This document shows positions 1 through 64,000 of a stretch of DNA of 64,000 nt, one piece after another. Position 1 is the stretch's first letter; the number at the start of each line of letters is the position of its first letter. Below the pieces are notes generated by a model. It made no database searches, was not told where the DNA came from, and was given only the letters and a program-made list of their open reading frames with translations. This DNA is from Oscillibacter valericigenes. GTDB lineage: Bacteria; Bacillota; Clostridia; Oscillospirales; Oscillospiraceae. The stretch is from the NCBI RefSeq assembly GCF_021531915.1, contig NZ_JAFBIV010000001.1, positions 1 to 64,000 of the forward strand. Direction: 5' to 3'. Both the position numbers and the translations under genes were made by a program.

Positions 1-395
1 GGGTCAACGCTTCCACTCTGACGGTGGATGCCAGCAAGATCAACACGACAAACAAGTACAATGGCTATAAGCTCGACAGCACTGCTACCGGAACGATTCC
101 TGCCACGGCTAAAAATGGCGACGTGATCAGGGTCTACTACGTGAAGGACGAGAGCCAGACCAAGACCCTGAGCTACACGGTTGAGTACTACAAGGACAAC
201 GTGAAGGTCGATGCAGATACGCAGATCGAGAGTGCAGAGGTGTGGGTCAACGCTTCCACTCTGACGGTGGATGCCAGCAAGATCAACACGACAAACAAGT
301 ACAATGGCTATAAGCTGGACAGCGCCACGACTGGAACGATCCCCGTGAGTATTGCCAACGGCGGCGTGATCAAGGTCTATTATGTGAAGGACACA
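1..395 (+). repeat. In-frame 243-bp (81-codon) tandem repeat
   Basis: Bases 1-73 are identical to 244-316, and the copies then diverge mildly up to about 395. The period of 243 bp keeps the frame and equals one MucBP-like module. The array starts before the window. Confidence 0.9.
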
Positions 396-1661
396 TTTGG
401 CTATACTGTTGAGTACTATTATGATGACGTAAAGGATGATGGTAAGACCGAGAATCTGAGTGCGACTTATCAGAGCGTGATTGATACTTATCCTGACAAG
501 GTCGTCACTGATTTCGTGCTTGAAAAGGTCGTGGGGTTGCCGCTGACTATTACGGAAAACACTGCGACCAATGTGATTAAGGTTTACTACGCTACCGACA
601 AGATCGGCCCCGAGGATCCCGAGGGGACTGACCCCAACAAGCCCGGCGACCGCATCCCTGACAAGTATCAGTTCACTGTGACTTACAAGGCAACGAATGG
701 TAAGGTCAGCATTTCCTCTACCGTGGTCACGAAGCTGAATAATGCCGGCAATCCCTCTGCTGAGGGTACGGCAAAGCTGGCTGATAACCAGGTTGCTACT
801 GCTACCGCCAACAGCGGCTATCGTCAGAGCTCTCTGACCTGGAGCCCCGAGACTCCTTTTGCCGGACTGGTGATCACTGCTAATACGACCTTCACCGCAA
901 AGTTCAGCAGCATTCCCGTCTACGACGATGATGACGATGACGATGATGATGGCAAGGACATCAAGGATCCCGAGGTGCCCCTGGGCGGCCTGCAGCTGAA
1001 CAAGGACGACCACTTCGCCTACATCAAGGGCTACGCCGACGGCACCGTCCGTCCCGACAACTTCATCACCCGCGCTCAGGTGGCCACCATCTTCTACCGC
1101 CTGATGACCGACGAGACCCGGATGCTGTGCTTCAGCGAGACCAACGACTTCTCCGACGTCCCCGCTGATTACTGGGCCAACAAGGCCATCTCCACCCTGA
1201 GCAACGCCGGCATCATCACCGGCTTCTCCGATGGCACCTTCCGGCCCAACGCCTTCATCACCCGCGCCCAGTTCGCGGCCATCGCCGCCCGGTTCTCCGT
1301 GGTGACGGAAGACCTGCCCAATCCCTTCAGCGACGTGCCCGAGGGCTACTGGGCTGAGGACCTGATCGCCTACGCGGCCCACCTGGGCTGGGTCAACGGC
1401 TATCCCGACGGCACCTTCCGGCCCACCGCCAACATCACCCGCGCGGCAGCCATGAAGCTGATCAACAACGTGCTGGAGCGCCAGGTGGACGAGGACGGCC
1501 TGCTGGAGGACGCCACCAGCTGGAACGACTGCACGCCTGACGATTGGTGCTACTACATCGTGATGGAAGCTACCAATTCCCACGACTGGGAGCGCCGCAG
1601 CAAGAAGTCCCTGGTGGAGGATTGGACGGCTCTGACCGCCGACCGCGTCTGGGACGAATAA
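1..1661 (+). CDS. SLH-domain surface protein with MucBP-like repeats (5' partial)
   Basis: The reading frame is open at the window edge (first full codon at base 3), so the N-terminus and signal peptide lie outside. The visible part holds two nearly identical and one divergent MucBP-like module (YTVEYYKDN ... VIRVYYVKD), a beta-rich spacer, an Asp run near 927-953, and three C-terminal SLH domains (about 1003-1110, 1147-1290, 1318-1480) with GYADGTVRP, GFSDGTFRP and GYPDGTFRP motifs. SLH triplets bind pyruvylated secondary wall polymers, so this is expected to be a non-covalently held surface protein; MucBP-like modules suggest adhesion. The tail after the third SLH domain is about 55 residues. 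The motif PEVPLG after the acidic run recurs in the next gene. Function beyond surface attachment is inferred. Confidence 0.88.
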   Translation, partial: VNASTLTVDASKINTTNKYNGYKLDSTATGTIPATAKNGDVIRVYYVKDESQTKTLSYTVEYYKDNVKVDADTQIESAEVWVNASTLTVDASKINTTNKYNGYKLDSATTGTIPVSIANGGVIKVYYVKDTFGYTVEYYYDDVKDDGKTENLSATYQSVIDTYPDKVVTDFVLEKVVGLPLTITENTATNVIKVYYATDKIGPEDPEGTDPNKPGDRIPDKYQFTVTYKATNGKVSISSTVVTKLNNAGNPSAEGTAKLADNQVATATANSGYRQSSLTWSPETPFAGLVITANTTFTAKFSSIPVYDDDDDDDDDGKDIKDPEVPLGGLQLNKDDHFAYIKGYADGTVRPDNFITRAQVATIFYRLMTDETRMLCFSETNDFSDVPADYWANKAISTLSNAGIITGFSDGTFRPNAFITRAQFAAIAARFSVVTEDLPNPFSDVPEGYWAEDLIAYAAHLGWVNGYPDGTFRPTANITRAAAMKLINNVLERQVDEDGLLEDATSWNDCTPDDWCYYIVMEATNSHDWERRSKKSLVEDWTALTADRVWDE

Positions 1662-1694
1662 GCAAAACTGAATCCCCGCTTCTGAAATGAGGCA

Positions 1695-1726
1695 AAGCGC
1701 CCCCCGGTTCACGCCGGGGGGCGCTT
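1695..1726 (+). terminator. Rho-independent-type terminator of the SLH gene
   Basis: A 13-bp stem (AAGCGCCCCCCGG with its complement) closes a TTCACG-type loop 33 bases after the stop. The T tract is short. The terminator of the next gene (2715-2746) has the same design and similar flanks. Confidence 0.8.
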
Positions 1727-1845
1727 CTATATGCAAAAACGAATAAATTAACAGTGGCAAATTTGTGCAAAGCGACAGCTATATTTTGCGAGTGAGATGG
1801 CAATTTGTTAGCGGTTTTGTAACCGGCGCATGATATGATATAGCT

Positions 1846-1898
1846 GTCCTCAAGGGGAGAGGGTGGAAATGACCCTGGTACCTACCAAGCGGGAGGAC
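1846..1898 (+). promoter_or_regulatory. Predicted three-way-junction RNA in the leader of the anchored surface protein
   Basis: GTCCTC (1846-1851) pairs with GAGGAC (1893-1898) and encloses two small hairpins: GGGT/ACCC (1861-1864 with 1872-1875) and TGGTA/TACCA (1876-1880 with 1883-1887). It lies 75 bases before the start codon. No known riboswitch class is recognised. The fold is read by eye, so this is a candidate only. Confidence 0.35.
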
Positions 1899-1972
1899 GT
1901 GTATTGTATATCAGAAAACAAGATCCGGGCAGCAGCCGGGACGGGTTTTCAAGATGAAAGGAGAACAGGAAT

Positions 1973-2686
1973 ATGAAGAAGATGATTCGTAGAATGAAGA
2001 AACTGCTGGTCGCGCTGATGACCGTCAGCCTGCTCATGAGCATGCTGTGCGTCAGTGCGATGGCGGGCAAAACTGATGTAACAATATTTGTGTCTGAAGG
2101 AGAAAATGACAATCCCTTCCACGGAAAAGACGTTACGGTTTCGGTCGACGGTAAAGAAGTGGGTTCCGGAAAGGGCAGCGGCAACCACGTTAACATTGAT
2201 CTTGGAACCGAGGATAACACCTTGGATACTGAGAAAACGATTGTCATAAGCGCTACGGGTAATGATGGCGAGACCATCTCTAAGGAGTATACGATTTCTG
2301 TGCATCAAGAGCAGGGCAAAGGTCAACATGGCTATGATGCACAGCTGAAGTCCAATACGCCTGCCACAGACCCCGAGAAGGAGCCCGAGAAGGAGCCTGA
2401 GAAGGAGCCCGAGAAGGAGCCTGAGCCTACCCCCGTTGAAGACACCGGCGACGATGATGACGATGTGACTATCACCGATGAGGATGTGCCTCTGACCGCG
2501 CTCCCTGATGCTGAAGTCCCCCTGACCGAGGTTCCTCTGTCTGAGATCCCCGAGGAAGAGGTTCCCCTGGCTGCCGTGCCCAAGACCGGCGATATGTCCG
2601 TTCTGTGGCTGGCGCTGAGCGCCTTGTCCGGCACCGGTCTGGCAGGTGTGTCCATCTTGGGCCGGAAAAAGCGCGAGGATATGTAA
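1973..2686 (+). CDS. Sortase-type cell-wall-anchored surface protein
   Basis: A 237-residue protein with a Lys/Arg-rich start and hydrophobic signal peptide (cleavage likely after AMA, about residue 31), a beta-rich domain (about 34-120), a Glu-Pro-Glu-Lys repeat spacer (about 130-150), an acidic stretch, a series of VPL motifs, and a sorting signal: VPKTGD, a hydrophobic helix and GRKKREDM at the end. VPKTG is a variant of the LPXTG motif, so covalent attachment by a sortase is inferred; no sortase gene is in the window. AAAGGAG at 1957-1963 supports the start. It follows the SLH gene with its own leader and shares the acidic run plus VPL style with it. Ligand and role are unknown. Confidence 0.85.
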   Translation: MKKMIRRMKKLLVALMTVSLLMSMLCVSAMAGKTDVTIFVSEGENDNPFHGKDVTVSVDGKEVGSGKGSGNHVNIDLGTEDNTLDTEKTIVISATGNDGETISKEYTISVHQEQGKGQHGYDAQLKSNTPATDPEKEPEKEPEKEPEKEPEPTPVEDTGDDDDDVTITDEDVPLTALPDAEVPLTEVPLSEIPEEEVPLAAVPKTGDMSVLWLALSALSGTGLAGVSILGRKKREDM

Positions 2687-2714
2687 AACTGAACCCATGC
2701 TTTGAACGTGAAGC

Positions 2715-2746
2715 AAGCGCCTCCCGGTTTATGCCGGGAGGCGCTT
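2715..2746 (+). terminator. Terminator of the anchored surface protein gene
   Basis: Stem AAGCGCCTCCCGG with its complement, followed by a T run (2745-2750). Its sequence and preceding 30 bases resemble the terminator at 1695-1726, suggesting a duplicated gene end. Confidence 0.88.
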
Positions 2747-2820
2747 TTTTGTGCATCCAGAGGATGTCTATTTCCATGGCCTGCCCAGGGGAAAATGAGA
2801 CAAAAACCGTATGCTGGATG

Positions 2821-2857
2821 AAAAGGATGCCCGAAGTCCGACTCCGGGCATCCTTTT
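2821..2857 (-). terminator. Bidirectional terminator after the YitT-family gene
   Basis: GGATGCCCG and CGGGCATCC form a stem flanked by A and T runs on both sides. It lies directly after the stop codon of the minus-strand gene and can also stop plus-strand transcripts. Confidence 0.85.
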
Positions 2858-2861
2858 CATC

Positions 2862-3752
2862 TTATTTCTGCACGCTCCGGCCCAGCACGTCCGACACCTC
2901 GGAGATGGTGATGAAGGCGGCGGGATCGATCTCCGTTACAAGAGCTTTCAGTCTGCCGATCTGGAAGCGGTTTACCACGAAGTAAATGATGGTCTGGTCA
3001 GCGCCGGAGTAGTAGCCCCGGGCGCCGATATGGGTGATGCCCCGGCCAAAGGCCTCCGACAGGGCCTCACTGATATCGTCGGGCCTGCTGGTGACGATCA
3101 TGGCGGACTTGGCCTTGTCCAAGCCCTCCACGATGAAGTCCACCGCCTTGGTGGCCGCGCAATAGGTGATGATGGAGTACAGGGGCAGCACCCAGCTCCG
3201 GAACAGGATGCCGATGGCAATGTACAGCAGCACATTGTAGATCATCACGAGGGTGCCCACGGTAAGACCCAGCCGCTTGGCGAAGATCACCGCCATGACC
3301 TCAATGCCGTCAATGGCGCCGCCGAAACGGATGGTCATGCCGCTGCCAATGCCGGAGATCAGGCCGCCGAACAGGGCGCACAGCAGCAGGTCCTTCCCCG
3401 CAAAGGGAGAGGCGGTGGAGACATCCACCGGCAGGATGTTGGTGATGACATAGGAGGCGACGGAGTAGACAAATACCGCCCAAAGGGAATAGATGGTGAA
3501 CACGATGCCCTGCTTTTTCAGGCCGAACAGAAACAGAGGGACGTTCAGGACCAGCAGAAACAGGGACAGGGTGTAGGCCTCCGGGGTGATCTGCCACAGC
3601 AGCATGGAGGTGCCGGAGATACCGCTGTCGTACAGGTGGACGGGGGACAGAAACATGGTGACGCCCACGGCGTTGATGATGCCCGCGGCCAGCAGCAGGA
3701 CAAAGAACAGGGGCCGCAGGGTACGAAGCTGTGTTTTCAGGGTGTTTTTCAT
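2862..3752 (-). CDS. YitT family (DUF161/DUF2179) membrane protein
   Basis: A 296-residue protein with five to six hydrophobic segments in the first 200 residues and a soluble C-terminal domain of DUF2179 type (about 215-290, with GRGITHIGARGYYSG). This matches the YitT family, common in Firmicutes in several paralogues and of uncertain biochemical function. An AAAGGAGG sequence before the ATG supports the start. It is convergent with the surface-protein genes and separated from the next minus-strand gene by about 95 bases. Membrane location is well supported; a transport role is only guessed in the literature. Confidence 0.88.
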   Translation of the reverse strand: MKNTLKTQLRTLRPLFFVLLLAAGIINAVGVTMFLSPVHLYDSGISGTSMLLWQITPEAYTLSLFLLVLNVPLFLFGLKKQGIVFTIYSLWAVFVYSVASYVITNILPVDVSTASPFAGKDLLLCALFGGLISGIGSGMTIRFGGAIDGIEVMAVIFAKRLGLTVGTLVMIYNVLLYIAIGILFRSWVLPLYSIITYCAATKAVDFIVEGLDKAKSAMIVTSRPDDISEALSEAFGRGITHIGARGYYSGADQTIIYFVVNRFQIGRLKALVTEIDPAAFITISEVSDVLGRSVQK

Positions 3753-3845
3753 GAAGACCTCCTTTACAAAAGATTAAAGTAATGGCTCCATGATATCATG
3801 GAGCCATTGTAAAACGCTGTTCAGTTTTCGCTAAAAGCAACTCTG

Positions 3846-5429
3846 TCAAAGGACCCGGCCATTGCGGGCGTCCGTGAAGCGGCCCTCCGCGATGGCGGGG
3901 ACGCCGTTCACAAACACATAGTCCATGCCCTGGGCCAGTTGTTCCGGGGCCAGCCAGGTGTCCGTTTCATGGATGTTTTCCAGGTCAAACAGACACAGGT
4001 CCGCGTCGGCGCCCGCTTCCACCCTGCCCTTTCCCTGCAGGCCGAAGCGGTCAGCGGGCAGGCGGGTCAGCTTCCGCACGGCGTCGGGCAGGGTCAGGAT
4101 GCCCCGCTTCCGCACGTAGGTCTCCAGGATACGGGTGCAGGTGCCGAAGACCCGGCGGTGCATCAGTCCGCCCATGGGATAGGTGGCGTCGGAGATGATC
4201 CCGGCGAAGGGCGCCCGGACAATGGCGTCCACGTCTTCCTCGTGGGTGATGGTGTCGATCATGGAAGCGGCGCAGTGCTCGCTGGCCAGCAGGTCGAAGA
4301 GGGCGTCATAGGGGTCCTTCCCCTGGCTGGCGGCGATTTCCGGCACGGTCATGCCCTCAAAGCGCTTGTTTTTCGGCTGCTGGAGGGAGGTGGGCCGGAT
4401 GTTTTCAAAGCCCACTAACAGGGAGATGTTTTCAAAGTCCTGGGCGGTCTCCATGCGGCGGCGCATCTGTGCCCGGCGCTCCGGGTCCCGCAGAGCGGCG
4501 GTCAGGGCCTCCATGCCCCCGGCCTGGAATTCTGGCGGCAGCACATGAATCAGCTGGGTGGACCCAGCGGGATAAGGGTATACGTCGCAGGTGATGTCCA
4601 GCCCTTCCCTTCTGGCATCCTCCAGCAAGGCCAGCATCTCCGGCACCGCGCTCCGCCAGTTCCGCTTGCCGATGGCTTTCAGGTGACTGATCTGCACCGG
4701 AGTCTCCAGGGCCCGGGCCACGGTCAGCATCTCCCGCAGGGCCTCCACCACGCCGTCCCCTTCCTGCCGCATGTGGACGGCCACAGTGACGCCGGACCGG
4801 CGCAGGGGTGCCAGGGCACGGATCAGGCCGTCGGTGTCGTAAAAGCACTCCGGGGCGTAGCCAAGGCCCAGGGAGATTCCTGCGGCGCCGTCCGCCAGGG
4901 CGTTTTCCAGCAGGTGGTGCAGGCGGTAATATTCTTCGTCCGTCAGATCCCGGTCCTCAAAGCCGGTGACGCAGGCGCGGAGGGTGCCCATGCCCACCAG
5001 CATTCCTGTGTTGAGCCGCAGGGGGATAGCCCGGAGCTGTCGCTGGTACGCCCCCAGGGAGGATACGTCCAGTCCCTCCGGCAGGCCGCCCACGATGGGA
5101 GCCAGATATTGCAGCAGAGCTTCCTGATAAGCGCCGCGGACCGGCGCCAGGGACAGGCCGCAGTTGCCGTTCAGGATCGTGGTCAGGCCCTGAGCCAGCT
5201 CGGGGCGGCCGAAGTCCGGCAGAAAGATGGCGCCGTCACCGTGGCGGTGGACGTCGATAAAGCCCGGTGTCAGATACCGCCCCGCGGCATCGATGACATG
5301 GGCGGCGGATGCCGCCTCAAGATGCCCCACGGCAGCAATGGCGCCGCCCTGGAGGGCTACATCCGCCTGAAAAGCGGGAGCGCCGGAGCCGTCCAGGACC
5401 CGGGCATTTTGGATCAGATAGTCGTACAA
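3846..5429 (-). CDS. N-acyl-D-amino-acid deacylase family amidohydrolase
   Basis: Metal-dependent amidohydrolase of the D-aminoacylase branch (about 527 residues). It carries the N-terminal composite beta domain (YDYLIQNARVLDGSG), the metal-binding GFIDVHRHGDG motif at about 57-67, the HLKAIGK region, and SDATYPMGG near the C-terminus. The family hydrolyses N-acyl-D-amino acids or related amides; the true substrate cannot be read. I chose TTG at 5427-5429 because GAGGTGG stands five bases before it; a GTG nine codons upstream (5454-5456) keeps the frame but has no clear ribosome site. It lies downstream of pta in the same direction but beyond a strong terminator, so it probably has its own promoter. 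Confidence 0.85.
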   Translation of the reverse strand: MYDYLIQNARVLDGSGAPAFQADVALQGGAIAAVGHLEAASAAHVIDAAGRYLTPGFIDVHRHGDGAIFLPDFGRPELAQGLTTILNGNCGLSLAPVRGAYQEALLQYLAPIVGGLPEGLDVSSLGAYQRQLRAIPLRLNTGMLVGMGTLRACVTGFEDRDLTDEEYYRLHHLLENALADGAAGISLGLGYAPECFYDTDGLIRALAPLRRSGVTVAVHMRQEGDGVVEALREMLTVARALETPVQISHLKAIGKRNWRSAVPEMLALLEDARREGLDITCDVYPYPAGSTQLIHVLPPEFQAGGMEALTAALRDPERRAQMRRRMETAQDFENISLLVGFENIRPTSLQQPKNKRFEGMTVPEIAASQGKDPYDALFDLLASEHCAASMIDTITHEEDVDAIVRAPFAGIISDATYPMGGLMHRRVFGTCTRILETYVRKRGILTLPDAVRKLTRLPADRFGLQGKGRVEAGADADLCLFDLENIHETDTWLAPEQLAQGMDYVFVNGVPAIAEGRFTDARNGRVL

Positions 5430-5483
5430 AAGGTCCACCTCTTTTCTTCTGGCCACAGTGTAGCACGGCGGGAAGGGAATGTC

Positions 5484-5515
5484 AAAAAAACAAGGACGCC
5501 CGTTTGGGCGTCCTT
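5484..5515 (-). terminator. Terminator of pta
   Basis: On the minus strand AAGGACGCCC, an AAAC loop and its complement are followed by G and seven T residues, 20 bases after the pta stop codon. Confidence 0.92.
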
Positions 5516-5534
5516 GCAGCGATGTAGGAAAAAC

Positions 5535-6515
5535 TCAGTCCTCGCACAGACCGGCGGTGATGATAGCCATGGAGTAGACCTCCTGGGCGTTGCAGCCGCG
5601 GGAGAGGTCGTTGATGGGGGCGTTCAGGCCCTGCAGGATGGGGCCGTAGGCGTCGAAGCCGCCCATGCGCTGGCAGATCTTGTAGCCGATGTTGCCGGCG
5701 TTGATGTCAGGGAAAATGAAGGTGTTGGCATGGCCGGCCACATTGGAGTTGGGGCACTTGGTACGGGCCACGGTGGGAGAAACGGCGGCGTCAAACTGCA
5801 GCTCGCCGTCGATGGCCAGGTTGGGAGCGGCGGCCTTGGCCTTGGCGCAGGCGTTGCGGACCTTGTCCACGTCCTCGCCCTTGCCGGAGCCCAGGGTGGA
5901 GTAGCTCAGGAAAGCGACCTTGGGATCGATACCGAAGACCTTGGCGGTGGAAGCGGTCTCCAGAGCGATCTCCACCAGCTCGTCCTCGCTGGGCTTGATG
6001 TTGATGGCGCAGTCGCCCATGGCCAGGACCTCGCGGTCGCCGGTGGCGGAGTCACGCACCAGAATGAAGCAGGAGGAAACGATCTTGCTGCCGGGCTTGG
6101 TCTTGATGATCTGCAGGGCGGGACGGACGGTGTCGGCGGTGGAGTAGGTGGCGCCGCCCAACAGGGCGTCGGCATAGCCCATCTTCACCAGCATGGTGCC
6201 GAAATAGTTGGCCTGCATCAGAGCGCTGCGGCACTGCTCGGCGGTCATCTTGCCCTTGCGCAGCTCCACCATGGTGTCCACCATCTTGTCCATGTCCGCA
6301 AAGGTGGCGGGGTCAATGATGATGGCGCCGCGGATGTTGAAGCCGATCTCCTCGGCGGCCTTCTGGATCTCGGCCTCGTTGCCCACCAGGACGGGGGTCA
6401 GAAAGGTACCGGACAGCAGACGGGCGGAAGCCTCCAGGATGCGGGGATCGGTGCCCTCGGTGAAGACGATCTTGCGGGGATGCGCCTTCAGCTTTTTGAT
6501 CAGAAATTCAAACAT
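5535..6515 (-). CDS. pta: Phosphate acetyltransferase
   Basis: A 326-residue single-domain Pta (acetyl-CoA + phosphate to acetyl phosphate + CoA), cytoplasmic, the first step of acetate and ATP formation from acetyl-CoA. Recognisable stretches are KIVFTEGTDPRILEA near the start, ALLGGATYSTADTVRPAL in the middle, and the C-terminal KMGG-type region around QRMGGFDAYGPILQGLN. Length fits the short class found in Firmicutes. I chose the ATG at 6513-6515 since GGAGGAA lies six bases before it; a TTG five codons upstream would overlap that site. No acetate kinase gene is adjacent. A SigA-type promoter lies at 6566-6593. The fold is shared with phosphate butyryltransferase, but the residues favour Pta. 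Confidence 0.93.
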   Translation of the reverse strand: MFEFLIKKLKAHPRKIVFTEGTDPRILEASARLLSGTFLTPVLVGNEAEIQKAAEEIGFNIRGAIIIDPATFADMDKMVDTMVELRKGKMTAEQCRSALMQANYFGTMLVKMGYADALLGGATYSTADTVRPALQIIKTKPGSKIVSSCFILVRDSATGDREVLAMGDCAINIKPSEDELVEIALETASTAKVFGIDPKVAFLSYSTLGSGKGEDVDKVRNACAKAKAAAPNLAIDGELQFDAAVSPTVARTKCPNSNVAGHANTFIFPDINAGNIGYKICQRMGGFDAYGPILQGLNAPINDLSRGCNAQEVYSMAIITAGLCED

Positions 6516-6565
6516 GTCGATTTCCTCCAAATAAACGATTTTGGGAAAAATTCCGTACTGAAATT

Positions 6566-6593
6566 ATTATACACGCTTGGTGGACAGGGTCAA
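6566..6593 (-). promoter_or_regulatory. SigA-type promoter of pta
   Basis: On the minus strand TTGACC, a 16-base spacer and TATAAT, about 50 bases before the start codon. Confidence 0.8.
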
Positions 6594-6745
6594 TGCAAAA
6601 AAGCGAAAATATCCGCACAAAAATTCCCGGACCGACAGGGCCCTCTTGGGTGAAATATGCAAAAGACACAAAGAAAACCCCATATACAGTAGGCCGAATG
6701 GGCCGAAACCCAAGAAAATGAACATTTTTTGAACAAAATGAGGGG
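6594..6745. other. Divergent spacer between pta and the M23 gene
   Basis: Apart from the two outward promoters (6566-6593 and 6746-6774) this AT-rich stretch holds only a loose inverted repeat (CTTGGGT near 6644 and ACCCAAG near 6708). No gene or known regulatory RNA is seen. Confidence 0.5.
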
Positions 6746-6774
6746 TTGACGTAATTGCGGAAACGCGGTATCAT
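6746..6774 (+). promoter_or_regulatory. SigA-type promoter of the LysM/G5/M23 peptidase gene
   Basis: TTGACG, a 17-base spacer and TATCAT, about 48 bases before the start codon. Confidence 0.8.
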
Positions 6775-6822
6775 AGGAATGGTAACAATTTGTAACTTTT
6801 TTGTGACCTTTTAAGGAGACAT

Positions 6823-8574
6823 ATGAGTCAAGAGCAGAAGAAACAGAAAAAGCAGACGCAGGGCGGCAAACGCCTGAACGCTCAGCCGGCGGAGAGTCGG
6901 GAGAAGCGTTCCGGAGCGATTGCAACCGCCGTGCGGGAAGAACAGCGGGTGCCCCGTCGGGCTGTGGCGGAACGGCGTGAAGAGGAGCCTTCGGATGCTT
7001 TGACCCGCTGCACCCGCCGGGTGGTCAGCCAGCTGCGGCGGATCCGTCGCCGGATCCATATGATCGTCCGGGAACAGAAGGCACGCAACTTTCCGGAGTC
7101 GGACCGGCTCCCCATTCAGTTGGCGCTGCTGCTCTGGAACATGATCCCCATGTGGGCCAGTCTGTTCTGGGAGCACACCTGGGGCCGCAGAAAGCAGCTT
7201 TTGCGTCGGGGTGCCGCCATGTGGTCCCGGCTGGAGCACCGCAAGGGCCATCCGGTAGTCTTTCTGGGAGCCGCCTGTGTGCTGGCGGTGCTGATCCTGC
7301 TGGGCAGCACCTATACCCGCGGCACCACCGTCACCTATGACGGCGACGTGGTAGGCGTGGTGGATTCCGAGGCCACGGCCAAGGCCATCGTGTCCAATCT
7401 GGAGACCGTCACCACCCGGACCCTGGGCCGCAGCTACCAGATCGACGGCGATCTGGTTCAGTACTCCACCGGCTGGCTGAAGCGCCAGGAGGTGAAGGAA
7501 CGGGATGTGGTGGAAGAGGACCTGTCCGAGGAGATCGGCCTGGTGACTCCCGCCTACTGCCTGTATGTGGACGGCGAGCGCATCGGTGCCACCCCCTATG
7601 AGGGTGCCCTGGAGGAGCTGCTGGAGCAGCTGCAGCAGGCCGCCACCACGGAGGAGACCATCTCCTGCTCCTTCAAGGAAGAAGTGGAGATCAAGCAGGA
7701 GTATGTGGCTACCGAGGAGATCATGAACCTGGGATACCTGGCGGAGACGCTGTACAGCACCAAGACCGCCGAGGTCACCTATGAGGTCAAGAAGGGCGAC
7801 ACCTGGTCCCAGATCGCTGAAAACCACGGCCTGACCAGCAAGGAGCTGCTGGCCCTGAACCCCGGCTATGACATCAACAAGCTGCAGATCGGCGAAGTCC
7901 TGACCCTGTCCGCCTCCGTGCCCTACCTGACCATGACGGTGGTGCAGCAGGAGCGGTATGTGGAGGACGTGATGTACGACATTCAGTATACCGACAGCGC
8001 CAACATGTACAAGGGCGATGAAAAGGTCACCTCTGCCGGCCAGTTCGGTGCGGCGGACGTGGTGGCCAACGTCACCTACGTCAACGGCGAGGAGACGGAG
8101 CGGACCATCCTGTCCTCCGTGACCCTGAAGGAGCCTGTCACCGAGGAGCGGCTCCGGGGCACCAAGGCGCGGCCCACCTGGTATCCCACCGGCACCTTCC
8201 GCTGGCCCGTGTCCGGCCGCATTACTTCCTACTTCGGCGGGCGGCGGTCCCCCGGCGGCATCGGCTCCACCAACCACAAGGGCATCGACATCGCGGCGCC
8301 CAAGGGCACGCCGGTCTACGCCGCCGATGGCGGCACCGTCACCTACGCCGGCTGGATGAGCGGCTACGGCTACCTGGTCCGCATCAGCCACGGCAACGGC
8401 TACGAGACCTATTACGGCCACAACAGCCGGTTGCTGGTGTCTGTGGGCCAGAAGGTCTACAAGGGCCAGCAGATCGCCAAGGTGGGTTCCACCGGCAACT
8501 CCACCGGCAACCACTGTCACTTTGAGGTGCGGTACAACGGCGTGGCCAAAAACCCGCTGAATTATCTGCGATGA
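6823..8574 (+). CDS. Membrane-anchored LysM-G5-M23 peptidoglycan endopeptidase
   Basis: A 583-residue protein with a long, very basic cytoplasmic N-terminus (1-140), one membrane segment (about 143-163), an alpha/beta spacer, a LysM domain (about 324-368, YEVKKGDTWSQIAENHG), a G5 domain (about 368-450) and a C-terminal M23 metallopeptidase (about 465-583). Zinc ligands HKGIDIA and HCHFEV are intact, so it should be active. M23 enzymes cut peptide cross-bridges of peptidoglycan; LysM and G5 bind glycan, so the active domain is extracellular. AAGGAG stands five bases before the ATG. ridA follows after 12 bases and is probably co-transcribed. The charged cytoplasmic tail is unusual and could dock to a cytoplasmic partner. 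Confidence 0.93.
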   Translation: MSQEQKKQKKQTQGGKRLNAQPAESREKRSGAIATAVREEQRVPRRAVAERREEEPSDALTRCTRRVVSQLRRIRRRIHMIVREQKARNFPESDRLPIQLALLLWNMIPMWASLFWEHTWGRRKQLLRRGAAMWSRLEHRKGHPVVFLGAACVLAVLILLGSTYTRGTTVTYDGDVVGVVDSEATAKAIVSNLETVTTRTLGRSYQIDGDLVQYSTGWLKRQEVKERDVVEEDLSEEIGLVTPAYCLYVDGERIGATPYEGALEELLEQLQQAATTEETISCSFKEEVEIKQEYVATEEIMNLGYLAETLYSTKTAEVTYEVKKGDTWSQIAENHGLTSKELLALNPGYDINKLQIGEVLTLSASVPYLTMTVVQQERYVEDVMYDIQYTDSANMYKGDEKVTSAGQFGAADVVANVTYVNGEETERTILSSVTLKEPVTEERLRGTKARPTWYPTGTFRWPVSGRITSYFGGRRSPGGIGSTNHKGIDIAAPKGTPVYAADGGTVTYAGWMSGYGYLVRISHGNGYETYYGHNSRLLVSVGQKVYKGQQIAKVGSTGNSTGNHCHFEVRYNGVAKNPLNYLR

Positions 8575-8586
8575 GGTGAAGATCCC

Positions 8587-8970
8587 ATGAGCTGTGAATT
8601 TCTGAACCTGCAGGAGCCCAACGAGGGCCCCTATTCCGACCTGGTGGTCGTGGACGGCAAGTTCCTGTTCCTCTCCGGCCTGGTGTCCGAGGATTTTGAG
8701 ACCGGGGAGCTGGTCTCCGGCGATATTGTCACCGAGACCCGGCAGGCCCTGAAAAATCTGGCCATGATCCTGGAGCGGTACGGCTCCGACATGGACCATG
8801 TGGTCCGCATTGAGGTGATCCTGGCGGACTTCGCGGAGCGGGACGCCATGAACGCCGAATACGTGAAGCACTTCGATCCCGCCCATAAGCCGGCACGTCT
8901 GTGCTTTGGCGGCGCGGACCTGGCGGATGGCTGCAAGATCGAGATTATGGCAACGGCCGTCAGAAAATAA
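8587..8970 (+). CDS. RidA family enamine/imine deaminase
   Basis: A 127-residue protein of the RidA/YjgF/TdcF family: GKFLFLSGLVSEDFETGELV in the first third, then a LKNLAMILERYGSDMDHVVRIEVIL helix region and a C-terminal KIEIMATAV strand. Family members hydrolyse reactive 2-aminoacrylate and related enamines from PLP enzymes in the cytoplasm. The usual catalytic Arg near the C-terminal CxxR region is not obvious (PARLCFGGADL), so activity may differ from canonical RidA. It lies 12 bases after the M23 gene and is closed by a strong terminator. Confidence 0.85.
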   Translation: MSCEFLNLQEPNEGPYSDLVVVDGKFLFLSGLVSEDFETGELVSGDIVTETRQALKNLAMILERYGSDMDHVVRIEVILADFAERDAMNAEYVKHFDPAHKPARLCFGGADLADGCKIEIMATAVRK

Positions 8971-8973
8971 AGC

Positions 8974-9008
8974 AAAAACACCGGGAAGCAAAACTTCCCG
9001 GTGTTTTT
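8974..9008. terminator. Bidirectional terminator between ridA and carD
   Basis: AACACCGGGAAG and its complement flanked by A and T runs. The last bases overlap the minus-strand stop codon of the CarD gene, so it serves both convergent genes. Confidence 0.9.
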
Positions 9009-9528
9009 ATGTCTGGAGAGATGTCTGCTCTTCTACCAGACGGGCAATGTAGGCCTGCACCTGGTCAAAGGGGATGTTCAGGGCTGCGGCAAGCTCGCCG
9101 TACAGCAGCCGTTCCGCCTGTTTCATGTAGCGCTCGTCCACCATGCCCAGACGGCGCTTCTGGGCCTCTGCCTGCTTCTGCTTGGCGTAAATGGACATCA
9201 TCAGCCGGATCAGGTCCCGGCGGTCGCCGCTGCGGATGACGGCCTGATAGTGCTGGGTCAGGGCCTGGATGGTGGGGGCGCGGCAGGCCTCCGTCTGCAT
9301 GGTGGGGATCTGGCCGATCAGGGCGTCAGCCTCCTCCCGGGTCATGACCGGGCGGATGGGAACCTTTGCGTTTTCCACCGGAGTGTAGATGACGCCGTCC
9401 TGATACAGAGGCTTGAGCAGATAACAGGTTTTGCCCTGGAGGGCGCTGTGGGGCTCCGGCTGCTGGATGGACTCCACGCGGCACACGCCGGTGGCACCGT
9501 AGACTACCAGTTCTCCTGGCTGAAACAT
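9007..9528 (-). CDS. CarD-family transcriptional regulator
   Basis: A 173-residue protein with an N-terminal CarD/CdnL/TRCF RNA-polymerase-interacting domain (about 1-60, MFQPGELVVYGATGVCRVE) and an all-helical C-terminal domain (about 80-170). Family members bind the RNA polymerase beta subunit and stabilise open promoter complexes; Mfd in this window has the same domain. GGAGGG with a short spacer supports the ATG. Promoter at 9609-9638 and a GC-rich leader hairpin followed by a U run suggest attenuation. Which genes it controls cannot be read. Confidence 0.9.
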   Translation of the reverse strand: MFQPGELVVYGATGVCRVESIQQPEPHSALQGKTCYLLKPLYQDGVIYTPVENAKVPIRPVMTREEADALIGQIPTMQTEACRAPTIQALTQHYQAVIRSGDRRDLIRLMMSIYAKQKQAEAQKRRLGMVDERYMKQAERLLYGELAAALNIPFDQVQAYIARLVEEQTSLQT

Positions 9529-9554
9529 TGGTTGCCCTCCTTAAAAATAAAAAA

Positions 9555-9600
9555 TGCGCGGCCCCGGCAACTGGACTTACGTCGAGCGGGACTGCGCGCT
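9555..9600 (-). promoter_or_regulatory. Possible attenuator hairpin in the carD leader
   Basis: On the minus strand a GC-rich imperfect stem begins with GCGCGC and ends with GCCGCGC, followed by a run of T, all upstream of the ribosome site. A premature terminator is possible; no alternative antiterminator was worked out. Confidence 0.35.
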
Positions 9601-9608
9601 GCGCTTTT

Positions 9609-9638
9609 ATTGTACCATAGTTTTTTGCCGGAATGTAA
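9609..9638 (-). promoter_or_regulatory. Probable promoter of carD
   Basis: On the minus strand TTACAT, an 18-base spacer and TACAAT, roughly 80 bases before the ATG. Confidence 0.55.
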
Positions 9639-9658
9639 GAAAAAATTTTAATGCGCGC

Positions 9659-9696
9659 AAAAAAGTGCTTGCTTCCGAAAGAAACAAGCACTTTTT
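9659..9696 (-). terminator. Terminator of the trkH-trkA operon
   Basis: AAAAAGTGCTTG and its complement around a 13-base loop, with T runs on both sides, 26 bases after the trkA stop codon. Confidence 0.85.
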
Positions 9697-9721
9697 ATGG
9701 AGAATAAATGGTGCCGGCGGC

Positions 9722-10369
9722 TCACTCCCGCAGGAACTTTTCCACATCCCTGTTGCTCCCCAGAATGAAAATGGTCTCATCCTGCTGGAAGCAGTGTGCG
9801 GGGCCGGGAAGGGGCTCCAGCTGGTCGTCGTGGTTTACAGCCAGAATGTTGATGCGGTACCGCTGCCGCACCTGCAGGTCCACGATGGTCTTGCCCACCC
9901 AGGACTCCGGCACGGCAGTCTCGTAGATGGAGTAGTCCGGCGTCAGCTCCACATAGTCGAACACGTGGCTGCGGCTGTACCGGACCGCGGCCCACTCGGC
10001 AGTCTGCTTTTCGGGGTAGATCACATCATCGGCACCGTTGCGCAACAGGAATTTGGCGTGGACCTCCCGGGCGGCCCGGGAAAGGACGAAGGGGGCGCCG
10101 TGCTCTTTCAGCAGGGCTGTGGTCTCCAGAGAGCTCTGAAAGTTGTCGCCGATGGCCACCACGCACAGGTCGAAGTTCCGGACCCCCAGGGAGGCGATGA
10201 ACTGTTCGTTGGTGCTGTCTCCGATTTGGGCGTTGGTGACAAAGGGCAGGGCGTCGTTGACCCGCTGCTCGTCCTTGTCAATGGCCAGCACCTCGTGGTG
10301 CAGTTCCTGGAGCTTCATGGCCATGTGGCGGCCGAAGCGGCCCAGGCCGATCAACAGAATGGATTTCAT
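9722..10369 (-). CDS. ktrA: Potassium uptake regulatory subunit, TrkA/KtrA type
   Basis: A 215-residue RCK protein: Rossmann NAD/ATP-binding RCK_N domain (MKSILLIGLGRFGRHMA with GxGxxG, acidic end of beta2 at AIDKDE) and an RCK_C domain (about 140-215) that can bind c-di-AMP in Firmicutes. It forms a cytoplasmic octameric ring gating the TrkH/KtrB channel encoded 18 bases upstream on the same strand, so the pair is one operon. The single RCK unit of about 215 residues matches KtrA rather than double-length TrkA of proteobacteria. Confidence 0.92.
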   Translation of the reverse strand: MKSILLIGLGRFGRHMAMKLQELHHEVLAIDKDEQRVNDALPFVTNAQIGDSTNEQFIASLGVRNFDLCVVAIGDNFQSSLETTALLKEHGAPFVLSRAAREVHAKFLLRNGADDVIYPEKQTAEWAAVRYSRSHVFDYVELTPDYSIYETAVPESWVGKTIVDLQVRQRYRINILAVNHDDQLEPLPGPAHCFQQDETIFILGSNRDVEKFLRE

Positions 10370-10387
10370 AGAGGTGTGCTCCTTTCT

Positions 10388-11752
10388 TTAGCCCACGATG
10401 ACCTGCTCCTGGGGAAGCTGGGAGAGGCTGGGGGTCTTGTTGGCGGTGACGGCGTAGATCATGGTGAGACCGCCCACACGTCCAAAGTACATCAGGAAGA
10501 TCAGGATCAGCCGGGAGACAGTGGACAGCGTGGAGGTGTAGCCCAGGGACAGGCCCACAGTGGCCACCGCCGAGGCGGATTCAAACAGGGCGCCCATCAG
10601 GGGGATCTGGTCGATGCAGGCGATGAGGCAGCCACCGGTGACGAACAGCAGCAGATAGATGACGAACAGGGCGGCGGCGTTTCGCAGGGCGGACTCATGG
10701 ATGCGGCGGCCGAAGCACTGGGCGCTGTCCCGGTGCAGGAAGATGGCCCGGGCGCTCAGCAGCAGCACCGCCAGGGTGGTGGTCTTGAAGCCGCCTGCCG
10801 TGGACCCCGGAGAGCCGCCCACCAGCATCAGGAAGATGGTGACCAGCTGACTGGTCTCGCTCATGGCCGCCAGGTCCACGGTGTTGAAGCCGGCGGTGCG
10901 GGGCGTCACGGACTGGAAGGCGGCGGCCATCAGCCGCTGACCCTCGCTCATGGCCGCCCATTGAGGCTGGCGGAATTCGTAGAAGAAGAAATAGAGGAAG
11001 CCAAGCACCAGCAAAATGGCGGTGGTGGATAAAATCAGCTTGCTCTGCAGCCGGTAGGAGCGCAGATGGCGTCCGTGCTCCCGGATGTCCCGCCAGGTGA
11101 GAAAGCCCAGACCGCCCACCACGATCAGCAAACAGGCCGTCACATTCACCAGGGGATCAAAGGTGTAGCCGGTCAGGGAGGAGAATTCGGCACCCCTGAC
11201 CGTGCCCATCAGGTCAAAGCCCGCGTTGCAGAAGGCGGAGATGGAGTGAAACACCGCGTACCAGAGCCCCTTGCCAAAGCCCAGCTGTCCGCAGAAGCGG
11301 ATAGCCAGCAGGACCGCGCCGATGACCTCGATCAACAGGGAGCCCGTCAGCAGGAACCGGGTCTGGCGGATGATGCCGCCCACCTGGGGCGCCGCGATGG
11401 ATTCCTGCATGACCCAGCGCTGCTTCAGGCTGATTTTCCGACCGGAGAACATGAAAATCGCCATGCCCATGGTGACCACGCCCATGCCGCCGATCTGGAT
11501 CAGCAGCAGGATCACTGTCTGTCCGAAGGGCGACCAGTACATTGAGGTATCCCGCACCACCAGACCGGTGACGCAGGTGGCGGAGGTGGCGGTGAAGAGG
11601 GCGTCCAGAAAGGACGCGCCTCCCGGCTCCCTGGTGGAGACCGGCAGCATCAGCAGGACGGTCCCCACAGCGATCAGAACGAGAAAGCCAAGAATGATGA
11701 TCTGCGAGGGGGTGATCTTGGCTGGTTTCCAGGCAGACACGGCGGCGGACAC
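10388..11752 (-). CDS. ktrB: Potassium uptake channel subunit, TrkH/KtrB type
   Basis: A 454-residue membrane protein with the four M1-P-M2 repeats of the SKT superfamily: filter regions ATSATCVTGL, SAFCNAGFD, TPRTAGFNT and SASAVATVGLS are visible. It forms the K+ (often Na+-coupled) permeation path and is gated by the RCK subunit. The start is uncertain: GTG at 11750-11752 sits only about three bases from AAAGGAA, while a GTG four codons later is about 13 bases away. Promoter at 11792-11820. Confidence 0.92.
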   Translation of the reverse strand: MSAAVSAWKPAKITPSQIIILGFLVLIAVGTVLLMLPVSTREPGGASFLDALFTATSATCVTGLVVRDTSMYWSPFGQTVILLLIQIGGMGVVTMGMAIFMFSGRKISLKQRWVMQESIAAPQVGGIIRQTRFLLTGSLLIEVIGAVLLAIRFCGQLGFGKGLWYAVFHSISAFCNAGFDLMGTVRGAEFSSLTGYTFDPLVNVTACLLIVVGGLGFLTWRDIREHGRHLRSYRLQSKLILSTTAILLVLGFLYFFFYEFRQPQWAAMSEGQRLMAAAFQSVTPRTAGFNTVDLAAMSETSQLVTIFLMLVGGSPGSTAGGFKTTTLAVLLLSARAIFLHRDSAQCFGRRIHESALRNAAALFVIYLLLFVTGGCLIACIDQIPLMGALFESASAVATVGLSLGYTSTLSTVSRLILIFLMYFGRVGGLTMIYAVTANKTPSLSQLPQEQVIVG

Positions 11753-11791
11753 TTCCTTTCGAAGTCTGAGGAAAAATTGATCAGATAAAAT

Positions 11792-11820
11792 ATTATATCA
11801 CGAAGTCTTCCCGCTGACAA
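11792..11820 (-). promoter_or_regulatory. SigA-type promoter of the ktrB-ktrA operon
   Basis: On the minus strand TTGTCA, a 17-base spacer and TATAAT. The leader is only about 35 bases, leaving no room for a c-di-AMP riboswitch. Confidence 0.82.
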
Positions 11821-11872
11821 CCCAGGGTATGACGCTGATGGACCAGGAGAGAAGGAGGCAATTCTAAAGTGG

Positions 11873-11901
11873 TTGATTTTCCATAAAAAAAACCTTACAC
11901 T
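11873..11901 (+). promoter_or_regulatory. Probable promoter of the cobalamin-salvage operon
   Basis: TTGATT, a 17-base spacer and TACACT; a TAGAAT overlaps the end. No cobalamin riboswitch is seen in the roughly 60-base leader. Confidence 0.5.
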
Positions 11902-11964
11902 AGAATGAATTAGACAGAGGATTTTTGCACGGCCGGAGAACCGGCTGAAATGGAGTGACAGCGG

Positions 11965-12504
11965 ATGATGACATTGGTGGTGGGCGGTGCCGCCAGCGGA
12001 AAAAGCGAATACGCGGAGCGGCTGGTGGTCCATGCCGGGGAGACTCCCCGGGTCTACATTGCCACCATGCAGCCCTTTGATCAGGAAAGCCTGCGCCGCA
12101 TTGACAAGCACCGGCGGATGCGGGCGGAGAAGCATTTTGAGACTTTGGAGTGTTACACGAATCTGGCCTCGGCGCAGGTCCCGGCAGGCAGCACGGTGCT
12201 GCTGGAGTGTGTCAGCAACCTCTGCGCCAACGAGATTTACAGCCCCGACGGCAGCGGCGAGAATGCGGCGCAGGCCATCCGGAGAGGCGTGGAGCACCTG
12301 CGCGGCCGGTGCGGGGAGCTGATCGTGGTGTCCAACGAGCTGTTCTCCGGCGGCAGCATATATGAAGGAGACACCCTGCGGTATCTGAAGGTGCTGGGCC
12401 AGGTGAACCGGGAACTGGCAGCTATGGCGGACGATGTCTGCGAGGTGGTCTGCGGGATTCCCTGCTGGTACAAAGGAGGAGAGCGGTTCTATGATCTTGT
12501 TTGA
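11965..12504 (+). CDS. cobU: Adenosylcobinamide kinase / phosphate guanylyltransferase
   Basis: A 179-residue CobU-type protein. The P-loop GGAASGKS (7-14) and the second motif ATMQPFDQESLRRIDKHR are intact; these phosphorylate adenosylcobinamide and then attach GMP in assembly of the cobalamin nucleotide loop. The C-terminal part (VSNELFSGG ... GIPCWYKGG) departs from the usual VSNEVG-IVP-GRLNQ pattern, while the short gene at 13264 retains a form of it. It starts an operon with overlapping genes. The ATG has weak GGAGTG upstream. Confidence 0.88.
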   Translation: MMTLVVGGAASGKSEYAERLVVHAGETPRVYIATMQPFDQESLRRIDKHRRMRAEKHFETLECYTNLASAQVPAGSTVLLECVSNLCANEIYSPDGSGENAAQAIRRGVEHLRGRCGELIVVSNELFSGGSIYEGDTLRYLKVLGQVNRELAAMADDVCEVVCGIPCWYKGGERFYDLV

Positions 12505-13267
12505 GACGATCGCCGTGGCATTTGCCATGTTTTCAGCCCTACCGGTGCCCCAGCTGGTGTGGAACGACAAAAATATGCGCTACGCCCTGTGCGCCTTTCC
12601 CCTGGTGGGCGTGGTCACGGGCCTTTGCTGGTGGGGCTGGTCGGCCCTCTGTGGCTGGCTGGACCTGCCCGCGCTCCTGCGGGCAGCGGGACTTTGCATG
12701 CTCCCGGCGGCGGTCAGCGGCGGCATCCACCTGGACGGCTACGCCGACACCGGCGACGCCCTGGCCAGCTGCGCCTCTCCGGAGAAAAAAAAGGAGATCC
12801 TGGACGATCCCAACTGCGGCGCCTTCGCGGTGATCCGCCTGTGCATGTACTTCGTTGGCTACTTTGCCCTCTGCGGCACGGTGCGCCTGGAGGGCCGGGA
12901 ACTGCTCTGCATGGGCCTGAGCTTCGTCCTGTCCCGCGCCCTTTCGGGCTTTGCCATCGCCATGTTCCCCCTGTCCAAGAACACCGGCCTGGCCCACGCC
13001 TTCGCCACGGAGGGCGTCAAGACCCGGGGGCGGCTGATCCTGGGCGGCGCTGCGGCGCTGCTGATGGCGGCCATGTGCCTGGCGGGCGGCTGGCACGGTG
13101 CGGCCATGTTGGTAGCGGCCCTGCTGGTGCTGTGGTGGTATCACCACACCGCCATGAGGAAGTTCGGCGGTCTCTCCGGCGATCTGGCGGGCTGGTTTTT
13201 GCAGAAGGCGGAATTTTGGATGCTGGCGGCCCTGGTGGCCTGCCAGTCCCTGGAGGGTTTGGTATGA
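12491..13267 (+). CDS. cobS: Adenosylcobinamide-GDP ribazoletransferase (cobalamin synthase)
   Basis: A 258-residue polytopic membrane protein that joins adenosylcobinamide-GDP to alpha-ribazole (or its phosphate). The CobS signature GGIHLDGYADTGDALAS (about 77-93) gives the metal-binding Asp residues. Several hydrophobic helices follow. The ATG at 12491 is chosen because GGAGGAG precedes it; it overlaps the end of cobU by 14 bases, pointing to translational coupling. CobS is usually about 250 residues, so it is full length. Confidence 0.93.
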   Translation: MILFETIAVAFAMFSALPVPQLVWNDKNMRYALCAFPLVGVVTGLCWWGWSALCGWLDLPALLRAAGLCMLPAAVSGGIHLDGYADTGDALASCASPEKKKEILDDPNCGAFAVIRLCMYFVGYFALCGTVRLEGRELLCMGLSFVLSRALSGFAIAMFPLSKNTGLAHAFATEGVKTRGRLILGGAAALLMAAMCLAGGWHGAAMLVAALLVLWWYHHTAMRKFGGLSGDLAGWFLQKAEFWMLAALVACQSLEGLV

Positions 13268-13596
13268 CACTGATCGTTGGTCCCCTGTTCAACGGAAAGC
13301 GCCGCTTCGCCATGGAGCTGCTGGGCTGCGGAGAGGAAGAACTGTCCCGCCGGGCGGTGTGGGACGTGCAGGACCTGGCTGGGTCCTGTTCCGACCTGGA
13401 GGCCCTGGCGGCGGAGCTGTCGGCCCATGAGGTGGTCATCTCCACCGAAGTGGGCGGCGGCGTGGTGCCCACCGACCCGGCGGAGCGCGCCGCCCGGGAG
13501 GCGGCGGGCCGTCTGAACTGCCTGCTGGCCAAACGGGCAGACCGGGTGATCCGGGTGTTCTGCGGCCTGCCCATGGTGCTGAAAGGAGCGCTTTAA
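13264..13596 (+). CDS. Short CobU-like protein, cobalamin operon
   Basis: A 110-residue protein overlapping cobS by four bases (ATGA). The start (MTLIVGPLFNGKRRFAMELL) resembles a CobU P-loop but is degenerate (GPLFNGKR, no Ser/Thr after Lys), and the C-terminal half (STEVGGGVVPTDPAERAARE ... GRLNCLLAK ... FCGLPMVLKG) matches the CobU family end. The middle of CobU, including the guanylylation region, is missing. It may be a partner subunit of the cobU product, a regulator, or a decaying paralogue; tight coupling in an intact operon argues for use. Confidence 0.75.
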   Translation: MTLIVGPLFNGKRRFAMELLGCGEEELSRRAVWDVQDLAGSCSDLEALAAELSAHEVVISTEVGGGVVPTDPAERAAREAAGRLNCLLAKRADRVIRVFCGLPMVLKGAL

Positions 13597-14195
13597 TGAA
13601 CGTGTATCTTCTGCGCCACGGCCGCACGGCCTGGACGGAGCAGCACCGCTACCAGGGCCGCCGGGACATTCCCCTGTCCCCGGAGGGCGAGGCGGAGCTG
13701 CGGCAGGCGGACTTCGCCCCAGGACTGGTGTGGGTGTCTCCCCTGTCCCGCGCCCGGCGCACGGCGGAGCTGCTGTTCCCCGGCGCGGAGCAGCGGGTGG
13801 AGCCGGACCTGGTGGAAATGGACTTCGGCGCCTTCGAGGGCCGCAGTTACCGGGACATGGAGGACGACCCGGCCTACCGCGCCTGGGTGGACGGCGGCTG
13901 CTGGGGCCGCTGCCCCGGCGGCGAGGACCGCCCCGGCTTCTGCCTGCGGGCCCGGACGGCGGTGGAGCGCCTGGTGGACCGTGCTCTGGCGGAGGGCCGG
14001 GAGGAGCTGGTCATCGTGGCCCACGGCGGCGTGCTGATGGCGGCCATGGAGGGGCTGGCCCTGCCGGAGAAGGATTATTTTGACTGGCAGACGGCCCCCG
14101 GCACGGGCTATCTGCTGACGCTGGAGCCCGCCCTCTGGCGGGAGTCCCGCAGGCTGCGGCTGCTGTCGCCCCTGTCGTACCGGCAGGAGACCTGA
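13596..14195 (+). CDS. Histidine phosphatase, probable alpha-ribazole phosphatase (CobC-like)
   Basis: A 199-residue member of the phosphoglycerate-mutase-like superfamily: LRHGRT (catalytic His8), SPLSRARRTAELL, EMDFGAFEGRSY and VAHGGVL hold the four-residue catalytic pocket (two His, two Arg). In a cobU-cobS operon the expected role is removal of phosphate from alpha-ribazole-5'-phosphate or cobalamin-5'-phosphate. The ATG shares its A with the stop codon of the preceding gene. Substrate assignment rests on context. Confidence 0.85.
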   Translation: MNVYLLRHGRTAWTEQHRYQGRRDIPLSPEGEAELRQADFAPGLVWVSPLSRARRTAELLFPGAEQRVEPDLVEMDFGAFEGRSYRDMEDDPAYRAWVDGGCWGRCPGGEDRPGFCLRARTAVERLVDRALAEGREELVIVAHGGVLMAAMEGLALPEKDYFDWQTAPGTGYLLTLEPALWRESRRLRLLSPLSYRQET

Positions 14196-14213
14196 CCGGC
14201 GACATTTTTCGTG

Positions 14214-14242
14214 TTGCATTTTTGGGGAGCGTCTGCTATAAT
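14214..14242 (+). promoter_or_regulatory. Promoter of tRNA-Gly
   Basis: TTGCAT, a 17-base spacer and a perfect TATAAT, 11 bases before the mature tRNA 5' end. Confidence 0.88.
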
Positions 14243-14253
14243 ACTTCCCAGAT

Positions 14254-14327
14254 GCGGCTGTAGTTCATCGGTAGAACGGCAGCTTCCCAAGCTGCATAGG
14301 GGGGTTCGACTCCCCTCAGCCGCTCCA
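14254..14327 (+). tRNA. tRNA-Gly (anticodon CCC)
   Basis: A complete 74-base cloverleaf: acceptor GCGGCTG with CAGCCGC, D stem GTTC/GAAC, anticodon stem GCAGC/GCTGC with loop TTCCCAA (anticodon 14286-14288, CCC), T stem of five G against CCCCT around TTCGACT, discriminator T and an encoded CCA. It reads GGG codons. It stands alone between the cob operon and the S-layer gene. Confidence 0.97.
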
Positions 14328-14331
14328 AAAG

Positions 14332-14366
14332 AGAGAGACACGCTGAAAGGCGTGTCTCTTTTTTTG
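14332..14366 (+). terminator. Terminator of tRNA-Gly
   Basis: AGAGACACGC and its complement around a short A-rich loop, followed by seven T residues. Confidence 0.92.
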
Positions 14367-14516
14367 CCCTCTCCCCCGGCCCCGGCGCCTGAGGTTCGTT
14401 ACACTTCGTAACATATTATATATGGTATTGATGCGGTCAGATATCTTGTACTGCAATGGATTTGAGAAAACAAAACCGTATAATGTTACAGTCACGTTAC
14501 AAAACAATGCAATCAA

Positions 14517-14546
14517 TTGACTTTCGTTTTCCTCCCGTGGTATCAT
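14517..14546 (+). promoter_or_regulatory. Promoter of the S-layer protein gene
   Basis: TTGACT, an 18-base spacer and TATCAT. It gives a 5' leader of roughly 140 bases. The stretch 14367-14516 before it is AT-rich with nothing else recognisable. Confidence 0.75.
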
Positions 14547-14551
14547 CAACC

Positions 14552-14690
14552 TGCAAAGTGGGAAACGCAATGGACGACTCCGGCGTAGATACAGGGTCGG
14601 CTAGCCACTGTATGTGGGCCGGCACATCCGGCGCGGGACCTGCTTTGACAAAAATGGCGGTAATTTCCGCTAATCTACAAGGAGGAAACC
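14552..14690 (+). promoter_or_regulatory. Structured leader of the S-layer gene
   Basis: Three hairpins are visible: ATACAG/CTGTAT (14589-14594 with 14608-14613, with an inner GGC-TA-GCC), GCCGG/CCGGC (14618-14622 with 14628-14632) and GCGG/CCGC (14657-14660 with 14667-14670). AGGAGG lies just before the start. Long stable leaders are common for S-layer mRNAs; no known riboswitch fits. Confidence 0.45.
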
Positions 14691-14693
14691 CAT

Positions 14694-17600
14694 ATGAAGA
14701 AGTTCCTTTCTCTGGTTCTGGCTCTGATTATGACCATGTCCCTGGTCACCATCAGCGCCGGCGCCAAGGACTTCACCGACGACGACAAGGTCACCTATGA
14801 AGAAGCCGTCGCCGTGATGTCCGAAATCGGCGTCATCGATGGTTACACCGATGGCACCTTCAAGCCCCAGAGCGGCCTGACCCGTGGTGCCGCTGCCAAG
14901 ATCATCTGCAACATGATCCTGGGTCCCACCACTGCCGCTGCTCTCCGTGCCGACACCGCTCCTTTCAAGGATGTCCCTGTCGACCACACCTTTGCCGGTT
15001 ACATTGCTTACTGCGCTCAGCAGGGCATCATCTCCGGCTACACCGACGGTAGCTTCCGTCCCGCCGCTCCCCTGACCAACTTCGCTTTCATGAAGATGCT
15101 GCTGGGCGCCCTGGGCTATAACGCTGAGGTCGAAGGTTATGTCGGCGGCAACTGCTTCATCAACGTTGCCAAGCAGGCCATCGGTATCGGCCTGAACGCC
15201 GGTCTGACCGAGGACTTCGACGGCGGCAAGTATGCCACTCGTGAAGAGGCTGCCCTGTTTGCTTTCAACACCCTGAAGGCCACCATGGTCGACTATGACA
15301 CCACCATCACCGTAGGCAACGTCACCATCGCTGGCTCCAGAGCCTACGAGGTCTCCAACAACGCTCGCGTTGAGGGCATCAAGGAAGACAACAAGATGCA
15401 GTTTGCTGAGAAGTACTTCACCAAGCTGAGCGTCGAGGCTTCCACCGATGCTTTCGAGCGTCCCACCAACGACTGGACCTATGACAAGAAGGCTGTTGGT
15501 TCCTTTGTTGACTACACCAAGCTGGTCACTTCCTTCGAGGGCGAAGTCACCGGCAAGGACCTGTACAACGCTCTGACCGCTGCCACCATCAAGAACAACA
15601 CTGGTTATGTCTTCATTGATGGCAAGGACGGCAAGTTCAACGCTGCCGCTCTGGGCAAGAACAAGACCGAAGCTCTGTATGGCACCGACAACGGTGTCCT
15701 GACCGAGGTCTACTTTGACAAGGACAACAGTGAGTTCACCATCGCTGTCATCAACACCTACCTGGCTGAGGCCGATGCTGATTACAACGAGAAGATGGAT
15801 AACCTGAGCCTGACCATTTACGGTCTGGAAGGTGGTGTGAAGACCGCTAAGGAGGATGACGACGCTGACGTTTCCGCTGACGACTTCGCTCTGGTCGAGG
15901 ACGCCGAGGATGGCGACTTCTTCCTGGTCACCTATGCCAAGGACGCTGTTCAGTCCATGGAACTGCCCGAGATCGTTGAGGACGTGACCCTGAAGTCCTT
16001 CAAGAAGACCAGCAGCGTCACCACCACCGAGGGCGACACCTACAAGTATTCTTCTTCCGCCACCTATGATGTCGAGGTTTTGGATGAGTATGACCAGGAC
16101 AACATGAAGGAGACCACCTACAAGGTGTATCTGGATACCTATGGTCACCTGATCGGCATCGAGATCGTTGAGGACGTGAAGAACTACGTCTTCGTGACTG
16201 GCTATGAGACCTTCAACAGCGTTCTGAGCAACGCCAAGGCCGAGGCTTTCGCCATCTTCATGGACGGCACCGCTGAGACCATCACCGTGAAGGACGCTGC
16301 CAAGACCAAGGAAGGCGATAACAGCACTGCTTGGAAGGCCCTTACCGGTAATGAAAAACTGAACACCTGGTACACCTACAAGACCGACAAGAACGGCTAT
16401 TACACCCTGGAGCCCGTTGCCCAGAATATCACTGGCGATGTGAAGGTTGCTCAGGGCTGGGATCAGACCAACGATAAGGAACTGAACAAGAACCATGTCT
16501 CTCTGAAGGACACTGCTGGCGATAAGAATCATGCTTACGCCAACGACGACACCATCTTCCTGACCGCCAAGGTTAAGAATGTTGGTAAGGGTGAGCAGAT
16601 CACCGGTGTGGCTGCTGTTGCCACCGGCATCAAGAACGTCAACCTGAAGCTGGACGGCACCAGCAATCCCGAGGGCGCCTACTTCCTGTATGGCAAGAAC
16701 GGCTACATCATCGCCGCTGTCGTGGTGGCTGACGATCTGGCTGCTTCCAGCAACTATGCTTACATCATCGGCAGCGTGTCCCAGGAGGACTATGACTCTG
16801 CTGAGGATGTCTGGACCTGGCACCGTTCCGCCGTTATCGACGGCAAGGAAGTTGTCCTGAAGGAGCAGGGCACCTCCCTGACCTACCTGGGCAAGGATGC
16901 CGACAATGGCAACATGCAGACCTATGGCTGGTACAAGATGTCCTACGACGCTGACGGCTATGTCATGGGCGCTGAGCCTGTCACCGATTGGGATACCGGT
17001 GCCGGCCTGGATAAGGATACCATCGCTGTTGACCACGTTGTGTACTTCAACAACGGTATCTCTAGCGCTCCGGCCGATTCCAGCTACGACAAGGAAGATG
17101 TCGTTCTGGTCCGTCAGAACATGACTGCTGGCAGCACCAAGCTGACCCTGGAGGGCCACACCGTGTACGTCAGCGAGGACCCCACTCACGACTACGGTAT
17201 CGACATCATGCCCGACGCTGACGCGGTCCTGATCTACAAGAAGGACGGCAAGGACGGCAAGAAGGCCTTCTTCAACGAGGAGAGCGGCAACGTGGCCGCC
17301 GCCATCAAGATGATGGAGAGCGACGACTTCAACGGCGTTGTCTACTTCGTCATGAAGGACGGCGTTGCTACCTCTGTCATCATCAAGTGCACCGACAACT
17401 GGACCACCAAGGATGCTGAGGGCACCACCCCCATCATCACTGATGTTGCCAAGGTCGAGATCTCTACCGCCACTACCACCGTCACCCTGACTCTGGCTGA
17501 GGGCAAGACCGCTATTACTCCCGCTGCCGCCAAGGCTGCTGCTGGCGTGGCTCTGGAGGATGATGGTTACGTCGTCACCGGCTGGAACAATATGGCTGTG

Positions 17601-17696
17601 ACTGCCACCAAGGCTGGCCTGTCTGCCAACTCCGAGGTCACCTTCGACGTGGTTGTCTATCAGGCTAATGGTACCACTGTTGTGGTTCCTGCTTGA
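14694..17696 (+). CDS. Probable S-layer protein with N-terminal SLH domains
   Basis: A 1000-residue secreted protein: signal peptide (cleavage after SAGA, about residue 24), three SLH-type domains (about 25-80, with GYTDGTFKP; 88-145, with GYTDGSFRP; a divergent third at about 150-205), then about 790 residues of beta-rich, low-Cys sequence, ending in an Ig-like domain (about 925-1000). Codon use is strongly biased to GCT, GTC, AAG, AAC and GAC compared with neighbours, as expected for a very highly expressed gene. The architecture fits a paracrystalline S-layer subunit held by SLH domains to wall polymer. AAGGAGG stands seven bases before the ATG. Confidence 0.88.
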   Translation: MKKFLSLVLALIMTMSLVTISAGAKDFTDDDKVTYEEAVAVMSEIGVIDGYTDGTFKPQSGLTRGAAAKIICNMILGPTTAAALRADTAPFKDVPVDHTFAGYIAYCAQQGIISGYTDGSFRPAAPLTNFAFMKMLLGALGYNAEVEGYVGGNCFINVAKQAIGIGLNAGLTEDFDGGKYATREEAALFAFNTLKATMVDYDTTITVGNVTIAGSRAYEVSNNARVEGIKEDNKMQFAEKYFTKLSVEASTDAFERPTNDWTYDKKAVGSFVDYTKLVTSFEGEVTGKDLYNALTAATIKNNTGYVFIDGKDGKFNAAALGKNKTEALYGTDNGVLTEVYFDKDNSEFTIAVINTYLAEADADYNEKMDNLSLTIYGLEGGVKTAKEDDDADVSADDFALVEDAEDGDFFLVTYAKDAVQSMELPEIVEDVTLKSFKKTSSVTTTEGDTYKYSSSATYDVEVLDEYDQDNMKETTYKVYLDTYGHLIGIEIVEDVKNYVFVTGYETFNSVLSNAKAEAFAIFMDGTAETITVKDAAKTKEGDNSTAWKALTGNEKLNTWYTYKTDKNGYYTLEPVAQNITGDVKVAQGWDQTNDKELNKNHVSLKDTAGDKNHAYANDDTIFLTAKVKNVGKGEQITGVAAVATGIKNVNLKLDGTSNPEGAYFLYGKNGYIIAAVVVADDLAASSNYAYIIGSVSQEDYDSAEDVWTWHRSAVIDGKEVVLKEQGTSLTYLGKDADNGNMQTYGWYKMSYDADGYVMGAEPVTDWDTGAGLDKDTIAVDHVVYFNNGISSAPADSSYDKEDVVLVRQNMTAGSTKLTLEGHTVYVSEDPTHDYGIDIMPDADAVLIYKKDGKDGKKAFFNEESGNVAAAIKMMESDDFNGVVYFVMKDGVATSVIIKCTDNWTTKDAEGTTPIITDVAKVEISTATTTVTLTLAEGKTAITPAAAKAAAGVALEDDGYVVTGWNNMAVTATKAGLSANSEVTFDVVVYQANGTTVVVPA

Positions 17697-17730
17697 TTTG
17701 AGTTTCGCTTGAATCTCTGAATAAGCAGCA

Positions 17731-17764
17731 AAAATGCCCCCGGACTTCGGTCCGGGGGCATTTT
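17731..17764. terminator. Terminator of the S-layer gene
   Basis: TGCCCCCGGAC, a TTCG tetraloop and the complement, flanked by AAAA and TTTT, so it also serves the convergent minus-strand gene ending at 17769. Confidence 0.93.
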
Positions 17765-17768
17765 CCAG

Positions 17769-18218
17769 TTATTTGGTTGCAAAAAGCGCAAAATAGTAAT
17801 AGGTCTGACCAGGGTTGTTGAGCTGTGTGCCATAGGAACTTGTGTTATACCAGGAGATTGTGCCGCCGTTCCAGTTCACGTAACAATAGTAAGAACTGCC
17901 GGGTTGATGGGTGGTTTCGCACCCACGGTGCATCATCAAGAGGGAACTGCTTTTGTCCGAAATGAAAAGCAAAACAGGCTCCTTCTCAAAGGCCAGTGTA
18001 TTGGGACCGTCCTTTCCATAGGTGCCCGTTCCTGTATAAGTGCCGGTGACGATTTCACAGTTGCCGCACAGCGCCAGTGCTGCCGTCATGGCCACCAGCT
18101 CGTCCCGCTGCTCCGCCAGCGCCTGGTCCACTTTGGCGTTGTCCGCGTTGAAGTCCTCCATCATGATGCGGTCCCCGGCGTCCCATTGATTCAGTCCGTA
18201 ATTTGCTGTCTGTTCCAT
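17769..18218 (-). CDS. Orphan phage-tail-like hypothetical protein
   Basis: A 149-residue protein. The N-terminus (NYGLNQWDAGDRIMMEDFNA followed by a short helix) is the type seen at the start of Firmicute phage tail or base-plate-associated proteins; the rest is Gly/Ser/Tyr-rich and beta-like (TGTYTGTGTYGKDG ... SSYYCYVNWNGG). AAGGAGGT six bases before the ATG supports this start over longer readings. No other phage gene lies nearby. It may be a domesticated tail-fibre-like or surface-decorating protein; function unknown. Confidence 0.7.
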   Translation of the reverse strand: MEQTANYGLNQWDAGDRIMMEDFNADNAKVDQALAEQRDELVAMTAALALCGNCEIVTGTYTGTGTYGKDGPNTLAFEKEPVLLFISDKSSSLLMMHRGCETTHQPGSSYYCYVNWNGGTISWYNTSSYGTQLNNPGQTYYYFALFATK

Positions 18219-18309
18219 GAGTGACCTCCTTGTAAAATGGTTATTTATTTGATGCATAGTTGTAACATAAAAGGAGGCGCGGCATCGTGTGTTGCCCGTG
18301 GCCGTGCAA

Positions 18310-18342
18310 CAAAAAGAAAAAAACCTCCCCTGTCGGGGAGGA
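18310..18342 (-). terminator. Terminator of the large modular SLH gene
   Basis: On the minus strand CCTCCCC, a GACA loop and GGGGAGG followed by a T-rich run. A second long hairpin (18348-18379, AAAGGGGAGGGG with complement) precedes it after the stop codon. Confidence 0.85.
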
Positions 18343-18387
18343 GCATCCAAAGGGGAGGGGCTTCGGCCCCTCCCCTTTGCGGATCAC

Positions 18388-21300
18388 TTATTTTCTGTAC
18401 TGCCCCATCCGCCAGACGATGGCGGAGACCTGACCGCGGGTCAGGGTGTTGCCGGGCTTGTAGGTGCTGGTGCCGTTGGAGAAGTATCCCTCCACGATGC
18501 CCGCCTCGTTCAGGGCCTGGACGCTGGCGTCCGTGGTATCCGTGAAGGGCTTCACGCTGGAGACCTTGGATGTATCCAGCTTCATGGCCCCGGCGGCCAG
18601 CTGGGCCACCTGCAGGCGGGTGATGGGGGCGCTGAGGTTCACATTGCTGCGGGTGATGATGCCCTCCGCCCGGGCCTTGGCCAGATAGCCGCTGAAGGGA
18701 TTGCTGTCCGTGGGCTTCTGCTCGGGATAGCCCGCCGCCAGCATGATCAGCTTCAGGGCCGCACCGTAGGAGATCTTGTTGTCGGGCTTGAAGCTGCCGT
18801 CGGTGTAGCCGTCAATGACGCCTGCGTCGGACAGCTCCGCCACGTACTTGTAGCACCAGGTGGAGGCGGTCACGTCGCTGAACTTCTTCTGGGTGTTCAC
18901 CACGCCGAGGCTGAACTTGCCCACGCCCAGGGCCTTGCCGGTGCTGTCACAGACCGCGTAGGGGATCTCCACGTTGCCGGTGAAGCCCGCCGCCGGGACG
19001 AACCGCAGCTGGCTGATGGTCCAGGTGCCGCTGCTGTATCCGTACACCGTGCTGGTGTCCGCCTTGCGGGTGGTGCCGGTGCCCACGTACACGGTGCCCT
19101 TGGCGCTGGCGGGCAGGCTCAGCAGCTGGATGCCGTAGAAGGTGCCCACGCTCTTGGCCACCGCTGCCGCGATGGAGGGCGCCGGGAAGCTGACAGAGGT
19201 GCCCTTGGTAATGACGCCGTAGACCTCGGGCACGGTGGCGGAGGCGGTCACGCTGATGATGGCGATACCGGTGACTGCCACGCCGCCGGTGCCGTAGGCG
19301 GTGAAGGGAATGGCGGCGCAGTAGTTGCTGCCGGAGGGCACGTAGGTCAGCTCAGAGAGCGTGTACTGCGCGGCGGAGGTGGGGCTGACGTAGTAGGCCT
19401 GGGTGGTGCAGTTGGCCGCCGTCAGCTGCAGGCGGGCCGTGGTGCCGTACTGGCTGGCGCTGTAGTAGTTGTAGTACAGGCCGCCCACGCTGGGCACGCC
19501 CAGCAGCTTCACATACTGCAGGGTGCTGGTGGGGTACTTGGACCGCAGGAAGCGGGAGAAGTCGTTGGCCTTCAGCTGCACTTTCGTGGTGCTGGTGGTC
19601 TGGTACAGGATGTCGCCCGCCGCGGTGCCGGTGGTGGTCGTGGTCTCAGGGGCGATGACCACGGTGCCGTCCACATAGCGGCTGCTGTTGTAGTAGGCCC
19701 GGAATTCCAGGGTCACGGCCTTGTCGAAGCCGCTGCCCGCCACAAAGCTCAGCTTGCTGAGGGGATAGGCGGTGTCGTCGTTGTCGGGCATGGCGCTGGT
19801 GTCATAGTAGAAGGTGGCGTCTTCCAGGCCGCCGGCGGTGAAGCGCTCCTGAGAGGACCGGCCGTAGTTATAGTACATGTAGCCGGTGGTGGAGCTGAGG
19901 TTGTCCGAGCCGGTGAAGACCACGTATTTCAGGGTGTAGTTCTTGTAAGTCTCCTGGAAATAGTCGTTGAAATCGTCCTCGTCAAAGACGGTCTCCTTCT
20001 GCGCGGTGCCCTTGTAGTTGATGTCGCCCTCACCGGTGGTGCCGTCGCCGATCTCGATCACCAGGGTGCCGCTGGCCTTCCGGGTGGTATTGTAGTAGGC
20101 GGTGAAGTCCAGCTCCACGGTGCGCTTGGCGGCGCTCTTGGGAGCCACAAAGCTCAGGTCCGCCAGGGCATAGTCCCCGTCGGAGGCGGAGCTGTAATAG
20201 AATTTGTAGTCGTCGATGCTGGTCTTGTTGAAGGACTTTTCGCCGGAGCCCTTGTAGTCATAATAGACCGTACCGGTGGAGGTGCTGAGGGTGTCCGTGG
20301 TAGAGAACTCCACATACTTGATGGTGGAGGTGGAGTTGGTCTCATCCCGGAAGAACTTGTTGAAGTCCGTTTTGTCGAATTCCACTTCCTCGCCGGGATT
20401 TACCTTGTAGGTGATGTTGCCGCCGGAGTTGTCCTCTCCCACCACCAGCTTCAGGGTGCCGGTCATACTGTTGCTGTTGGTGCCGTAGGCGGTAAAAGTG
20501 ACGGACAGAGTGTCGTCTTTTGCGCTGCTGGGGGCTTTCAGGGCCAGATCGCTGAGGGGGTAATCACCATAGCTGGAACTGCTGTAATAGAAGTCCTTGC
20601 CGGTGAAGGAGGAGCGGGTCAGATCATCGCCGTCGCAGGTGACAACGCCCTCAAAGCCGGAGTAGGCGGAGCTGGTCACGCTGAACCTCACATAGCGGAA
20701 GGTGCCGGAGCATTCGGAGTCATAGGCGGCCTTGAAGTCGCTGACATCAAAGCTCACGGACTTGCCGGGCTTGACGGTATAGGTGATGTCGCTGCCGGAG
20801 CCGTCGCCATCCACCACCAGCTTCAGGGTGCCGGTCATACTGTTGCTGTTGGTGCCGTAGGCGGTGTAGGTGACGGACAGAGTGTCGTCTTTTGCGCTGC
20901 TGGGGGCTTTCAGGGCCAGATCGCTGAGGGGGTAATCACCATAGCTGGAACTGCTGTAGTAGAAGTCGTTGCCGATGAAGGCAGAGCGGGTCAGATCATC
21001 GCCGTCGCAGGTGACAACGCCTTCAAAACCGGAGTAGGCGGTGCTGGTCACGCTGAACCTCACATAGCGGAAGGTGCCGGAGCACTCGGAATCATAGGCG
21101 GCCTTGAAGTCGCTGACATCGAAGCTCACGGATTTGCCGGGCTTGACGGTGTAGGTGATGTCGGAAGTGCTCGTCACATCATAGACGGCGTAATAGGTGA
21201 CATTGGAATTTACGGTCGTGTTTGCCACCGCAGAAGAGGAGTAATAATAGGTGCGGCCGTCCCATGCGGCAGAAGTGCCGGGATTGGAAGTGGTCCAGCC

Positions 21301-22068
21301 CAAGAACTTATAGTTGCCGCTATAGGGGTAGACAGGCGTGCCGGGATTGGCGGGCTTGCTGCCCTTGGTAATGCTGGTGGACCAGTAGGTGCTGGAGCCG
21401 TTTTTGAAGGTGACGGTCACCTTGCTGGTAATTTGCTGTCCGCAGACTGTGCAGACTCCGTTTGCATTCAAAGTGTGGTTACCGGTAGCAGGGATGGTTT
21501 CGGTCTCTTTAGCAGTACAGCCAGAACGGTTGCAGCTTCGGGTTTTGCTGCCGGCAGTACCACAGGTAGCGGGAGTGACGGTTGTCCAGCTGCCCCAATC
21601 GTGATTGTTGGGGTCAATATCGATCTGCTCAGTAGTTGTATTATCACCCCGACTGCAGACGCCTGTTTTCAAACCAGTGGAGACGCAGGTTGCAGGCGTG
21701 TTGACCGTCCACGTGTAGTCATGTCCGGTTGCCTTTGTGGTATCGCTTTCTTTCTCCGAACATCTTTTGCAAGTGCGAGTACGGTTAGCGTCGGCTGTAC
21801 AAGTGGCTTCGGTGCCTACCCATTCGCCCCAGTCATGGCCAAGGGCAGTTAAATAAGCGGTATCAGCATTTCCGCACTCAGAACAATGACGGGTTTGTAC
21901 GCCTTGTTCAGTACAGGTTGCCGGAGTAGTGGTCGTAAATTGCCCCCACTGATGGCTCTTTCCAAGAGACTCACAGTTCACTGCCGCCAACGCCGCAGGC
22001 ATCAGGCTGACCATCATGGCCAGGACCAGCAGGACTGCCGGCAGCTGCTTCCTCAAAAATCGTTTCAT
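18388..22068 (-). CDS. Large modular SLH surface protein with Cys-rich and tandem repeat modules
   Basis: A 1226-residue secreted protein. Order: signal peptide (to about 29, after ALA); four Cys-paired modules (about 30-190) of the type GHDWGEW...ATC...R.C..C; an InlB B-repeat-like domain (about 195-275); five to six related beta modules (about 280-900), the first two nearly identical with a 124-residue period; further beta domains; and three C-terminal SLH domains (about 1035-1226, GYTDGSFKP and GYFSNGTSTYKPGN). It is expected to be wall-bound and extracellular, perhaps an adhesin; ligand unknown. GGAGGGG precedes the ATG at 22066-22068. Confidence 0.9.
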   Translation of the reverse strand: MKRFLRKQLPAVLLVLAMMVSLMPAALAAVNCESLGKSHQWGQFTTTTPATCTEQGVQTRHCSECGNADTAYLTALGHDWGEWVGTEATCTADANRTRTCKRCSEKESDTTKATGHDYTWTVNTPATCVSTGLKTGVCSRGDNTTTEQIDIDPNNHDWGSWTTVTPATCGTAGSKTRSCNRSGCTAKETETIPATGNHTLNANGVCTVCGQQITSKVTVTFKNGSSTYWSTSITKGSKPANPGTPVYPYSGNYKFLGWTTSNPGTSAAWDGRTYYYSSSAVANTTVNSNVTYYAVYDVTSTSDITYTVKPGKSVSFDVSDFKAAYDSECSGTFRYVRFSVTSTAYSGFEGVVTCDGDDLTRSAFIGNDFYYSSSSYGDYPLSDLALKAPSSAKDDTLSVTYTAYGTNSNSMTGTLKLVVDGDGSGSDITYTVKPGKSVSFDVSDFKAAYDSECSGTFRYVRFSVTSSAYSGFEGVVTCDGDDLTRSSFTGKDFYYSSSSYGDYPLSDLALKAPSSAKDDTLSVTFTAYGTNSNSMTGTLKLVVGEDNSGGNITYKVNPGEEVEFDKTDFNKFFRDETNSTSTIKYVEFSTTDTLSTSTGTVYYDYKGSGEKSFNKTSIDDYKFYYSSASDGDYALADLSFVAPKSAAKRTVELDFTAYYNTTRKASGTLVIEIGDGTTGEGDINYKGTAQKETVFDEDDFNDYFQETYKNYTLKYVVFTGSDNLSSTTGYMYYNYGRSSQERFTAGGLEDATFYYDTSAMPDNDDTAYPLSKLSFVAGSGFDKAVTLEFRAYYNSSRYVDGTVVIAPETTTTTGTAAGDILYQTTSTTKVQLKANDFSRFLRSKYPTSTLQYVKLLGVPSVGGLYYNYYSASQYGTTARLQLTAANCTTQAYYVSPTSAAQYTLSELTYVPSGSNYCAAIPFTAYGTGGVAVTGIAIISVTASATVPEVYGVITKGTSVSFPAPSIAAAVAKSVGTFYGIQLLSLPASAKGTVYVGTGTTRKADTSTVYGYSSGTWTISQLRFVPAAGFTGNVEIPYAVCDSTGKALGVGKFSLGVVNTQKKFSDVTASTWCYKYVAELSDAGVIDGYTDGSFKPDNKISYGAALKLIMLAAGYPEQKPTDSNPFSGYLAKARAEGIITRSNVNLSAPITRLQVAQLAAGAMKLDTSKVSSVKPFTDTTDASVQALNEAGIVEGYFSNGTSTYKPGNTLTRGQVSAIVWRMGQYRK
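20445..21170 (-). repeat. In-frame 372-bp tandem repeat within the SLH gene
   Basis: Two adjacent copies offset by 372 bp (124 codons) are almost identical over most of their length; later modules in the protein are diverged relatives. Such similarity allows slippage or recombination that changes the module number. Confidence 0.88.
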
Positions 22069-22230
22069 AAAATCCCCTCCATAAAAAAGTCGGATCGTGG
22101 TTACATAATATACCTTCTTATAACATAGCTGAAAGCGGCGCTGCAATCATGAACAAATTATGAACATACATGCCTTCCGGGAAACCTGAACGGAAACGTC
22201 ACAAAAGGACCGCAAAACCGCAGGTTTCCC

Positions 22231-22259
22231 TTTACAAATCCGCACACTTCCTATATAAT
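22231..22259 (+). promoter_or_regulatory. Promoter of prfB
   Basis: TTTACA, a 17-base spacer and TATAAT, about 38 bases before the ATG. Confidence 0.82.
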
Positions 22260-22297
22260 ACTATGGCTAATGAAATTCGAAAAATGGAGAACATGTC

Positions 22298-23422
22298 ATG
22301 GCTTTGATCGAATATGATTCTTATAAGCAGAAGCTCCGGGAGCTGGGCCCCGAGCTGGAAAAGCTGGCCGCTGCCCTGGACATTGAGAGTGCCAAGCAGG
22401 AGGCTGCACGCCTGGAGGACGAGACTGCCCAGGATGGCTTCTGGAACGACCTGGAGCGGTCCCAGAAGGTGCAGATGCGCCTGAAGCAGCTGCAGAACAA
22501 GATCGCCCGCCAGGAAAAGCTGGTCTCCGCCTGGGAGGATCTGACCACCCTGTGCGAAATGGGCCAGGAGGAGGACGACGCCGACATCCTGGAGGAACTA
22601 AAGAGTGAGTTCGCAGACTTGGAAGAGAAGGTTGAGGAGACCCGCATGACCACCCTGCTCTCCGGTGAGTACGACAACTCCAACGCCATTCTGCAGTTCC
22701 ATGCCGGCGCCGGCGGCACCGAGGCCCAGGACTGGGCCCAGATGCTCTACCGCATGTACACCCGCTGGGCCGAGCGCCACGGCTTTGTCTATAAAATTCT
22801 GGACTATGAAGAGGGCGACGAGGCCGGCATCAAGTCCGCTGCCATCTCCATCGAGGGCGAAAACGCCTATGGCCTTCTGAAGAGCGAGAACGGCGTCCAC
22901 CGGCTGGTCCGGGTGTCCCCCTTTGACGCCAACGCCCGCCGCCAGACCTCCTTCGCCGCCATCGAGGTCATGCCGGAGCTGGAGAACGACGACTCCATTG
23001 AGATCCGGGAAGAGGACATCGAAATGCAGGTCTACCGCGCCTCCGGCGCAGGCGGCCAGCACGTCAACAAGACCTCCTCCGCCGTTCGCCTGACCCACAA
23101 GCCCACCGGCATCGTGGTGGCGTCACAGCAGGAGCGCAGCCAGTTCCAGAACAAGGACAACTGTATGAAGATGCTGAGGGCCAAGCTGCTGGAGCTGAAG
23201 GCGCAGCAGCACGCGGAGAAGATCTCCGACATCAAGGGCGTCCAGCTGAAGATCGAGTGGGGCAGCCAGATCCGGTCCTACGTGTTCATGCCCTACCAGA
23301 TGGTGAAGGATACCCGCACCGGCTACGAGACCGGCAACATCGACAACGTGATGGACGGCGATCTGGATGGCTTCCTGAATGCCTACCTGACCCAGCTGGC
23401 AACAGGCGAGCTGAAAAAGTAA
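22298..23422 (+). CDS. prfB: Peptide chain release factor 2
   Basis: A 374-residue class-I release factor that hydrolyses peptidyl-tRNA at UGA and UAA. The stop-reading SPF tripeptide (VRVSPFDANARRQ) and the catalytic GGQ loop (SGAGGQHVNKTSSAVR) are intact. The whole protein is encoded in one frame: the region where most bacteria have the CTTTGA +1 frameshift signal reads through as LAAALDIESAK, so there is no programmed frameshift. A displaced copy of the last 21 codons and stop lies at 23560-23625. Confidence 0.96.
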   Translation: MALIEYDSYKQKLRELGPELEKLAAALDIESAKQEAARLEDETAQDGFWNDLERSQKVQMRLKQLQNKIARQEKLVSAWEDLTTLCEMGQEEDDADILEELKSEFADLEEKVEETRMTTLLSGEYDNSNAILQFHAGAGGTEAQDWAQMLYRMYTRWAERHGFVYKILDYEEGDEAGIKSAAISIEGENAYGLLKSENGVHRLVRVSPFDANARRQTSFAAIEVMPELENDDSIEIREEDIEMQVYRASGAGGQHVNKTSSAVRLTHKPTGIVVASQQERSQFQNKDNCMKMLRAKLLELKAQQHAEKISDIKGVQLKIEWGSQIRSYVFMPYQMVKDTRTGYETGNIDNVMDGDLDGFLNAYLTQLATGELKK

Positions 23423-23559
23423 CAGAAAGCAACGAGCCGTCCCCCGCCGTGAATGCGGCGTCCAAGCGTTTTGCGAAGCAAAACCTTGAAATGGACGGGC
23501 TTTGCCCGGCCATTTGAGTCAAATGCGGGGCCCCCGCGCGTCTCTGGCGCGTGGGGTGC
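23423..23559 (+). repeat. Palindrome-rich insert between two copies of the prfB 3' end
   Basis: 137 bases with several small-loop hairpins: CGCCG/CGGCG, GTTTTGC/GCAAAAC (23468-23474 with 23478-23484), AAATGG plus CGGGC against GCCCG plus CCATTT (23489-23515), GCGGGG/CCCCGC and CGCG/CGCG. No coding potential. It separates the working prfB end from a second prfB end. Confidence 0.75.
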
Positions 23560-23625
23560 GGCGATCTGGACGGGTTCCTGAACGCCTATCTGACCCAGCT
23601 GGCCACCGGCGAGCTGAAAAAGTAA
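23560..23625 (+). pseudogene. Displaced second copy of the prfB 3' end
   Basis: 66 bases encode the same last 21 residues and stop as 23357-23422, offset by 203. The six differences are all synonymous third-position changes. It has no start and is not translated in the current arrangement. A likely terminator (23637-23667) follows this copy rather than the working one. Confidence 0.9.
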
Positions 23626-23636
23626 ATGCACCTGAA

Positions 23637-23667
23637 AAGGCGCGGCTGTAAGAGCCGCGTCCTTTTT
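23637..23667 (+). terminator. Terminator after the displaced prfB end
   Basis: AGGCGCGGCT, a short loop and AGCCGCGTCCTTTTT form a stem with a T run (G-T pairs at the base). It is probably the original prfB terminator. Confidence 0.75.
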
Positions 23668-23702
23668 CTTCCGAGTTTTCACCATAGAAAGGAATATCAG
23701 AA

Positions 23703-25097
23703 ATGAACGATCAAACCCACGCCGCCGGCGCGGCACCTCAGGAAAACAAAATGGGCGTCATGCCGGTTGGCCGCCTGCTGGCGGGCATGGCTGTGCCCAT
23801 GATGATCTCCATGCTGGTCCAGGCCCTGTACAACGTGGTGGACAGCGTGTTTGTCTCCCGCATCAGTGAGAACGCCTTCAACGCCGTGAGCCTGGCCTTT
23901 CCCCTCCAGAGCCTGATGATTGCCGTAGGCGCTGGCACCGCTGTGGGCATCAACGCCCTGCTGTCCCGCTCCCTAGGCGAGAAGAAACAGGATATGGCGG
24001 ACCGGGCCGCGGGCACGGGCATTTTCCTGTCCCTGTGCAGCGCCGTGGTGTTTGCGCTCATCGGCATCTTCCTCTCCTGGCCCTTCTTCATGGCCCAGGC
24101 CAAGAGCGTGCCGGAGATCGTGGAGATGGGCACTGCCTATACCCGCATCTGCCTGGGCCTGTCCGTGGGCATCTTCTGCCAGTTCTGCTTTGAGCGGCTG
24201 CTGCAATCCACCGGCCGCACCACCCTGGCCATGATCACCCAGCTGGCAGGCGCCATTACCAATATCGTACTGGACCCCATCTTCATCTTCGGTCTGCTGG
24301 GTATGCCTAAGCTGGGTGTGGCGGGCGCCGCAGTTGCCACAGTGCTGGGGCAGTTCGTGGGCGCCATCCTGGCGATCATCATGAATCTGAAATGCAACCA
24401 CGACATTCATATCCGTTCCAGCCTGATCCGCCCGGACAAGGTTGCGGTCAAGGAGATCTACCGGGTGGGTATCCCCTCCATCGTCATGCAGTCCATCGGC
24501 TCCATCATGACCTTCGGCATGAACAAGATCCTGTTCGTGTTCACTCCCACCGCCACGGCGGTGTTCGGCGCCTATTTCAAGATCCAGAGCTTCATCTTCA
24601 TGCCCATCTTCGGCCTGAACAACGGCATGGTGCCCATCATCTCCTATAACTACGGCGCCGCCCGGCCGGAGCGGGTGTGGAAGACCGTGCGGCTGACCAT
24701 CTTCACCGCTGTCGCCATCATGTTCCTGGGCTTCCTGGCCTTCCAGACCATCCCCGCCACGCTGCTGTCCCTGTTTGACGCCTCAGCGGAGATGACAGCC
24801 ATCGGTATTCCCGCCCTGCGGATCATCAGCATCTCCTTCCTGCTGGCGGGTTTCTGCATCATCGCCGGTTCCGTGTGCCAGGCCATCGGCAACCCCATGT
24901 ACAGCATGGTGGTTTCCGTGTGCCGCCAGCTGGTGGTACTGCTGCCGGCAGCGTGGCTCCTGGCCCAGACAGGCCGTCTGGAGCTGGTGTGGTGGTCCTT
25001 CCCCATTGCGGAGATCGCCTCCGTTACCCTCAGCGCCATCTTCCTCCGCCGCACTGTCCGCAGCGCCAACGCCCGCATGAAAGCGGCACAGGCGTGA
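23703..25097 (+). CDS. MATE family multidrug/metabolite exporter
   Basis: A 464-residue polytopic protein with twelve hydrophobic segments and the paired MATE halves (PMMISMLVQALYNVVDSVFV near 30 and a second MatE domain from about 250). MATE proteins export cationic or aromatic compounds using H+ or Na+ gradients; the Na+/H+ gradient could come from the Rnf complex. AAAGGAA precedes the ATG. A terminator hairpin at 25132 follows, extended by a repeat element. Substrate unknown. Confidence 0.93.
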   Translation: MNDQTHAAGAAPQENKMGVMPVGRLLAGMAVPMMISMLVQALYNVVDSVFVSRISENAFNAVSLAFPLQSLMIAVGAGTAVGINALLSRSLGEKKQDMADRAAGTGIFLSLCSAVVFALIGIFLSWPFFMAQAKSVPEIVEMGTAYTRICLGLSVGIFCQFCFERLLQSTGRTTLAMITQLAGAITNIVLDPIFIFGLLGMPKLGVAGAAVATVLGQFVGAILAIIMNLKCNHDIHIRSSLIRPDKVAVKEIYRVGIPSIVMQSIGSIMTFGMNKILFVFTPTATAVFGAYFKIQSFIFMPIFGLNNGMVPIISYNYGAARPERVWKTVRLTIFTAVAIMFLGFLAFQTIPATLLSLFDASAEMTAIGIPALRIISISFLLAGFCIIAGSVCQAIGNPMYSMVVSVCRQLVVLLPAAWLLAQTGRLELVWWSFPIAEIASVTLSAIFLRRTVRSANARMKAAQA

Positions 25098-25131
25098 GCC
25101 GACGGACAGAGAGACGTGGAGATATGACCAG

Positions 25132-25346
25132 GCGCCCCGGATGATTCCGGGGCGCCTTAGTCTGCTGATAAACCTGTAAGAGCTGAGCGACGGGAAGGAA
25201 GATAGTTACGAAAGAAACCCAGGAGGGGTGTCTTTCGTTTTCAATCACAAGTTTTTCGAACTTTTTGAAGTTCGAAAAACTTGCAGCAGCTTGTCGAAAA
25301 AGACTTTTTCGACAAGCTGGGGCGCCCCGGATGATTCCGGGGCGCC
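25132..25346 (+). repeat. Terminator-nested structured element, copy A
   Basis: Order: terminator hairpin GGCGCCCCGG/CCGGGGCGCC (25132-25157); linker; hairpin I ACGAAAGA/TCTTTCGT (25209-25239) with inner ACCC-AGGAG-GGGT; hairpin II (25250-25283); hairpin III (25288-25320, 15 bp with a three-base loop); then an identical copy of the terminator hairpin (25321-25346). Period 189 bp. Related copies lie at 26119-26332 and 51549-51772. The element reads in the same direction as the upstream MATE gene. Confidence 0.88.
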
Positions 25347-25353
25347 TGCTGCT

Positions 25354-26052
25354 TTACTTGCTCAGATATTCCTCCGGGTCTACCGCGTCGCCGTCCTTTT
25401 CCACGGAGAAGTGCAGGTGGGGCCCCTGGGCGGCTTCGGCGGGGGCGGTGCCCACGGCGCCGATGATCTGTCCGGCGGAGACGCTGTCCCCAACCTCCAC
25501 CGCCGGGTCCGCCTGGAGGCTGGCGTAGGTGGTCTGATAGCCGCCGTCATGCTCCAGGGTGACCGTGGTGCCCATGAGGGCGTCATCCTCCACGGAGAGC
25601 ACGGTGCCGGAACTGGCGGCCAGCACGGAGGTCCCCGCATCAGCGGAGATGTCCAGACCGTCGTGAATGCGCCAGTCCTCCAGCGTGGGGTTGTAGACCA
25701 GCTGGTCCACGGAGAAGGCAGTGAGGACTTCGCCCTTCAGCGGTGATACGATGATGCGGGGGGCCTCCGGCGTCACGGGGGTGTCATCCACCGGCACCTC
25801 CGGCATGGAGGTGATCTCGGTTGCCTTGGGGGCAGAGGAGATGACCTCGATGACCTCCGGTTCCTCCGCCACTTCCACAACAGGCGCGGGGGCTTCCGTG
25901 GCTGTGTCCATGACCGGCGTCTCCGGTTCTGCGGGGGGCTCCTCTCGGTTTACCAGCAGGAAGTAGCCGCTGATGCCCGCCACTAGCAGACAGACGGCCA
26001 GGGTCACGTAAAAACCGATACTGCCCCGCAGGGCTTCCCATTTATGTTGCAT
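25354..26052 (-). CDS. SpoIIQ-like M23 family peptidase
   Basis: A 232-residue protein with one N-terminal membrane segment (about 13-33), a Pro/Glu-rich spacer (35-100) and a C-terminal M23/LytM domain (about 105-232). IHDGLDI and HLHFSV keep the zinc ligands. Size and layout match forespore SpoIIQ, which with SpoIIIAH joins the two sporulation membranes and in Clostridia often keeps its zinc site. If correct, the organism has sporulation genes. It is framed by inward-facing repeat copies A and B. A general cell-wall endopeptidase is the alternative. Confidence 0.82.
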   Translation of the reverse strand: MQHKWEALRGSIGFYVTLAVCLLVAGISGYFLLVNREEPPAEPETPVMDTATEAPAPVVEVAEEPEVIEVISSAPKATEITSMPEVPVDDTPVTPEAPRIIVSPLKGEVLTAFSVDQLVYNPTLEDWRIHDGLDISADAGTSVLAASSGTVLSVEDDALMGTTVTLEHDGGYQTTYASLQADPAVEVGDSVSAGQIIGAVGTAPAEAAQGPHLHFSVEKDGDAVDPEEYLSK

Positions 26053-26118
26053 GAAATCGCTCCTCCCTCAAAGGTTGATGAGGGAAGTATGGACGGATTT
26101 TCCAGAGTTTATACAAAA

Positions 26119-26332
26119 AGTGCCCGGCAGACCTGCCAGGCACTCAGCATGTCGAAAAAGTCTTTTCGACATGCTGCTTTCGATTTCAGAACTTTCAAAA
26201 AGTTCTGAAATCTATGGATTTGAATGGCGCAGGGCACCCTTCCTGGGTTCCCCGCGCACACCCTTCCTTCACATCGCGCAAGATTTTCGCGTTTATCGAC
26301 AGACTAAGTGCCCGGCAGACCTGCCGGGCACT
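26119..26332 (-). repeat. Terminator-nested structured element, copy B (inverted)
   Basis: Read on the minus strand after gpmI: terminator hairpin (26307-26332), linker, hairpin I (26227-26257, GCGCGGGG/CCCTGCGC with inner ACCC-AGGAA-GGGT), hairpin II (26182-26212), hairpin III (26145-26176) and a second terminator hairpin (26119-26144, one mismatch to the first) followed by a T run. Period 188 bp. The stems differ from copies A and C but still pair. Confidence 0.85.
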
Positions 26333-26345
26333 TACAAAAACCATG

Positions 26346-27869
26346 TTATTTGACGATCAGCGTTTTGCCGTCCATTTCCTCGGGACAGGCCAGGCCCATC
26401 ACATCCAGCATGGTGGGGGCAATGTCCGCCAGGCGGCCACCGGTCCGCAGCTCCGTGCCAGCACCGCAGAGGATGAAGGGCACCAGGTTGGTGGTGTGGG
26501 CGGTCATGGGGCTGCCGTCGGCTTCCACCATTTGCTCGGCGTTGCCGTGGTCGGCGGTGATCATGGCGATGCCGCCCATTTTGAGGGTGGCGTCCACCAC
26601 GCGGCCCACGCACTCGTCCACAGTCTCCACGGCCTTCACGGCGGCGTCAAACACGCCGGTGTGGCCCACCATGTCGCAGTTGGCGAAGTTCAGGATGATC
26701 ACGTCGTAGGCGCCGGACTCAATGCGTTCCACGCACTTGTCGCAGACCTCGTAGGCGCTCATCTCCGGCTGCAGGTCATAGGTTGCCACCTTGGGGGAGG
26801 CCACCAGCACCCGGTCCTCACCGGGGAAGACGGTCTCGCTGCCGCCGTTGAAGAAGAAGGTCACATGGGCGTACTTCTCCGTCTCGGCGATGCGCAGCTG
26901 GGTCATGCCCATCTGGCTCAGGTACTCGCCCAGGCCGTTGCGGACAGTGACGCGGGGATAGGCCACCTCTACATTGGGCATGGTGGCGTCGTACTCCGTG
27001 TTGCATACAAAGGTCACGGGGAAGAACTGACGGGTGAAGCCGTCAAACTCCGGGTCCACCAGGGTCCGGGTGATCTCCCGGGCCCGGTCAGGCCGGTAGT
27101 TGAAGAAAATCACGCTGTCGTTATCGGAAATGGTGCCCTCGCTGTCGCAAACCACGGGCTCCACAAACTCGTCGGTGATGCCGGCGGCGTAGGAGTCCTT
27201 CACGGCGGCCACGGGCACGGGATTGAAATGGGCGCTCTCGCCGTAGACCATGGCGTCATAGGCCTGCTCCACCCGGTCCCAGCGCTTGTCGCGGTCCATG
27301 GCGTAGTAGCGGCCCATCACCGTGGCGATTTTGCCCACGCCGATCTCCCGGCACTTTTCCACCGTCTGGGCCACAAAGTCGGCGCCGGAGGTGGGGGACA
27401 CGTCGCGGCCGTCCAGGAAGGCGTGAATATAGACCCGCTCCAGGCCCTTGTCCTTGGCCATCTTCAGCAGGGCGAACAGATGCTCCAGGTGGGAGTGGAC
27501 ACCGCCGTCGCTCAGCAGGCCCATCAGGTGCAGGGCGGTGCCCTTCTCCTTGCAGGCGTCCATAGCGTGGTTGTAGGCGGGATTGGTGAAAAAGTCGCCG
27601 TCGGCAATGGACTTGGTGATGCGGGGCAGGTCCTGGAACACCACGCGGCCGCCGCCGATGTTGGTGTGGCCCACCTCGCTGTTTCCCATCTGGCCATCGG
27701 GCAGACCCACATCCAGGCCGGAGGCGGACAACTCCGTGTGGGCGAATTCCTGGAAGAACTGGTCCAGACGGGGCGTGTTGGCGGCCAGAACGGCGTTGCC
27801 GGCGGTGCTGCCGCCGTGGGCCATTCCGAAGCCATCCATGATAATTAAGGTAGTGGGTGTTTTGTTCAT
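26346..27869 (-). CDS. gpmI: 2,3-bisphosphoglycerate-independent phosphoglycerate mutase
   Basis: A 507-residue Mn-dependent enzyme interconverting 3- and 2-phosphoglycerate in glycolysis, cytoplasmic. The alkaline-phosphatase-type metal site is visible: IIMDGFG at the N-terminus, the phosphoserine in MGNSEVGH (Ser64), SDGGVHSH and HAFLDGRD, and ITADHGNAE with MVGHTG in the C-terminal half. Length is normal. It follows tpiA on the same strand after a 230-base hairpin-rich spacer, so it may be transcribed separately or processed. GAGG precedes the ATG. Confidence 0.97.
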   Translation of the reverse strand: MNKTPTTLIIMDGFGMAHGGSTAGNAVLAANTPRLDQFFQEFAHTELSASGLDVGLPDGQMGNSEVGHTNIGGGRVVFQDLPRITKSIADGDFFTNPAYNHAMDACKEKGTALHLMGLLSDGGVHSHLEHLFALLKMAKDKGLERVYIHAFLDGRDVSPTSGADFVAQTVEKCREIGVGKIATVMGRYYAMDRDKRWDRVEQAYDAMVYGESAHFNPVPVAAVKDSYAAGITDEFVEPVVCDSEGTISDNDSVIFFNYRPDRAREITRTLVDPEFDGFTRQFFPVTFVCNTEYDATMPNVEVAYPRVTVRNGLGEYLSQMGMTQLRIAETEKYAHVTFFFNGGSETVFPGEDRVLVASPKVATYDLQPEMSAYEVCDKCVERIESGAYDVIILNFANCDMVGHTGVFDAAVKAVETVDECVGRVVDATLKMGGIAMITADHGNAEQMVEADGSPMTAHTTNLVPFILCGAGTELRTGGRLADIAPTMLDVMGLACPEEMDGKTLIVK

Positions 27870-27895
27870 AAAAACCTCGTTTCGCTCAAGCCCAT

Positions 27896-28095
27896 CCCCT
27901 CCAGAGGAAGGGGACTAGGGGGAACCATAGGTTCCCCCAGTTCATTCGCCGCAGGCGAATGAAGAAAATGAAATCATTTTCGGCAGGACATGCGCCTGCC
28001 GAAAATACGTTGACTCAGGCGCCTTGGGCGCCGACACCAGTGACCGAAGTCACTGGTGGTGGGGTGGTTAGGAGGGGAGCTTGCTCCCCTCCTAA
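27896..28095. repeat. Array of seven short-loop hairpins in the tpiA-gpmI spacer
   Basis: Stems, in order: 27896-27913 (CCCCT/AGGGG), 27918-27938 (GGGGGAACC, ATA loop), 27941-27963 (TTCATTCGCC, GCA loop), 27976-28006 (ATTTTCGGCAGG, seven-base loop), 28018-28032 (GGCGCC, TTG loop), 28035-28058 (CACCAGTGAC, CGAA loop) and 28068-28095 (TTAGGAGGGGAG, CTTG loop). All but the first are perfect, yet no two stems share sequence. No T run follows any of them. Confidence 0.9.
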
Positions 28096-28101
28096 GTAAT
28101 C

Positions 28102-28875
28102 TTACTCCTGGTTCGCGGCGTTGATGATGTCCACGAACTGCTCGGGCTTCAGGGCGGCGCCGCCGATGAGGCCGCCGTCGATGTCGGGCTGGGCCAGCAG
28201 CTCAGCGGCGTTCTTGGGATTCATGGAGCCGCCGTACTGGATGGTCACGCTGCGGGCCACGCGGGCGCCGTACAGGGAACGGATGGTGGCGCGGATGTTG
28301 GAGCAGACCTCACCGGCCTGCTCAGCAGTGGCGGTCTTACCGGTGCCGATGGCCCAGATGGGCTCATAGGCGATGATGCAGCGGCGCAGCTTGTCGGCGG
28401 GCACGCCGTACAGGGCGCTCTTGACCTGCAGGGCGATCCACTCGTTGGTGATGCCGGTCTCGCGCTGCTCCAGGCTCTCGCCCACGCAGATGATGGGGTT
28501 CATGCCGGCGTTCAGGACGGCGTGGACCTTCTTGTTGACGGTGGCGTCAGTCTCGCAGAAATACTGACGGCGCTCGCTGTGACCGATGATGACGTACTTG
28601 ACGCCCAGGTCCTTCAGCATATCGGCGGAGACTTCGCCGGTGTAGGCGCCCTTCTCCTCGAAGTAGACGTTCTCGGCGCCCACGGAGATGCGCAGGTCCT
28701 TGAAGGCCTTCATGGCGGTGGAAATGTTGCAGGCGGGGACGCAGATCAGGGTCTCGCACCACTTGGCGCGGGGCAGGATCTTCTTGATCTCTTCGGCGAA
28801 CTTCTTGGTCTCGGTAGCGGTCATGTTCATTTTCCAGTTGCCGGCGATGACGGTCTTGCGATATCTGCGATTCAT
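28102..28875 (-). CDS. tpiA: Triosephosphate isomerase
   Basis: A 257-residue TIM-barrel enzyme interconverting dihydroxyacetone phosphate and glyceraldehyde 3-phosphate. Active-site Lys15 (GNWKMN), the His of IIGHSERR, the Glu of AYEPIWAIGTG, and the phosphate-binding GGSMNPKN and GGLIGGAAL loops are all present. AAAGGAG precedes the ATG. It has its own strong promoter (29006-29034) in spite of pgk lying upstream on the same strand. Confidence 0.97.
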   Translation of the reverse strand: MNRRYRKTVIAGNWKMNMTATETKKFAEEIKKILPRAKWCETLICVPACNISTAMKAFKDLRISVGAENVYFEEKGAYTGEVSADMLKDLGVKYVIIGHSERRQYFCETDATVNKKVHAVLNAGMNPIICVGESLEQRETGITNEWIALQVKSALYGVPADKLRRCIIAYEPIWAIGTGKTATAEQAGEVCSNIRATIRSLYGARVARSVTIQYGGSMNPKNAAELLAQPDIDGGLIGGAALKPEQFVDIINAANQE

Positions 28876-29005
28876 GTTCTTCTGTCTCCTTTATGTTCTG
28901 TCAAATGGTGCAAAAATACTGATACAGGGTATCAGAGTGATCTGTATGGAAGAAAAATGTTGGCTGCGGCCGGACATTTTTCTGATCTGTACGCAAACCT
29001 ATTCA

Positions 29006-29034
29006 TTTATAGCGGAATTATGCGTATCTGTCAA
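29006..29034 (-). promoter_or_regulatory. SigA-type promoter of tpiA
   Basis: On the minus strand a perfect TTGACA, a 17-base spacer and TATAAA, about 130 bases before the start codon. Confidence 0.88.
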
Positions 29035-29118
29035 GAGTTTTGACACATTTTTGGGTCAAAATCTTCGCTTTTTTTATCGCCGCGCAAATTTTTGGACTGA
29101 AAAGCGGTGGAATTTGAA

Positions 29119-29136
29119 GGGGGAGAAAGTCCCCCC
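29119..29136 (-). terminator. Probable original pgk terminator hairpin
   Basis: GGGGG and CCCCC around a seven-base loop just after the displaced pgk end on the minus strand; the T content after it is poor, so strength is uncertain. Confidence 0.45.
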
Positions 29137-29143
29137 ACTTCTT

Positions 29144-29215
29144 TTAAGCGTCCAGCAAACAAGCCACGCCGGGAAGCTCTTTACCCTCCATAAATTCCAG
29201 GCTGGCGCCGCCGCC
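29144..29215 (-). pseudogene. Displaced second copy of the pgk 3' end
   Basis: 72 bases encode the same last 23 residues and a stop codon as 29425-29496, offset by 281. The four differences are GCC/GCT, TGC/TGT, CTG/TTG and TGA/TAA, all synonymous. It has no start and is downstream of the working gene end. Confidence 0.9.
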
Positions 29216-29424
29216 TCGTCGGAGCGGGCTCCATATCCCTCGCTTCCGCCCTCTGGCGAAAGCTCGCTCATTTCGCGGCTCCTCCTCTCCCCACGAAAAA
29301 CGCTTACCCGCAAGGGGTACGCCGCATCCGTAAACGGCAAAGCCGCCAACGGCTGCGCAGTCGCTGGTTTTTCGTGGGGTCCCCTCTGGGATGATCTCCA
29401 CCGTCGTCGGCGCAGAGGTCATTT
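29216..29424 (-). repeat. Insert between two copies of the pgk 3' end
   Basis: 209 bases without a plausible gene. It contains an inverted repeat CCCCACGAAAAA (29290-29301) against TTTTTCGTGGGG (29369-29380) that frames a GC-rich core with further small palindromes (such as GGCAAAGCC). Confidence 0.7.
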
Positions 29425-30687
29425 TCAAGCGTCCAGCAGGCAGGCCACGCCGGGAAGCTCTTTACCCTCCATAAATTCCAGGCTGGCGCCGCCGCCGGTG
29501 GAGATGTGGGTCATCTTGTCGGCATAGCCCAGCTGCTGCACGGCAGCCGCGCTGTCGCCGCCGCCGATGATGGTGATGGCAGAGGTCTTGCTCAGAGCCT
29601 CGGCCACGGCCTCGGTGCCCTTGGCGAAGGCGGGGAACTCAAACACGCCCATGGGGCCGTTCCAGATGACGGTGCCGGCATCCTGCACGGCCTCGCAGTA
29701 CAGCTTCACGGTCTCGGGGCCGATGTCCAGCCCCTCCCAGCCGTCGGGGATCTGGCCGGCCTTCACCACCTGGCTGTTGGCGTCAGGGGCGAACTTGTCG
29801 GCGCAGACGGTGTCCACAGGCAGCAGCAGCTTCACGCCCTTGGCCTTGGCCTTTTCCATCATTTCCTTGGAGTAGTCCATCCAGTCGGCTTCCAGCAGGC
29901 TGTTGCCCACCTTTCCGCCCTCGGCGGCGGAGAAGGTGTAGGCCATGCCGCCGCCGATGATGATGGTGTCGGCAATTTCCAGCAGGTTGTTGATGACTCC
30001 GATCTTGCTGGACACCTTGGAGCCGCCCAGGATCGCCACCAGAGGGCGCTTGGGATTGGCCAGGGCGCCGCCGATGATCTCCAGCTCCTTCTGGATCAGG
30101 AAGCCGGACACAGCAGGCAGGTAGTCGGCCACGCCGGCGGTGGAGGCGTGGGCCCGGTGCACGGCGCCGAAAGCGTCGGACACGTAGACCTCAGCCATAT
30201 CAGCCATGGCCTTGGCCAAAGCGGGGTCATTCTTGGTCTCGCCCTTCTCAAAGCGGGTGTTTTCCAGCAGCAGGATCTGACCGGGCTGCAGGGCGGCGGC
30301 CTTGGCCTGGGCGTCGGGGCCCACCACGTCGGCGGCCATCATCACGTCCTTGCCCAGCAGCTCGCTGAGCCGCTTGGCAACGGGAGCCAGGGAGAGCTGC
30401 TTCAGGGACTTCTCCCAGTCCTCCTTTTTGGCGTCCTTGCCCTTTTCCGCCTGCTTCTTGGCGTAGGACTCGAAGGTGGCTGCGGGCTTGCCCAGGTGAG
30501 AGCAGGCGATGACGGCGGCGTTCTGGTCCAGCAGGTACTGGATGGTGGGTAGGGCGGCCACAATGCGCTTGTCATCGGTGATGACGCCGCTGCCGTCCTT
30601 GGCCATAGGGACGTTGAAGTCGCAGCGCAGCAGGACCTTCTTGCCGGCCACATCCACGTCGCGGACAGTTTTCTTGTTGTAATTCAT
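29425..30687 (-). CDS. pgk: Phosphoglycerate kinase
   Basis: A 420-residue two-domain kinase making ATP from 1,3-bisphosphoglycerate in glycolysis. [10 protein letters not shown] with the substrate-binding Asp/Asn, the basic VLRC and HRAHAST regions, [11 protein letters not shown], the hinge, and the nucleotide-binding GGGDSAAAV near the C-terminus are visible. A Lys-rich stretch (about 80-95, [17 protein letters not shown]) extends a surface loop compared with many Pgk proteins. GGAGG precedes the ATG. trmL lies 66 bases upstream on the same strand. The 3' end is duplicated downstream. Confidence 0.97.
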
Positions 30688-30753
30688 GTGAGTTCCTCCA
30701 TCAATGTTAAAATTGGTGAGACAATAACGGCGCTGTGCGCCGGGGTATCCAGG

Positions 30754-31242
30754 TCAGTCGGCCATCTCGCCGGTATCCAGCAGGCCGGGGAAGCCGTTTT
30801 GCCGCAGAGCCTCGTAGACGCAGACAGCCACGGTATTGCTGAGATTCAGGCTCCGGGCCTGGTCGATCATGGGCAGCCGGATGCAGCGGTCCCGGAACCG
30901 CTCCCGGAAGGTCAGGGGCAGCCCGGCGGTCTCCTTGCCGAAGAAGATCCAGCTGTCCGGAGAAAAACGGGCTTCCTCGTAGGATTGGGGAGCTTTGGTG
31001 GTGGTGAGCCACAAATCGGCGGCGGCCTCCGGATGGCGTGCGAACAGGTCCTCCAGGTTTTCGTAGTCGGCGACCTCCACCAGATGCCAGTAGTCCAGCC
31101 CGGCCCGGCGGACGGCCTTCTCCGAAATGTCGAAGCCCAGGGGGCGGATCAGGTGGAGGCGGCTGCCGGTGGCGGCACAGGTGCGGGCGATGTTGCCGCA
31201 GTTCTGGGGGATCTCCGGCTCCACCAGTACGATATTGAGCAT
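30754..31242 (-). CDS. trmL: tRNA (cytidine/uridine-34-2'-O-)-methyltransferase
   Basis: A 162-residue SPOUT methyltransferase. The conserved N-terminus (MLNIVLVEPEIPQNCGNIAR), GKETAGLP and LPM...RSLNLSNTVAV motif III identify TrmL, which 2'-O-methylates the wobble base of tRNA-Leu isoacceptors using S-adenosylmethionine. Promoter at 31272-31300. It precedes pgk with a short hairpin (30730-30743) between them. Confidence 0.93.
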   Translation of the reverse strand: MLNIVLVEPEIPQNCGNIARTCAATGSRLHLIRPLGFDISEKAVRRAGLDYWHLVEVADYENLEDLFARHPEAAADLWLTTTKAPQSYEEARFSPDSWIFFGKETAGLPLTFRERFRDRCIRLPMIDQARSLNLSNTVAVCVYEALRQNGFPGLLDTGEMAD

Positions 31243-31271
31243 AACATCCTCCTTTTCTACAAGAGGATACT

Positions 31272-31300
31272 ATTGTAATCCTTTACCTGCGCAAATTCAA
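31272..31300 (-). promoter_or_regulatory. Promoter of trmL
   Basis: On the minus strand TTGAAT, a 17-base spacer and TACAAT, 30 bases before the start codon. Confidence 0.75.
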
Positions 31301-31507
31301 CTATATTATGTGAAGAAATTTGATTTTTCATAGAAAATGATCATGGAAAGAGGGGACTTTCCGCAAAAAACCGAAAACAAACCGGCATTTTCGATCATTT
31401 TTGACGCTTTCTGTTGGCTCTGACAAAAAACCGCCGGAAACCCCGGGAGATTTGGAGGAAATTTCTTTGATAAATTCGCCGGAAACACTGGATTTCCGGG
31501 AAATATT

Positions 31508-31516
31508 TGATATAAT
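31508..31516 (+). promoter_or_regulatory. Extended -10 promoter before the GlmU-like gene
   Basis: TGATATAAT is a perfect extended -10 element; no good -35 lies at the usual distance. The rest of 31301-31507 is AT-rich without other visible features. Confidence 0.6.
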
Positions 31517-31552
31517 AGGCCTGCAATAAGTTTGAAAAGGAGGGGAGAGTCC

Positions 31553-32026
31553 ATGGTAAGCGTAGAGCGCGCCGTTTTCTTTATGGAAGAGACCGTTTCT
31601 CCGGAGACCGCGAAACCGCTGATGCTGGAAGCCATTCTCTCTTGCCCAATCTTGACACGGATGAGCAATCAGTTGCTGGCCGATGGCGTGAAGCGGTTTT
31701 TTGTTGTCTGCGGCCCGGAATTCGCGGAGGAGGCAAGAACCTGCTTCCCGGCGGACGCCGACGTGACCGTGTCCGACCTGCAGAGCGATCTGACGGCATT
31801 CCTCAATACGCCGGACCCGGTGTTGGTGCTGAACCGCTCCGCCATCCCCATGCCGGAGGCTGGGCCGGGCTTTGCCTACGCCGCACCCGGCTATGAGCTG
31901 CAGGAGGCCTGGAAGGTCAAGATGACCAACGCTGTCCAGGCGGCAGAGCTGGTGCCCGGCTGGCTGCCGGTCTTTGGGCCGGAGACCATCGCGGAGCTGG
32001 AGCCGATCCTGCGGGAGCGGGGCTGA
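31553..32026 (+). CDS. Truncated GlmU/GcaD-like nucleotidyltransferase remnant
   Basis: A 157-residue protein. Its sequence (SCPILTRMSNQLLADGVKRF, FVVCGPEFAEE, VTVSDLQSDLTAFLN, VLVLNRSAIPM) recalls the start of a GlmU N-acetylglucosamine-1-phosphate uridylyltransferase domain, but the LAAGxGTRM nucleotide loop is absent and the acyltransferase domain is missing. In Bacillus gcaD (glmU) stands directly before prs, and prs follows here, so this is likely a reduced orthologue at the ancestral site. AAGGAGG precedes the ATG at 31553. The molecular role is unknown; catalysis by a GlmU mechanism seems unlikely. Confidence 0.65.
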   Translation: MVSVERAVFFMEETVSPETAKPLMLEAILSCPILTRMSNQLLADGVKRFFVVCGPEFAEEARTCFPADADVTVSDLQSDLTAFLNTPDPVLVLNRSAIPMPEAGPGFAYAAPGYELQEAWKVKMTNAVQAAELVPGWLPVFGPETIAELEPILRERG

Positions 32027-32120
32027 CCGCCGGCGTGAGGTCGGGCAGTTTTGAAAAATAAAAGAATTTGGATTAAATAACAACAATAACAATATAGAAC
32101 ACAGAAAGAGGGCGTTTGGA

Positions 32121-33080
32121 ATGATTTCTCACGGCAAGGATGTTAAGGTATTTTCCGGCAATTCGAATCCCAAGCTGGCGCAGGAGATCTGCAAGCTCAT
32201 GGGGACCAAGCTGGGCGAGTCTGAAGTAAAGTCTTTCGCCGACGGCGAAGTGTCTGTCTCCCTGTATGAAACGGTCCGTGGCAGCGATGTATTCGTGGTC
32301 CAGTCTACCTGCAAGCCCGTCAACGACAACCTGATGGAACTGCTCATCATGATCGATGCGCTGAAGCGCGCCTCCGCCGGCCGCATCACCGCCGTGATCC
32401 CCTACTTCGGCTATGCCCGCCAGGACCGCAAGGCCAAGGCCCGTGATCCCATCTCTGCCAAGCTGGTGGCCAACATGATCACTGCTGCCGGTGCCGACCG
32501 GGTGCTGACCATGGATCTCCATGCCGCGCAGATCCAGGGCTTCTTTGATATTCCTGTGGACAACCTGCTGGGCAACCCCGTGTTCGTGGATTACTACGCC
32601 AAGAAGTTCGGCGACAAGTGTGAGGACATGGTGGTGGTCTCTCCCGATGTGGGCTCCGTGGCCCGCGCCCGTGCCTTCGCACAGAAGCTGCACATGAACC
32701 TGGCCATCGTGGACAAGCGCCGCCAGAAGGCCAACCAGTGCGAGGTCATGAACGTCATCGGCGATGTGTCCGGCAAGGACTGCATCCTGTTCGATGACAT
32801 GGTGGATACCGCCGGCAGCCTGTGCAACGCCGCCAAGGCCATCGTGGAGGTGGGCGGCGCCAATCACGTCTATGCCTGTGCCTCTCACGGTGTCCTGTCC
32901 GGCCCCGCCATCGAGCGCATCAACAACAGCGTTATTACCGAAGTGGCCCTTCTGGACAGCATCCCTGCCATTGATCCCGCCCTCAGCCCCAAGATCAAGT
33001 ATCTGACCGTGGCCCCCATGTTTGCCGAGGCTATCGAGCGCATCTACCAGGAGGTCTCCATCTCCAAGCTGTTCCGCTGA
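32121..33080 (+). CDS. prs: Ribose-phosphate pyrophosphokinase
   Basis: A 319-residue enzyme making phosphoribosyl pyrophosphate from ribose 5-phosphate and ATP for nucleotide, His and Trp synthesis. Visible are FADGEVSV, the ATP flexible loop YARQDRKAKARDPISAKLVA, the DLHAAQIQGFFD metal motif and the PRPP loop LFDDMVDTAGSLCNAA. Class I, allosteric, hexameric by family. It follows the GlmU-like remnant by 94 bases and precedes pth. Confidence 0.97.
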   Translation: MISHGKDVKVFSGNSNPKLAQEICKLMGTKLGESEVKSFADGEVSVSLYETVRGSDVFVVQSTCKPVNDNLMELLIMIDALKRASAGRITAVIPYFGYARQDRKAKARDPISAKLVANMITAAGADRVLTMDLHAAQIQGFFDIPVDNLLGNPVFVDYYAKKFGDKCEDMVVVSPDVGSVARARAFAQKLHMNLAIVDKRRQKANQCEVMNVIGDVSGKDCILFDDMVDTAGSLCNAAKAIVEVGGANHVYACASHGVLSGPAIERINNSVITEVALLDSIPAIDPALSPKIKYLTVAPMFAEAIERIYQEVSISKLFR

Positions 33081-33181
33081 GACCGGAACGCCTGATCTGA
33101 ATCAAAACCGACAAGGCGGGGGAGGCGACTTCCCCGCCCTTGTGGCGTTTCAAAACTGTGATGTTTTCAAAGGAGCATGTT

Positions 33182-33772
33182 ATGCTGTTCGGAAACAAAT
33201 CCTCAGCCGTGGACTGGCTGATCGTGGGCCTGGGCAATCCCGGGCAGAAATATGAGCACACCCGCCACAACATGGGCTTTCTGACGGTGGACCTGCTGGC
33301 GGAAAAGACCGGCGTGAAGCTGAATAAGGTGAAGTTCAAGGCCGCTTACAATATCATGAACTTTGCCGGCTGCAAGTGTCTGGTGATGAAGCCCCAGACC
33401 TATATGAACCTCTCCGGCGAGGCCGTGCGGGAGGCGGTGCAGTTCTATAAAATTCCCGCCGACCATGTGCTGGTGATCTACGACGATATCTCCCTGCCCG
33501 TGGGCAAGCTGCGGGTGCGGCCCACCGGCTCCGCCGGCGGCCACAACGGCATCAAGAACATCATCGCCCACCTGGGCACCCAGGACTTCCCCCGAGTCAA
33601 GATCGGCGTGGGCGCCCCGGAAGGCGGCGGCGCGGAGATGGTGGACTGGGTCATCGGTGCCCCCTCCCAGGCAGAGCGGAAGGTGCTGGTGGAGAGCTTT
33701 GAGAAGGCCATCCAGGCGGCGGAGTGCATCATTGCGCACGGCTGCCAGCAGGCCATGAACCAGTTCAACTGA
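33182..33772 (+). CDS. pth: Peptidyl-tRNA hydrolase
   Basis: A 196-residue Pth1. The signature IVGLGNPGQKYEHTRHNMGF (catalytic His in TRHN), the PQTYMNLSG loop, and the VIYDDISLPVGKLRVR and GGHNGIKNI stretches are intact. It recycles peptidyl-tRNAs released by stalled ribosomes. AAAGGAG six bases before the ATG at 33182 sets the start. It sits between prs and mfd, a common Firmicute order. Confidence 0.96.
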   Translation: MLFGNKSSAVDWLIVGLGNPGQKYEHTRHNMGFLTVDLLAEKTGVKLNKVKFKAAYNIMNFAGCKCLVMKPQTYMNLSGEAVREAVQFYKIPADHVLVIYDDISLPVGKLRVRPTGSAGGHNGIKNIIAHLGTQDFPRVKIGVGAPEGGGAEMVDWVIGAPSQAERKVLVESFEKAIQAAECIIAHGCQQAMNQFN

Positions 33773-33914
33773 ACGGTGCCCCGCACCGCCGGCGGACCGG
33801 GCATGGCCGTCCGGCCTGGCGCATACAATGAAAAACAGCCTCTCCCCCCGTTTGTTCGGAACGTGGCGGGGGTACATGCCTATAACTTCCAAAATTTTAC
33901 AAGGAATACACGCT

Positions 33915-36900
33915 ATGGAACGGTTTTTGCAGCAACTGAATACCATCCCCGAGGTGGCGGAGCTGGTCCGCCGGGTGGAAGAGGGCGGCTGTCCGGCGGC
34001 GGTCACCGGTCTCCAGCCGGTGCAGCGGGCCTGCGTAGGCGCGGCCGTGGCCCGGGGAACGGACCGTCCGGCAGTGTTCGTCTGCGGTGACGAGCGGGAG
34101 GCCCGCCAGCTCTTCGGGGACCTGGAGACCCTGCTGGGAGAGAAGCCGGTGCTGCTGCTGAGCCGGGAGTGGCAGCTGCGTCCCGGTGCCATTGCCTCCC
34201 GGGACTGGGAGCGGAGCCGCCTGGCGGCCCTGTATGCCTTGTCCCAGGGCGGGGCGGGCGTGGTGGTTGCCACCGCTGACGCCCTCATGGCCCGGACCCT
34301 GCCGCCCCGGCTGCTGCGGTCCCTGACCATCACGCTGGAGGTGGGGGGACAGGCCGACCTGAAGGAGCTGGCGGCAAACCTGCTGGCGGCGGGCTACGCC
34401 CGGTGCGACCAGGTGGAGGGCGTGGGCCAGTTCGCCCTGCGGGGCGGCATTCTGGACGTGTTCTCCCCCCTGATGGAGCAGCCGGTGCGCTGCGAGTTCT
34501 TCGATGATGAGATCGACTCCATGGGCACCTTTGACCCCGGCACCCAGCGGCGGACCGCCAACATGGAGACGGCCCTGCTGCTGCCCGCCGCCGAGGTGCT
34601 GCCCCGCAGCGCGGAGGGCGGCATGGAGGGCCTGGGCGAAAGACTTTTAAAGCTGGCTGATAAGCTGGCCCAGAAGCAAAAGACGGAAGCGGCTGCCGCC
34701 CGCCTGCGGGAGGACGGCGAAAAACTGAAAAATGGTGCCGACCCCGGCGGCATGGACCGCTATCTGGCCGCCATCTACCCGGAGGGCACCGCCGGTGTCC
34801 ACTACCTGCCCCCTGACGCGGTGGTGTTCCTCTGCGAAAGCGGTCGGGTGGACGAGCGGGTGAAGAACACCCTGCTGCAGAATAAGCAGGACATGGAGAG
34901 CCTGTTGGAGGCGGGGCTCATGGCGGGCGAGTACGCCAGGCTCCTGCTGTCCGGGGAGGAACTGTACGCCGCCCTGGAGGATTTTCCCGTCATCATGGCA
35001 AACTCCCTGCCCACCTCCCGCTACCCCCTGCAGCCCCGGGGGCTTCTGGGCATGACCGCCCGGCAGCTCAGTTCCTACGGCGGAAGCCTGGAAACGGCGG
35101 TGGCGGACCTGGAGCAGTACCGGACCAGCGGCAGCGCCGTCCTGGTGCTGTGCGCCGGAGAGAGCCGGGCCCACAACCTGCATCGCATGCTGGAGGACCG
35201 GAACATCCCCGCAGTGGTAGACCTGAAAAACGCCGTCATGCCAAAGGCCGGGGAGGTGCGCATCTCCCTGGGCGCTCTCTCCGCCGGCTGCGAGTGGCCC
35301 GTTTTGAAACTGGCGGTGCTGACGGAGGGCCAGCTGACGGCCCCTGCCGCCCGGAAGCGGGCTAAGCTGAAAAAGGAGAGCAATCGCCAGAAGATCCAGT
35401 CCTACACGGACCTGTCCCCCGGCGATCTGGTGGTCCACACCCACCACGGTATCGGCCGATTTGCGGGCATCCAGCGGATGCCAGTGGACGGCGTGGAGAA
35501 GGACTACATCAAAATCGACTACGCTGGGGGCGACTGCCTGTACGTCCCCGCTACCCAGCTGGACCAGGTGAGCAAATACATCGGCGGCGGCGAGGACCAG
35601 GAACGGACCCGGCTCAACAAGCTGGGGGGCACCGAATGGGCCAAGCAGAAGACCCGGGCCAAGAAGGCCGCCAAGGACCTGGCCAAGGGTCTCATTGCCC
35701 TGTACGCCCAGCGCCAGCGGCAGCCGGGCTTTGCCTTTTCCCCCGATTCTCCCTGGCAGCAGGAGTTTGAGGAGGCCTTCCCCTACGCGGAGACCGACGA
35801 CCAGTTGCGGGCCATCGCGGAGATCAAAAAGGACATGGAGAAGCCCCGGCCCATGGACCGGCTCCTTTGCGGCGACGTGGGCTACGGAAAGACGGAGGTG
35901 GCCCTGCGGGCCGTCATGAAATGCGTGCTGGACGGCAAGCAGGCCGCCATCCTGGTGCCTACCACCGTTCTGGCCCAACAGCATTATGCCACCGCCTGCG
36001 GCCGGTTCAAGGACTTCCCGGTGAAGATCGAGGTCCTGTCCCGGTTCACCAGCGCCAAGGAGTCCAAGCGCATCCTGGACGCCGCCAGGCGGGGCGCCGT
36101 GGATGTGCTGATCGGCACCCACAAGCTGCTGCAGAAGAATATGGAGTTCAAGGACCTGGGACTGCTCATCATCGACGAGGAGCAGCGCTTCGGCGTCACC
36201 CACAAGGAGCGGCTGAAGGAAATGAGTAAACAGGTGGACGTACTGACCCTGTCCGCCACCCCCATTCCCCGGACGCTGAACATGGCCCTCTCGGGCCTGC
36301 GGGACATGAGTACCATCGAGGAGCCGCCTGCCGACCGCCAGCCGGTCCAGACCTATGTGCTGGAGCACGACTGGGCCATTCTGGAGGACGCCATGCGGAA
36401 GGAGCTCAGCCGGGGCGGGCAGGTGTATTACCTGCACAACCGGGTGGAGTCCATCGACATGACCGCCTCCCGCATCCAGAAGATGCTGGGGCCGGAGGTC
36501 CGCATCGTCACGGGCCACGGACAAATGTCCGAGCAGGAGCTGTCCGCGGTCATGCAGGCCATGGTGGACGGCGAGGCAGATGTGCTGGTCTGCACCACCA
36601 TCATCGAGACCGGCATCGACATCCCCAACGTCAATACCCTCATCATCGAGGACGCCGATAAGATGGGCCTGGCCCAGCTCCACCAGATCCGGGGGCGCAT
36701 CGGCCGCAGCACCCGGCGGGCCTACGCCTACCTCACCTTCCGCAAGGGCAAGGTGCTGCAGGAGACCGCCGCCAAGCGGCTCTCTGCCATCCGGGAGTAC
36801 GTAGAGTTCGGCTCCGGCTTCCGCATCGCCATGCGGGACCTGGAGATCCGGGGGGCCGGCAACCTGCTGGGCCCGGAGCAGTCCGGGTATCTCATGACCG

Positions 36901-37427
36901 TGGGCTACGACCTCTATCTGAAACTGCTGGAGGAGGCGGTCCTGGAGGAGAAGGGCGAGGAGAAGCAGATCGAGACCGAGTGCTCGGCGGACCTGACGGT
37001 GAACGCCAACATCCCGGACCGCTATGTGCCCTCCTCCGAGCAGCGGATGGACCTGTACCGCCGCATCGCCGCCATCCGCACCGACGAGGACGCCTCCGAC
37101 CTGCTGGACGAGATGCTGGACCGCTACGGCGAGGCACCCAGGTCTGTCATGGCGCTGCTGGACGTGGCTCTGCTGCGGGCAGCGGCCGCCAAGGCCGGCG
37201 TGTCCGACATCTCCCAGAAGAAGGACGTGCTGAAATTTACCCTGGCCATCTTCCGGCCCGAGGCCCTGGTGGCCGTCTGCGGCCAGGCCAAGTACAAGTA
37301 CCGCCTGACCATCGCGGCGGGCGACACCCCAGCCCTGACATTGAAGCTAAAGCCAGGCGAGGATGTGCTGGAAACGGCCCTGACTCTGGTGGAGGACCTG
37401 AAGCTGGCCTCCGGGAAAACCACATAA
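33915..37427 (+). CDS. mfd: Transcription-repair coupling factor
   Basis: A 1170-residue Mfd: UvrB-like N-terminal module, the CarD-type RNA-polymerase interaction domain (about 498-560, SPGDLVVHTHHGIGRF), superfamily 2 translocase with Walker A GDVGYGKT (about 651) and the IIDEEQRFGV box (about 752), TRG region, and a C-terminal TRCF domain. It removes RNA polymerase stalled at DNA damage and recruits UvrA. AAGGAA precedes the ATG at 33915; an upstream in-frame ATG lacks such a site. Length is normal. Confidence 0.96.
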   Translation: MERFLQQLNTIPEVAELVRRVEEGGCPAAVTGLQPVQRACVGAAVARGTDRPAVFVCGDEREARQLFGDLETLLGEKPVLLLSREWQLRPGAIASRDWERSRLAALYALSQGGAGVVVATADALMARTLPPRLLRSLTITLEVGGQADLKELAANLLAAGYARCDQVEGVGQFALRGGILDVFSPLMEQPVRCEFFDDEIDSMGTFDPGTQRRTANMETALLLPAAEVLPRSAEGGMEGLGERLLKLADKLAQKQKTEAAAARLREDGEKLKNGADPGGMDRYLAAIYPEGTAGVHYLPPDAVVFLCESGRVDERVKNTLLQNKQDMESLLEAGLMAGEYARLLLSGEELYAALEDFPVIMANSLPTSRYPLQPRGLLGMTARQLSSYGGSLETAVADLEQYRTSGSAVLVLCAGESRAHNLHRMLEDRNIPAVVDLKNAVMPKAGEVRISLGALSAGCEWPVLKLAVLTEGQLTAPAARKRAKLKKESNRQKIQSYTDLSPGDLVVHTHHGIGRFAGIQRMPVDGVEKDYIKIDYAGGDCLYVPATQLDQVSKYIGGGEDQERTRLNKLGGTEWAKQKTRAKKAAKDLAKGLIALYAQRQRQPGFAFSPDSPWQQEFEEAFPYAETDDQLRAIAEIKKDMEKPRPMDRLLCGDVGYGKTEVALRAVMKCVLDGKQAAILVPTTVLAQQHYATACGRFKDFPVKIEVLSRFTSAKESKRILDAARRGAVDVLIGTHKLLQKNMEFKDLGLLIIDEEQRFGVTHKERLKEMSKQVDVLTLSATPIPRTLNMALSGLRDMSTIEEPPADRQPVQTYVLEHDWAILEDAMRKELSRGGQVYYLHNRVESIDMTASRIQKMLGPEVRIVTGHGQMSEQELSAVMQAMVDGEADVLVCTTIIETGIDIPNVNTLIIEDADKMGLAQLHQIRGRIGRSTRRAYAYLTFRKGKVLQETAAKRLSAIREYVEFGSGFRIAMRDLEIRGAGNLLGPEQSGYLMTVGYDLYLKLLEEAVLEEKGEEKQIETECSADLTVNANIPDRYVPSSEQRMDLYRRIAAIRTDEDASDLLDEMLDRYGEAPRSVMALLDVALLRAAAAKAGVSDISQKKDVLKFTLAIFRPEALVAVCGQAKYKYRLTIAAGDTPALTLKLKPGEDVLETALTLVEDLKLASGKTT

Positions 37428-37493
37428 GGCAGTCATGGTCCCCTTCCTCCGGGCATATACATGGAAGGACAACCTGGGGAGGAGTGTGGAGCC

Positions 37494-38465
37494 ATGAAGA
37501 TGCGCATGACCTGTCTGGCCCTGCTGCTGTGCCTGCTGCTGACCGCCTGCGGCGGAAAGGAGCCGGACAGCCAGGGCCGGACTTCGCTTTTGGGGGAAGC
37601 TGCCGGTCTGGAGGAGGAAGCGATTTTGTTGACTGTGGATGGGCGTGAGGTGCCTGCCTGGCGGTATCTCTACTGGCTGGCCTGGACCTGCCAGCAGATG
37701 CGGGAACGGTATGCGGCCTCCGGGACCGCGCTGGACTGGGACACGCCTGTTTCCGGCGGCACCCTGGCCCAGTATGTGAAGGACCAAGCCCTGGCGGACA
37801 CGGTTCTGTATGCCGTGGTGGAAAACCTGGCGGAGCAGGCCGGGTATGCCCCATCGGAAGAGGACGTGTCCGAAGCGGTCCTGCCGGACATGGGATTGGG
37901 CGAAAACCAGATGGCGCAGCTGGAAGCGGTAGGGCAGATGTACGGCTGGCTGTATGACGGCTACTGCGCCGGGGAGGGAAGCCTGACTCCTACCCGGGAG
38001 GAGCTGGAGGCCTACGGAGAAGCCGGGGGTTTCCTGACCCTGGACCGCATCCTCATCCCCGCCGGGGAGGACCGGGAGGCGGCCCGGAAGCGGGCAGCGG
38101 AGATGTTTTCCCGCCTCAACGGGGCGGAAGACCAGGGCGCGGCCTTTTCCGCCCTGGCGGCGGAGGGGAGTGACCAGGCGGGCCCCCGCACTCTGACTCC
38201 CGACAGCACGGAGCTGGACGCGGAGCTGCTGGCCGCCGCCCGGGAATTGCAGGCGGGCCAGTGCTCCGGAATTCTGGAATCCCAGGAGGGGTTCTCCATC
38301 CTGCGGCGGCTGGAGACGGACCCGGAGACGCTGAAAGAACCGTACTTTGACAGCTGTCTGCTGGATCTGGCGGAGGCGGCGGAGGTGACCACTGCTCCGG
38401 CCTATGACGAACTGGACCCGGAGGCCTTTGACCATGCCTGGGAACAGGCGCGGATGGAGGAATAA
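37494..38465 (+). CDS. PrsA-like lipoprotein foldase (peptidyl-prolyl isomerase type)
   Basis: A 323-residue lipoprotein: signal peptide with lipobox LLTAC (Cys about 18), a SurA/PrsA-type N-terminal helical domain, and a parvulin-like region (about 180-280, starting TLDRILIPAGEDREAA). PrsA proteins fold secreted proteins at the outer face of the membrane, a role fitting the many surface proteins here. Three closely spaced ATG codons make the exact start uncertain by four residues. It lies 66 bases after mfd. The parvulin domain is divergent and may lack isomerase activity. Confidence 0.82.
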   Translation: MKMRMTCLALLLCLLLTACGGKEPDSQGRTSLLGEAAGLEEEAILLTVDGREVPAWRYLYWLAWTCQQMRERYAASGTALDWDTPVSGGTLAQYVKDQALADTVLYAVVENLAEQAGYAPSEEDVSEAVLPDMGLGENQMAQLEAVGQMYGWLYDGYCAGEGSLTPTREELEAYGEAGGFLTLDRILIPAGEDREAARKRAAEMFSRLNGAEDQGAAFSALAAEGSDQAGPRTLTPDSTELDAELLAAARELQAGQCSGILESQEGFSILRRLETDPETLKEPYFDSCLLDLAEAAEVTTAPAYDELDPEAFDHAWEQARMEE

Positions 38466-38568
38466 CACCTCTGCAAACGACCCATTGTTAATATTTCGTC
38501 AATCTGACGAAAACAAGAGAGGTTTTGTCAAAGATTTAACAAAAAATAAAAAGGCGAGCAAAATTCCA

Positions 38569-38597
38569 TTGACGCAGAACTGAAAACCCACTATAAT
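38569..38597 (+). promoter_or_regulatory. Strong SigA-type promoter of the thiolase gene
   Basis: TTGACG, a 17-base spacer and a perfect TATAAT. The leader is about 140 bases and contains a hairpin GGCGGC/GCCGCC near 38688-38706. The part 38466-38568 before it is AT-rich with no other feature. Confidence 0.9.
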
Positions 38598-38738
38598 CAA
38601 ACTCGTGAGGATTTGAATGGAATAAGATTGTCAAAAAAATAGCAATCTGTTCAAACTTTGACGATCCGCACAAGGAATGTGAACCAAGGCGGCAGGAATG
38701 GCCGCCATCAAAAAACATGAGAAAATTGGAGGATCACC

Positions 38739-39995
38739 ATGAAAGACCTGTACATCGTGAATTGCTGCAGAACCGCTATCGGCTCCTTCGGCGGCTCCCT
38801 GAAGAACACCCCCGCTGCTGACCTGGGCGCTATCGTTGTCAAGGAAGCTCTGAACCGCGCCGGCGTGAAGCCCGAGCAGGTTGACGAGCTGATGTTCGGC
38901 TGCATCCTGACCGCCGGTCTGGGCCAGAACGTGGCCCGCCAGGTCTCCATCAAGGCTGGCATCCCCTATTCCGTTCCCGCCTACACCGTGGGCATGGTCT
39001 GCGGCTCCGGCATGAAGTCCGTCATCGAGGGCGCCCGCTCCATCCTGGCCGGTGACTCCGACATCGTGGTCTGCGGCGGCACCGAGAACATGAGCGCCGC
39101 TCCCTACGCTCTGCCCGCCGCCCGCTGGGGCGCCCGCATGGGCAACAACAAGATGGTCGACACCATGGTGAACGACGGTCTGTGGGATGTTTACAACAAC
39201 TATCACATGGGCACCACCGCTGAGAACATCAACGACATCTGGGGCATCACCCGCAAGGAGCAGGACGAGTTCGCCGCCGCTTCCCAGCAGAAGACCGAGG
39301 CCGCTCAGGCCGCCGGTAAGTTCGACGACGAGATCGTTCCCGTGATGATCAAGGTCAAGAAGGACATGGTGGAGTTCAAGAAGGACGAGTTCCCCAAGGC
39401 CGGCGTGACTCCCGAGAGCATCGCCAAGCTGCGCGGCGCCTTCCCCGTGGGTCCCGAGTCCCCCAACCCCGAGGTCGTTCACACCTTTGAGCCCACCGGC
39501 TGCAAGGACGCTGAGGACAAGGGCCAGCAGCGTGTCACCGCCGCCAACGCCTCCGGTATCAACGACGGCGCTGCCGCCATCGTGCTGGCTTCCGGCGAGG
39601 CTGTTGAGAAGTACGGCCTGAAGCCCATGGTCAAGCTGATCGGCTGGGGCCAGGGCGGTGTTGATCCCAAGATCATGGGTGTCGGCCCCGTTCCCGCTTC
39701 CCGCGCTGCTATGGCCAAGGCCGGCGTGACCATCGACGATATCGACCTGGTCGAGGCCAACGAGGCCTTCGCCGCCCAGTCCATCGCCGTGGCCCGTGAG
39801 CTGGGCTTCGACATGAGCAAGGTCAACGTCAACGGCGGCGCCATCTCCCTGGGCCATCCCGTTGGTGCTTCCGGCGCCCGTATCATCGTCACCCTGGTGC
39901 ACGAGATGATGAAGCGCCCCGAGGCCAAGAAGGGCCTGGCTACCCTCTGCATCGGCGGCGGCATGGGTACCGCCGTGGTTGTGGAGAAGTGCTGA
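38739..39995 (+). CDS. Acetyl-CoA C-acetyltransferase (thiolase)
   Basis: A 418-residue biosynthetic-type thiolase condensing two acetyl-CoA to acetoacetyl-CoA, the entry to butyrate formation. Nucleophile Cys88 (GMVCGSGMKSV), NEAFAAQ, GGAISLGHPVGASGARI with the catalytic His, and the C-terminal CIGGGMGTA Cys are all present. It is about 25 residues longer than the usual 393: a stretch around PESPNPEVVHTFEPTG (about residues 231-255) is inserted before the NASGINDGAA motif. Codon use is strongly biased and the promoter is strong, suggesting high expression. No other butyrate gene is adjacent. Confidence 0.94.
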   Translation: MKDLYIVNCCRTAIGSFGGSLKNTPAADLGAIVVKEALNRAGVKPEQVDELMFGCILTAGLGQNVARQVSIKAGIPYSVPAYTVGMVCGSGMKSVIEGARSILAGDSDIVVCGGTENMSAAPYALPAARWGARMGNNKMVDTMVNDGLWDVYNNYHMGTTAENINDIWGITRKEQDEFAAASQQKTEAAQAAGKFDDEIVPVMIKVKKDMVEFKKDEFPKAGVTPESIAKLRGAFPVGPESPNPEVVHTFEPTGCKDAEDKGQQRVTAANASGINDGAAAIVLASGEAVEKYGLKPMVKLIGWGQGGVDPKIMGVGPVPASRAAMAKAGVTIDDIDLVEANEAFAAQSIAVARELGFDMSKVNVNGGAISLGHPVGASGARIIVTLVHEMMKRPEAKKGLATLCIGGGMGTAVVVEKC

Positions 39996-40028
39996 GAACT
40001 TCCAGGGGGAGCAGGCTCCCCCTAGACG

Positions 40029-40069
40029 CAAAAAAAGAGTGGACCGCGAAAGCGGCCCGCTCTTTTTAT
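40029..40069. terminator. Bidirectional terminator between thiolase and ferredoxin genes
   Basis: AAAGAG-TGG-CCGC, a GAAA tetraloop, and the complement with T run. Another hairpin of GGGGGAGC with its complement (40004-40024) stands just before it. Confidence 0.88.
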
Positions 40070-40089
40070 CGTTGCTGCCCCTCCCGGGT

Positions 40090-40275
40090 TCAGCGTATGA
40101 CAGAGATAGCATTGACGGGGCAGCCGTTTTCGGCGTTGGAGACCTTGGGGTCCCGGCTGCCTTCCGGCTGGGAAATGACGGTGGAATACTTGCCTACTAT
40201 CCGAAAAACCTCCGGGGCGGCGTAGGCGCACATGCCGCAGCCGATGCAGCGGGTGGTGTCGACGGTGATGGTCAT
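40090..40275 (-). CDS. Single-cluster ferredoxin
   Basis: A 61-residue ferredoxin. CIGCGMC with a later Cys-Pro (NGCPVNAI) gives the four ligands for one [4Fe-4S] cluster, as in Thermotoga- or Bacillus-type small ferredoxins. It may serve as an electron carrier to the Rnf complex or to the flavin thioredoxin reductase at 47377, though this is inference. GGAGG precedes the ATG at 40273-40275. Confidence 0.92.
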   Translation of the reverse strand: MTITVDTTRCIGCGMCAYAAPEVFRIVGKYSTVISQPEGSRDPKVSNAENGCPVNAISVIR

Positions 40276-40481
40276 GGCGGGTCCTCCTCGTTTTTTCTCT
40301 ATGATACTACATTTTGAGCCGTTCTCCAAGTCCCGGTGAAACCTTTTGCGGCAGTTTTCCGTCTAAGATCAGGAAAGCCTGGGGAAAATTGTTTCCAAAT
40401 TGACATTTACTTTGCTTTGCGTCTGTGTTATGCTGATAGGCGTTATGTAGACCTTTCGTTTCGGACCGATGGAGGATACCC

Positions 40482-43400
40482 ATGAAAAACTGTTTCCGCA
40501 AAACCCTGTCCCTGCTGCTGGCGCTGTCCCTGCTGTGCGCCCTGTCCCTGCCTGCCGCTGCGTCGGAGGCCCTGGGAGAGGACCTGACCAGCAAGGAGAT
40601 CACCCTGAACGAGGAGACCCAGCTCTCCACCAATGTGTTCTGGAGCACCTCCTATTCTGACCTCCGCCAGGAGAACTTCATCACCTACACGCCCAACCGG
40701 GATGTAAAGCCCATCGTCACCTTCGGCGGCGTTCTGACACAGCGCAGCACCGTCACTGCCGCCGCCAAGGCGCTGGAGGCAGAGGGCTATCGTGTAGTGG
40801 CCGGCATCAACGGTGACTTCTACAACGTGGGCACCGGCCTGCCCATCGGCATCGTGGTCACCGACGGCCTGCTGCGCAGCAGCGACGCCGGTTATTACGC
40901 GGTGGGCTTCAAAAAGGACGGCAGCGCCGTCATGGGCAAGCCCGGCGTCAAGGTGACCGCCAGCCTGGGCTACGGTGTGAATGACGGCTTCGGCAATTAC
41001 ACGGAGTATGTGCGCCCTGTTTTCGGTGTCAACAAGGCCCGGGTCTCCACCGGCGGCATCTACCTCTATACCTATGATTTCAACGACCGCCACACCACCG
41101 GCAATACGGAGCCGGGCATTGACGTGGTCTGCTCTGTGGAGAACGGTGAAATCGCCATTGGTGAGACCGTCACCCTGCGGGTGGAGCGGGTCATTGAGGC
41201 TGCGGCGGCCACCGCCATCCAGCCGGACCAGGTGGTGCTGTCCGTCAATCTGAAGTCCGACGCCTACCATGTGGACGCCCTGCGGGGCCTGTCCGAGGGC
41301 GGCGAGATCACCCTGAAGATCGAGACCTCCAACGATGAATGGGAGGATGTGGAATACGCCGTGGGCACCCTGTACGCTTTGGTGGAAAACGGCCAGGTAA
41401 TCTCCGGTCTCCAGGCGGGGGCCAACCCCCGCACCGCCGTGGGCCAGAAGGCGGACGGCACCCTGATCTTCTACACCATTGACGGCCGGAAATCCGGCCA
41501 CTCCATCGGTGCCTCCATGACCCAGGTGGCCCAGCGGCTCATTGAGCTGGGCTGCGAGACTGCCGTCTGCCTGGACGGCGGCGGTTCCACCACCCTGTCC
41601 ATCACGGAGCCGGACGAGCTGACTGCCAAGGCCATCAACCGGCCCTCCGAGGGCAGTGAGCGGGCGGTCACCAACCAGATCTTCCTGGTGGCCAGCGGCG
41701 AGCCCACCGGCCGCCTGTCCCACTTCTATGTGAATCCCGACTATACCTACGTGCTGGCGGGCAGCAAGGTGAACATCTCCGCCGCGGCGGTGGACACCAA
41801 CTATATTCCCATGGCAAAGAGCTACGATCTGACCGTTTCCGACGGTGAGCTGGACGGCCATGTGCTGACCACCCCCGCCCACGGCGGTGAGATCACTGTC
41901 ACCGCAAAGAGCGGCAGCAAGAAGGGCACCGCCACTGTCTACGCCATTGAGACTCCGGACGATGTGGCCATCCGCAACAGCAGCGGCACTATCCTGACTT
42001 CCCTGACGGTGACCCCCGGCTCCAAGACCACCCTGACGGCCACAGCCGCCTATCAGCACCTGCCCCTGAAGGCAGACCCGGAGGCCTTTACCTGGTCTGT
42101 CAGCGGCGATATCGGCACCGTGAGCGCTGACGGCATCCTGACTGCCGGCGCGCCCGGCCAGGGCACCATTACCGTCACCGCTGGCGGCAGGAGCGTTTCC
42201 ATCCCGGTGACGGTTTCCCGCCTGGCCCTCAAGACTGTGGAGGACTTTGAACAGGCCCGCACCGTCTTCACTGATGGCGCCGGAGACGGCGTGAAGCTGA
42301 GCCATGTGAGTGCCGCCGATCAGGTCCGCATGGGCCGGGGCGCCGCCCGCCTGGATTACACCCTCAACGAGGAAGCGGATATGACCGCCCAGTGGACCAC
42401 CGACAGTGACATCACCGTCAGCCCCAAGGTATACAGCAGCGTGAACCTGTGGGTGTACGGCGACAACTCCGGCAATACCCTGTCCCTGCTGTACAGCGAC
42501 GGCGACCTGGGCTATCAGGCCAAGCCCGTTGCCACCCTGGACTTCACCGGCTGGAAGCAGGTCTCCGTGGAGCTGGGCACCGGCTTTGCCATCCAGGGCC
42601 TGCGGATCAGCGCCCCCGAGCCGGTGGTCTATGACGACGGCCTAGGGAACCTGATCCAGGAGTATCCTGACACGCCCCACAGCGGCACCCTTTATCTGGA
42701 TCAGATGGTGGCTTCCTTCGGCGGCGCCGTGGACAATGAGGCGCCCAAGGTGACCCTGACGGTGGGCGAGACCACCCTGGGAGCCAGCGTTTCCGACCTG
42801 GTGGACGGCGTCCTGCCCTGGTCCGCCGTCTCCGTCACCTGGGACGGCCAGGAGCAGGACTTCTCCTACAACACCTCCACCGGTGCCTTGACCACCTCTC
42901 TGGTCTCCGACGGACGACCCCACCGCGTCACCATTACGGCGAAGGATGCCTCCGGCAACATTGGTCGGGCCTCCTATGACGTGCCGGTGGCGGAGGATTA
43001 TGAATTCTCCTTCACCGATACCAAGGGCTACTGGGGTGCCAACTACGTGGAGTTCCTGTACACCTCCGGCATTACCACGGGCTACGCCGACGGCACCTTC
43101 CGCCCCGGCCAGAACATCACCCGGGCCCAGTTCTCTGTGATGCTCTACCGCTACCTGGGTCTGGATGAGAGCAAGTACGCCGACGTGGTCCTGCCCTTTG
43201 CCGACAACAACAAGATCGCCGACTACGCGGTGCCTGCCATCAAGGCCCTGTATACCGAGGGCGTCATCAACGGCACTACCGGTAAGGACGGCAAGCTGTA
43301 TTTCAATCCCAACAACAGCCTGACCCGCGCCCAGGCGGCCACCATGATCGGCCGCACTCAGGAGAAGGGCTATGCCACGGTGGAGCTGACCTTCACGGAC

Positions 43401-43547
43401 GCCGGGAAGATCCCCGCCTACGCCGCTTTCTATATCCAGACCATGGCGGCCCAGGGTGTCATCGGCGGCTACGCCGACGGCAGCTTCAAGCCCAACAACC
43501 CCATTACCCGGGGTCAGATGGCGAAGATTCTGTATAATCTCATGTGA
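40482..43547 (+). CDS. Phosphodiester glycosidase (NAGPA-like) fused to SLH domains
   Basis: A 1021-residue secreted protein: signal peptide (after AAA, about 26), a phosphodiester glycosidase/NAGPA domain (about 60-400; GINGDFYNVGTGLPIG and AVCLDGGGSTTL are family motifs), a Big2/Ig-like region (about 420-580), a lectin-like beta domain (about 585-750), an Ig-like domain and three SLH domains (about 840-1021, GYADGTFRP, YFNPNNSLTRAQ, GYADGSFKP). NAGPA-type enzymes remove N-acetylglucosamine joined through phosphodiesters, so it may trim wall polymers or host glycans at the cell surface. AGGAGG-like GGAGG precedes the ATG. Confidence 0.92.
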   Translation: MKNCFRKTLSLLLALSLLCALSLPAAASEALGEDLTSKEITLNEETQLSTNVFWSTSYSDLRQENFITYTPNRDVKPIVTFGGVLTQRSTVTAAAKALEAEGYRVVAGINGDFYNVGTGLPIGIVVTDGLLRSSDAGYYAVGFKKDGSAVMGKPGVKVTASLGYGVNDGFGNYTEYVRPVFGVNKARVSTGGIYLYTYDFNDRHTTGNTEPGIDVVCSVENGEIAIGETVTLRVERVIEAAAATAIQPDQVVLSVNLKSDAYHVDALRGLSEGGEITLKIETSNDEWEDVEYAVGTLYALVENGQVISGLQAGANPRTAVGQKADGTLIFYTIDGRKSGHSIGASMTQVAQRLIELGCETAVCLDGGGSTTLSITEPDELTAKAINRPSEGSERAVTNQIFLVASGEPTGRLSHFYVNPDYTYVLAGSKVNISAAAVDTNYIPMAKSYDLTVSDGELDGHVLTTPAHGGEITVTAKSGSKKGTATVYAIETPDDVAIRNSSGTILTSLTVTPGSKTTLTATAAYQHLPLKADPEAFTWSVSGDIGTVSADGILTAGAPGQGTITVTAGGRSVSIPVTVSRLALKTVEDFEQARTVFTDGAGDGVKLSHVSAADQVRMGRGAARLDYTLNEEADMTAQWTTDSDITVSPKVYSSVNLWVYGDNSGNTLSLLYSDGDLGYQAKPVATLDFTGWKQVSVELGTGFAIQGLRISAPEPVVYDDGLGNLIQEYPDTPHSGTLYLDQMVASFGGAVDNEAPKVTLTVGETTLGASVSDLVDGVLPWSAVSVTWDGQEQDFSYNTSTGALTTSLVSDGRPHRVTITAKDASGNIGRASYDVPVAEDYEFSFTDTKGYWGANYVEFLYTSGITTGYADGTFRPGQNITRAQFSVMLYRYLGLDESKYADVVLPFADNNKIADYAVPAIKALYTEGVINGTTGKDGKLYFNPNNSLTRAQAATMIGRTQEKGYATVELTFTDAGKIPAYAAFYIQTMAAQGVIGGYADGSFKPNNPITRGQMAKILYNLM

Positions 43548-43555
43548 TTTTTGAA

Positions 43556-43595
43556 AACAAGAGTCCCGGCGCAACGCGCCGGGACTCTTGTTATA
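43556..43595 (+). terminator. Terminator of the NAGPA-SLH gene
   Basis: GAGTCCCGGCGC, AAC loop and the perfect complement (43561-43587) followed by a T-rich tract. Confidence 0.92.
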
Positions 43596-43705
43596 TTTCG
43601 GCGGACAACGGATGCGGATATCCCGTAATGGAGAGAGGGTTAAGAGAGGAAAGGCAGACTTGATAAAGCTTGTTTTTTGCTGCAAACAAAACTTGGTAAA
43701 ATGAC

Positions 43706-43734
43706 TTGACAAGTGTACTTGGCAATGGTACATT
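43706..43734 (+). promoter_or_regulatory. Promoter and overlapping operator of the small membrane protein/XRE pair
   Basis: TTGACA, 17 bases, TACATT. The imperfect palindrome covering 43706-43725 (16 of 20 positions symmetric, half-site TTGnCAAGT) overlaps the -35 and spacer; further ACTTGGCAA-like half-sites lie at about 43691 and 43750. This is a likely autoregulatory site for the XRE protein. Confidence 0.65.
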
Positions 43735-43770
43735 TGATTTGCACATAAAACTTGGCAAGGAGGTCATTCC

Positions 43771-44091
43771 ATGAACAAAGATGATATTCTGGAAAAGAGC
43801 AGACGGGAGAACAAAGGTCCCGACGAGATGGAGCAGTATGTAATGGCTGCTGCCGGTAAAATTGCGGCCAAGGTCGGGATGCTTGTATGCTGTATTGTGG
43901 CAATTCTGCAGGTGATTTTTACTGACGCCATCAGCTTTGAAAGCTGGATGATTTATTTCAGTATTTTGGCTGCGACCTTCATAGTAAAATATGTAAAACT
44001 TCACAGTAAGCACGAATTATGGGTTGCAGTCCTTTATACGGTGTTGTTTATCATGTTTGCCGTATTGTTTCTGATCAGACTGGTGGGATAA
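43771..44091 (+). CDS. Small three-helix membrane protein (DUF6442-like)
   Basis: A 106-residue protein with a charged N-terminus (MNKDDILEKSRRENKGPDE) and three hydrophobic helices (about 33-52, 55-72, 84-104). It resembles a family commonly paired with a small XRE repressor, as here (the next gene starts four bases later). Base composition is lower in GC than the neighbours, hinting at transfer. GGAGG precedes the ATG. Function unknown. Confidence 0.8.
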   Translation: MNKDDILEKSRRENKGPDEMEQYVMAAAGKIAAKVGMLVCCIVAILQVIFTDAISFESWMIYFSILAATFIVKYVKLHSKHELWVAVLYTVLFIMFAVLFLIRLVG

Positions 44092-44095
44092 ACAG

Positions 44096-44308
44096 ATGAA
44101 TGATGAATTAATACTGAAAAACAGGTTAAAAGAAGCACGGGCGCAGTCTGGTATGTCGCAAACACAGCTGGCTGAACTGGTCGGTGTATCCAGAAATACG
44201 ATTAGTTCCATTGAAACCGGGCAGTTTAACCCTACCGCCAAGCTGGCGCTGATATTGTGTATCGCCTTGGACAAGAAATTTGAAGAATTATTTTATTTCC
44301 AGGAGTGA
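44096..44308 (+). CDS. XRE-family helix-turn-helix regulator
   Basis: A 70-residue, single-domain Cro/C1-type regulator (LKEARAQSGMSQTQLAELVG, VSRNTISSIETGQFNPTAKL). Such YozG-like proteins bind a palindromic operator as dimers. It is four bases after the small membrane protein gene and likely represses its own operon through the site at 43706-43725. Confidence 0.9.
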   Translation: MNDELILKNRLKEARAQSGMSQTQLAELVGVSRNTISSIETGQFNPTAKLALILCIALDKKFEELFYFQE

Positions 44309-44431
44309 TGACTTCCGGTTTGTCGGGCCGTTCTAAGAGCGGGATAGCCCGTTTTCGTCAGACGCAGCATTGTACAAAGAATCATCTGGGACTGGCGGAT
44401 CCTGAATATCGAAACGAAAGACGAAAGGAAC

Positions 44432-44460
44432 AAAACTGCCGCCCGACGGGCGGCAGTTTT
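44432..44460. terminator. Bidirectional terminator between the XRE gene and recR
   Basis: AAAACTGCCGCCC, GA loop area and the complement with TTTT. Confidence 0.88.
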
Positions 44461-44468
44461 GTTTGAAT

Positions 44469-45068
44469 TCAGATGTCTCTCCGTCCCTCCAGGGCCCGCA
44501 TCAGCGTGGCGTCATCGGCAAATTCCAGATGCCCGCCCACGGGAATGCCGTAGGCCAGACGGGTGACCCGCACGTCGAAGGGTTTTAGCAAACGGGCCAG
44601 ATACATGGCGGTGGCTTCGCCCTCCGTGTCCGGGTTGGTCGCCATAATGACCTCCTGGACCCCGCCCTTGGCTACCCGCTCCAGCAGGGGCTTGATGGCA
44701 AGGTCGTCGGGCCCCACATGGTTCATGGGGGAGATGACGCCGTGGAGCACGTGGTAGTGTCCGTTGTACTCCCGGCTGCGTTCGATGGCGACCACGTCCC
44801 GGGGGTCCGCCACCACGCAGATGGTGGAGCCGTCCCGCTTGGGGGAGGCGCAGATGGGGCACAGCCCCCCGGCGGTGAAGTTCTGGCACACGGGGCAGCA
44901 GGTGACGGAGTGCTTGGCGTCCAGAATGGCGTCGGCGAACTCCTTGGCCTCCTCCTCGGGCAGCCCCAGCACGTGGAATGCCAGCCGCTGGGCGGACTTG
45001 CCGCCGATGCCCGGCAGCCGGGCGAACTGCTCCACCAGTTTTTCAAGAGGCGCGGGGAAGTATTCCAT
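44469..45068 (-). CDS. recR: Recombination mediator RecR
   Basis: A 199-residue protein with the helix-hairpin-helix (LPGIGGKSAQRLAFHVL), a C4 zinc finger (CCPVC ... CPIC, about 57-73), a Toprim domain (ICVVADPRDVVAIE ... ATNPDTEGEATAMYLARLL) and the C-terminal Walker-B-like tail. RecR acts with RecO in loading RecA at gaps. The usual dnaX-ybaB neighbours are absent; it is 37 bases after the D-cysteine desulfhydrase-like gene on the same strand. Confidence 0.96.
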   Translation of the reverse strand: MEYFPAPLEKLVEQFARLPGIGGKSAQRLAFHVLGLPEEEAKEFADAILDAKHSVTCCPVCQNFTAGGLCPICASPKRDGSTICVVADPRDVVAIERSREYNGHYHVLHGVISPMNHVGPDDLAIKPLLERVAKGGVQEVIMATNPDTEGEATAMYLARLLKPFDVRVTRLAYGIPVGGHLEFADDATLMRALEGRRDI

Positions 45069-45106
45069 GATCGGTTAGCTCCTTACCATGCGGTGTTGGA
45101 ATCTGG

Positions 45107-46081
45107 TCAGCGGGGCAGGTTCATTGCAAACAGCGCTGCGGCGCCGCCGGTATGTACGAACACAATGTTGTCCTGACCGTCGAAGTAGCCCTCCTGCAGC
45201 AGCTTCAGCATGCCCGTCCAGGCCTTGCCGGTGTAGACGGGGTCCAGCAGGATGCCCTCCATCCGGGCCAGCTCCTCAATGTACGGGGTATCCTCGGCGT
45301 TGGGGATGGCGTAGCCCTGGCCCAGATGGTAGACCATCTGGAAGTCGTCGGGAGTACGCTCAAAAGGAGTATCCAGCAGCTCTGCGGCCCCGGCTGCCAG
45401 CGTGGGGACGATCTCCTCGAAGGGGTCGTCGTCCACGCCCATGCCGGTGACCTTCACGCCGGGCTGGTACAGCTTGGCGCCCAGCAGCAGTCCGGCGGTG
45501 GTGCCGCCGGAGCCGGTGGCGGAGACAATGTGGCCGATCTGGATACCGGCATCCTGGGCCTGTGCGGTAAATTCCCGGACGCAGTTCACATAGCCCAGGG
45601 CACCCAGAGGGGTGGAGCCACCCACGGGGATGTGGTAGGCCTTGCGGCCCTCCTTGGCCAGCTCCGCACTCATGCGGTCCATCTCGGCGTAAATATCATC
45701 GTATTTGTCGGTGTCGATAAATTTCACCTGGGCGCCGTAGATGTCATCCAGAATCAGGTTGCCCTTGTGCTCCGTGACGCCCCGCTTCTTCAGGGGCAGG
45801 ATACACTGCATGCCCAGGCGGGCCGCGCAGGCGGCGGTGAGCATGGCGTGGTTGGACTGGGCGCCGCCGGTGGTGAACACCGTGTCGCAGCCCTGGGCCT
45901 TGGCGTCTGCCAGCAGGAATTCCAACTTGCGGACCTTGTTGCCGCCCAGCGCCACGCCGCACAGGTCATCCCGCTTGATCCAGATGTTCTTGCCGTACTT
46001 GGCGCTGATGTTCTCCAGCTTGTAAAAGGGAGTGGGGTATACGCCCAGGGGCAGTCTGGGCAGAGAGAGGATATCCTTCAT
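45107..46081 (-). CDS. PLP enzyme, D-cysteine desulfhydrase / ACC deaminase family
   Basis: A 324-residue fold-type II PLP enzyme. PLP-binding Lys49 (GGNKVRKLEF), the GGAQSNHA substrate loop and the phosphate-binding SATGSGGTTAG motif are intact. D-cysteine desulfhydrase (to pyruvate, sulfide, ammonia) is the best guess; 1-aminocyclopropane-1-carboxylate deaminase or D-serine ammonia-lyase activity is possible. It is four bases from rpe, so the pair is co-transcribed. Confidence 0.88.
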   Translation of the reverse strand: MKDILSLPRLPLGVYPTPFYKLENISAKYGKNIWIKRDDLCGVALGGNKVRKLEFLLADAKAQGCDTVFTTGGAQSNHAMLTAACAARLGMQCILPLKKRGVTEHKGNLILDDIYGAQVKFIDTDKYDDIYAEMDRMSAELAKEGRKAYHIPVGGSTPLGALGYVNCVREFTAQAQDAGIQIGHIVSATGSGGTTAGLLLGAKLYQPGVKVTGMGVDDDPFEEIVPTLAAGAAELLDTPFERTPDDFQMVYHLGQGYAIPNAEDTPYIEELARMEGILLDPVYTGKAWTGMLKLLQEGYFDGQDNIVFVHTGGAAALFAMNLPR

Positions 46082-46085
46082 CGTA

Positions 46086-46730
46086 TTAACCTCTCAGTTC
46101 CGCGATGCGGGCGGGGATGTCGGGGGCCTTGTAGACGGCGCTGCCGGCCACCAGCACGTTGGCCCCCGCGTCAATGCAGGTCTTGCAGGTGTCGGGGGCC
46201 ACGCCGCCGTCCACCTCCAGCTCGCAGGCGGGGTTCTTCTCGTCAATGAGCTTGCGGATGGCGGTGACCTTGGGCATCATATCGGCCATGAATTTCTGAC
46301 CGCCGAAGCCCGGCTCCACGGTCATGACCAAAATCAGCTCCACCTTCTCCAGATAGGACAGCACCGCCTCGGCGGGGGTGGCGGGCTTCAGCACGATGCC
46401 GGCCTTCTTGCCCTTGGCGTGGATCTTGTCGATGGCGGCGTGGATGTTCTCCGGCGTGTCGGACTCCACATGGACCGTCACCAGGTCGGCGCCGGCGTCA
46501 CAGAACCGCTCCACGTACCGGACGGGCTCCACGATCATCAGGTGCACGTCCAGGAACATGTCCGTCACCTTGCGGATGGACTGGAGGACGGGGAGACCGA
46601 TGGAGATGTTGGGGACGAACACGCCGTCCATCACGTCCACATGGACGTAATCGGCGGTGGAGATGCGGTGGATATCCCTCTCCAGATTGGCAAAATCAGC
46701 GGAGAGGATGGAAGGAGCAATTTTGATCAT
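46086..46730 (-). CDS. rpe: Ribulose-phosphate 3-epimerase
   Basis: A 214-residue TIM-barrel enzyme of the pentose phosphate pathway. KIAPSILSADFANLE, the metal-binding VDVMDGVFVPN and HLMIVEP His/Asp residues, MTVEPGFGGQKF and the C-terminal VDGGV/AGSAVY phosphate site are visible. The ATG at 46728-46730 has AGAGGG upstream; longer readings lack homology. The gene in most Firmicutes lies next to rsgA/prkC, not so here. Confidence 0.96.
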   Translation of the reverse strand: MIKIAPSILSADFANLERDIHRISTADYVHVDVMDGVFVPNISIGLPVLQSIRKVTDMFLDVHLMIVEPVRYVERFCDAGADLVTVHVESDTPENIHAAIDKIHAKGKKAGIVLKPATPAEAVLSYLEKVELILVMTVEPGFGGQKFMADMMPKVTAIRKLIDEKNPACELEVDGGVAPDTCKTCIDAGANVLVAGSAVYKAPDIPARIAELRG

Positions 46731-46757
46731 GTGAAAGCCCTCTTTTCTGTCGGTATT

Positions 46758-46899
46758 GCGGCGGCGGAGTCCGGACAGGCTCCGCGGACCCGGTGGCGGA
46801 GGGGCGCGGGACCGCATAGGATGGTGCAAGCGGCCGGGACGCCCCCAGTCAACTGATCCGCGCAGCGTCCGCCCCTGGGCATGGCGCCGCCGCTTTTTT
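46758..46899 (+). ncRNA. Candidate structured RNA with terminator-like closing stem
   Basis: GCGGCGGCG (46758-46766) pairs with CGCCGCCGC (46885-46893), which is followed by six T residues. Inside, AGGGGCG (46800-46806) can pair with CGCCCCT (46870-46876), leaving a large irregular core, so the whole is one long interrupted hairpin of about 140 nt, loosely like 6S RNA in shape. It is antisense in direction to rpe and upstream of the ArsR gene. No family was recognised. Confidence 0.4.
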
Positions 46900-46907
46900 G
46901 AATATAG

Positions 46908-46941
46908 AGAGCCGGTGGGTCCGCCCGCCGGCTCCCCTTTT
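46908..46941 (+). terminator. Second terminator-like hairpin after the candidate RNA
   Basis: GAGCCGG and CCGGCTC around a GGGT/CCGCCCG loop region, followed by CCTTTT. Confidence 0.55.
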
Positions 46942-47027
46942 GCGTCAGCATCAGTGTACCAAACTCCGCCCCCAAAAGCAACCGGGCGGGATAATTTTTG
47001 CGGCTGTGGCAAAAGTCACTTCCTTTG

Positions 47028-47049
47028 TTAGAATATCGTGATATTCTAA
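47028..47049 (+). promoter_or_regulatory. Perfect inverted-repeat operator of the ArsR-type regulator
   Basis: TTAGAATATC, two bases, then its exact complement. It lies about 38 bases before the regulator's start, contains TAGAAT and TATTCT boxes that could serve as -10 elements, and is typical of ArsR-family sites. Confidence 0.8.
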
Positions 47050-47087
47050 TGTCGCTAAAAGAAAACTGAGAAAGGGGGCGGCAGACC

Positions 47088-47387
47088 ATGGAAAACCGCA
47101 TAGACTACCAGGAGCAGGCGGAACTGCTGAAAGCCCTGGCCCACCCGGCCCGCTTGCAAATTGTCCATAGCCTGCTGACCGCCGGCTGCCGGAACGTCCG
47201 CTGCATCGAGGAGCATCTGGGCATGAGTCAGTCCGGCATTTCCCAGCATCTGCAGCGGCTGCGGGCAGCCGGTGTGGTGACGGCGGAGCGCAGCGGCAAC
47301 GAGGTCTACTACCGGGCGTCGTCCCGGCATGTGGCTGCGCTGATGGCGGCACTGATGGGAGAGGAGGAAACGGTCTATGTCCTATGA
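47088..47387 (+). CDS. ArsR-family redox/metal-type repressor
   Basis: A 99-residue winged-helix protein (LLKALAHPARLQIVHSLL, then MSQSGISQHLQRLRAAGVV recognition helix). Cys residues at about 34 and 39 (GCRNVRC) could sense thiol oxidation or a metal. It overlaps the following oxidoreductase gene by 11 bases and sits after a perfect operator, so it most likely represses the thioredoxin cassette. Inducer unknown. Confidence 0.9.
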   Translation: MENRIDYQEQAELLKALAHPARLQIVHSLLTAGCRNVRCIEEHLGMSQSGISQHLQRLRAAGVVTAERSGNEVYYRASSRHVAALMAALMGEEETVYVL

Positions 47388-48198
47388 CGTACTGGTGATC
47401 GGCGGCGGGCCCGCCGGGCTGTCCGCGGCCCTGAATGTCCGGGCCAGGGGCCGCAGCGTTCTGGTGGTCTCCAACCCGTTGGAGGAAAATCCCCTGTGGC
47501 GGGCGGAAAAGGTGGACAACCATCTGGGCATGCCCGCCCTGTCCGGCGCGGAGCTGCTGAAAGCGTTCCGCCGCCACGCAGAGGAGGCCGGCGCGGCGTT
47601 CCTGGAGGGAAAGGTGCTGAACACCGTCCGAATGGACGAGACCTGGTATGTGGGCATCGGCAGCGACATGGAGAACGCGAAGGCACTGGTGCTGGCGGGC
47701 GGCGTGGCCCGGGGGAAAAAGTATCCCGGTGAGACCGAATTCCTGGGCCGGGGCGTCAGCTACTGCGCCACCTGCGACGGCATGCTGTACCGGAACCGGC
47801 CGGTGGCAGTTCTGGGCTTCAGCGACACCGCCAAAAAGGAGGCCGACTTCCTGAGCGGTATCGGCTGCGATGTAACCTATTTTGACAAGCCGAAGAGCTG
47901 TACCATCAGCGGCGGTAAAACGGTGGAGCAGGTCACCTGCGATGGCGAGACGGTGCGGGCAGACGGTGTGTTTCTTCTGCGGCCCACCATGGCTCCCACG
48001 GACCTGTTTCCGGGGCTGGCGGTGGACAAGGGCTATGTGACAGTGGATCGGAAAATGGCAACCAACCTGCCCGGCGTGTTCGCGGCGGGCGACTGCACCG
48101 GCGGACCGCTGCAGGTCTCCAAGGCGGTGGGCGAGGGCTTGGTCGCCGGACAGAGCGCGGCGGCCTTCGCGGCGGAGCTGGCAAGAAAAAACCAATAA
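47377..48198 (+). CDS. Flavin thioredoxin-reductase-like oxidoreductase without NADPH motifs
   Basis: A 273-residue FAD protein with GGGPAGLSAAL at the N-terminus, the redox pair CATC (Cys130, Cys133) and a C-terminal FAD motif GVFAAGDCTGGP. The second Rossmann motif reads VLGFSDTAKKEA instead of GGGxSA, and the HRRxxxR NADPH-phosphate motif is absent (FDKPKSCT). It is about 40 residues shorter than normal TrxB. Clostridial ferredoxin-dependent flavin thioredoxin reductases have the same loss, so ferredoxin may be the donor. It precedes trxA by 26 bases. Confidence 0.88.
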   Translation: MSYDVLVIGGGPAGLSAALNVRARGRSVLVVSNPLEENPLWRAEKVDNHLGMPALSGAELLKAFRRHAEEAGAAFLEGKVLNTVRMDETWYVGIGSDMENAKALVLAGGVARGKKYPGETEFLGRGVSYCATCDGMLYRNRPVAVLGFSDTAKKEADFLSGIGCDVTYFDKPKSCTISGGKTVEQVTCDGETVRADGVFLLRPTMAPTDLFPGLAVDKGYVTVDRKMATNLPGVFAAGDCTGGPLQVSKAVGEGLVAGQSAAAFAAELARKNQ

Positions 48199-48224
48199 AA
48201 TTATGAAAATAAAGGAGAATCGTT

Positions 48225-48542
48225 ATGGCGATCAAGCATTTGAAGACAGCGGAATTTGAGGCGGCAGTAGAGGCGGCTCCTCTGGCTATGGTGGATTTCT
48301 GGGCCAGCTGGTGCGGCCCCTGCAAGATGCTCTCCCCCACGGTGGAGGCCCTGGCGGAGCAGTACGAGGGCAAGGTCCTGGTGGCCAAGGTCAACGTGGA
48401 CGAGGAGCCGGAATTGGCCCGGGCCTTCGGGGTCATGAGCATCCCCACCGTGGTATTTCTGAAGAACGGCCGGGAGTTCGACCGGAAGGTAGGCTTGATG
48501 CCCGCCGGCGCCTTCACCGCCGTGCTGGACAGCAATCTGTAA
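48225..48542 (+). CDS. trxA: Thioredoxin
   Basis: A 105-residue thioredoxin with WCGPC (Cys30, Cys33), VDFWASW and the cis-Pro motif SIPTVV. It reduces protein disulfides and is expected to be the partner of the flavin reductase just upstream. AAAGGAG precedes the ATG. Confidence 0.95.
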   Translation: MAIKHLKTAEFEAAVEAAPLAMVDFWASWCGPCKMLSPTVEALAEQYEGKVLVAKVNVDEEPELARAFGVMSIPTVVFLKNGREFDRKVGLMPAGAFTAVLDSNL

Positions 48543-48553
48543 ACATTAAAAAA

Positions 48554-48592
48554 GGAAGGGCGTGCCGGACAGGTACGCTCTTCCTTTTTTGG
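48554..48592 (+). terminator. Terminator after trxA
   Basis: GGAAGGGCGTRCC-type stem (GGAAG-AGCGTA paired across a short loop) ending in six T residues; the next small gene lies beyond it. Confidence 0.8.
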
Positions 48593-48638
48593 ACTGGCCG
48601 TGTTATACTGGGAGCACATAAAAAAAGGAGGCTTCCCT

Positions 48639-48830
48639 ATGAGCTGTGACAACACCCGTCCCTGCCCCTGTACCGCTGCCTGTCCCCGGCATGGCAAATG
48701 CTGTGAGTGCGTCGCCCACCACCGGGACCACGGAGAGGGCGTTCCCGGCTGCTTCTTCTCCCCCGAGGCGGAGGCTACCTATGACCGCAGCGTGGAGGCC
48801 CTGGCCCGGGACCGGGGACTGCTGACCTGA
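48639..48830 (+). CDS. Small Cys-rich protein (DUF6485-like)
   Basis: A 63-residue protein with eight Cys in the first 43 residues (PCPCTAACPRHGKCCECVAH, HHRDHGEG, PGCFF). The pattern suggests binding of zinc or an Fe-S cluster. It belongs to a family of uncharacterised clostridial proteins. GGAGG stands nine bases before the ATG. Placement after the thioredoxin cassette, although after a terminator, suggests a redox or metal role. Confidence 0.85.
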   Translation: MSCDNTRPCPCTAACPRHGKCCECVAHHRDHGEGVPGCFFSPEAEATYDRSVEALARDRGLLT

Positions 48831-48834
48831 TACG

Positions 48835-48870
48835 AAAAGGCTCCTGTTCTGACAGGAGCCCTTTTTTCGG
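48835..48870 (+). terminator. Terminator of the Cys-rich protein gene
   Basis: AAAAGGCTCCTG, TTCTG-type loop, CAGGAGCC and six T residues. Confidence 0.92.
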
Positions 48871-48899
48871 GAGATTTTGACGGATAAGGAGAGAACGGT

Positions 48900-49457
48900 A
48901 TGCAGCTGAATACGCTGGGACTGGTTCATGAATTTCTGCGGCAGCATGTGAAAGCGGGGGCTTTCTGCATCGACGCCACGGCGGGCAAGGGCCGGGACAC
49001 GGCCCTGCTGTGCCGTCTGGCGGGGCCAACCGGCCGGGTGCTGGCATTTGACATCCAGCAGGAGGCCGTGGACCAGACCCGGACGCTGCTGGAGCGGGAG
49101 GGCCTGACGGCGGAGGTGATTCTGGACAGCCACGCCAACATGGAGCGGTATGCCCAGCCGGGGGCTGTGGACTGTGTGGTGTTCAACTTCGGCCGCCTGC
49201 CCGGCGGCGACCCCCGTATCTTCACCCGGGCGGAGTCCTCGATGGCGGCCATCGGTGCCGGGCTTCGGCTGCTGCGGCCCGGCGGGGTCATGGCCATCGC
49301 CCTGTATTATGGCGGGGAGAACGGATATGAGGAGCGGGACACCGTGCTGGAATATTTGAAGACCGTGGATGACCGGGCATATACCGTGCTTTGCTGCGAC
49401 TGGGCCAACCGGCGGGGAGAGCCGCCCATGCCCATCTTCCTCTGGAAGGAGCACTGA
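48900..49457 (+). CDS. mnmM: SAM-dependent methyltransferase, MnmM/YtqB-like
   Basis: A 185-residue Rossmann methyltransferase. DATAGKGRDTALLCRL is the SAM motif I, VLAFDIQQEAVDQT motif II, and VVFNFGRLPGGD the NxG-type motif IV; AIALYYGGENGYEERD is typical of YtqB. YtqB (MnmM) makes the last methylation in mnm5s2U34 of tRNA. The assignment rests on pattern memory of the family, not on a search. GGAGA precedes the ATG. Confidence 0.82.
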   Translation: MQLNTLGLVHEFLRQHVKAGAFCIDATAGKGRDTALLCRLAGPTGRVLAFDIQQEAVDQTRTLLEREGLTAEVILDSHANMERYAQPGAVDCVVFNFGRLPGGDPRIFTRAESSMAAIGAGLRLLRPGGVMAIALYYGGENGYEERDTVLEYLKTVDDRAYTVLCCDWANRRGEPPMPIFLWKEH

Positions 49458-49462
49458 CTGCA

Positions 49463-50854
49463 TCAGTCCTCAGAGAAGACGGCCTCCAGCAGGGAGACGG
49501 TCTCCTCCAGCCGGGCGGGCTCCAGACCGCCGTAGTTCACCACCAGCGTGTGGGCGTAGGCGGGGTCAGGGGTCGCCGCGTATTCCGACAGAAAAGCTAG
49601 TTTCACACCCAGGCGCTCTGCCTTTTGGCGGAGCGCCTGGTCGCTTTTGGGCGTGTTCAGCCGCAGCAGGAAATGAAGACCGGCGTCCTGCTCGGAGAAG
49701 GTGACCCGGTCAGCGAAAGCGCTGCTCTGGAAGGCCTCAATGACGGCGGTCCGGCGGGTGCGGTATTCCTTCCGCATCCGGGAGAGGTGCTGCTCATAAT
49801 GGCCGCCGGACAGGAACCGGGCCAGAATGTGCTGGTCCAGAACGGGGACGGTGCAGGCGTAGAAATCCAGCTCTCGCCGGTACTGCTCCAGCAGCCGGGG
49901 CGGCAGAACCATGAAGCCCACACGCATGGAGGGGGAGATGGTTTGGGAGAAGGTGTTCATGTAGATCACCCGGCCGCCGCTGTCGATGCTCTGGAGGGTG
50001 GGGATGGGACGGCCGGTGAAGCGGAACTCGCTGTCGTAGTCATCCTCGATGATGTACCCGCCCCGGTCCTCTGCCCAGCGCAGCAGGGCCTGCCGCCGGC
50101 CAATGGGCGTCACCAGGCCGGTGGGATAGTGATGGGCGGGGGAGATGTGGGCCACGGCGGCGCCGGAGGCGGTCAGAGCCTCCGGGTCCATGCCCTGCCG
50201 GTCCAGCGGCACAGGGCGGCAGCGGACACCGCATTTGCCGTAGACCTGGCGGATCTTGGGGTAGCCGGGGTCCTCCACGGCGAAGACGGCGTTGCCGTCC
50301 GGTGCCAATAACTGCGCCAGCAGCAAATAGAGATATTCGGCACCGGCGCCGATGACGATCTGCTCCGGCCGCACCGCCATGCCCTTGAAGTCCCGCAGGT
50401 CGCCGGCAATGGCCTGCCGCAGTTCCAGAAGCCCCTGGTGGGGAGCCGGGGCCAGAAAGACGCCCTCCGACAGCACCTGCCGGGTGAGGCGAGCCCAGGT
50501 TGCCACGGGAAACCGGGAGGTGTCGGCCCGGTTGCGGCTCAGGTCCAGCCGCCAGACGGGGGCGGGGGGCTCTGGCGCGATGGTGGCGGGTGCGGCGGCC
50601 GCCGGGACCCGGTCCACAGGGCTGACGAAAAAGCCCCGCTTGGGCAGGGTGTGGACGTAGCCCTCGGCCTCCAACTGCTGATAGGCGTTTTCCACGGTGA
50701 TGACGGACACCCGCAGGTGCTCCGCCAGAGCCCGCTTGGAGGGCAGCCGCTCGCCGGTAGCCAGAACGCCCTCCAGAATGTCCGCCCGGATGCGCTGGTA
50801 CAGGTATTCATACAGGGACAGGCCGCCCCGGTCTTCCATAGAATAGGTCAACAT
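49463..50854 (-). CDS. MocR/PdxR-type GntR-aminotransferase regulator lacking the PLP lysine
   Basis: A 463-residue protein: GntR winged helix (about 10-75, SLYEYLYQRIRADILEG, LPSKRALAEHLRVSVITVEN) joined to a fold-type I aminotransferase-like domain (about 100-463, with IIEDDYDSEFRF and NYGGLEP). In the cofactor-binding motif the usual Ser-Lys-Thr reads TFSQTISPSMRVG: the Schiff-base Lys is Gln304 (codon 49943-49945). It is divergent from an ECF S-component gene, the standard PdxR arrangement for vitamin B6 control. GGAGGA precedes the ATG. Confidence 0.9.
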   Translation of the reverse strand: MLTYSMEDRGGLSLYEYLYQRIRADILEGVLATGERLPSKRALAEHLRVSVITVENAYQQLEAEGYVHTLPKRGFFVSPVDRVPAAAAPATIAPEPPAPVWRLDLSRNRADTSRFPVATWARLTRQVLSEGVFLAPAPHQGLLELRQAIAGDLRDFKGMAVRPEQIVIGAGAEYLYLLLAQLLAPDGNAVFAVEDPGYPKIRQVYGKCGVRCRPVPLDRQGMDPEALTASGAAVAHISPAHHYPTGLVTPIGRRQALLRWAEDRGGYIIEDDYDSEFRFTGRPIPTLQSIDSGGRVIYMNTFSQTISPSMRVGFMVLPPRLLEQYRRELDFYACTVPVLDQHILARFLSGGHYEQHLSRMRKEYRTRRTAVIEAFQSSAFADRVTFSEQDAGLHFLLRLNTPKSDQALRQKAERLGVKLAFLSEYAATPDPAYAHTLVVNYGGLEPARLEETVSLLEAVFSED

Positions 50855-50889
50855 ATGAGGTCCTCCGATCTGACCTTATAAAAAAGACG

Positions 50890-50935
50890 GGAATTGGATA
50901 TTTCAAACATATCACATTCGGGATATGATAGCAAC
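50890..50935. promoter_or_regulatory. Divergent control region with GATAT repeats
   Basis: Repeated GGATAT/ATATC units (GGATATTTC, CATATCAC, GGGATATG) lie between the divergent MocR and transporter genes, as expected for MocR half-sites. The exact operator is uncertain. Confidence 0.45.
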
Positions 50936-50966
50936 ACCAAAGATCATCCGAAAGGAGAGCTTCAAA

Positions 50967-51512
50967 ATGGAACATGTGATGGAACGAACTGGAACGACCG
51001 CCGCTTACAAGGTCAAAATGCTGGTGATGACGGCCCTCTTTATCGCCCTGGGATACGTGGCTACCACGGTGCTCATGGTCCCCTCTCCCACCGGCGGCTA
51101 CATGAATCTGGGTGACACGGTGGTGCTGCTGGGCGCCTATCTGCTGGGTCCGGTCTATGGCGCCGTGGCCGGCGGCGCGGGCCCCGCCCTGGCGGACCTG
51201 CTGGGGGGCTACGGCATCTATGTGCCCGCCACCCTGGTCATCAAGGCCCTCATGGGCCTGACGGCAGCTGTGCTGTATCAGGCGCTGCACAAGAAGGGCT
51301 GGGCGCTGGTGGTCTGCGGCGTGGTGGCGGAGGCCATCATGGTGGTGGGCTATGCCCTGTTTGACGGCTTCCTGGCGGGCAACCTGGCCGTGGGCCTGAC
51401 GGGCATCCCCAGCAATCTGGTCCAGGCCGCCTTCGGCCTGGCAGCGTCCACCCTGCTGGCCCTGGCGCTCCGCAAGAGCAGCTACGTCCGCAAGCAGTTC
51501 CCCCGCCTGTAA
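50967..51512 (+). CDS. ECF transporter S component, probable vitamin B6 type
   Basis: A 181-residue membrane protein with about six helices (LVMTALFIALGYVATTVLMV, YMNLGDTVVLLGAYLLGPVY, GGAGPALADLLGGY) matching the group II ECF substrate-binding fold (PdxU/HmpT/COG4720 style). It captures a vitamin outside and passes it to a shared EcfA-A'-T module, absent here. A divergent MocR/PdxR-like regulator suggests pyridoxine or a relative as substrate. AAAGGAG precedes the ATG at 50967. Confidence 0.85.
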   Translation: MEHVMERTGTTAAYKVKMLVMTALFIALGYVATTVLMVPSPTGGYMNLGDTVVLLGAYLLGPVYGAVAGGAGPALADLLGGYGIYVPATLVIKALMGLTAAVLYQALHKKGWALVVCGVVAEAIMVVGYALFDGFLAGNLAVGLTGIPSNLVQAAFGLAASTLLALALRKSSYVRKQFPRL

Positions 51513-51548
51513 TGTGTTAAGATCGGGACAGAACAACAGAACAGATAA

Positions 51549-51772
51549 GCGCCCCCGCGGTTCTGAAAACCGCGGGGGCGTAAACTTTCAATGGTCCCGC
51601 AAGACTTGTGCGACGGGAAGGAAGATAGTTACGAAAGAAACCCAGGAGGGGTGTCTTTCGTTTTCAATCATAAGTTTTTCTGGACATTCAGGCCAGAAAA
51701 ACTTGCGCCAGCTTGTCGAAAAGTCTTTTCGACAAGCTGGCGCCCCCGCGGTTCTGAAAACCGCGGGGGCGT
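51549..51772 (+). repeat. Terminator-nested structured element, copy C
   Basis: Terminator hairpin CGCCCCCGCGG with complement (51550-51580), linker, hairpin I (51631-51661, same sequence as copy A), hairpin II (51672-51683 with 51693-51704), hairpin III (51709-51739) and an identical second terminator hairpin (51741-51771). The two 33-base terminator copies are identical and offset by 191 bp. It follows the ECF gene in the same direction. Confidence 0.88.
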
Positions 51773-51789
51773 TGTACGTTATTAGAAGA

Positions 51790-52629
51790 TCAGAAGCCGC
51801 CCATGTCGTCGGGGCCGTTTCGCCAGGTGTCCTGACGGTTGGGAGAGGCGCCTTCCCCCACGCCGGAGGTGCTCTTGGCGATCTCGAAATAGCCAAGCTC
51901 CACGCACTGATAGGTGGGCAGGTAGAAGATCGCCACGGCTAGCTGCCACAGGCCCATCAGCAAGGTCCAGCCCCAGACAGGCAGGGCGGCGGTGCTGAGA
52001 GAGCCGGTGGTAAAGGCAATGGTGCCGAAGCCCACGGTATCCATGGCCTCTATCAGTGTTTCCTGGGAGAGCAGGCTGCCGTAGAGAAGGGAGGGCGCGG
52101 AGGCCAGCAGGGTCCAGCCTAAGTAGCTGAGATCCAGCATAAACAGCTGGGACTTGTAGCCATAGGTCTGCCGCTTGCTCATGTTCAGCGCCTCGAATAC
52201 GCTGATGCCGGGATTTTCATAGAGGTTGTACAGGGCGAAGCGGTAGCGGTAGGCGGCGATGATGCCGGGGACCACGAACAGCATGGACCAGAGGGTAATG
52301 AAGAAATACATGACGATGTTGAGCCCGATGAGCTTTCCCACGAAGGAGAAGCCGTCGAACAGCGTCAGGAATTCCGCCCGTTCCCCACGGCGGATGGCCA
52401 TGCAGTACAGCACAAAGCCGGCGCTCAGCACCATCCCCAGCAGGGAGGTGAGGATGGTGAGGAAGGTGGACAGCAGACCGGAATTGCCGGCCAGGGTATC
52501 CACCATACTCAGGACCAGACTCAGGCCCAAATACAGAACCGTCATGGACCTGGGGGAGACCTGGGCGTCTGCCAGCAGGTCTTTCATATCCTGTTTCAGT
52601 TGCTTGCGGTCGATCAGTGAAGCCATCAT
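51790..52629 (-). CDS. DUF975 family membrane protein
   Basis: A 279-residue polytopic protein: a short N-terminal amphipathic helix (ASLIDRKQLKQDMKDLLADA) and five to six hydrophobic segments (about 30-50, 65-90, 110-140, 175-195, 235-255), with YRFALYNLYENPG and CVELGYFEIAK typical of DUF975. The family is uncharacterised, common in Firmicutes. GGAGG lies eight bases before the ATG at 52627-52629; the upstream ATG overlaps that site. Confidence 0.87.
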   Translation of the reverse strand: MMASLIDRKQLKQDMKDLLADAQVSPRSMTVLYLGLSLVLSMVDTLAGNSGLLSTFLTILTSLLGMVLSAGFVLYCMAIRRGERAEFLTLFDGFSFVGKLIGLNIVMYFFITLWSMLFVVPGIIAAYRYRFALYNLYENPGISVFEALNMSKRQTYGYKSQLFMLDLSYLGWTLLASAPSLLYGSLLSQETLIEAMDTVGFGTIAFTTGSLSTAALPVWGWTLLMGLWQLAVAIFYLPTYQCVELGYFEIAKSTSGVGEGASPNRQDTWRNGPDDMGGF

Positions 52630-52871
52630 AAAGGAAGTCCTCCAAAACAATATGTCGATTCATATCAATGAACACAGATTCGAGAGCAGTTTATCATGTT
52701 TTGGAGAAAGAAGCAATCCCATCGGCCGGAAAGAGAACCGGGGCCGGAAAAGCGGGAACGGAGCGTACTTTTGAAAGAAGCAATCGTTTCCTGCGGCGGA
52801 ACACCATGGAAAAGCTCTAAAAAATTGGGGAAAATCACAACGTATTTTGACAAAAAACCGTGTTCACAGTA
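52630..52871. other. Divergent spacer before the rnf operon
   Basis: The spacer is AT-rich near the ends and purine-rich in the middle. Apart from the rnf promoter that follows it I see no gene, hairpin terminator or riboswitch. A 68-codon open frame at 52696-52902 was judged spurious. Confidence 0.5.
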
Positions 52872-52900
52872 TAGACATTTTTTGATTTTTGGTGTAGAAT
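52872..52900 (+). promoter_or_regulatory. Promoter of the rnf operon
   Basis: TAGACA, a 17-base spacer and TAGAAT, giving a leader of about 100 bases before rnfC. Confidence 0.75.
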
Positions 52901-53007
52901 GAAGCGCAGTATGTGGTAGTGTGTCCGGAGTGTGTTTTCCGTCCCAGCCGGTGACGGGGCGGCCCCGCGTTCCGGGCGCTATCAGGAGTAAAAATGAGGT
53001 GAAGACA

Positions 53008-54378
53008 ATGGCACAAGCTTTCTTTGGCGGCGTTCATCCCCATGATATGAAGGCCGCGACCAATGAAAAGGCCATCGAACAGCTGGCACCCCCGGCAGAG
53101 GTGGTCATCCCCATGTCGATGCACTTTGGCGCACCTTGCACCCCCCTTGTCAAGGCGGGTGACCATGTAAAGGTGGGTCAGAAGATCGGTGAGTTCCGCG
53201 GTCTGGGCGCTCCGATCCACGCAAGTGTTTCCGGCACGGTCAAGGCCGTGGAGCCCCGCCCCTATTCCATGGGCGGCAACATGACCTCCGTGGTCATCGA
53301 GAACGACTTCCAGAACGAACTGAGCGAGGAAGTTGATGCTCCCGCAGATCCCGACGCTCTCACTGTTGACGAAATGGTGGAGGCCGTCAAGAACGCCGGT
53401 ATCGTGGGTATGGGCGGCGCGACCTTCCCCACCCATGTGAAGATCTCCGGCGGTATCGGCAAAGTTGACACCGTCATCATCAACGGCGCCGAGTGCGAGC
53501 CCTATATCACCGGCGACCACCGTACCATGCTGGAGCGCCCCGAGGAGATCATCGGCGGCTGTAAGTATCTGGCCAAGATGTTCGGCGTGGACAAGGTCAT
53601 CATCGGCGTGGAGGACAACAAGCAGAACGGTATCGACGCCATGAACAAGGTTATCGCCGAGACCAACGCCCCCGTGGTGGTGGAGCCTCTGCGCTGCCGT
53701 TACCCCCAGGGCGGTGAGAAGCAGCTCTGCCAGGCCATCACCGGCAAGCAGGTGCCTCCCGGCGGCCTGCCCAGCAACATCGGCTGCGCCGTGTTCAACA
53801 TCAACACCACCTGCGCCATCTACCGGGCCATCACCAAGGGCATGCCCGTGGTGAACAAGATCGTCACTGTGTCCGGCTCCGGCGTCATCGAGCCCAAGAA
53901 CATCGAGTGCCCCATCGGCACCCCTGTCTCCTGCCTGTTCGACGCCTGCGGCGGCCTGAAGGACGGTACTTACAAGATCATCGCCGGCGGCCCCATGATG
54001 GGCATGGCCCAGTACACCGCCGAGGTGCCCGTGGGCAAGGGCACCGGCGCCATGCTGGCCTTCTGCGAGAAGGAAGAGCAGACCGTCGAGCATCCCCAGT
54101 GCATCCGCTGCGGCAAGTGCGTTTCCGCCTGCCCCGTGCACCTGGAGCCCCTGTTCATGTATCAGTACGCAGCCAAGGGCATGGTGGATGAGCTGAACGA
54201 GGCCCACATCATGGACTGCATGGAGTGCGGTGCCTGCGCTTACGCCTGCCCCGCCCGCATGCACCTGACCCAGATGTTCAAGACCGGCAAGCAGCTGGTG
54301 AAGGACAAGGCCGCGGCCGACAAGGCTGCCGCCGAGGCCAAGAAGGCCAAGGAAGAGAAGGAGGCTGTGAACAAATGA
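53008..54378 (+). CDS. rnfC: Rnf complex subunit C
   Basis: A 456-residue peripheral subunit, the NADH-binding end of the ferredoxin:NAD+ oxidoreductase. It has the N-terminal barrel-sandwich domain (HPHDMKAATNEKAIEQL), the GMGGATFPTHVKIS nucleotide loop and NGAECEPYITGDHR FMN/NAD region, and two [4Fe-4S] motifs (CIRCGKCVSACP about 365; CMECGACAYACP about 403), followed by a Lys/Ala/Glu-rich tail. AGGTGA precedes the ATG at 53008. First gene of rnfCDGEAB. Confidence 0.96.
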   Translation: MAQAFFGGVHPHDMKAATNEKAIEQLAPPAEVVIPMSMHFGAPCTPLVKAGDHVKVGQKIGEFRGLGAPIHASVSGTVKAVEPRPYSMGGNMTSVVIENDFQNELSEEVDAPADPDALTVDEMVEAVKNAGIVGMGGATFPTHVKISGGIGKVDTVIINGAECEPYITGDHRTMLERPEEIIGGCKYLAKMFGVDKVIIGVEDNKQNGIDAMNKVIAETNAPVVVEPLRCRYPQGGEKQLCQAITGKQVPPGGLPSNIGCAVFNINTTCAIYRAITKGMPVVNKIVTVSGSGVIEPKNIECPIGTPVSCLFDACGGLKDGTYKIIAGGPMMGMAQYTAEVPVGKGTGAMLAFCEKEEQTVEHPQCIRCGKCVSACPVHLEPLFMYQYAAKGMVDELNEAHIMDCMECGACAYACPARMHLTQMFKTGKQLVKDKAAADKAAAEAKKAKEEKEAVNK

Positions 54379-55394
54379 CCGATTATAAGAATCTGAAGCT
54401 CATTGCCACTTCCAATCCTCATATCCGTAGCAGTGAGACCACCCGTTCCATCATGCTGGACGTCATCATCGCCATGCTGCCCGCTCTGGTGTGGGCCGTC
54501 ATCTGGTTCGGTGTCAAGGCCCTGACCCTGACCGCCGTGTCCGTGATCGGCTGCATGTTCTGGGAGTGGCTGTACCGCAAGCTGATGAAGAAGCCCCAGT
54601 CCGTGGGCGACCTGAGCGCGGTCGTCACTGGCATGCTGCTGGCTTTCGTCTGCCCCGTCACCACCCCCTACTGGATGATCATCATCGGCGGCTTCTTCTC
54701 CATCATCGTGGTCAAGCAGCTGTTCGGCGGCATCGGCAAGAACTTTGTAAACCCCGCCCTGGCCGGCCGTGCCTTCCTGCTGGGCAGCTATGCCGGCGTC
54801 ATGACCACCTGGATCGACGCCACCCAGAACAAGGCTCCCCTGATGGGCTCCACCGCTGACATCGTCACCGCGGCCACCCCCCTGGCCTACATGAAGACCG
54901 GCAACATGGCCGGCCTGACCGAGACCTATTCCGTGATGGACATGTTCCTGGGCAAGACCGGCGGCTCCCTGGGCGAGATCTCCGCCGCCATGCTGATCCT
55001 GGGCGGCCTGTACCTGATCTGGCGCAAGGTCATCAACTGGCAGACCCCCGTGGCCTACATCGCCACCGTGGCCATCCTCAGCTTCCTGTTCCCCAAGGCC
55101 GGCTCCAGCCTGGAGTGGATGCTGTACAGCGTCTTCGGCGGCGGCCTGATGCTGGGCGCCTTCTTCATGGCTACCGACTATGCCACCTCTCCCGTCACCA
55201 AGAAGGGCCAGCTGATCTTCGGCATCGGCTGCGGCCTCTTCACCGTCCTGATCCGTTACTTTGGCTCCTATAACGAGGGCGTCTGCTACTCCATCATGGT
55301 CATGAACCTGTGCGTGGCCCTGATCGACAAGTACACCAAGCCCACTCGTTTTGGCGTCGTGAAATCCGATAAGAAGGAGGCGGCTGCGAAATGA
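54375..55394 (+). CDS. rnfD: Rnf complex subunit D
   Basis: A 339-residue membrane subunit with about nine helices. It overlaps rnfC by four bases (ATGA). The NPALAGRAFLLGSY and SPVTKKGQLIFGIGCG stretches are typical; in RnfD, FMN is bound covalently by a Thr in a S(T)GAT-type motif, here probably near GSTADIVTAATPLAY. It helps couple electron flow to Na+ or H+ export. Confidence 0.95.
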   Translation: MTDYKNLKLIATSNPHIRSSETTRSIMLDVIIAMLPALVWAVIWFGVKALTLTAVSVIGCMFWEWLYRKLMKKPQSVGDLSAVVTGMLLAFVCPVTTPYWMIIIGGFFSIIVVKQLFGGIGKNFVNPALAGRAFLLGSYAGVMTTWIDATQNKAPLMGSTADIVTAATPLAYMKTGNMAGLTETYSVMDMFLGKTGGSLGEISAAMLILGGLYLIWRKVINWQTPVAYIATVAILSFLFPKAGSSLEWMLYSVFGGGLMLGAFFMATDYATSPVTKKGQLIFGIGCGLFTVLIRYFGSYNEGVCYSIMVMNLCVALIDKYTKPTRFGVVKSDKKEAAAK

Positions 55395-56023
55395 GTAACG
55401 AAGTGCAGACCAAGGAAAAGATCAACCTGGATCCGAAGTACATCATCAAGCTGACCGTTACCCTGTTCCTGACCTGCGTAGTTGTGGCCGGCCTGCTGGG
55501 CCTGGTCAACAAGGTCACGGAACCCAACATTACCGCTGCCAACAAGGCGAAGACCGAGGCTGCCATGCAGCAGGTCGTGGCCGATCCCGAGGGCAGCACC
55601 TTCTCCGACTCGCTGGAGATCACCGCTGCCATGAATGATGCCGCCGCTTCCGCCGGCGCCAAGGTCACCGAGGCCTATGAGGTCCAGGCTGGCGGCGCTG
55701 CCGCGGGCTACGCGCTGAAGATCGTGTCCTCCGGCTCCCAGGGCAACATCGAGATGATGGTCGGCGTGGACGCCGAGGGCGTCGTCACCGGCGTTTCCAT
55801 CGTCAAGAACTCTGAGACTGCCGGCATCGGCTCCAAGGTCATGGCCAACGAGCCCACCGCCGCCGGCGTGGGCGTGCTGAGCCAGTTCGTCGGCAAGAGC
55901 GCCGCGGACGGCACCCTGACCGTGGGCACCAATGTGGACGCCATCTCCGGCGCTACCGTGTCCTCCAAGGGCGTCACCACCGGCGTCAACGCCGCTCTGG
56001 CCGTCGCCGCTGTCATGGGCTAA
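55391..56023 (+). CDS. rnfG: Rnf complex subunit G
   Basis: A 210-residue subunit with one N-terminal membrane helix (about 17-38) and an extracytoplasmic FMN domain. The covalent flavin motif is DAISGATVSSKGVT near the C-terminus (Thr carries FMN). It overlaps rnfD by four bases. Length is normal for clostridial RnfG. Confidence 0.95.
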   Translation: MSNEVQTKEKINLDPKYIIKLTVTLFLTCVVVAGLLGLVNKVTEPNITAANKAKTEAAMQQVVADPEGSTFSDSLEITAAMNDAAASAGAKVTEAYEVQAGGAAAGYALKIVSSGSQGNIEMMVGVDAEGVVTGVSIVKNSETAGIGSKVMANEPTAAGVGVLSQFVGKSAADGTLTVGTNVDAISGATVSSKGVTTGVNAALAVAAVMG

Positions 56024-56041
56024 GAAAGGAGGAGCTGACTT

Positions 56042-56662
56042 ATGAATCTGAAAAAACAGTTTATGGAAGGCCTCCTGACCCAGAACCCCGTTCTGGTGCA
56101 GGTGCTGGGTATGTGCTCCACCATGGCCATCACCACCTCCTTCTTTAACGGCCTGGGCATGGGCGTCGCCGTTCTGGTGATCCTGACCCTGTCCAACGTC
56201 ATCATCTCCCTGATCCGCAAGATCGTTCCCGACAAGATCCGTATCGCCATGTTCATCGTGGTCATCGCGGGCTTCGTCACGATGGTGGATCTGTTCCTGC
56301 AGGCGTTCGTCCCCGCTCTGGCTGAGTCCCTGGGCGTGTTCATTCCCCTGATCGTGGTGAACTGCATCATCCTGGGCCGTGCGGAGTCCTTCTCCTACAA
56401 GAACGGCGTTGCCGCCTCTTTCTTCGACGGCATCTTCCAGGGCATCGGTTACACCGTGGTCCTGCTGGCCATGTGCATCATCCGTGAGTTCCTGGGCGCC
56501 GGCACCTTTGGCGGCGGCCTGCTGGGCCTGGACGGCAAGGGCATCCAGATCCTGCCCTCTCAGTTCCCCGCCGGTATGCTGACTCTGCCTGTGGGCGGCT
56601 TCCTGACACTGGCTTGCCTGATCGCCGCCATGCAGTGGGCTCTGTCCAAGTCCAAGAAATAA
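56042..56662 (+). CDS. rnfE: Rnf complex subunit E
   Basis: A 206-residue six-helix membrane subunit, homologous to RnfA/NqrD. LVQVLGMCSTMAITTSF and VNCIILGRAESFSYKNG contain the Cys residues that with RnfA hold the membrane [2Fe-2S] cluster. GGAGG precedes the ATG. Same operon. Confidence 0.95.
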   Translation: MNLKKQFMEGLLTQNPVLVQVLGMCSTMAITTSFFNGLGMGVAVLVILTLSNVIISLIRKIVPDKIRIAMFIVVIAGFVTMVDLFLQAFVPALAESLGVFIPLIVVNCIILGRAESFSYKNGVAASFFDGIFQGIGYTVVLLAMCIIREFLGAGTFGGGLLGLDGKGIQILPSQFPAGMLTLPVGGFLTLACLIAAMQWALSKSKK

Positions 56663-56677
56663 GGAGGAGAGAAATTT

Positions 56678-57268
56678 ATGGATCAGATTTTTGAACTCCT
56701 GGCGATCACGCTGGGCGCCATTCTGGCGAATAACTTCATCTTCTCCCAGTTCCTGGGCATCTGCCCCTTCCTGGGCGTCTCCAAGAAGGTCGACACCGCC
56801 GTGGGCATGGGTATCGCCGTGACCTTCGTCATGGGCCTGGCCTCCGCCGTGTGCTTCGTGGTGAACAACTTCGTTCTGGTTCCCCTGGGCCTGGGCTACA
56901 TGCAGACCGTGGCCTTCATTCTGGTCATTGCCTCTCTGGTGCAGTTCATCGAGATGTTCCTGCAGAAGGCCATGCCCTCCCTGTACACCGCTCTGGGTGT
57001 GTATCTGCCTCTGATCACCACCAACTGCGCCGTGCTGGGCGTGGTGCTGCTGAACGTGCAGAACAGCTACAGCTTCATCTCCTCCGTGGTCTACGGCATC
57101 ACCGGCGGCCTGGGCTTCCTGCTGGCCATCGTGCTGTTTGCCAGCATCCGTGAGCGCCTGGTGTTTGCCGAGTATCCCAAGGCTTTTGAGGGCTTCCCCA
57201 TTGCCCTGGTCACCGCCGGTCTGATGGCTCTGGCCTTTATGGGCTTCTCCGGCCTGAAGATCTGGTAA
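56678..57268 (+). CDS. rnfA: Rnf complex subunit A
   Basis: A 196-residue six-helix subunit paired with RnfE in inverted topology. NNFIFSQFLGICPFLGVSKK and LITTNCAVLGVVLLNVQN give the conserved Cys residues at the cluster site. AAGGAGG precedes the ATG. Confidence 0.95.
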   Translation: MDQIFELLAITLGAILANNFIFSQFLGICPFLGVSKKVDTAVGMGIAVTFVMGLASAVCFVVNNFVLVPLGLGYMQTVAFILVIASLVQFIEMFLQKAMPSLYTALGVYLPLITTNCAVLGVVLLNVQNSYSFISSVVYGITGGLGFLLAIVLFASIRERLVFAEYPKAFEGFPIALVTAGLMALAFMGFSGLKIW

Positions 57269-57281
57269 GGAGGTAAGAAAA

Positions 57282-58178
57282 ATGACCAATGTGATTTATG
57301 CTATTGTTGTGCTGGGTGTGCTGGGCGCTCTGTTCGGCCTGATCCTGGCCATCGCCTCCAAGATCTTTGAGGTGAAAAAGGACCCCCGTGAGGAGGCCAT
57401 CCTGAGCCACCTGGCCGGCGCCAACTGCGGCGGCTGCGGCTATCCCGGCTGCGGCGGCTGCGCTGCCGCCATTCTGGCCGGTGACGCCCCTGTCACCGCC
57501 TGCGCCCCCGCCGGCGCTGAGAACGCTGCTGCCATCGCCGAGATCATGGGCATGGCTGCCCCCACCGGCGAGCGTGAGGTGGCCTTCGTCCGCTGCACCG
57601 GAGGCGTCAACGCCAAGAAGCGCTATGACTATGTGGGCGTGAAGGACTGCATCTCCGCCACCAAGGTGGCCGGCGGCCCCCTGGAGTGCACCTTTGGCTG
57701 CCTGGGCTTTGGCTCCTGCGTCAATGCCTGCCAGTTCGGCGCCATGAGTATCGGCGAGAACGGCACCGCCGTGGTGGACCCCGAGAAGTGCACCAACTGC
57801 GGCGCCTGCATGAAGGCCTGCCCCCGCCACCTGATCGTCTCCGTCCCCGCCTCCAAGAAGGTCCACGTGACCTGCGCCAACCAGGATAAGGGCAAGGCTG
57901 CCATGAGCGTCTGCTCCAGTTCCTGCATCGGCTGCGGTCTGTGCCAGAAGGAGTGCAAGAAGGATGCCATCCATGTGGTGAACGGTGTTGCCGTGGTGGA
58001 CTATGAGAAGTGCGTGGGCTGCAAGCTCTGCACCAAGGTCTGCCCCCGTGATGCCATCATTCCCGTGGCTACCGCCGAGGAGAAGGAAAAGTACAAGGCC
58101 ATCAAGAAGGCACAGGCTGAGAAGGCCGCTGCCGCCAAGAAGGCCGCTGAGGAAGCCGCCGCTGCTTCCGCTCAGTAA
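57282..58178 (+). CDS. rnfB: Rnf complex subunit B
   Basis: A 298-residue subunit with an N-terminal membrane anchor (about 4-24), a [4Fe-4S] motif NCGGCGYPGCGGCA (about 47-61), then several ferredoxin-type clusters (GSCVNACQFGAM, CTNCGACMKACP, CIGCGLCQKECK, CVGCKLCTKVCP) and an Ala/Lys-rich tail. RnfB accepts electrons from reduced ferredoxin. Last gene of the operon, followed by a strong terminator. The multi-cluster length fits the clostridial/Acetobacterium type. Confidence 0.96.
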   Translation: MTNVIYAIVVLGVLGALFGLILAIASKIFEVKKDPREEAILSHLAGANCGGCGYPGCGGCAAAILAGDAPVTACAPAGAENAAAIAEIMGMAAPTGEREVAFVRCTGGVNAKKRYDYVGVKDCISATKVAGGPLECTFGCLGFGSCVNACQFGAMSIGENGTAVVDPEKCTNCGACMKACPRHLIVSVPASKKVHVTCANQDKGKAAMSVCSSSCIGCGLCQKECKKDAIHVVNGVAVVDYEKCVGCKLCTKVCPRDAIIPVATAEEKEKYKAIKKAQAEKAAAAKKAAEEAAAASAQ

Positions 58179-58188
58179 GTTTTACCGG

Positions 58189-58228
58189 AAAAAAGTTCCC
58201 CAAATCGAGAGATTTGGGGAACTTTTTG
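58189..58228 (+). terminator. Terminator of the rnf operon
   Basis: AAGTTCCCCAAATC, GAGA loop, the complement and a T run. Confidence 0.93.
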
Positions 58229-58271
58229 TATTGCTATTTTATATGTAGAAGATTATGATAAAAGCAACTTA

Positions 58272-58384
58272 GGCAGAGTAGGAACATACGTGACTAGTGC
58301 CGGAAAAACGGGGAGTTGTTTTCCGGACGAAAAGGAACGAAGGATGGCCTTCTTCCTGCAGTGTGTGTTCCGCATCCCGCTGCC
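58272..58384 (+). promoter_or_regulatory. Tetrahydrofolate (THF) riboswitch
   Basis: The closing helix GGCAG (58272-58276) with CTGCC (58380-58384), the GAGTAG motif right after it, GGAAC (58281-58285) with GTTCC (58367-58371), CCGGAAAA with TTTTCCGG (58300-58307 with 58319-58326), an AGGAA/TTCCT arm, and the late GCATCCCGC match the class I THF riboswitch layout as remembered. It is directly upstream of a folate ECF S-component gene. Translational control is likely since no clear terminator follows. Confidence 0.78.
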
Positions 58385-58462
58385 GCATAAAGGCGCGGGA
58401 ATATCCCTCCTCTGTGCGGCGCTCCGGAAACGGACTGCCGAACTACAGAAGGAGGATTTTTT

Positions 58463-59056
58463 ATGTATCCACATCCCTTTTCCACTGCTTACTGGCGGGA
58501 CGCCGTCAGAGAGTTGAAGGACCTGCGGAAGCTGACCTTCGCGGCCTTGATGATCGCCATGTGCGTGGTCCTGAGCCACGTCCCCTCCGTGCCCCTTTTC
58601 GGCGGAGCCAAGATCACCTGGGGCTTCCTGGCCCGCTCGGTCTGTGCCCTGGTGTGCGGCCCGGTGTTGGGCGTGGCCTTCGGCTTTGCTGAGGATATTC
58701 TCAGCTTTTTCCTTACCGGTGGCGGCGGCTACCCCTTTTTCCCCGGCTATACCCTGACCACCATGCTGGGTGTGCTGATTTACGCCCTGTTTCTCTACCG
58801 GGCCAAGCTCACCGTCCGGCGGGTGTTCCTGGCCAAGCTGCTGACCAACCTCCAGAACGTGGTGCTGGGGTCCCTGTGGTCCGCCATTCTCTACGGAAAG
58901 GCCTGGTCCGTTATGGCAATCGGCAGCTTCTGGAAAAATCTCATCATGCTGCCCTTCCAGACCCTGCTGCTGGTGGTGCTGTTCGGCGCCCTGCTGCCCG
59001 TCCTGCGGCGGACCGGCCTGGTTGACCGGAGCACCCCTGCCAAAATCACCTGGTGA
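58463..59056 (+). CDS. folT: Folate-type ECF transporter S component
   Basis: A 197-residue membrane protein with about six helices. LTFAALMIAMCVVLSHVPSV, GAKITWGFLARSVCALVCGP and the Gly-rich loop FFLTGGGGYPFFPGYTL are typical of FolT, which captures folates for the ECF transporter. AAGGAGG lies six bases before the ATG. The upstream THF riboswitch independently supports folate as substrate; the EcfA/T module is elsewhere. Confidence 0.9.
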   Translation: MYPHPFSTAYWRDAVRELKDLRKLTFAALMIAMCVVLSHVPSVPLFGGAKITWGFLARSVCALVCGPVLGVAFGFAEDILSFFLTGGGGYPFFPGYTLTTMLGVLIYALFLYRAKLTVRRVFLAKLLTNLQNVVLGSLWSAILYGKAWSVMAIGSFWKNLIMLPFQTLLLVVLFGALLPVLRRTGLVDRSTPAKITW

Positions 59057-59153
59057 ACGCCCCAAACCGCCCCATCCGGGGCGGTTTTTTACTGTTTTCG
59101 CGGTGTTCAAAAAATCTTTCGCCTTTGTTCACAAATTGTTTATCATCCATCCA

Positions 59154-59182
59154 TTGACAATGATTTCCCATGGTGGTACACT
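59154..59182 (+). promoter_or_regulatory. Promoter of the heat-shock operon
   Basis: Perfect TTGACA, a 17-base spacer and TACACT, placed so that CIRCE begins five bases after the -10. Confidence 0.9.
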
Positions 59183-59186
59183 GCCT

Positions 59187-59213
59187 TTAGCACTCCGGGG
59201 AACAGAGTGCTAA
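59187..59213 (+). promoter_or_regulatory. CIRCE operator (HrcA binding site)
   Basis: Perfect TTAGCACTC, nine-base spacer, GAGTGCTAA. It overlaps the transcription start region of the hrcA operon, so HrcA represses its own operon until heat stress. Confidence 0.98.
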
Positions 59214-59252
59214 AACCTCTGCGAAGCCCCGGAGAAAGACTAGAGGTGCGCC

Positions 59253-60299
59253 GTGGAACTGACGGAACGGAAAAAGCAAATACTGAAAGTGGTGGTGGAT
59301 GATTACATCCACACCGCCGAGCCGGTGGGTTCCAAGGCTATTGCCGCCCGAATGGGCGGCGTCAGCTCCGCTACCATCCGCAATGAGCTGGCGGACCTGG
59401 TGGAGCTGGGATACCTGGAGCAGCCCCACACCTCGGCGGGCCGCGTGCCCTCCCCCAAGGGCTACCGGCTCTATGTCAACGAGCTGATGGAGCGGCAGAA
59501 GCTGTCCCTGGACGAGACGGAGAAGATCAACCAGTCCCTGCAGCTGAAAATGGAGGAGCTGGACCGGCTGCTTTCCCAGGCGGGCCGGGCGGTGAGCTCC
59601 TTTGTCAACTACCCCACCTACATGGCGGCCGCCGGAAAGAAGAGCATGACCGCCCAGCGGTTCGAGCTGCTGCCGGTGGACGACCGCAGCTGCATCGTGG
59701 TCATGATGATGGACGGCAACCGGGTGAAGAGCCAGCTGCTCCGCCTGCAGCTGAAAGTGGAGGTGGACCAGTTCCCCATTCTGGTGAATCTGCTGAACAG
59801 CCACTTCACCAAGATCTCCACCAAGGAGATGAACCTGCGGCTGATGAACGTGGCGGATCAGATCCCGCCTCAGGTGTTCCTGCTGCTGTCCCAGATCGTG
59901 TCCTACGCCGTGGAATCCCTGGAGGAGGCGGGACACCGGGAGATCGTCACCGCCGGAGCCAGGGAGCTGCTGAAGCTGCCGGAGTTCCGGGATGCCGACA
60001 AGGCCCATGAGCTCATGAGCTTTCTGGCGGACAGCAAGGAAAACCTCCCCGTGCCGGAGGACGACAGTCCCCTGAAGATCCTCATCGGACCGGAGAATGT
60101 CAGTGATGCGTTGAAGGACACCAGCGTGGTGGTGGCCAGCTACGACATCGGCGACGATATGCGGGGCCTCATCGGCGTGGTGGGCCCCACCAGAATGGAT
60201 TACGCCACAGTGGCCGCACGGCTGTCCGGCTTTGCCGACGGGCTGACGCGGCTGTTCGGAAAACAGGAATTACCCCCGAAGGAGGAAACGCAGAAATGA
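59253..60299 (+). CDS. hrcA: Heat-inducible transcription repressor HrcA
   Basis: A 348-residue repressor: N-terminal winged helix (ERKKQILKVVVDDYIHTAEP, GVSSATIRNELADLVELGYL) and a GAF-like domain (about 100-340, ending with GPTRMDYATVAARL). It binds CIRCE and is kept active by GroEL in related bacteria. The start is GTG at 59253-59255 with GAGGTG upstream. It overlaps grpE by four bases. Confidence 0.97.
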   Translation: MELTERKKQILKVVVDDYIHTAEPVGSKAIAARMGGVSSATIRNELADLVELGYLEQPHTSAGRVPSPKGYRLYVNELMERQKLSLDETEKINQSLQLKMEELDRLLSQAGRAVSSFVNYPTYMAAAGKKSMTAQRFELLPVDDRSCIVVMMMDGNRVKSQLLRLQLKVEVDQFPILVNLLNSHFTKISTKEMNLRLMNVADQIPPQVFLLLSQIVSYAVESLEEAGHREIVTAGARELLKLPEFRDADKAHELMSFLADSKENLPVPEDDSPLKILIGPENVSDALKDTSVVVASYDIGDDMRGLIGVVGPTRMDYATVAARLSGFADGLTRLFGKQELPPKEETQK

Positions 60300-60901
60300 G
60301 CGAAGAGACCAAGCAGCCCCTGGAGCAGGAGGAGCCGGAGACCCCGGAGACCCAGGCGGGTCCGGAGCGGGAAGCCCCCCAGACAGAGGAGGCCGAAAAG
60401 ACAGAGAAGAAGCCCAAGAAGAAAAAGGAAAAGGGCTATACCTTCACCCGGGAGCAGGTGGAGCAGATGGAGCTGGCTGCCCAGCAGCTGGAGTCCGTGA
60501 AGGACCAGTTCACCCGTCTCACCGCCGAGTATGACAACTACCGCAAACGCACCACCAAGGAAAAGGACGGCATCTATCAGGATGCCAAGGCCGACACCAT
60601 CAAGGCGTTCCTGGCGGTGTATGACAATCTGGAGCGTGCCGCCGCCACCGAGGGAGACGAGGACTCTCCCCACAAGAAGGGCTTGCTGATGATCTTCCAG
60701 CAGGTTAAGGACATCCTGACAAAGCTGGGTGTCACGGAGATCGAGGCCAAGGGTCAGTCCTTTAATCCGGAGCGCATGGAAGCCGTCATGCACATCGACG
60801 ACGAGAACTTCGGCGAGAATGAAGTGGCCCAGGTCTTCCAGGCGGGCTTTATGCTGGGTGACAAGGTCATCCGACACGCCATTGTGCAAGTCGCAAACTA
60901 A
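60296..60901 (+). CDS. grpE: Nucleotide exchange factor GrpE
   Basis: A 201-residue protein: a Glu/Pro-rich disordered start (1-60), a long coiled coil (about 65-125, ending with YDNYRKRTTKEKDG), and a beta domain (AVYDNLERA, GVTEIEAKGQSFNPERMEAV, GFMLGDKVIRHAIVQVA). It releases ADP from DnaK as a dimer. The ATG overlaps the hrcA stop; AAGGAGG precedes it. Confidence 0.97.
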   Translation: MSEETKQPLEQEEPETPETQAGPEREAPQTEEAEKTEKKPKKKKEKGYTFTREQVEQMELAAQQLESVKDQFTRLTAEYDNYRKRTTKEKDGIYQDAKADTIKAFLAVYDNLERAAATEGDEDSPHKKGLLMIFQQVKDILTKLGVTEIEAKGQSFNPERMEAVMHIDDENFGENEVAQVFQAGFMLGDKVIRHAIVQVAN

Positions 60902-60953
60902 TCACAATTGCTGATTAAAATAAACTTTTCGATAGATTTAGGAGGAATTCATT

Positions 60954-62798
60954 ATGTCTAAGGTTATCGGTATTGATTTGGGTACTACCAACTCCTGCGT
61001 AGCCGTCATGGAAGGCGGCGAGGCAGTGGTCATCGCCAACGCGGAAGGCAACCGCACCACCCCGTCTGTGGTGGCCTTCTCCAAGACCGGCGAGCGCATG
61101 GTGGGCCAGGTGGCAAAGCGCCAGGCCATCACCAACCCCGACCGCACCATCGCTTCCATCAAGCGTGAGATGGGCTCCGACCACAAGGTCACCATCGACG
61201 GCAAGGCCTACACCCCCCAGGAGATCAGCGCCATGATCCTGCAGAAGCTGAAGGCGGACGCCGAGGCTTACCTGGGCCAGCCCGTCACCGAGGCGGTCAT
61301 CACCGTCCCTGCTTATTTTACCGACTCTCAGCGCCAGGCTACCAAGGACGCCGGCAAGATCGCCGGTCTGGACGTGAAGCGTATCATCAACGAGCCCACC
61401 GCCGCGGCCCTGGCCTACGGTGTGGATAAGGAGCAGAGCCAGAAGATCATGGTCTACGACCTGGGCGGCGGCACCTTCGATGTCTCCATCCTGGAGATCG
61501 ACGACGGCGTCATCGAGGTCCTGGCCACCGCCGGTAACAACCGCCTGGGCGGCGACGACTTCGACGAGTGCGTCATGAAGTATCTGGTCTCCGAGTTTAA
61601 GCGCACCGACGGCGTGGACCTGTCCTCCGATAAGGTGGCCATGCAGCGCCTGAAGGAGGCTGCCGAAAAGGCCAAGATCGAGCTGTCCGGCGTCACCACC
61701 TCCAACATCAACCTGCCCTATATCACCGCTGACGCCACCGGTCCCAAGCACCTGGACGTCACCCTGACCCGTGCCAAGTTCAATGAGCTGACCGCCCATC
61801 TGGTGGATGCCACCATGGGTCCCGTGCGCCAGGCCATGTCTGACGCCGGCCTGAAGCCCTCTGACCTGAGCAAGGTCCTGCTGGTGGGCGGTTCCAGCCG
61901 TATCCCCGCCGTCCAGGAGGCTGTGAAGAACTTCACCGGCAACGAGCCCTTCAAGGGTATCAACCCCGACGAGTGTGTGGCCATGGGCGCTGCCCTGCAG
62001 GCCGGCGTGCTGACCGGCGACGTCAAGGGCCTGCTGCTGCTGGACGTCACCCCCCTGTCCCTGGGCATTGAGACCATGGGCGGCGTCTGCACCAAGCTGA
62101 TCGACCGCAATACCACCATCCCCGTGAAGAAGAGCCAGATCTTCTCCACCGCCGCCGACAACCAGACTTCTGTTGAAGTCAACGTGCTGCAGGGCGAGCG
62201 CGAGATGGCCGCCGCCAACAAGAGCCTGGGCCGCTTCCATCTGGACGGCATCGCTCCCGCCCGCCGCGGCGTGCCTCAGATCGAGGTTACCTTCGATATC
62301 GACGCCAACGGCATCGTCAACGTCTCCGCCAAGGACCTGGGCACCGGCAAGGAGCAGCACATCACCATCACTTCTTCTTCCAACATGAGCAAGGATGACA
62401 TTGAGAAGGCTGTCAAGGAAGCCGAGCAGTATGCCGCCCAGGACAAGAAGATGAAGGAAGAGGTGGAGACCCGCAACCAGGCCGACCAGATGGTCTATCA
62501 GAGCGAGAAGACCCTGGCCGAGATGGGCGACAAGATTCCCGCCGATGACAAGAATAAGGTCCAGGCCGGTATCGACAAGCTGAAGGAGGCCCTGAAGGGC
62601 ACCGATACCGCTGCCATCAAGGCCGCCACCGACGAGCTGACCCAGGCTTTCTACGCTGTCAGCGAGAAGCTGTATCAGCAGGCCAATCCCCAGGATGCCC
62701 AGGCTGGTGCTCAGCCCGGTCCCGATACTGGCGCTCAGGGCGGTCAGTACTACGACGCCGACTACAAGGTAGTCGACGAGGACGATCAGAACAAGTAA
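60954..62798 (+). CDS. dnaK: Molecular chaperone DnaK (Hsp70)
   Basis: A 614-residue Hsp70: nucleotide-binding domain with [42 protein letters not shown] and [14 protein letters not shown]; linker [18 protein letters not shown]; substrate-binding beta domain and helical lid; a Gln/Gly/Asp-rich tail ending DEDDQNK. Strong codon bias. It lacks the insert of gram-negative DnaK in the ATPase domain, as in Firmicutes. AGGAGG precedes the ATG, 52 bases after grpE. Confidence 0.98.
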
Positions 62799-62816
62799 GC
62801 CCCCTCTCAATCAAAC

Positions 62817-62853
62817 GTATCAGGGACAGCGCGTTTCAGCCTGTCCCTGATAC
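62817..62853 (+). repeat. Perfect 13-bp hairpin between dnaK and dnaJ
   Basis: GTATCAGGGACAG and its complement around an 11-base loop, with no T run after it. It may be a weak terminator, RNA-processing or mRNA-stabilising site that lowers DnaJ relative to DnaK. Confidence 0.85.
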
Positions 62854-62882
62854 GGCGTTTCGGAATATGAGGAGTTTTCATT

Positions 62883-64000
62883 ATGGCAGACAAACGTGAT
62901 TACTACGAGGTCCTTGGAATCTCCAAGGGAGCCTCGGAGGACGAGATCAAAAAAGCATATAAGAAGATGGCCCGGAAATACCATCCGGACCTGAATCCCG
63001 ACAACAAAGAAGCGGAGGAGAAGTTCAAGGAGGTCAACGAGGCCTACGAGGTGCTGTCCGACCCCAACAAGAAGGCCCGGTACGACCAGTACGGCCATGC
63101 GGGTGTGGACCCCAACTTCGGCGCCGGCGGCGCCGGGTTTGACGGCAGCTTCGACTTCGGAGACCTGGGAGACATTTTCGGCAACTTCTTCGGCGGCGGC
63201 TTCGGCGGCGGACGGCGCACCAATCCCAACGCACCCCAGCGGGGTGAGAGCATCCGCCTGTCCCTGACTATCAGCTTTGAGGAGGCCGCCTTCGGCTGCG
63301 AGAAGGAGGTCACCGTGGAGCGCATGGAGCAGTGCGGCACCTGCGGCGGCAGCGGCTGTGCCGCCGGCGCCACGCCGGAGGTCTGCCCGGACTGCCACGG
63401 CAGCGGCCAGGTCCAGGTCCGCCGCCAGACCCCCATGGGCGTCTTCGCCACCTCCTCCCCCTGCGGCCGCTGCGGCGGCAAGGGCAAGATCATCCATCAG
63501 CCCTGCCCGGACTGCCGGGGCACCGGCGCTGTCCGGAAGCGCAAGACCATCAAGGCCAGCGTCCCCGCGGGCATCGACAACGGCCAGACCATCTCTATCC
63601 GGGGCCAGGGCCACGCCGGCAAGAACGGCGGCCCGGCGGGCGATCTGCTGATCACTATTACCGTGCGGCCCCATGAGCTGTTCCGCCGGGAGGGCACCAG
63701 CGTTCTCTGCGAGGCGCCTATCACCTTCGCTCAGGCTGTCCTGGGCGCCGAGCTGGAGATCCCCACCATCGACGGCAAGGTCAAATATGACCTGCCCGAG
63801 GGCACCCAGTCCGGCACCACCTTCCGCCTGAAGGGCAAGGGCATCCCCTCCATCAACGGCCGGGGCCGGGGTGACCAGTACGTCACCGTCTATATCGAGA
63901 CCCCCCGGAACCTGAACAAAGAGCAGAAGGAAGCCCTGAAGAAGTTCGCCGAGACCATGGGAGACAACAACTACGAGGAGCGGCGGAAGTTCTTCAAGAA
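62883..64000 (+). CDS. dnaJ: Chaperone protein DnaJ (3' partial)
   Basis: The first 372 codons are in the window. J domain with the HPD motif ([10 protein letters not shown]), Gly/Phe-rich linker (about 75-115, [14 protein letters not shown]), four CxxCxGxG-type zinc repeats ([36 protein letters not shown]) and the C-terminal substrate-binding domains. DnaJ stimulates DnaK ATPase and delivers clients. AGGAG precedes the ATG. Only a short end is missing. Confidence 0.97.

What the first reader, a model, noticed from the sequence alone, without database searches (positions are those of the whole stretch)
25132..25346. Copy A of an apparently undescribed terminator-nested structured element
After the MATE gene a terminator hairpin (25132-25157) is followed by a linker and three hairpins, then an exact second copy of the same 26-base terminator palindrome (25321-25346). 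The repeat distance is 189 bp. Hairpin I has an inner ACCC-AGGAG-GGGT fold that exposes an AGGAG loop; hairpin III is 15 bp with a three-base loop. The element contains no reading frame. Three copies in 64 kb with the same order and spacing suggest a genome-wide family. I know of no described class with this build: neither REP, MITE nor group II intron remnants carry a copied local terminator at the far end.
Basis: seen in the sequence. Interest (0 to 1): 0.88.

Follow-up and report, generated by a model that had tools for sequence, protein, structure and literature searches.

The report
Mobile element that duplicates its terminator
In gut Oscillospiraceae, a small gene-less mobile DNA element, apparently moved by IS1182-type transposases, inserts at the ends of genes by recognising the hairpin of a transcription terminator and leaves a full copy of that terminator on each side, so the host gene keeps its stop signal.

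Summary
The thing is a MITE, a short transposon without genes, whose target is a terminator-like palindrome and whose target-site duplication is that whole palindrome. Copies A, B and C all have single-palindrome sites in relative G062. Of 85 evaluable copies, 70 sit between two copies of a local palindrome, different at each locus; repeat length follows palindrome length. The ends are imperfect inverted repeats matching those of ~1.5-1.6 kb IS1182-family insertion sequences of the same bacterial family, and 15 of 31 fetched IS loci show the same whole-palindrome duplication. IS1272 (IS1182 family) is published as stem-loop-targeting but deletes the stem-loop; [quoted passage not shown] Here that branch appears to have happened many times. 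The core (purine-rich linker plus hairpin I) covaries, with some G.U pairs, across families of the order, matches no Rfam family in the scans run and was not found in an intact IS copy; its role is open. Verdict: new variant of a known kind (stem-loop-targeting IS1182-type MITE), with an unexplained RNA-like core.

The parts
25131..25156 (.). Copy A: left copy of the local terminator palindrome (target-site duplication; exact repeat reaches 25157)
   Evidence: single palindrome at the orthologous site in G062
25158..25319 (+). Copy A: the mobile element (MITE)
   Evidence: covariance model R1 match 25158-25319, E 1.7e-43; alignment
25158..25173 (+). Copy A: left end, diverged from the family consensus CAGRCTGTCGATAAACCCGG that resembles the IS right end
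25188..25201 (+). Copy A: purine-rich conserved linker CGACGGGAAGGAAG
25209..25237 (+). Copy A: hairpin I with inner ACCC-AGGAG-GGGT, covarying core
25248..25283 (+). Copy A: hairpin II, a palindrome whose arms differ between copies
25287..25319 (+). Copy A: hairpin III = right end; its outer arm read inwards, CAGCTTGTCGAAAAAGTC, equals an IS left end
25321..25346 (.). Copy A: right copy of the terminator palindrome (exact repeat reaches 25347)
26306..26332 (.). Copy B (minus strand): copy of the terminator at the element's left (5') side
   Evidence: both copies map to one palindrome in G062
26145..26306 (-). Copy B: the mobile element
   Evidence: R1 match 26145-26306, E 4.1e-44
26118..26144 (.). 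Copy B: copy of the terminator at the element's right (3') side, one base changed
51549..51581 (.). Copy C: left copy of the terminator palindrome, 33 nt
51582..51739 (+). Copy C: the mobile element (left inverted repeat decayed)
   Evidence: R1 match 51581-51739, E 6.0e-38
51740..51772 (.). Copy C: right copy of the terminator palindrome, identical to the left
   Evidence: one palindrome in G062

Best explanation
[quoted passage not shown] The target is a DNA hairpin, often an intrinsic terminator, with no fixed sequence. Shown: in relative G062 all three window sites have a single palindrome where G000 has palindrome-element-palindrome; the repeat ends at the foot of the palindrome in most copies and its length follows palindrome length; IS1182-family elements with matching ends make the same duplication at about half of the loci fetched. 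Inferred: the palindrome is read as a hairpin on each strand; the transposase joins the element's 3' ends at the 5' foot of each hairpin, so the staggered cut spans the whole hairpin and gap repair copies it. This is pathway b drawn as hypothetical by Wan et al. 2017 for IS1272. Consequence (inferred): the element uses terminators as sites without depriving the gene of a terminator, and itself ends up between two terminators. The core (CGGRAGGRARG linker plus hairpin I) looks constrained as RNA; I think a role in the element's own biology is most likely, for example binding the transposase, its mRNA or a host RNA-binding protein. That last step is a guess.
For: Single-palindrome sites: window 26118-26144 and 26306-26332 both align to L298 1501-1527 of G062; site A has one palindrome there; at site C the two flanks overlap on 30 bases of G062. 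Duplication: 70 of 85 evaluable copies; palindrome foot 0-1 nt from the element in 58 of 70 (right) and 55 of 70 (left), stem score median 11 against 4 for shuffled flanks, maximum 8; repeat length 18-42 nt, r 0.81 with palindrome span over 59 direct repeats, 40 of 59 identical. Recurrent targets: at site B relative G024, and at site A relative G321, have an element of the other hairpin I subtype, so probably independent insertions at orthologous terminators. Parent: family left end CAGGCTGTCGATAAACCCGG (e.g. L053) against IS right end CAGGCTGTCGAGAAACCCGG of G025, 19 of 20; copy A right end CAGCTTGTCGAAAAAGTC against the IS left end of L151, 18 of 18. Transposases: NCBIfam transpos_IS1182 386-407 bits, cut-off 270, 4 of 4 scanned. 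Same duplication at 15 of 31 fetched IS loci. Element and IS occur in one genome in G062 and G240. A second MITE family of unrelated core has the same end design; 7 of 10 evaluable copies carry the duplication. Core: hairpin I 97.6% paired over 21 sequences, 8 of 12 pairs with changes on both sides, 0 of 500 shuffles reach the covariation score.
Against: G000 shows no intact IS with these ends: one weak PF13751 match, 352-aa frame, no matching inverted repeat, so the helper is inferred from relatives. 15 of 85 evaluable copies lack a duplicated palindrome by my score: 7 have a palindrome (stem score 9 or more) on both sides, 3 on one side, 5 on neither (L006, L196, L227, L243, L247). Among 17 copies of other genera with full flanks only 9 score 30 or more, and 11 of 31 IS loci with both ends called show no repeat. 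11 of 70 duplicated palindromes align better with one copy inverted (two of them by 1-2 points only), which the simple model does not predict. The core was not found in an intact IS copy (1 hit in 105 loci, beside a broken transposase), so the MITE is not a plain internal deletion; only the ends match. Loss by recombination between the two repeats would also leave a single palindrome, so the G062 comparison alone does not give the direction of change. Only 36 of 70 have a run of four T (or A at the far side) by a strict test, so 'terminator' rests on appearance for many targets. In A2 one of five covariation measures (further pair types) is reached by 47 of 500 shuffles.
Confidence: 0.88

Rival explanations
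1. A structured non-coding RNA gene or cis-regulatory 3' element that carries its own terminator, whose upstream neighbour happens to have a similar terminator.
For: Strong folding, covariation and G.U pairs in hairpin I, no gene-sized ORF.
Against: The two terminators are copies of each other at each locus but unrelated between loci; single-palindrome sites in G062 at all three window sites; family ends match an IS. The RNA idea may hold for the core, not for the arrangement.
Confidence: 0.04
2. A group IIC intron relic or other retroelement inserted after terminator hairpins by target-primed reverse transcription.
For: Group IIC introns insert after terminator hairpins (recalled, no call); the core is RNA-like.
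Against: No group II family appears among the Rfam rows; the ends are inverted repeats shared with a DDE transposon; reverse splicing should not duplicate the hairpin (recalled). No search for a reverse transcriptase was made.
Confidence: 0.02
3. The element inserts beside a terminator and a later event (gene conversion, template switching at palindromes) copies the terminator to the other side.
For: 11 of 70 repeats align better inverted, a known product of template switching at quasi-palindromes (the mechanism is recalled).
Against: The copy reaches the foot of the palindrome at both junctions in most copies and occurs at 15 of 31 IS loci as well, which fits one insertion chemistry better than a repeated secondary event.
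Confidence: 0.06
4. A MITE of another transposase that happens to share the CAG..TGTCGA end with IS1182 elements.
For: No intact helper seen in G000; only about 20 bp of each end match.
Against: End sequence, target class and whole-palindrome duplication all agree with the IS1182-family copies.
Confidence: 0.05

Closest known systems
IS1272 and TnSha1/TnSha2 (IS1182 family; Wan et al. 2017 PMC5678879; Furi et al. 2016 PMC4923244; passages read)
   Same: DDE transposase of the IS1182 family; target recognised as an inverted repeat or terminator hairpin of any sequence; insertion at the hairpin.
   Different: IS1272/TnSha1 delete all or part of the hairpin and make no duplication; here the whole hairpin is duplicated. 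Wan et al. draw whole-stem-loop duplication only as hypothetical pathway b of their Fig. 13. The present element is a 160-nt MITE with a structured core.
IS1182 family at large (Siguier et al. 2015, as cited inside PMC5678879 and PMC4923244; not read itself)
   Same: Some members are said to target palindromic sequences.
   Different: Wan et al. say the review gave no detailed data. I recall from memory that IS tables give direct repeats of 0-60 bp for this family, which would include duplications like these; unchecked (a Siguier review looked up by DOI was not held).
Bacterial MITEs in general (review PMC10969869 and MITEAba12 PMC6382973, passages read)
   Same: Short, gene-less, inverted-repeat ends shared with an IS, core unrelated to the IS, mostly intergenic.
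   Different: Short target duplications (9 bp for MITEAba12) against 18-42 nt whole palindromes here; the passages read describe no MITE targeting terminators in this way.
REP/BIME and SPRITE-type palindromic repeats (recalled; SPRITE named in PMC10969869)
   Same: Intergenic palindromes, terminator-like hairpins.
   Different: The palindrome here belongs to the host locus and is duplicated; the element itself has transposon ends.

Membership tests
MITE (non-autonomous DNA transposon) | Short, no transposase gene | tested here: met
   About 160-nt body; longest ORF wholly inside copy A is 24 aa
MITE (non-autonomous DNA transposon) | Terminal inverted repeats | tested here: met
   First 15 nt against inverted last 15 nt: median 11 of 15 (range 6-12) in 65 copies, internal controls median 4, maximum 10; imperfect, and decayed in window copy C
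MITE (non-autonomous DNA transposon) | Target-site duplication with an empty site elsewhere | tested here: met
   G062 single palindrome at A, B, C; 70 of 85 copies flanked by the duplicated palindrome
MITE (non-autonomous DNA transposon) | Multiple dispersed copies | tested here: met
   14 read in G000; 51 of 86 genus genomes match R1
MITE (non-autonomous DNA transposon) | Mobilised in trans by a related IS | not testable with these tools
   Shared ends and targets only
IS1182-family derived | Ends shared with an element encoding an IS1182 transposase | tested here: met
   19/20 (family copy L053 against G025 IS) and 18/18 (copy A against L151); transpos_IS1182 386-407 bits
IS1182-family derived | Internal sequence derived from the IS | tested here: not met
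   Core pattern in 1 of 105 IS-transposase loci, beside a broken copy; so filed as sharing ends, not as an internal deletion
IS1272-type stem-loop replacing transposition | Target is a hairpin of any sequence | tested here: met
   Stem score median 11 against 4 shuffled; targets differ between loci
IS1272-type stem-loop replacing transposition | Stem-loop deleted, no duplication | tested here: not met
   Whole stem-loop duplicated at most copies
Group II intron relic | Intron domains recognised by Rfam | tested here: not met
   No group II row
Known Rfam RNA family | Match at gathering score | tested here: not met
   Window: only THF riboswitch and tRNA

The most novel reading that the evidence does not exclude
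Two novelties may sit in one object. First, a transposition pathway whose cut sites are set by DNA structure alone (the 5' feet of a hairpin), giving duplications as long as the hairpin whatever its length or sequence. Second, the MITE carries a functional RNA (purine linker plus hairpin I) kept by selection across families of the order, so the MITE is a vehicle for an RNA that acts for the element or the host, bracketed by two terminators that would define its transcript.
Probability: 0.3. Interest if true: 0.78.

Novelty: new variant of a known kind. Interest (0 to 1): 0.62.

Why it matters
In the papers read, stem-loop targeting by IS1182-family elements goes with loss of the hairpin. A large natural set in which the whole hairpin is duplicated makes the structure-reading step testable: repeat length should equal hairpin length for any designed hairpin. 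It also suggests how a transposon can use terminators as safe sites without costing the host a terminator, explains a class of double terminators in gut Clostridia, and offers an unassigned RNA-like motif conserved across families.

Tried and rejected
Rfam at gathering score on the window and at relaxed E-value on copies A/B, the long form, a phage-contig copy and distant copies: rows far below gathering scores or none. Search for an autonomous copy of the MITE in G000 by its left and right ends: none with distant ends. G000's own PF13751 protein at C16: no matching inverted repeat. First attempts to find both ends of G033/G025 IS copies: no duplicated flank found; solved with G298 and other genera. 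The core in IMG/VR: 0 and 1 stretches; the IS1182 protein in IMG/VR: no relative confirmed. The core beside a broken transposase in L086: read by eye, ends not recognisable, inconclusive. The stem of linker CCCG/CGGG is not kept in diverged copies of A1, dropped. Sigma-70 promoter scan near copies A and B: none found, 0.4 expected, so no evidence of an own promoter.

The 85-copy tally requires a CGGGAA linker and a recognisable left end; window copies B and C are therefore not in it and were checked separately. Copies were made distinct by sequence only, so orthologous insertions of near relatives can count twice. A1 uses 30 of 65 copies after an 88% identity cut. A2 has 21 chosen sequences: 6 from the genus or genome contigs and 15 of the 20 loci; left out were L381 (G000), L387 (near-copy of L386), L395 and L396 (no full flanks), and L399, whose core is too diverged to align and would have lowered the pairing. 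An earlier count said 12 of 14 G000 copies show the duplication; the correct reading is 11 of 14, plus L012 with two diverged palindromes.

Papers: passages read of PMC5678879, PMC4923244, PMC9208149, PMC10969869, PMC6382973, PMC7283042; the rest only as search listings. The statement that whole-hairpin duplication by this family, or such a MITE in Oscillospiraceae, was not found in print rests on those nine searches of the open-licence library only.

Full report
Observation. Copy A reads terminator (25131-25156), element (25158-25319), terminator (25321-25346). The exact direct repeat is 27 nt at distance 190. Copies B (minus strand) and C have the same order with unrelated terminators. The stretch folds at -125.7 kcal/mol against a shuffle mean of -68.8. 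Rfam at gathering score gives only a THF riboswitch and a tRNA in the window.

Own genome. A 15-nt hairpin I motif with up to two mismatches gave 21 places in G000; 14 were printed and read as element copies, and the 7 two-mismatch places were not examined. 11 of the 14 have a local direct repeat that is a whole palindrome, different at each locus; L012 has two diverged palindromes, L002 is cut short, and L006 has none. Three copies (L006, L009, L010) are a long form with about 100 nt more in hairpin I.

Empty sites. In relative G062 the flanks of A and B lie on one contig with one palindrome at each site. The two terminator copies around B both align to the same 27 bases of G062, and site A has one AGGCGCCCCGGATCATCCGGGGCGCCT. 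At site C the two flanks overlap on 30 bases of G062, again one palindrome. So at 3 of 3 window sites a relative has one palindrome where G000 has two plus the element. The ten further stretches printed for sites A and B from other relatives each show one palindrome, by eye.

Recurrent targets. Not every relative is empty. At site B, G024 has an element in the same orientation, but with the other hairpin I subtype (GAAAG arms instead of GCGCG arms) and between its own terminator-like palindromes; at site A, the G321 contig begins inside an element of the subtype that G000 lacks there. These are probably independent insertions at orthologous terminators. At site C, G321 has a long-form element where G000 has a short one; whether that is independent was not settled.

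Scale. 117 distinct copies were recognised among the loci then held, 86 with a right end, 85 evaluable; 70 of the 85 have the duplicated flanking palindrome. In these 70 the foot of the palindrome is 0-1 nt from the element in 58 (right) and 55 (left); stem scores have median 11 against 4 in shuffled flanks (maximum 8). Over the 59 direct repeats the length runs from 18 to 42 nt, median 27, and follows the palindrome span (r 0.81; both are read from the same flanks, so this shows agreement of boundaries rather than independent measurements); 40 of 59 are identical. Of the 15 without a scored repeat, 7 have a palindrome on both sides, 3 on one side and 5 on neither.

Ends and parent. The left end (CAGRCTGTCGATAAA) and the inverted right end (CAGCTTGTCGAAAAA) match at a median of 11 of 15 positions. 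PF13751 transposase hits occur in 13 of 41 genus genomes, above the cut-off in 10. Of the 28 loci returned, 14 carry an end of the form CAG[CG]CTGTCGA[AG]AA, and in 13 of these a palindrome abuts it (L076 is the exception); two pairs of loci overlap. A C-terminal piece of such a transposase matched 17 of 250 family genomes; G298, a single 3.67-Mb contig, gave 20 scored matches. Of 31 IS loci fetched, 15 have the whole palindrome on both sides, abutting both ends, with IS lengths of 1496-1590 bp. In 5 the script did not find both ends. In 11 no repeat was found: seven of these (L154, L155, L158, L161, L167, L168, L174) have different palindromes at the two ends by eye, as expected after recombination between copies; three have doubtful left ends by length (L152, L153, L177), and L172 has almost no left flank. 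Four of four full-length proteins scanned are IS1182-family by NCBIfam (386-407 bits, cut-off 270) and carry DUF772 and DDE domains. The family left end (e.g. L053) matches the IS right end of G025 in 19 of 20 positions, and the right end of copy A matches the IS left end of L151 in 18 of 18. Copy A's own left end is more diverged.

Core. In 30 diverse copies hairpin I is 99.7% paired with both-side changes at 5 of 12 pairs, and hairpin III is 96.7% paired with both-side changes at 10 of 14; 0 of 500 shuffles reach any of the five measures, and slid structures pair 42-51%. The shuffle control does not remove relatedness. A covariance model found matches in 51 of 86 genus genomes and in 31 of 297 order genomes from 20 of 145 genera, some being only the end hairpin. 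Of the 19 loci from other genera, 17 had full flanks, and 9 of these have a flank repeat scoring 30 or more (eight of them 48 or more). Across 21 chosen sequences that include 15 of these loci, hairpin I is 97.6% paired with both-side changes at 8 of 12 pairs; 0 of 500 shuffles reach the covariation score, but 47 of 500 reach the number of further pair types. G.U cells are 16 of 360 in hairpin I against 5 of 419 in hairpin III, which leans towards RNA for hairpin I and DNA palindrome for hairpin III. Hairpin II has median stem score 14 (minimum 4) against 4 for shuffled sequence, with 33 distinct arm sequences among 65 copies. The core was not found in an intact IS (1 hit in 105 loci).

Second family. 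In G013 and G025 another MITE of about 221 nt with unrelated core sequence has the same plan: one plain end, a multi-hairpin core, and the other end as an end-repeat palindrome. 7 of 10 evaluable copies (11 fetched, one with too short a flank) lie between duplicated palindromes. So the plan exists with two different cores.

Mechanism. A DDE transposase that joins the element's 3' ends at the 5' foot of the hairpin on each strand makes a staggered cut spanning the whole hairpin; repair duplicates it. Wan et al. (PMC5678879, passages read) proposed this as pathway b in a scheme whose pathway a explains IS1272, which removes the hairpin; Furi et al. (PMC4923244, passages) report terminator targeting with partial deletion. 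The sequence data here fit pathway b. The cruciform and strand-transfer steps are inferred. The inverted loop in 11 of 70 repeats is not predicted and may reflect later template switching at the palindrome. Excision by recombination between the two repeats would restore a single palindrome, so single sites alone do not give direction; the independent copies at orthologous sites and the IS data favour insertion.

What it does for the host. Inference only: the gene upstream keeps a terminator, so insertion should be near neutral. Whether the core is transcribed is unknown; no sigma-70-like promoter was found near copies A and B.

Novelty. The class (MITE, IS1182, stem-loop target) is known; the whole-hairpin duplication at scale and the conserved RNA-like core are, as far as the searches show, not described in the held open-licence library. 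From memory, IS tables list direct repeats up to 60 bp for IS1182, so curators may have met such cases; this was not checked.

Noticed in passing
L006, L009, L010, L052; L378 3001-3064; L377 2926-3000; L379; L380; L218 ~5132; L241: A ~62-nt structured module (CTGCGCCCGCAGGCGC..GGAGCGCAACCG..CGGCTCTTAGCGCGGAGA) sits inside hairpin I of long-form elements and also apart from them in Oscillospiraceae DNA (Subdoligranulum plasmid OY725841, human-gut contigs MT838930 and MT839812), at least once as the loop of another hairpin, as if it were a separate repeat that settles in hairpin loops.
   Followed up: partly
L377 (MT838800.1, unverified human-gut phage contig): Carries what looks like a diverged copy of the long-form element with recognisable left and right ends; one of the few copies seen on a contig filed as phage.
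   Followed up: no
L357-L367 (G025, G013): Second MITE family (~221 nt, unrelated core) with the same end plan and duplicated palindromes in 7 of 10 evaluable copies.
   Followed up: partly
L311 2248-2461 (G024), L309 1-150 (G321): Elements of the other hairpin I subtype at the terminators orthologous to window sites B and A: the same terminators seem to be hit repeatedly.
   Followed up: partly
L008, L014, L058, L064, L066, L238, L245, L246, L257, L284, L285; IS loci L150, L171, L176; L366: The duplicated palindrome aligns better with one copy inverted (11 of 70 MITE copies; 3 of 15 IS loci by 3-4 points; 1 copy of the second family).
   Followed up: partly
L370-L374 (G018), L042 (G000 C44:144811): End hairpins with or without hairpin II next to a palindrome but without the motif-defined left part: decayed or truncated elements.
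   Followed up: no
window 20360-20659 and 20732-21031: 300-nt direct repeat, 88% identical, inside a long reading frame.
   Followed up: no
window 29142-29215 and 29423-29496; 23347-23422 and 23550-23625: Short direct repeats of 74 and 76 nt (95% and 87%), possibly partial gene duplications.
   Followed up: no
window 58272-58384: THF riboswitch, 80.6 bits; ordinary.
   Followed up: no
L086 ~1090-1200 (G013 C7): A core-like sequence about 300 bp from a broken IS1182-type transposase; ends not recognisable.
   Followed up: partly
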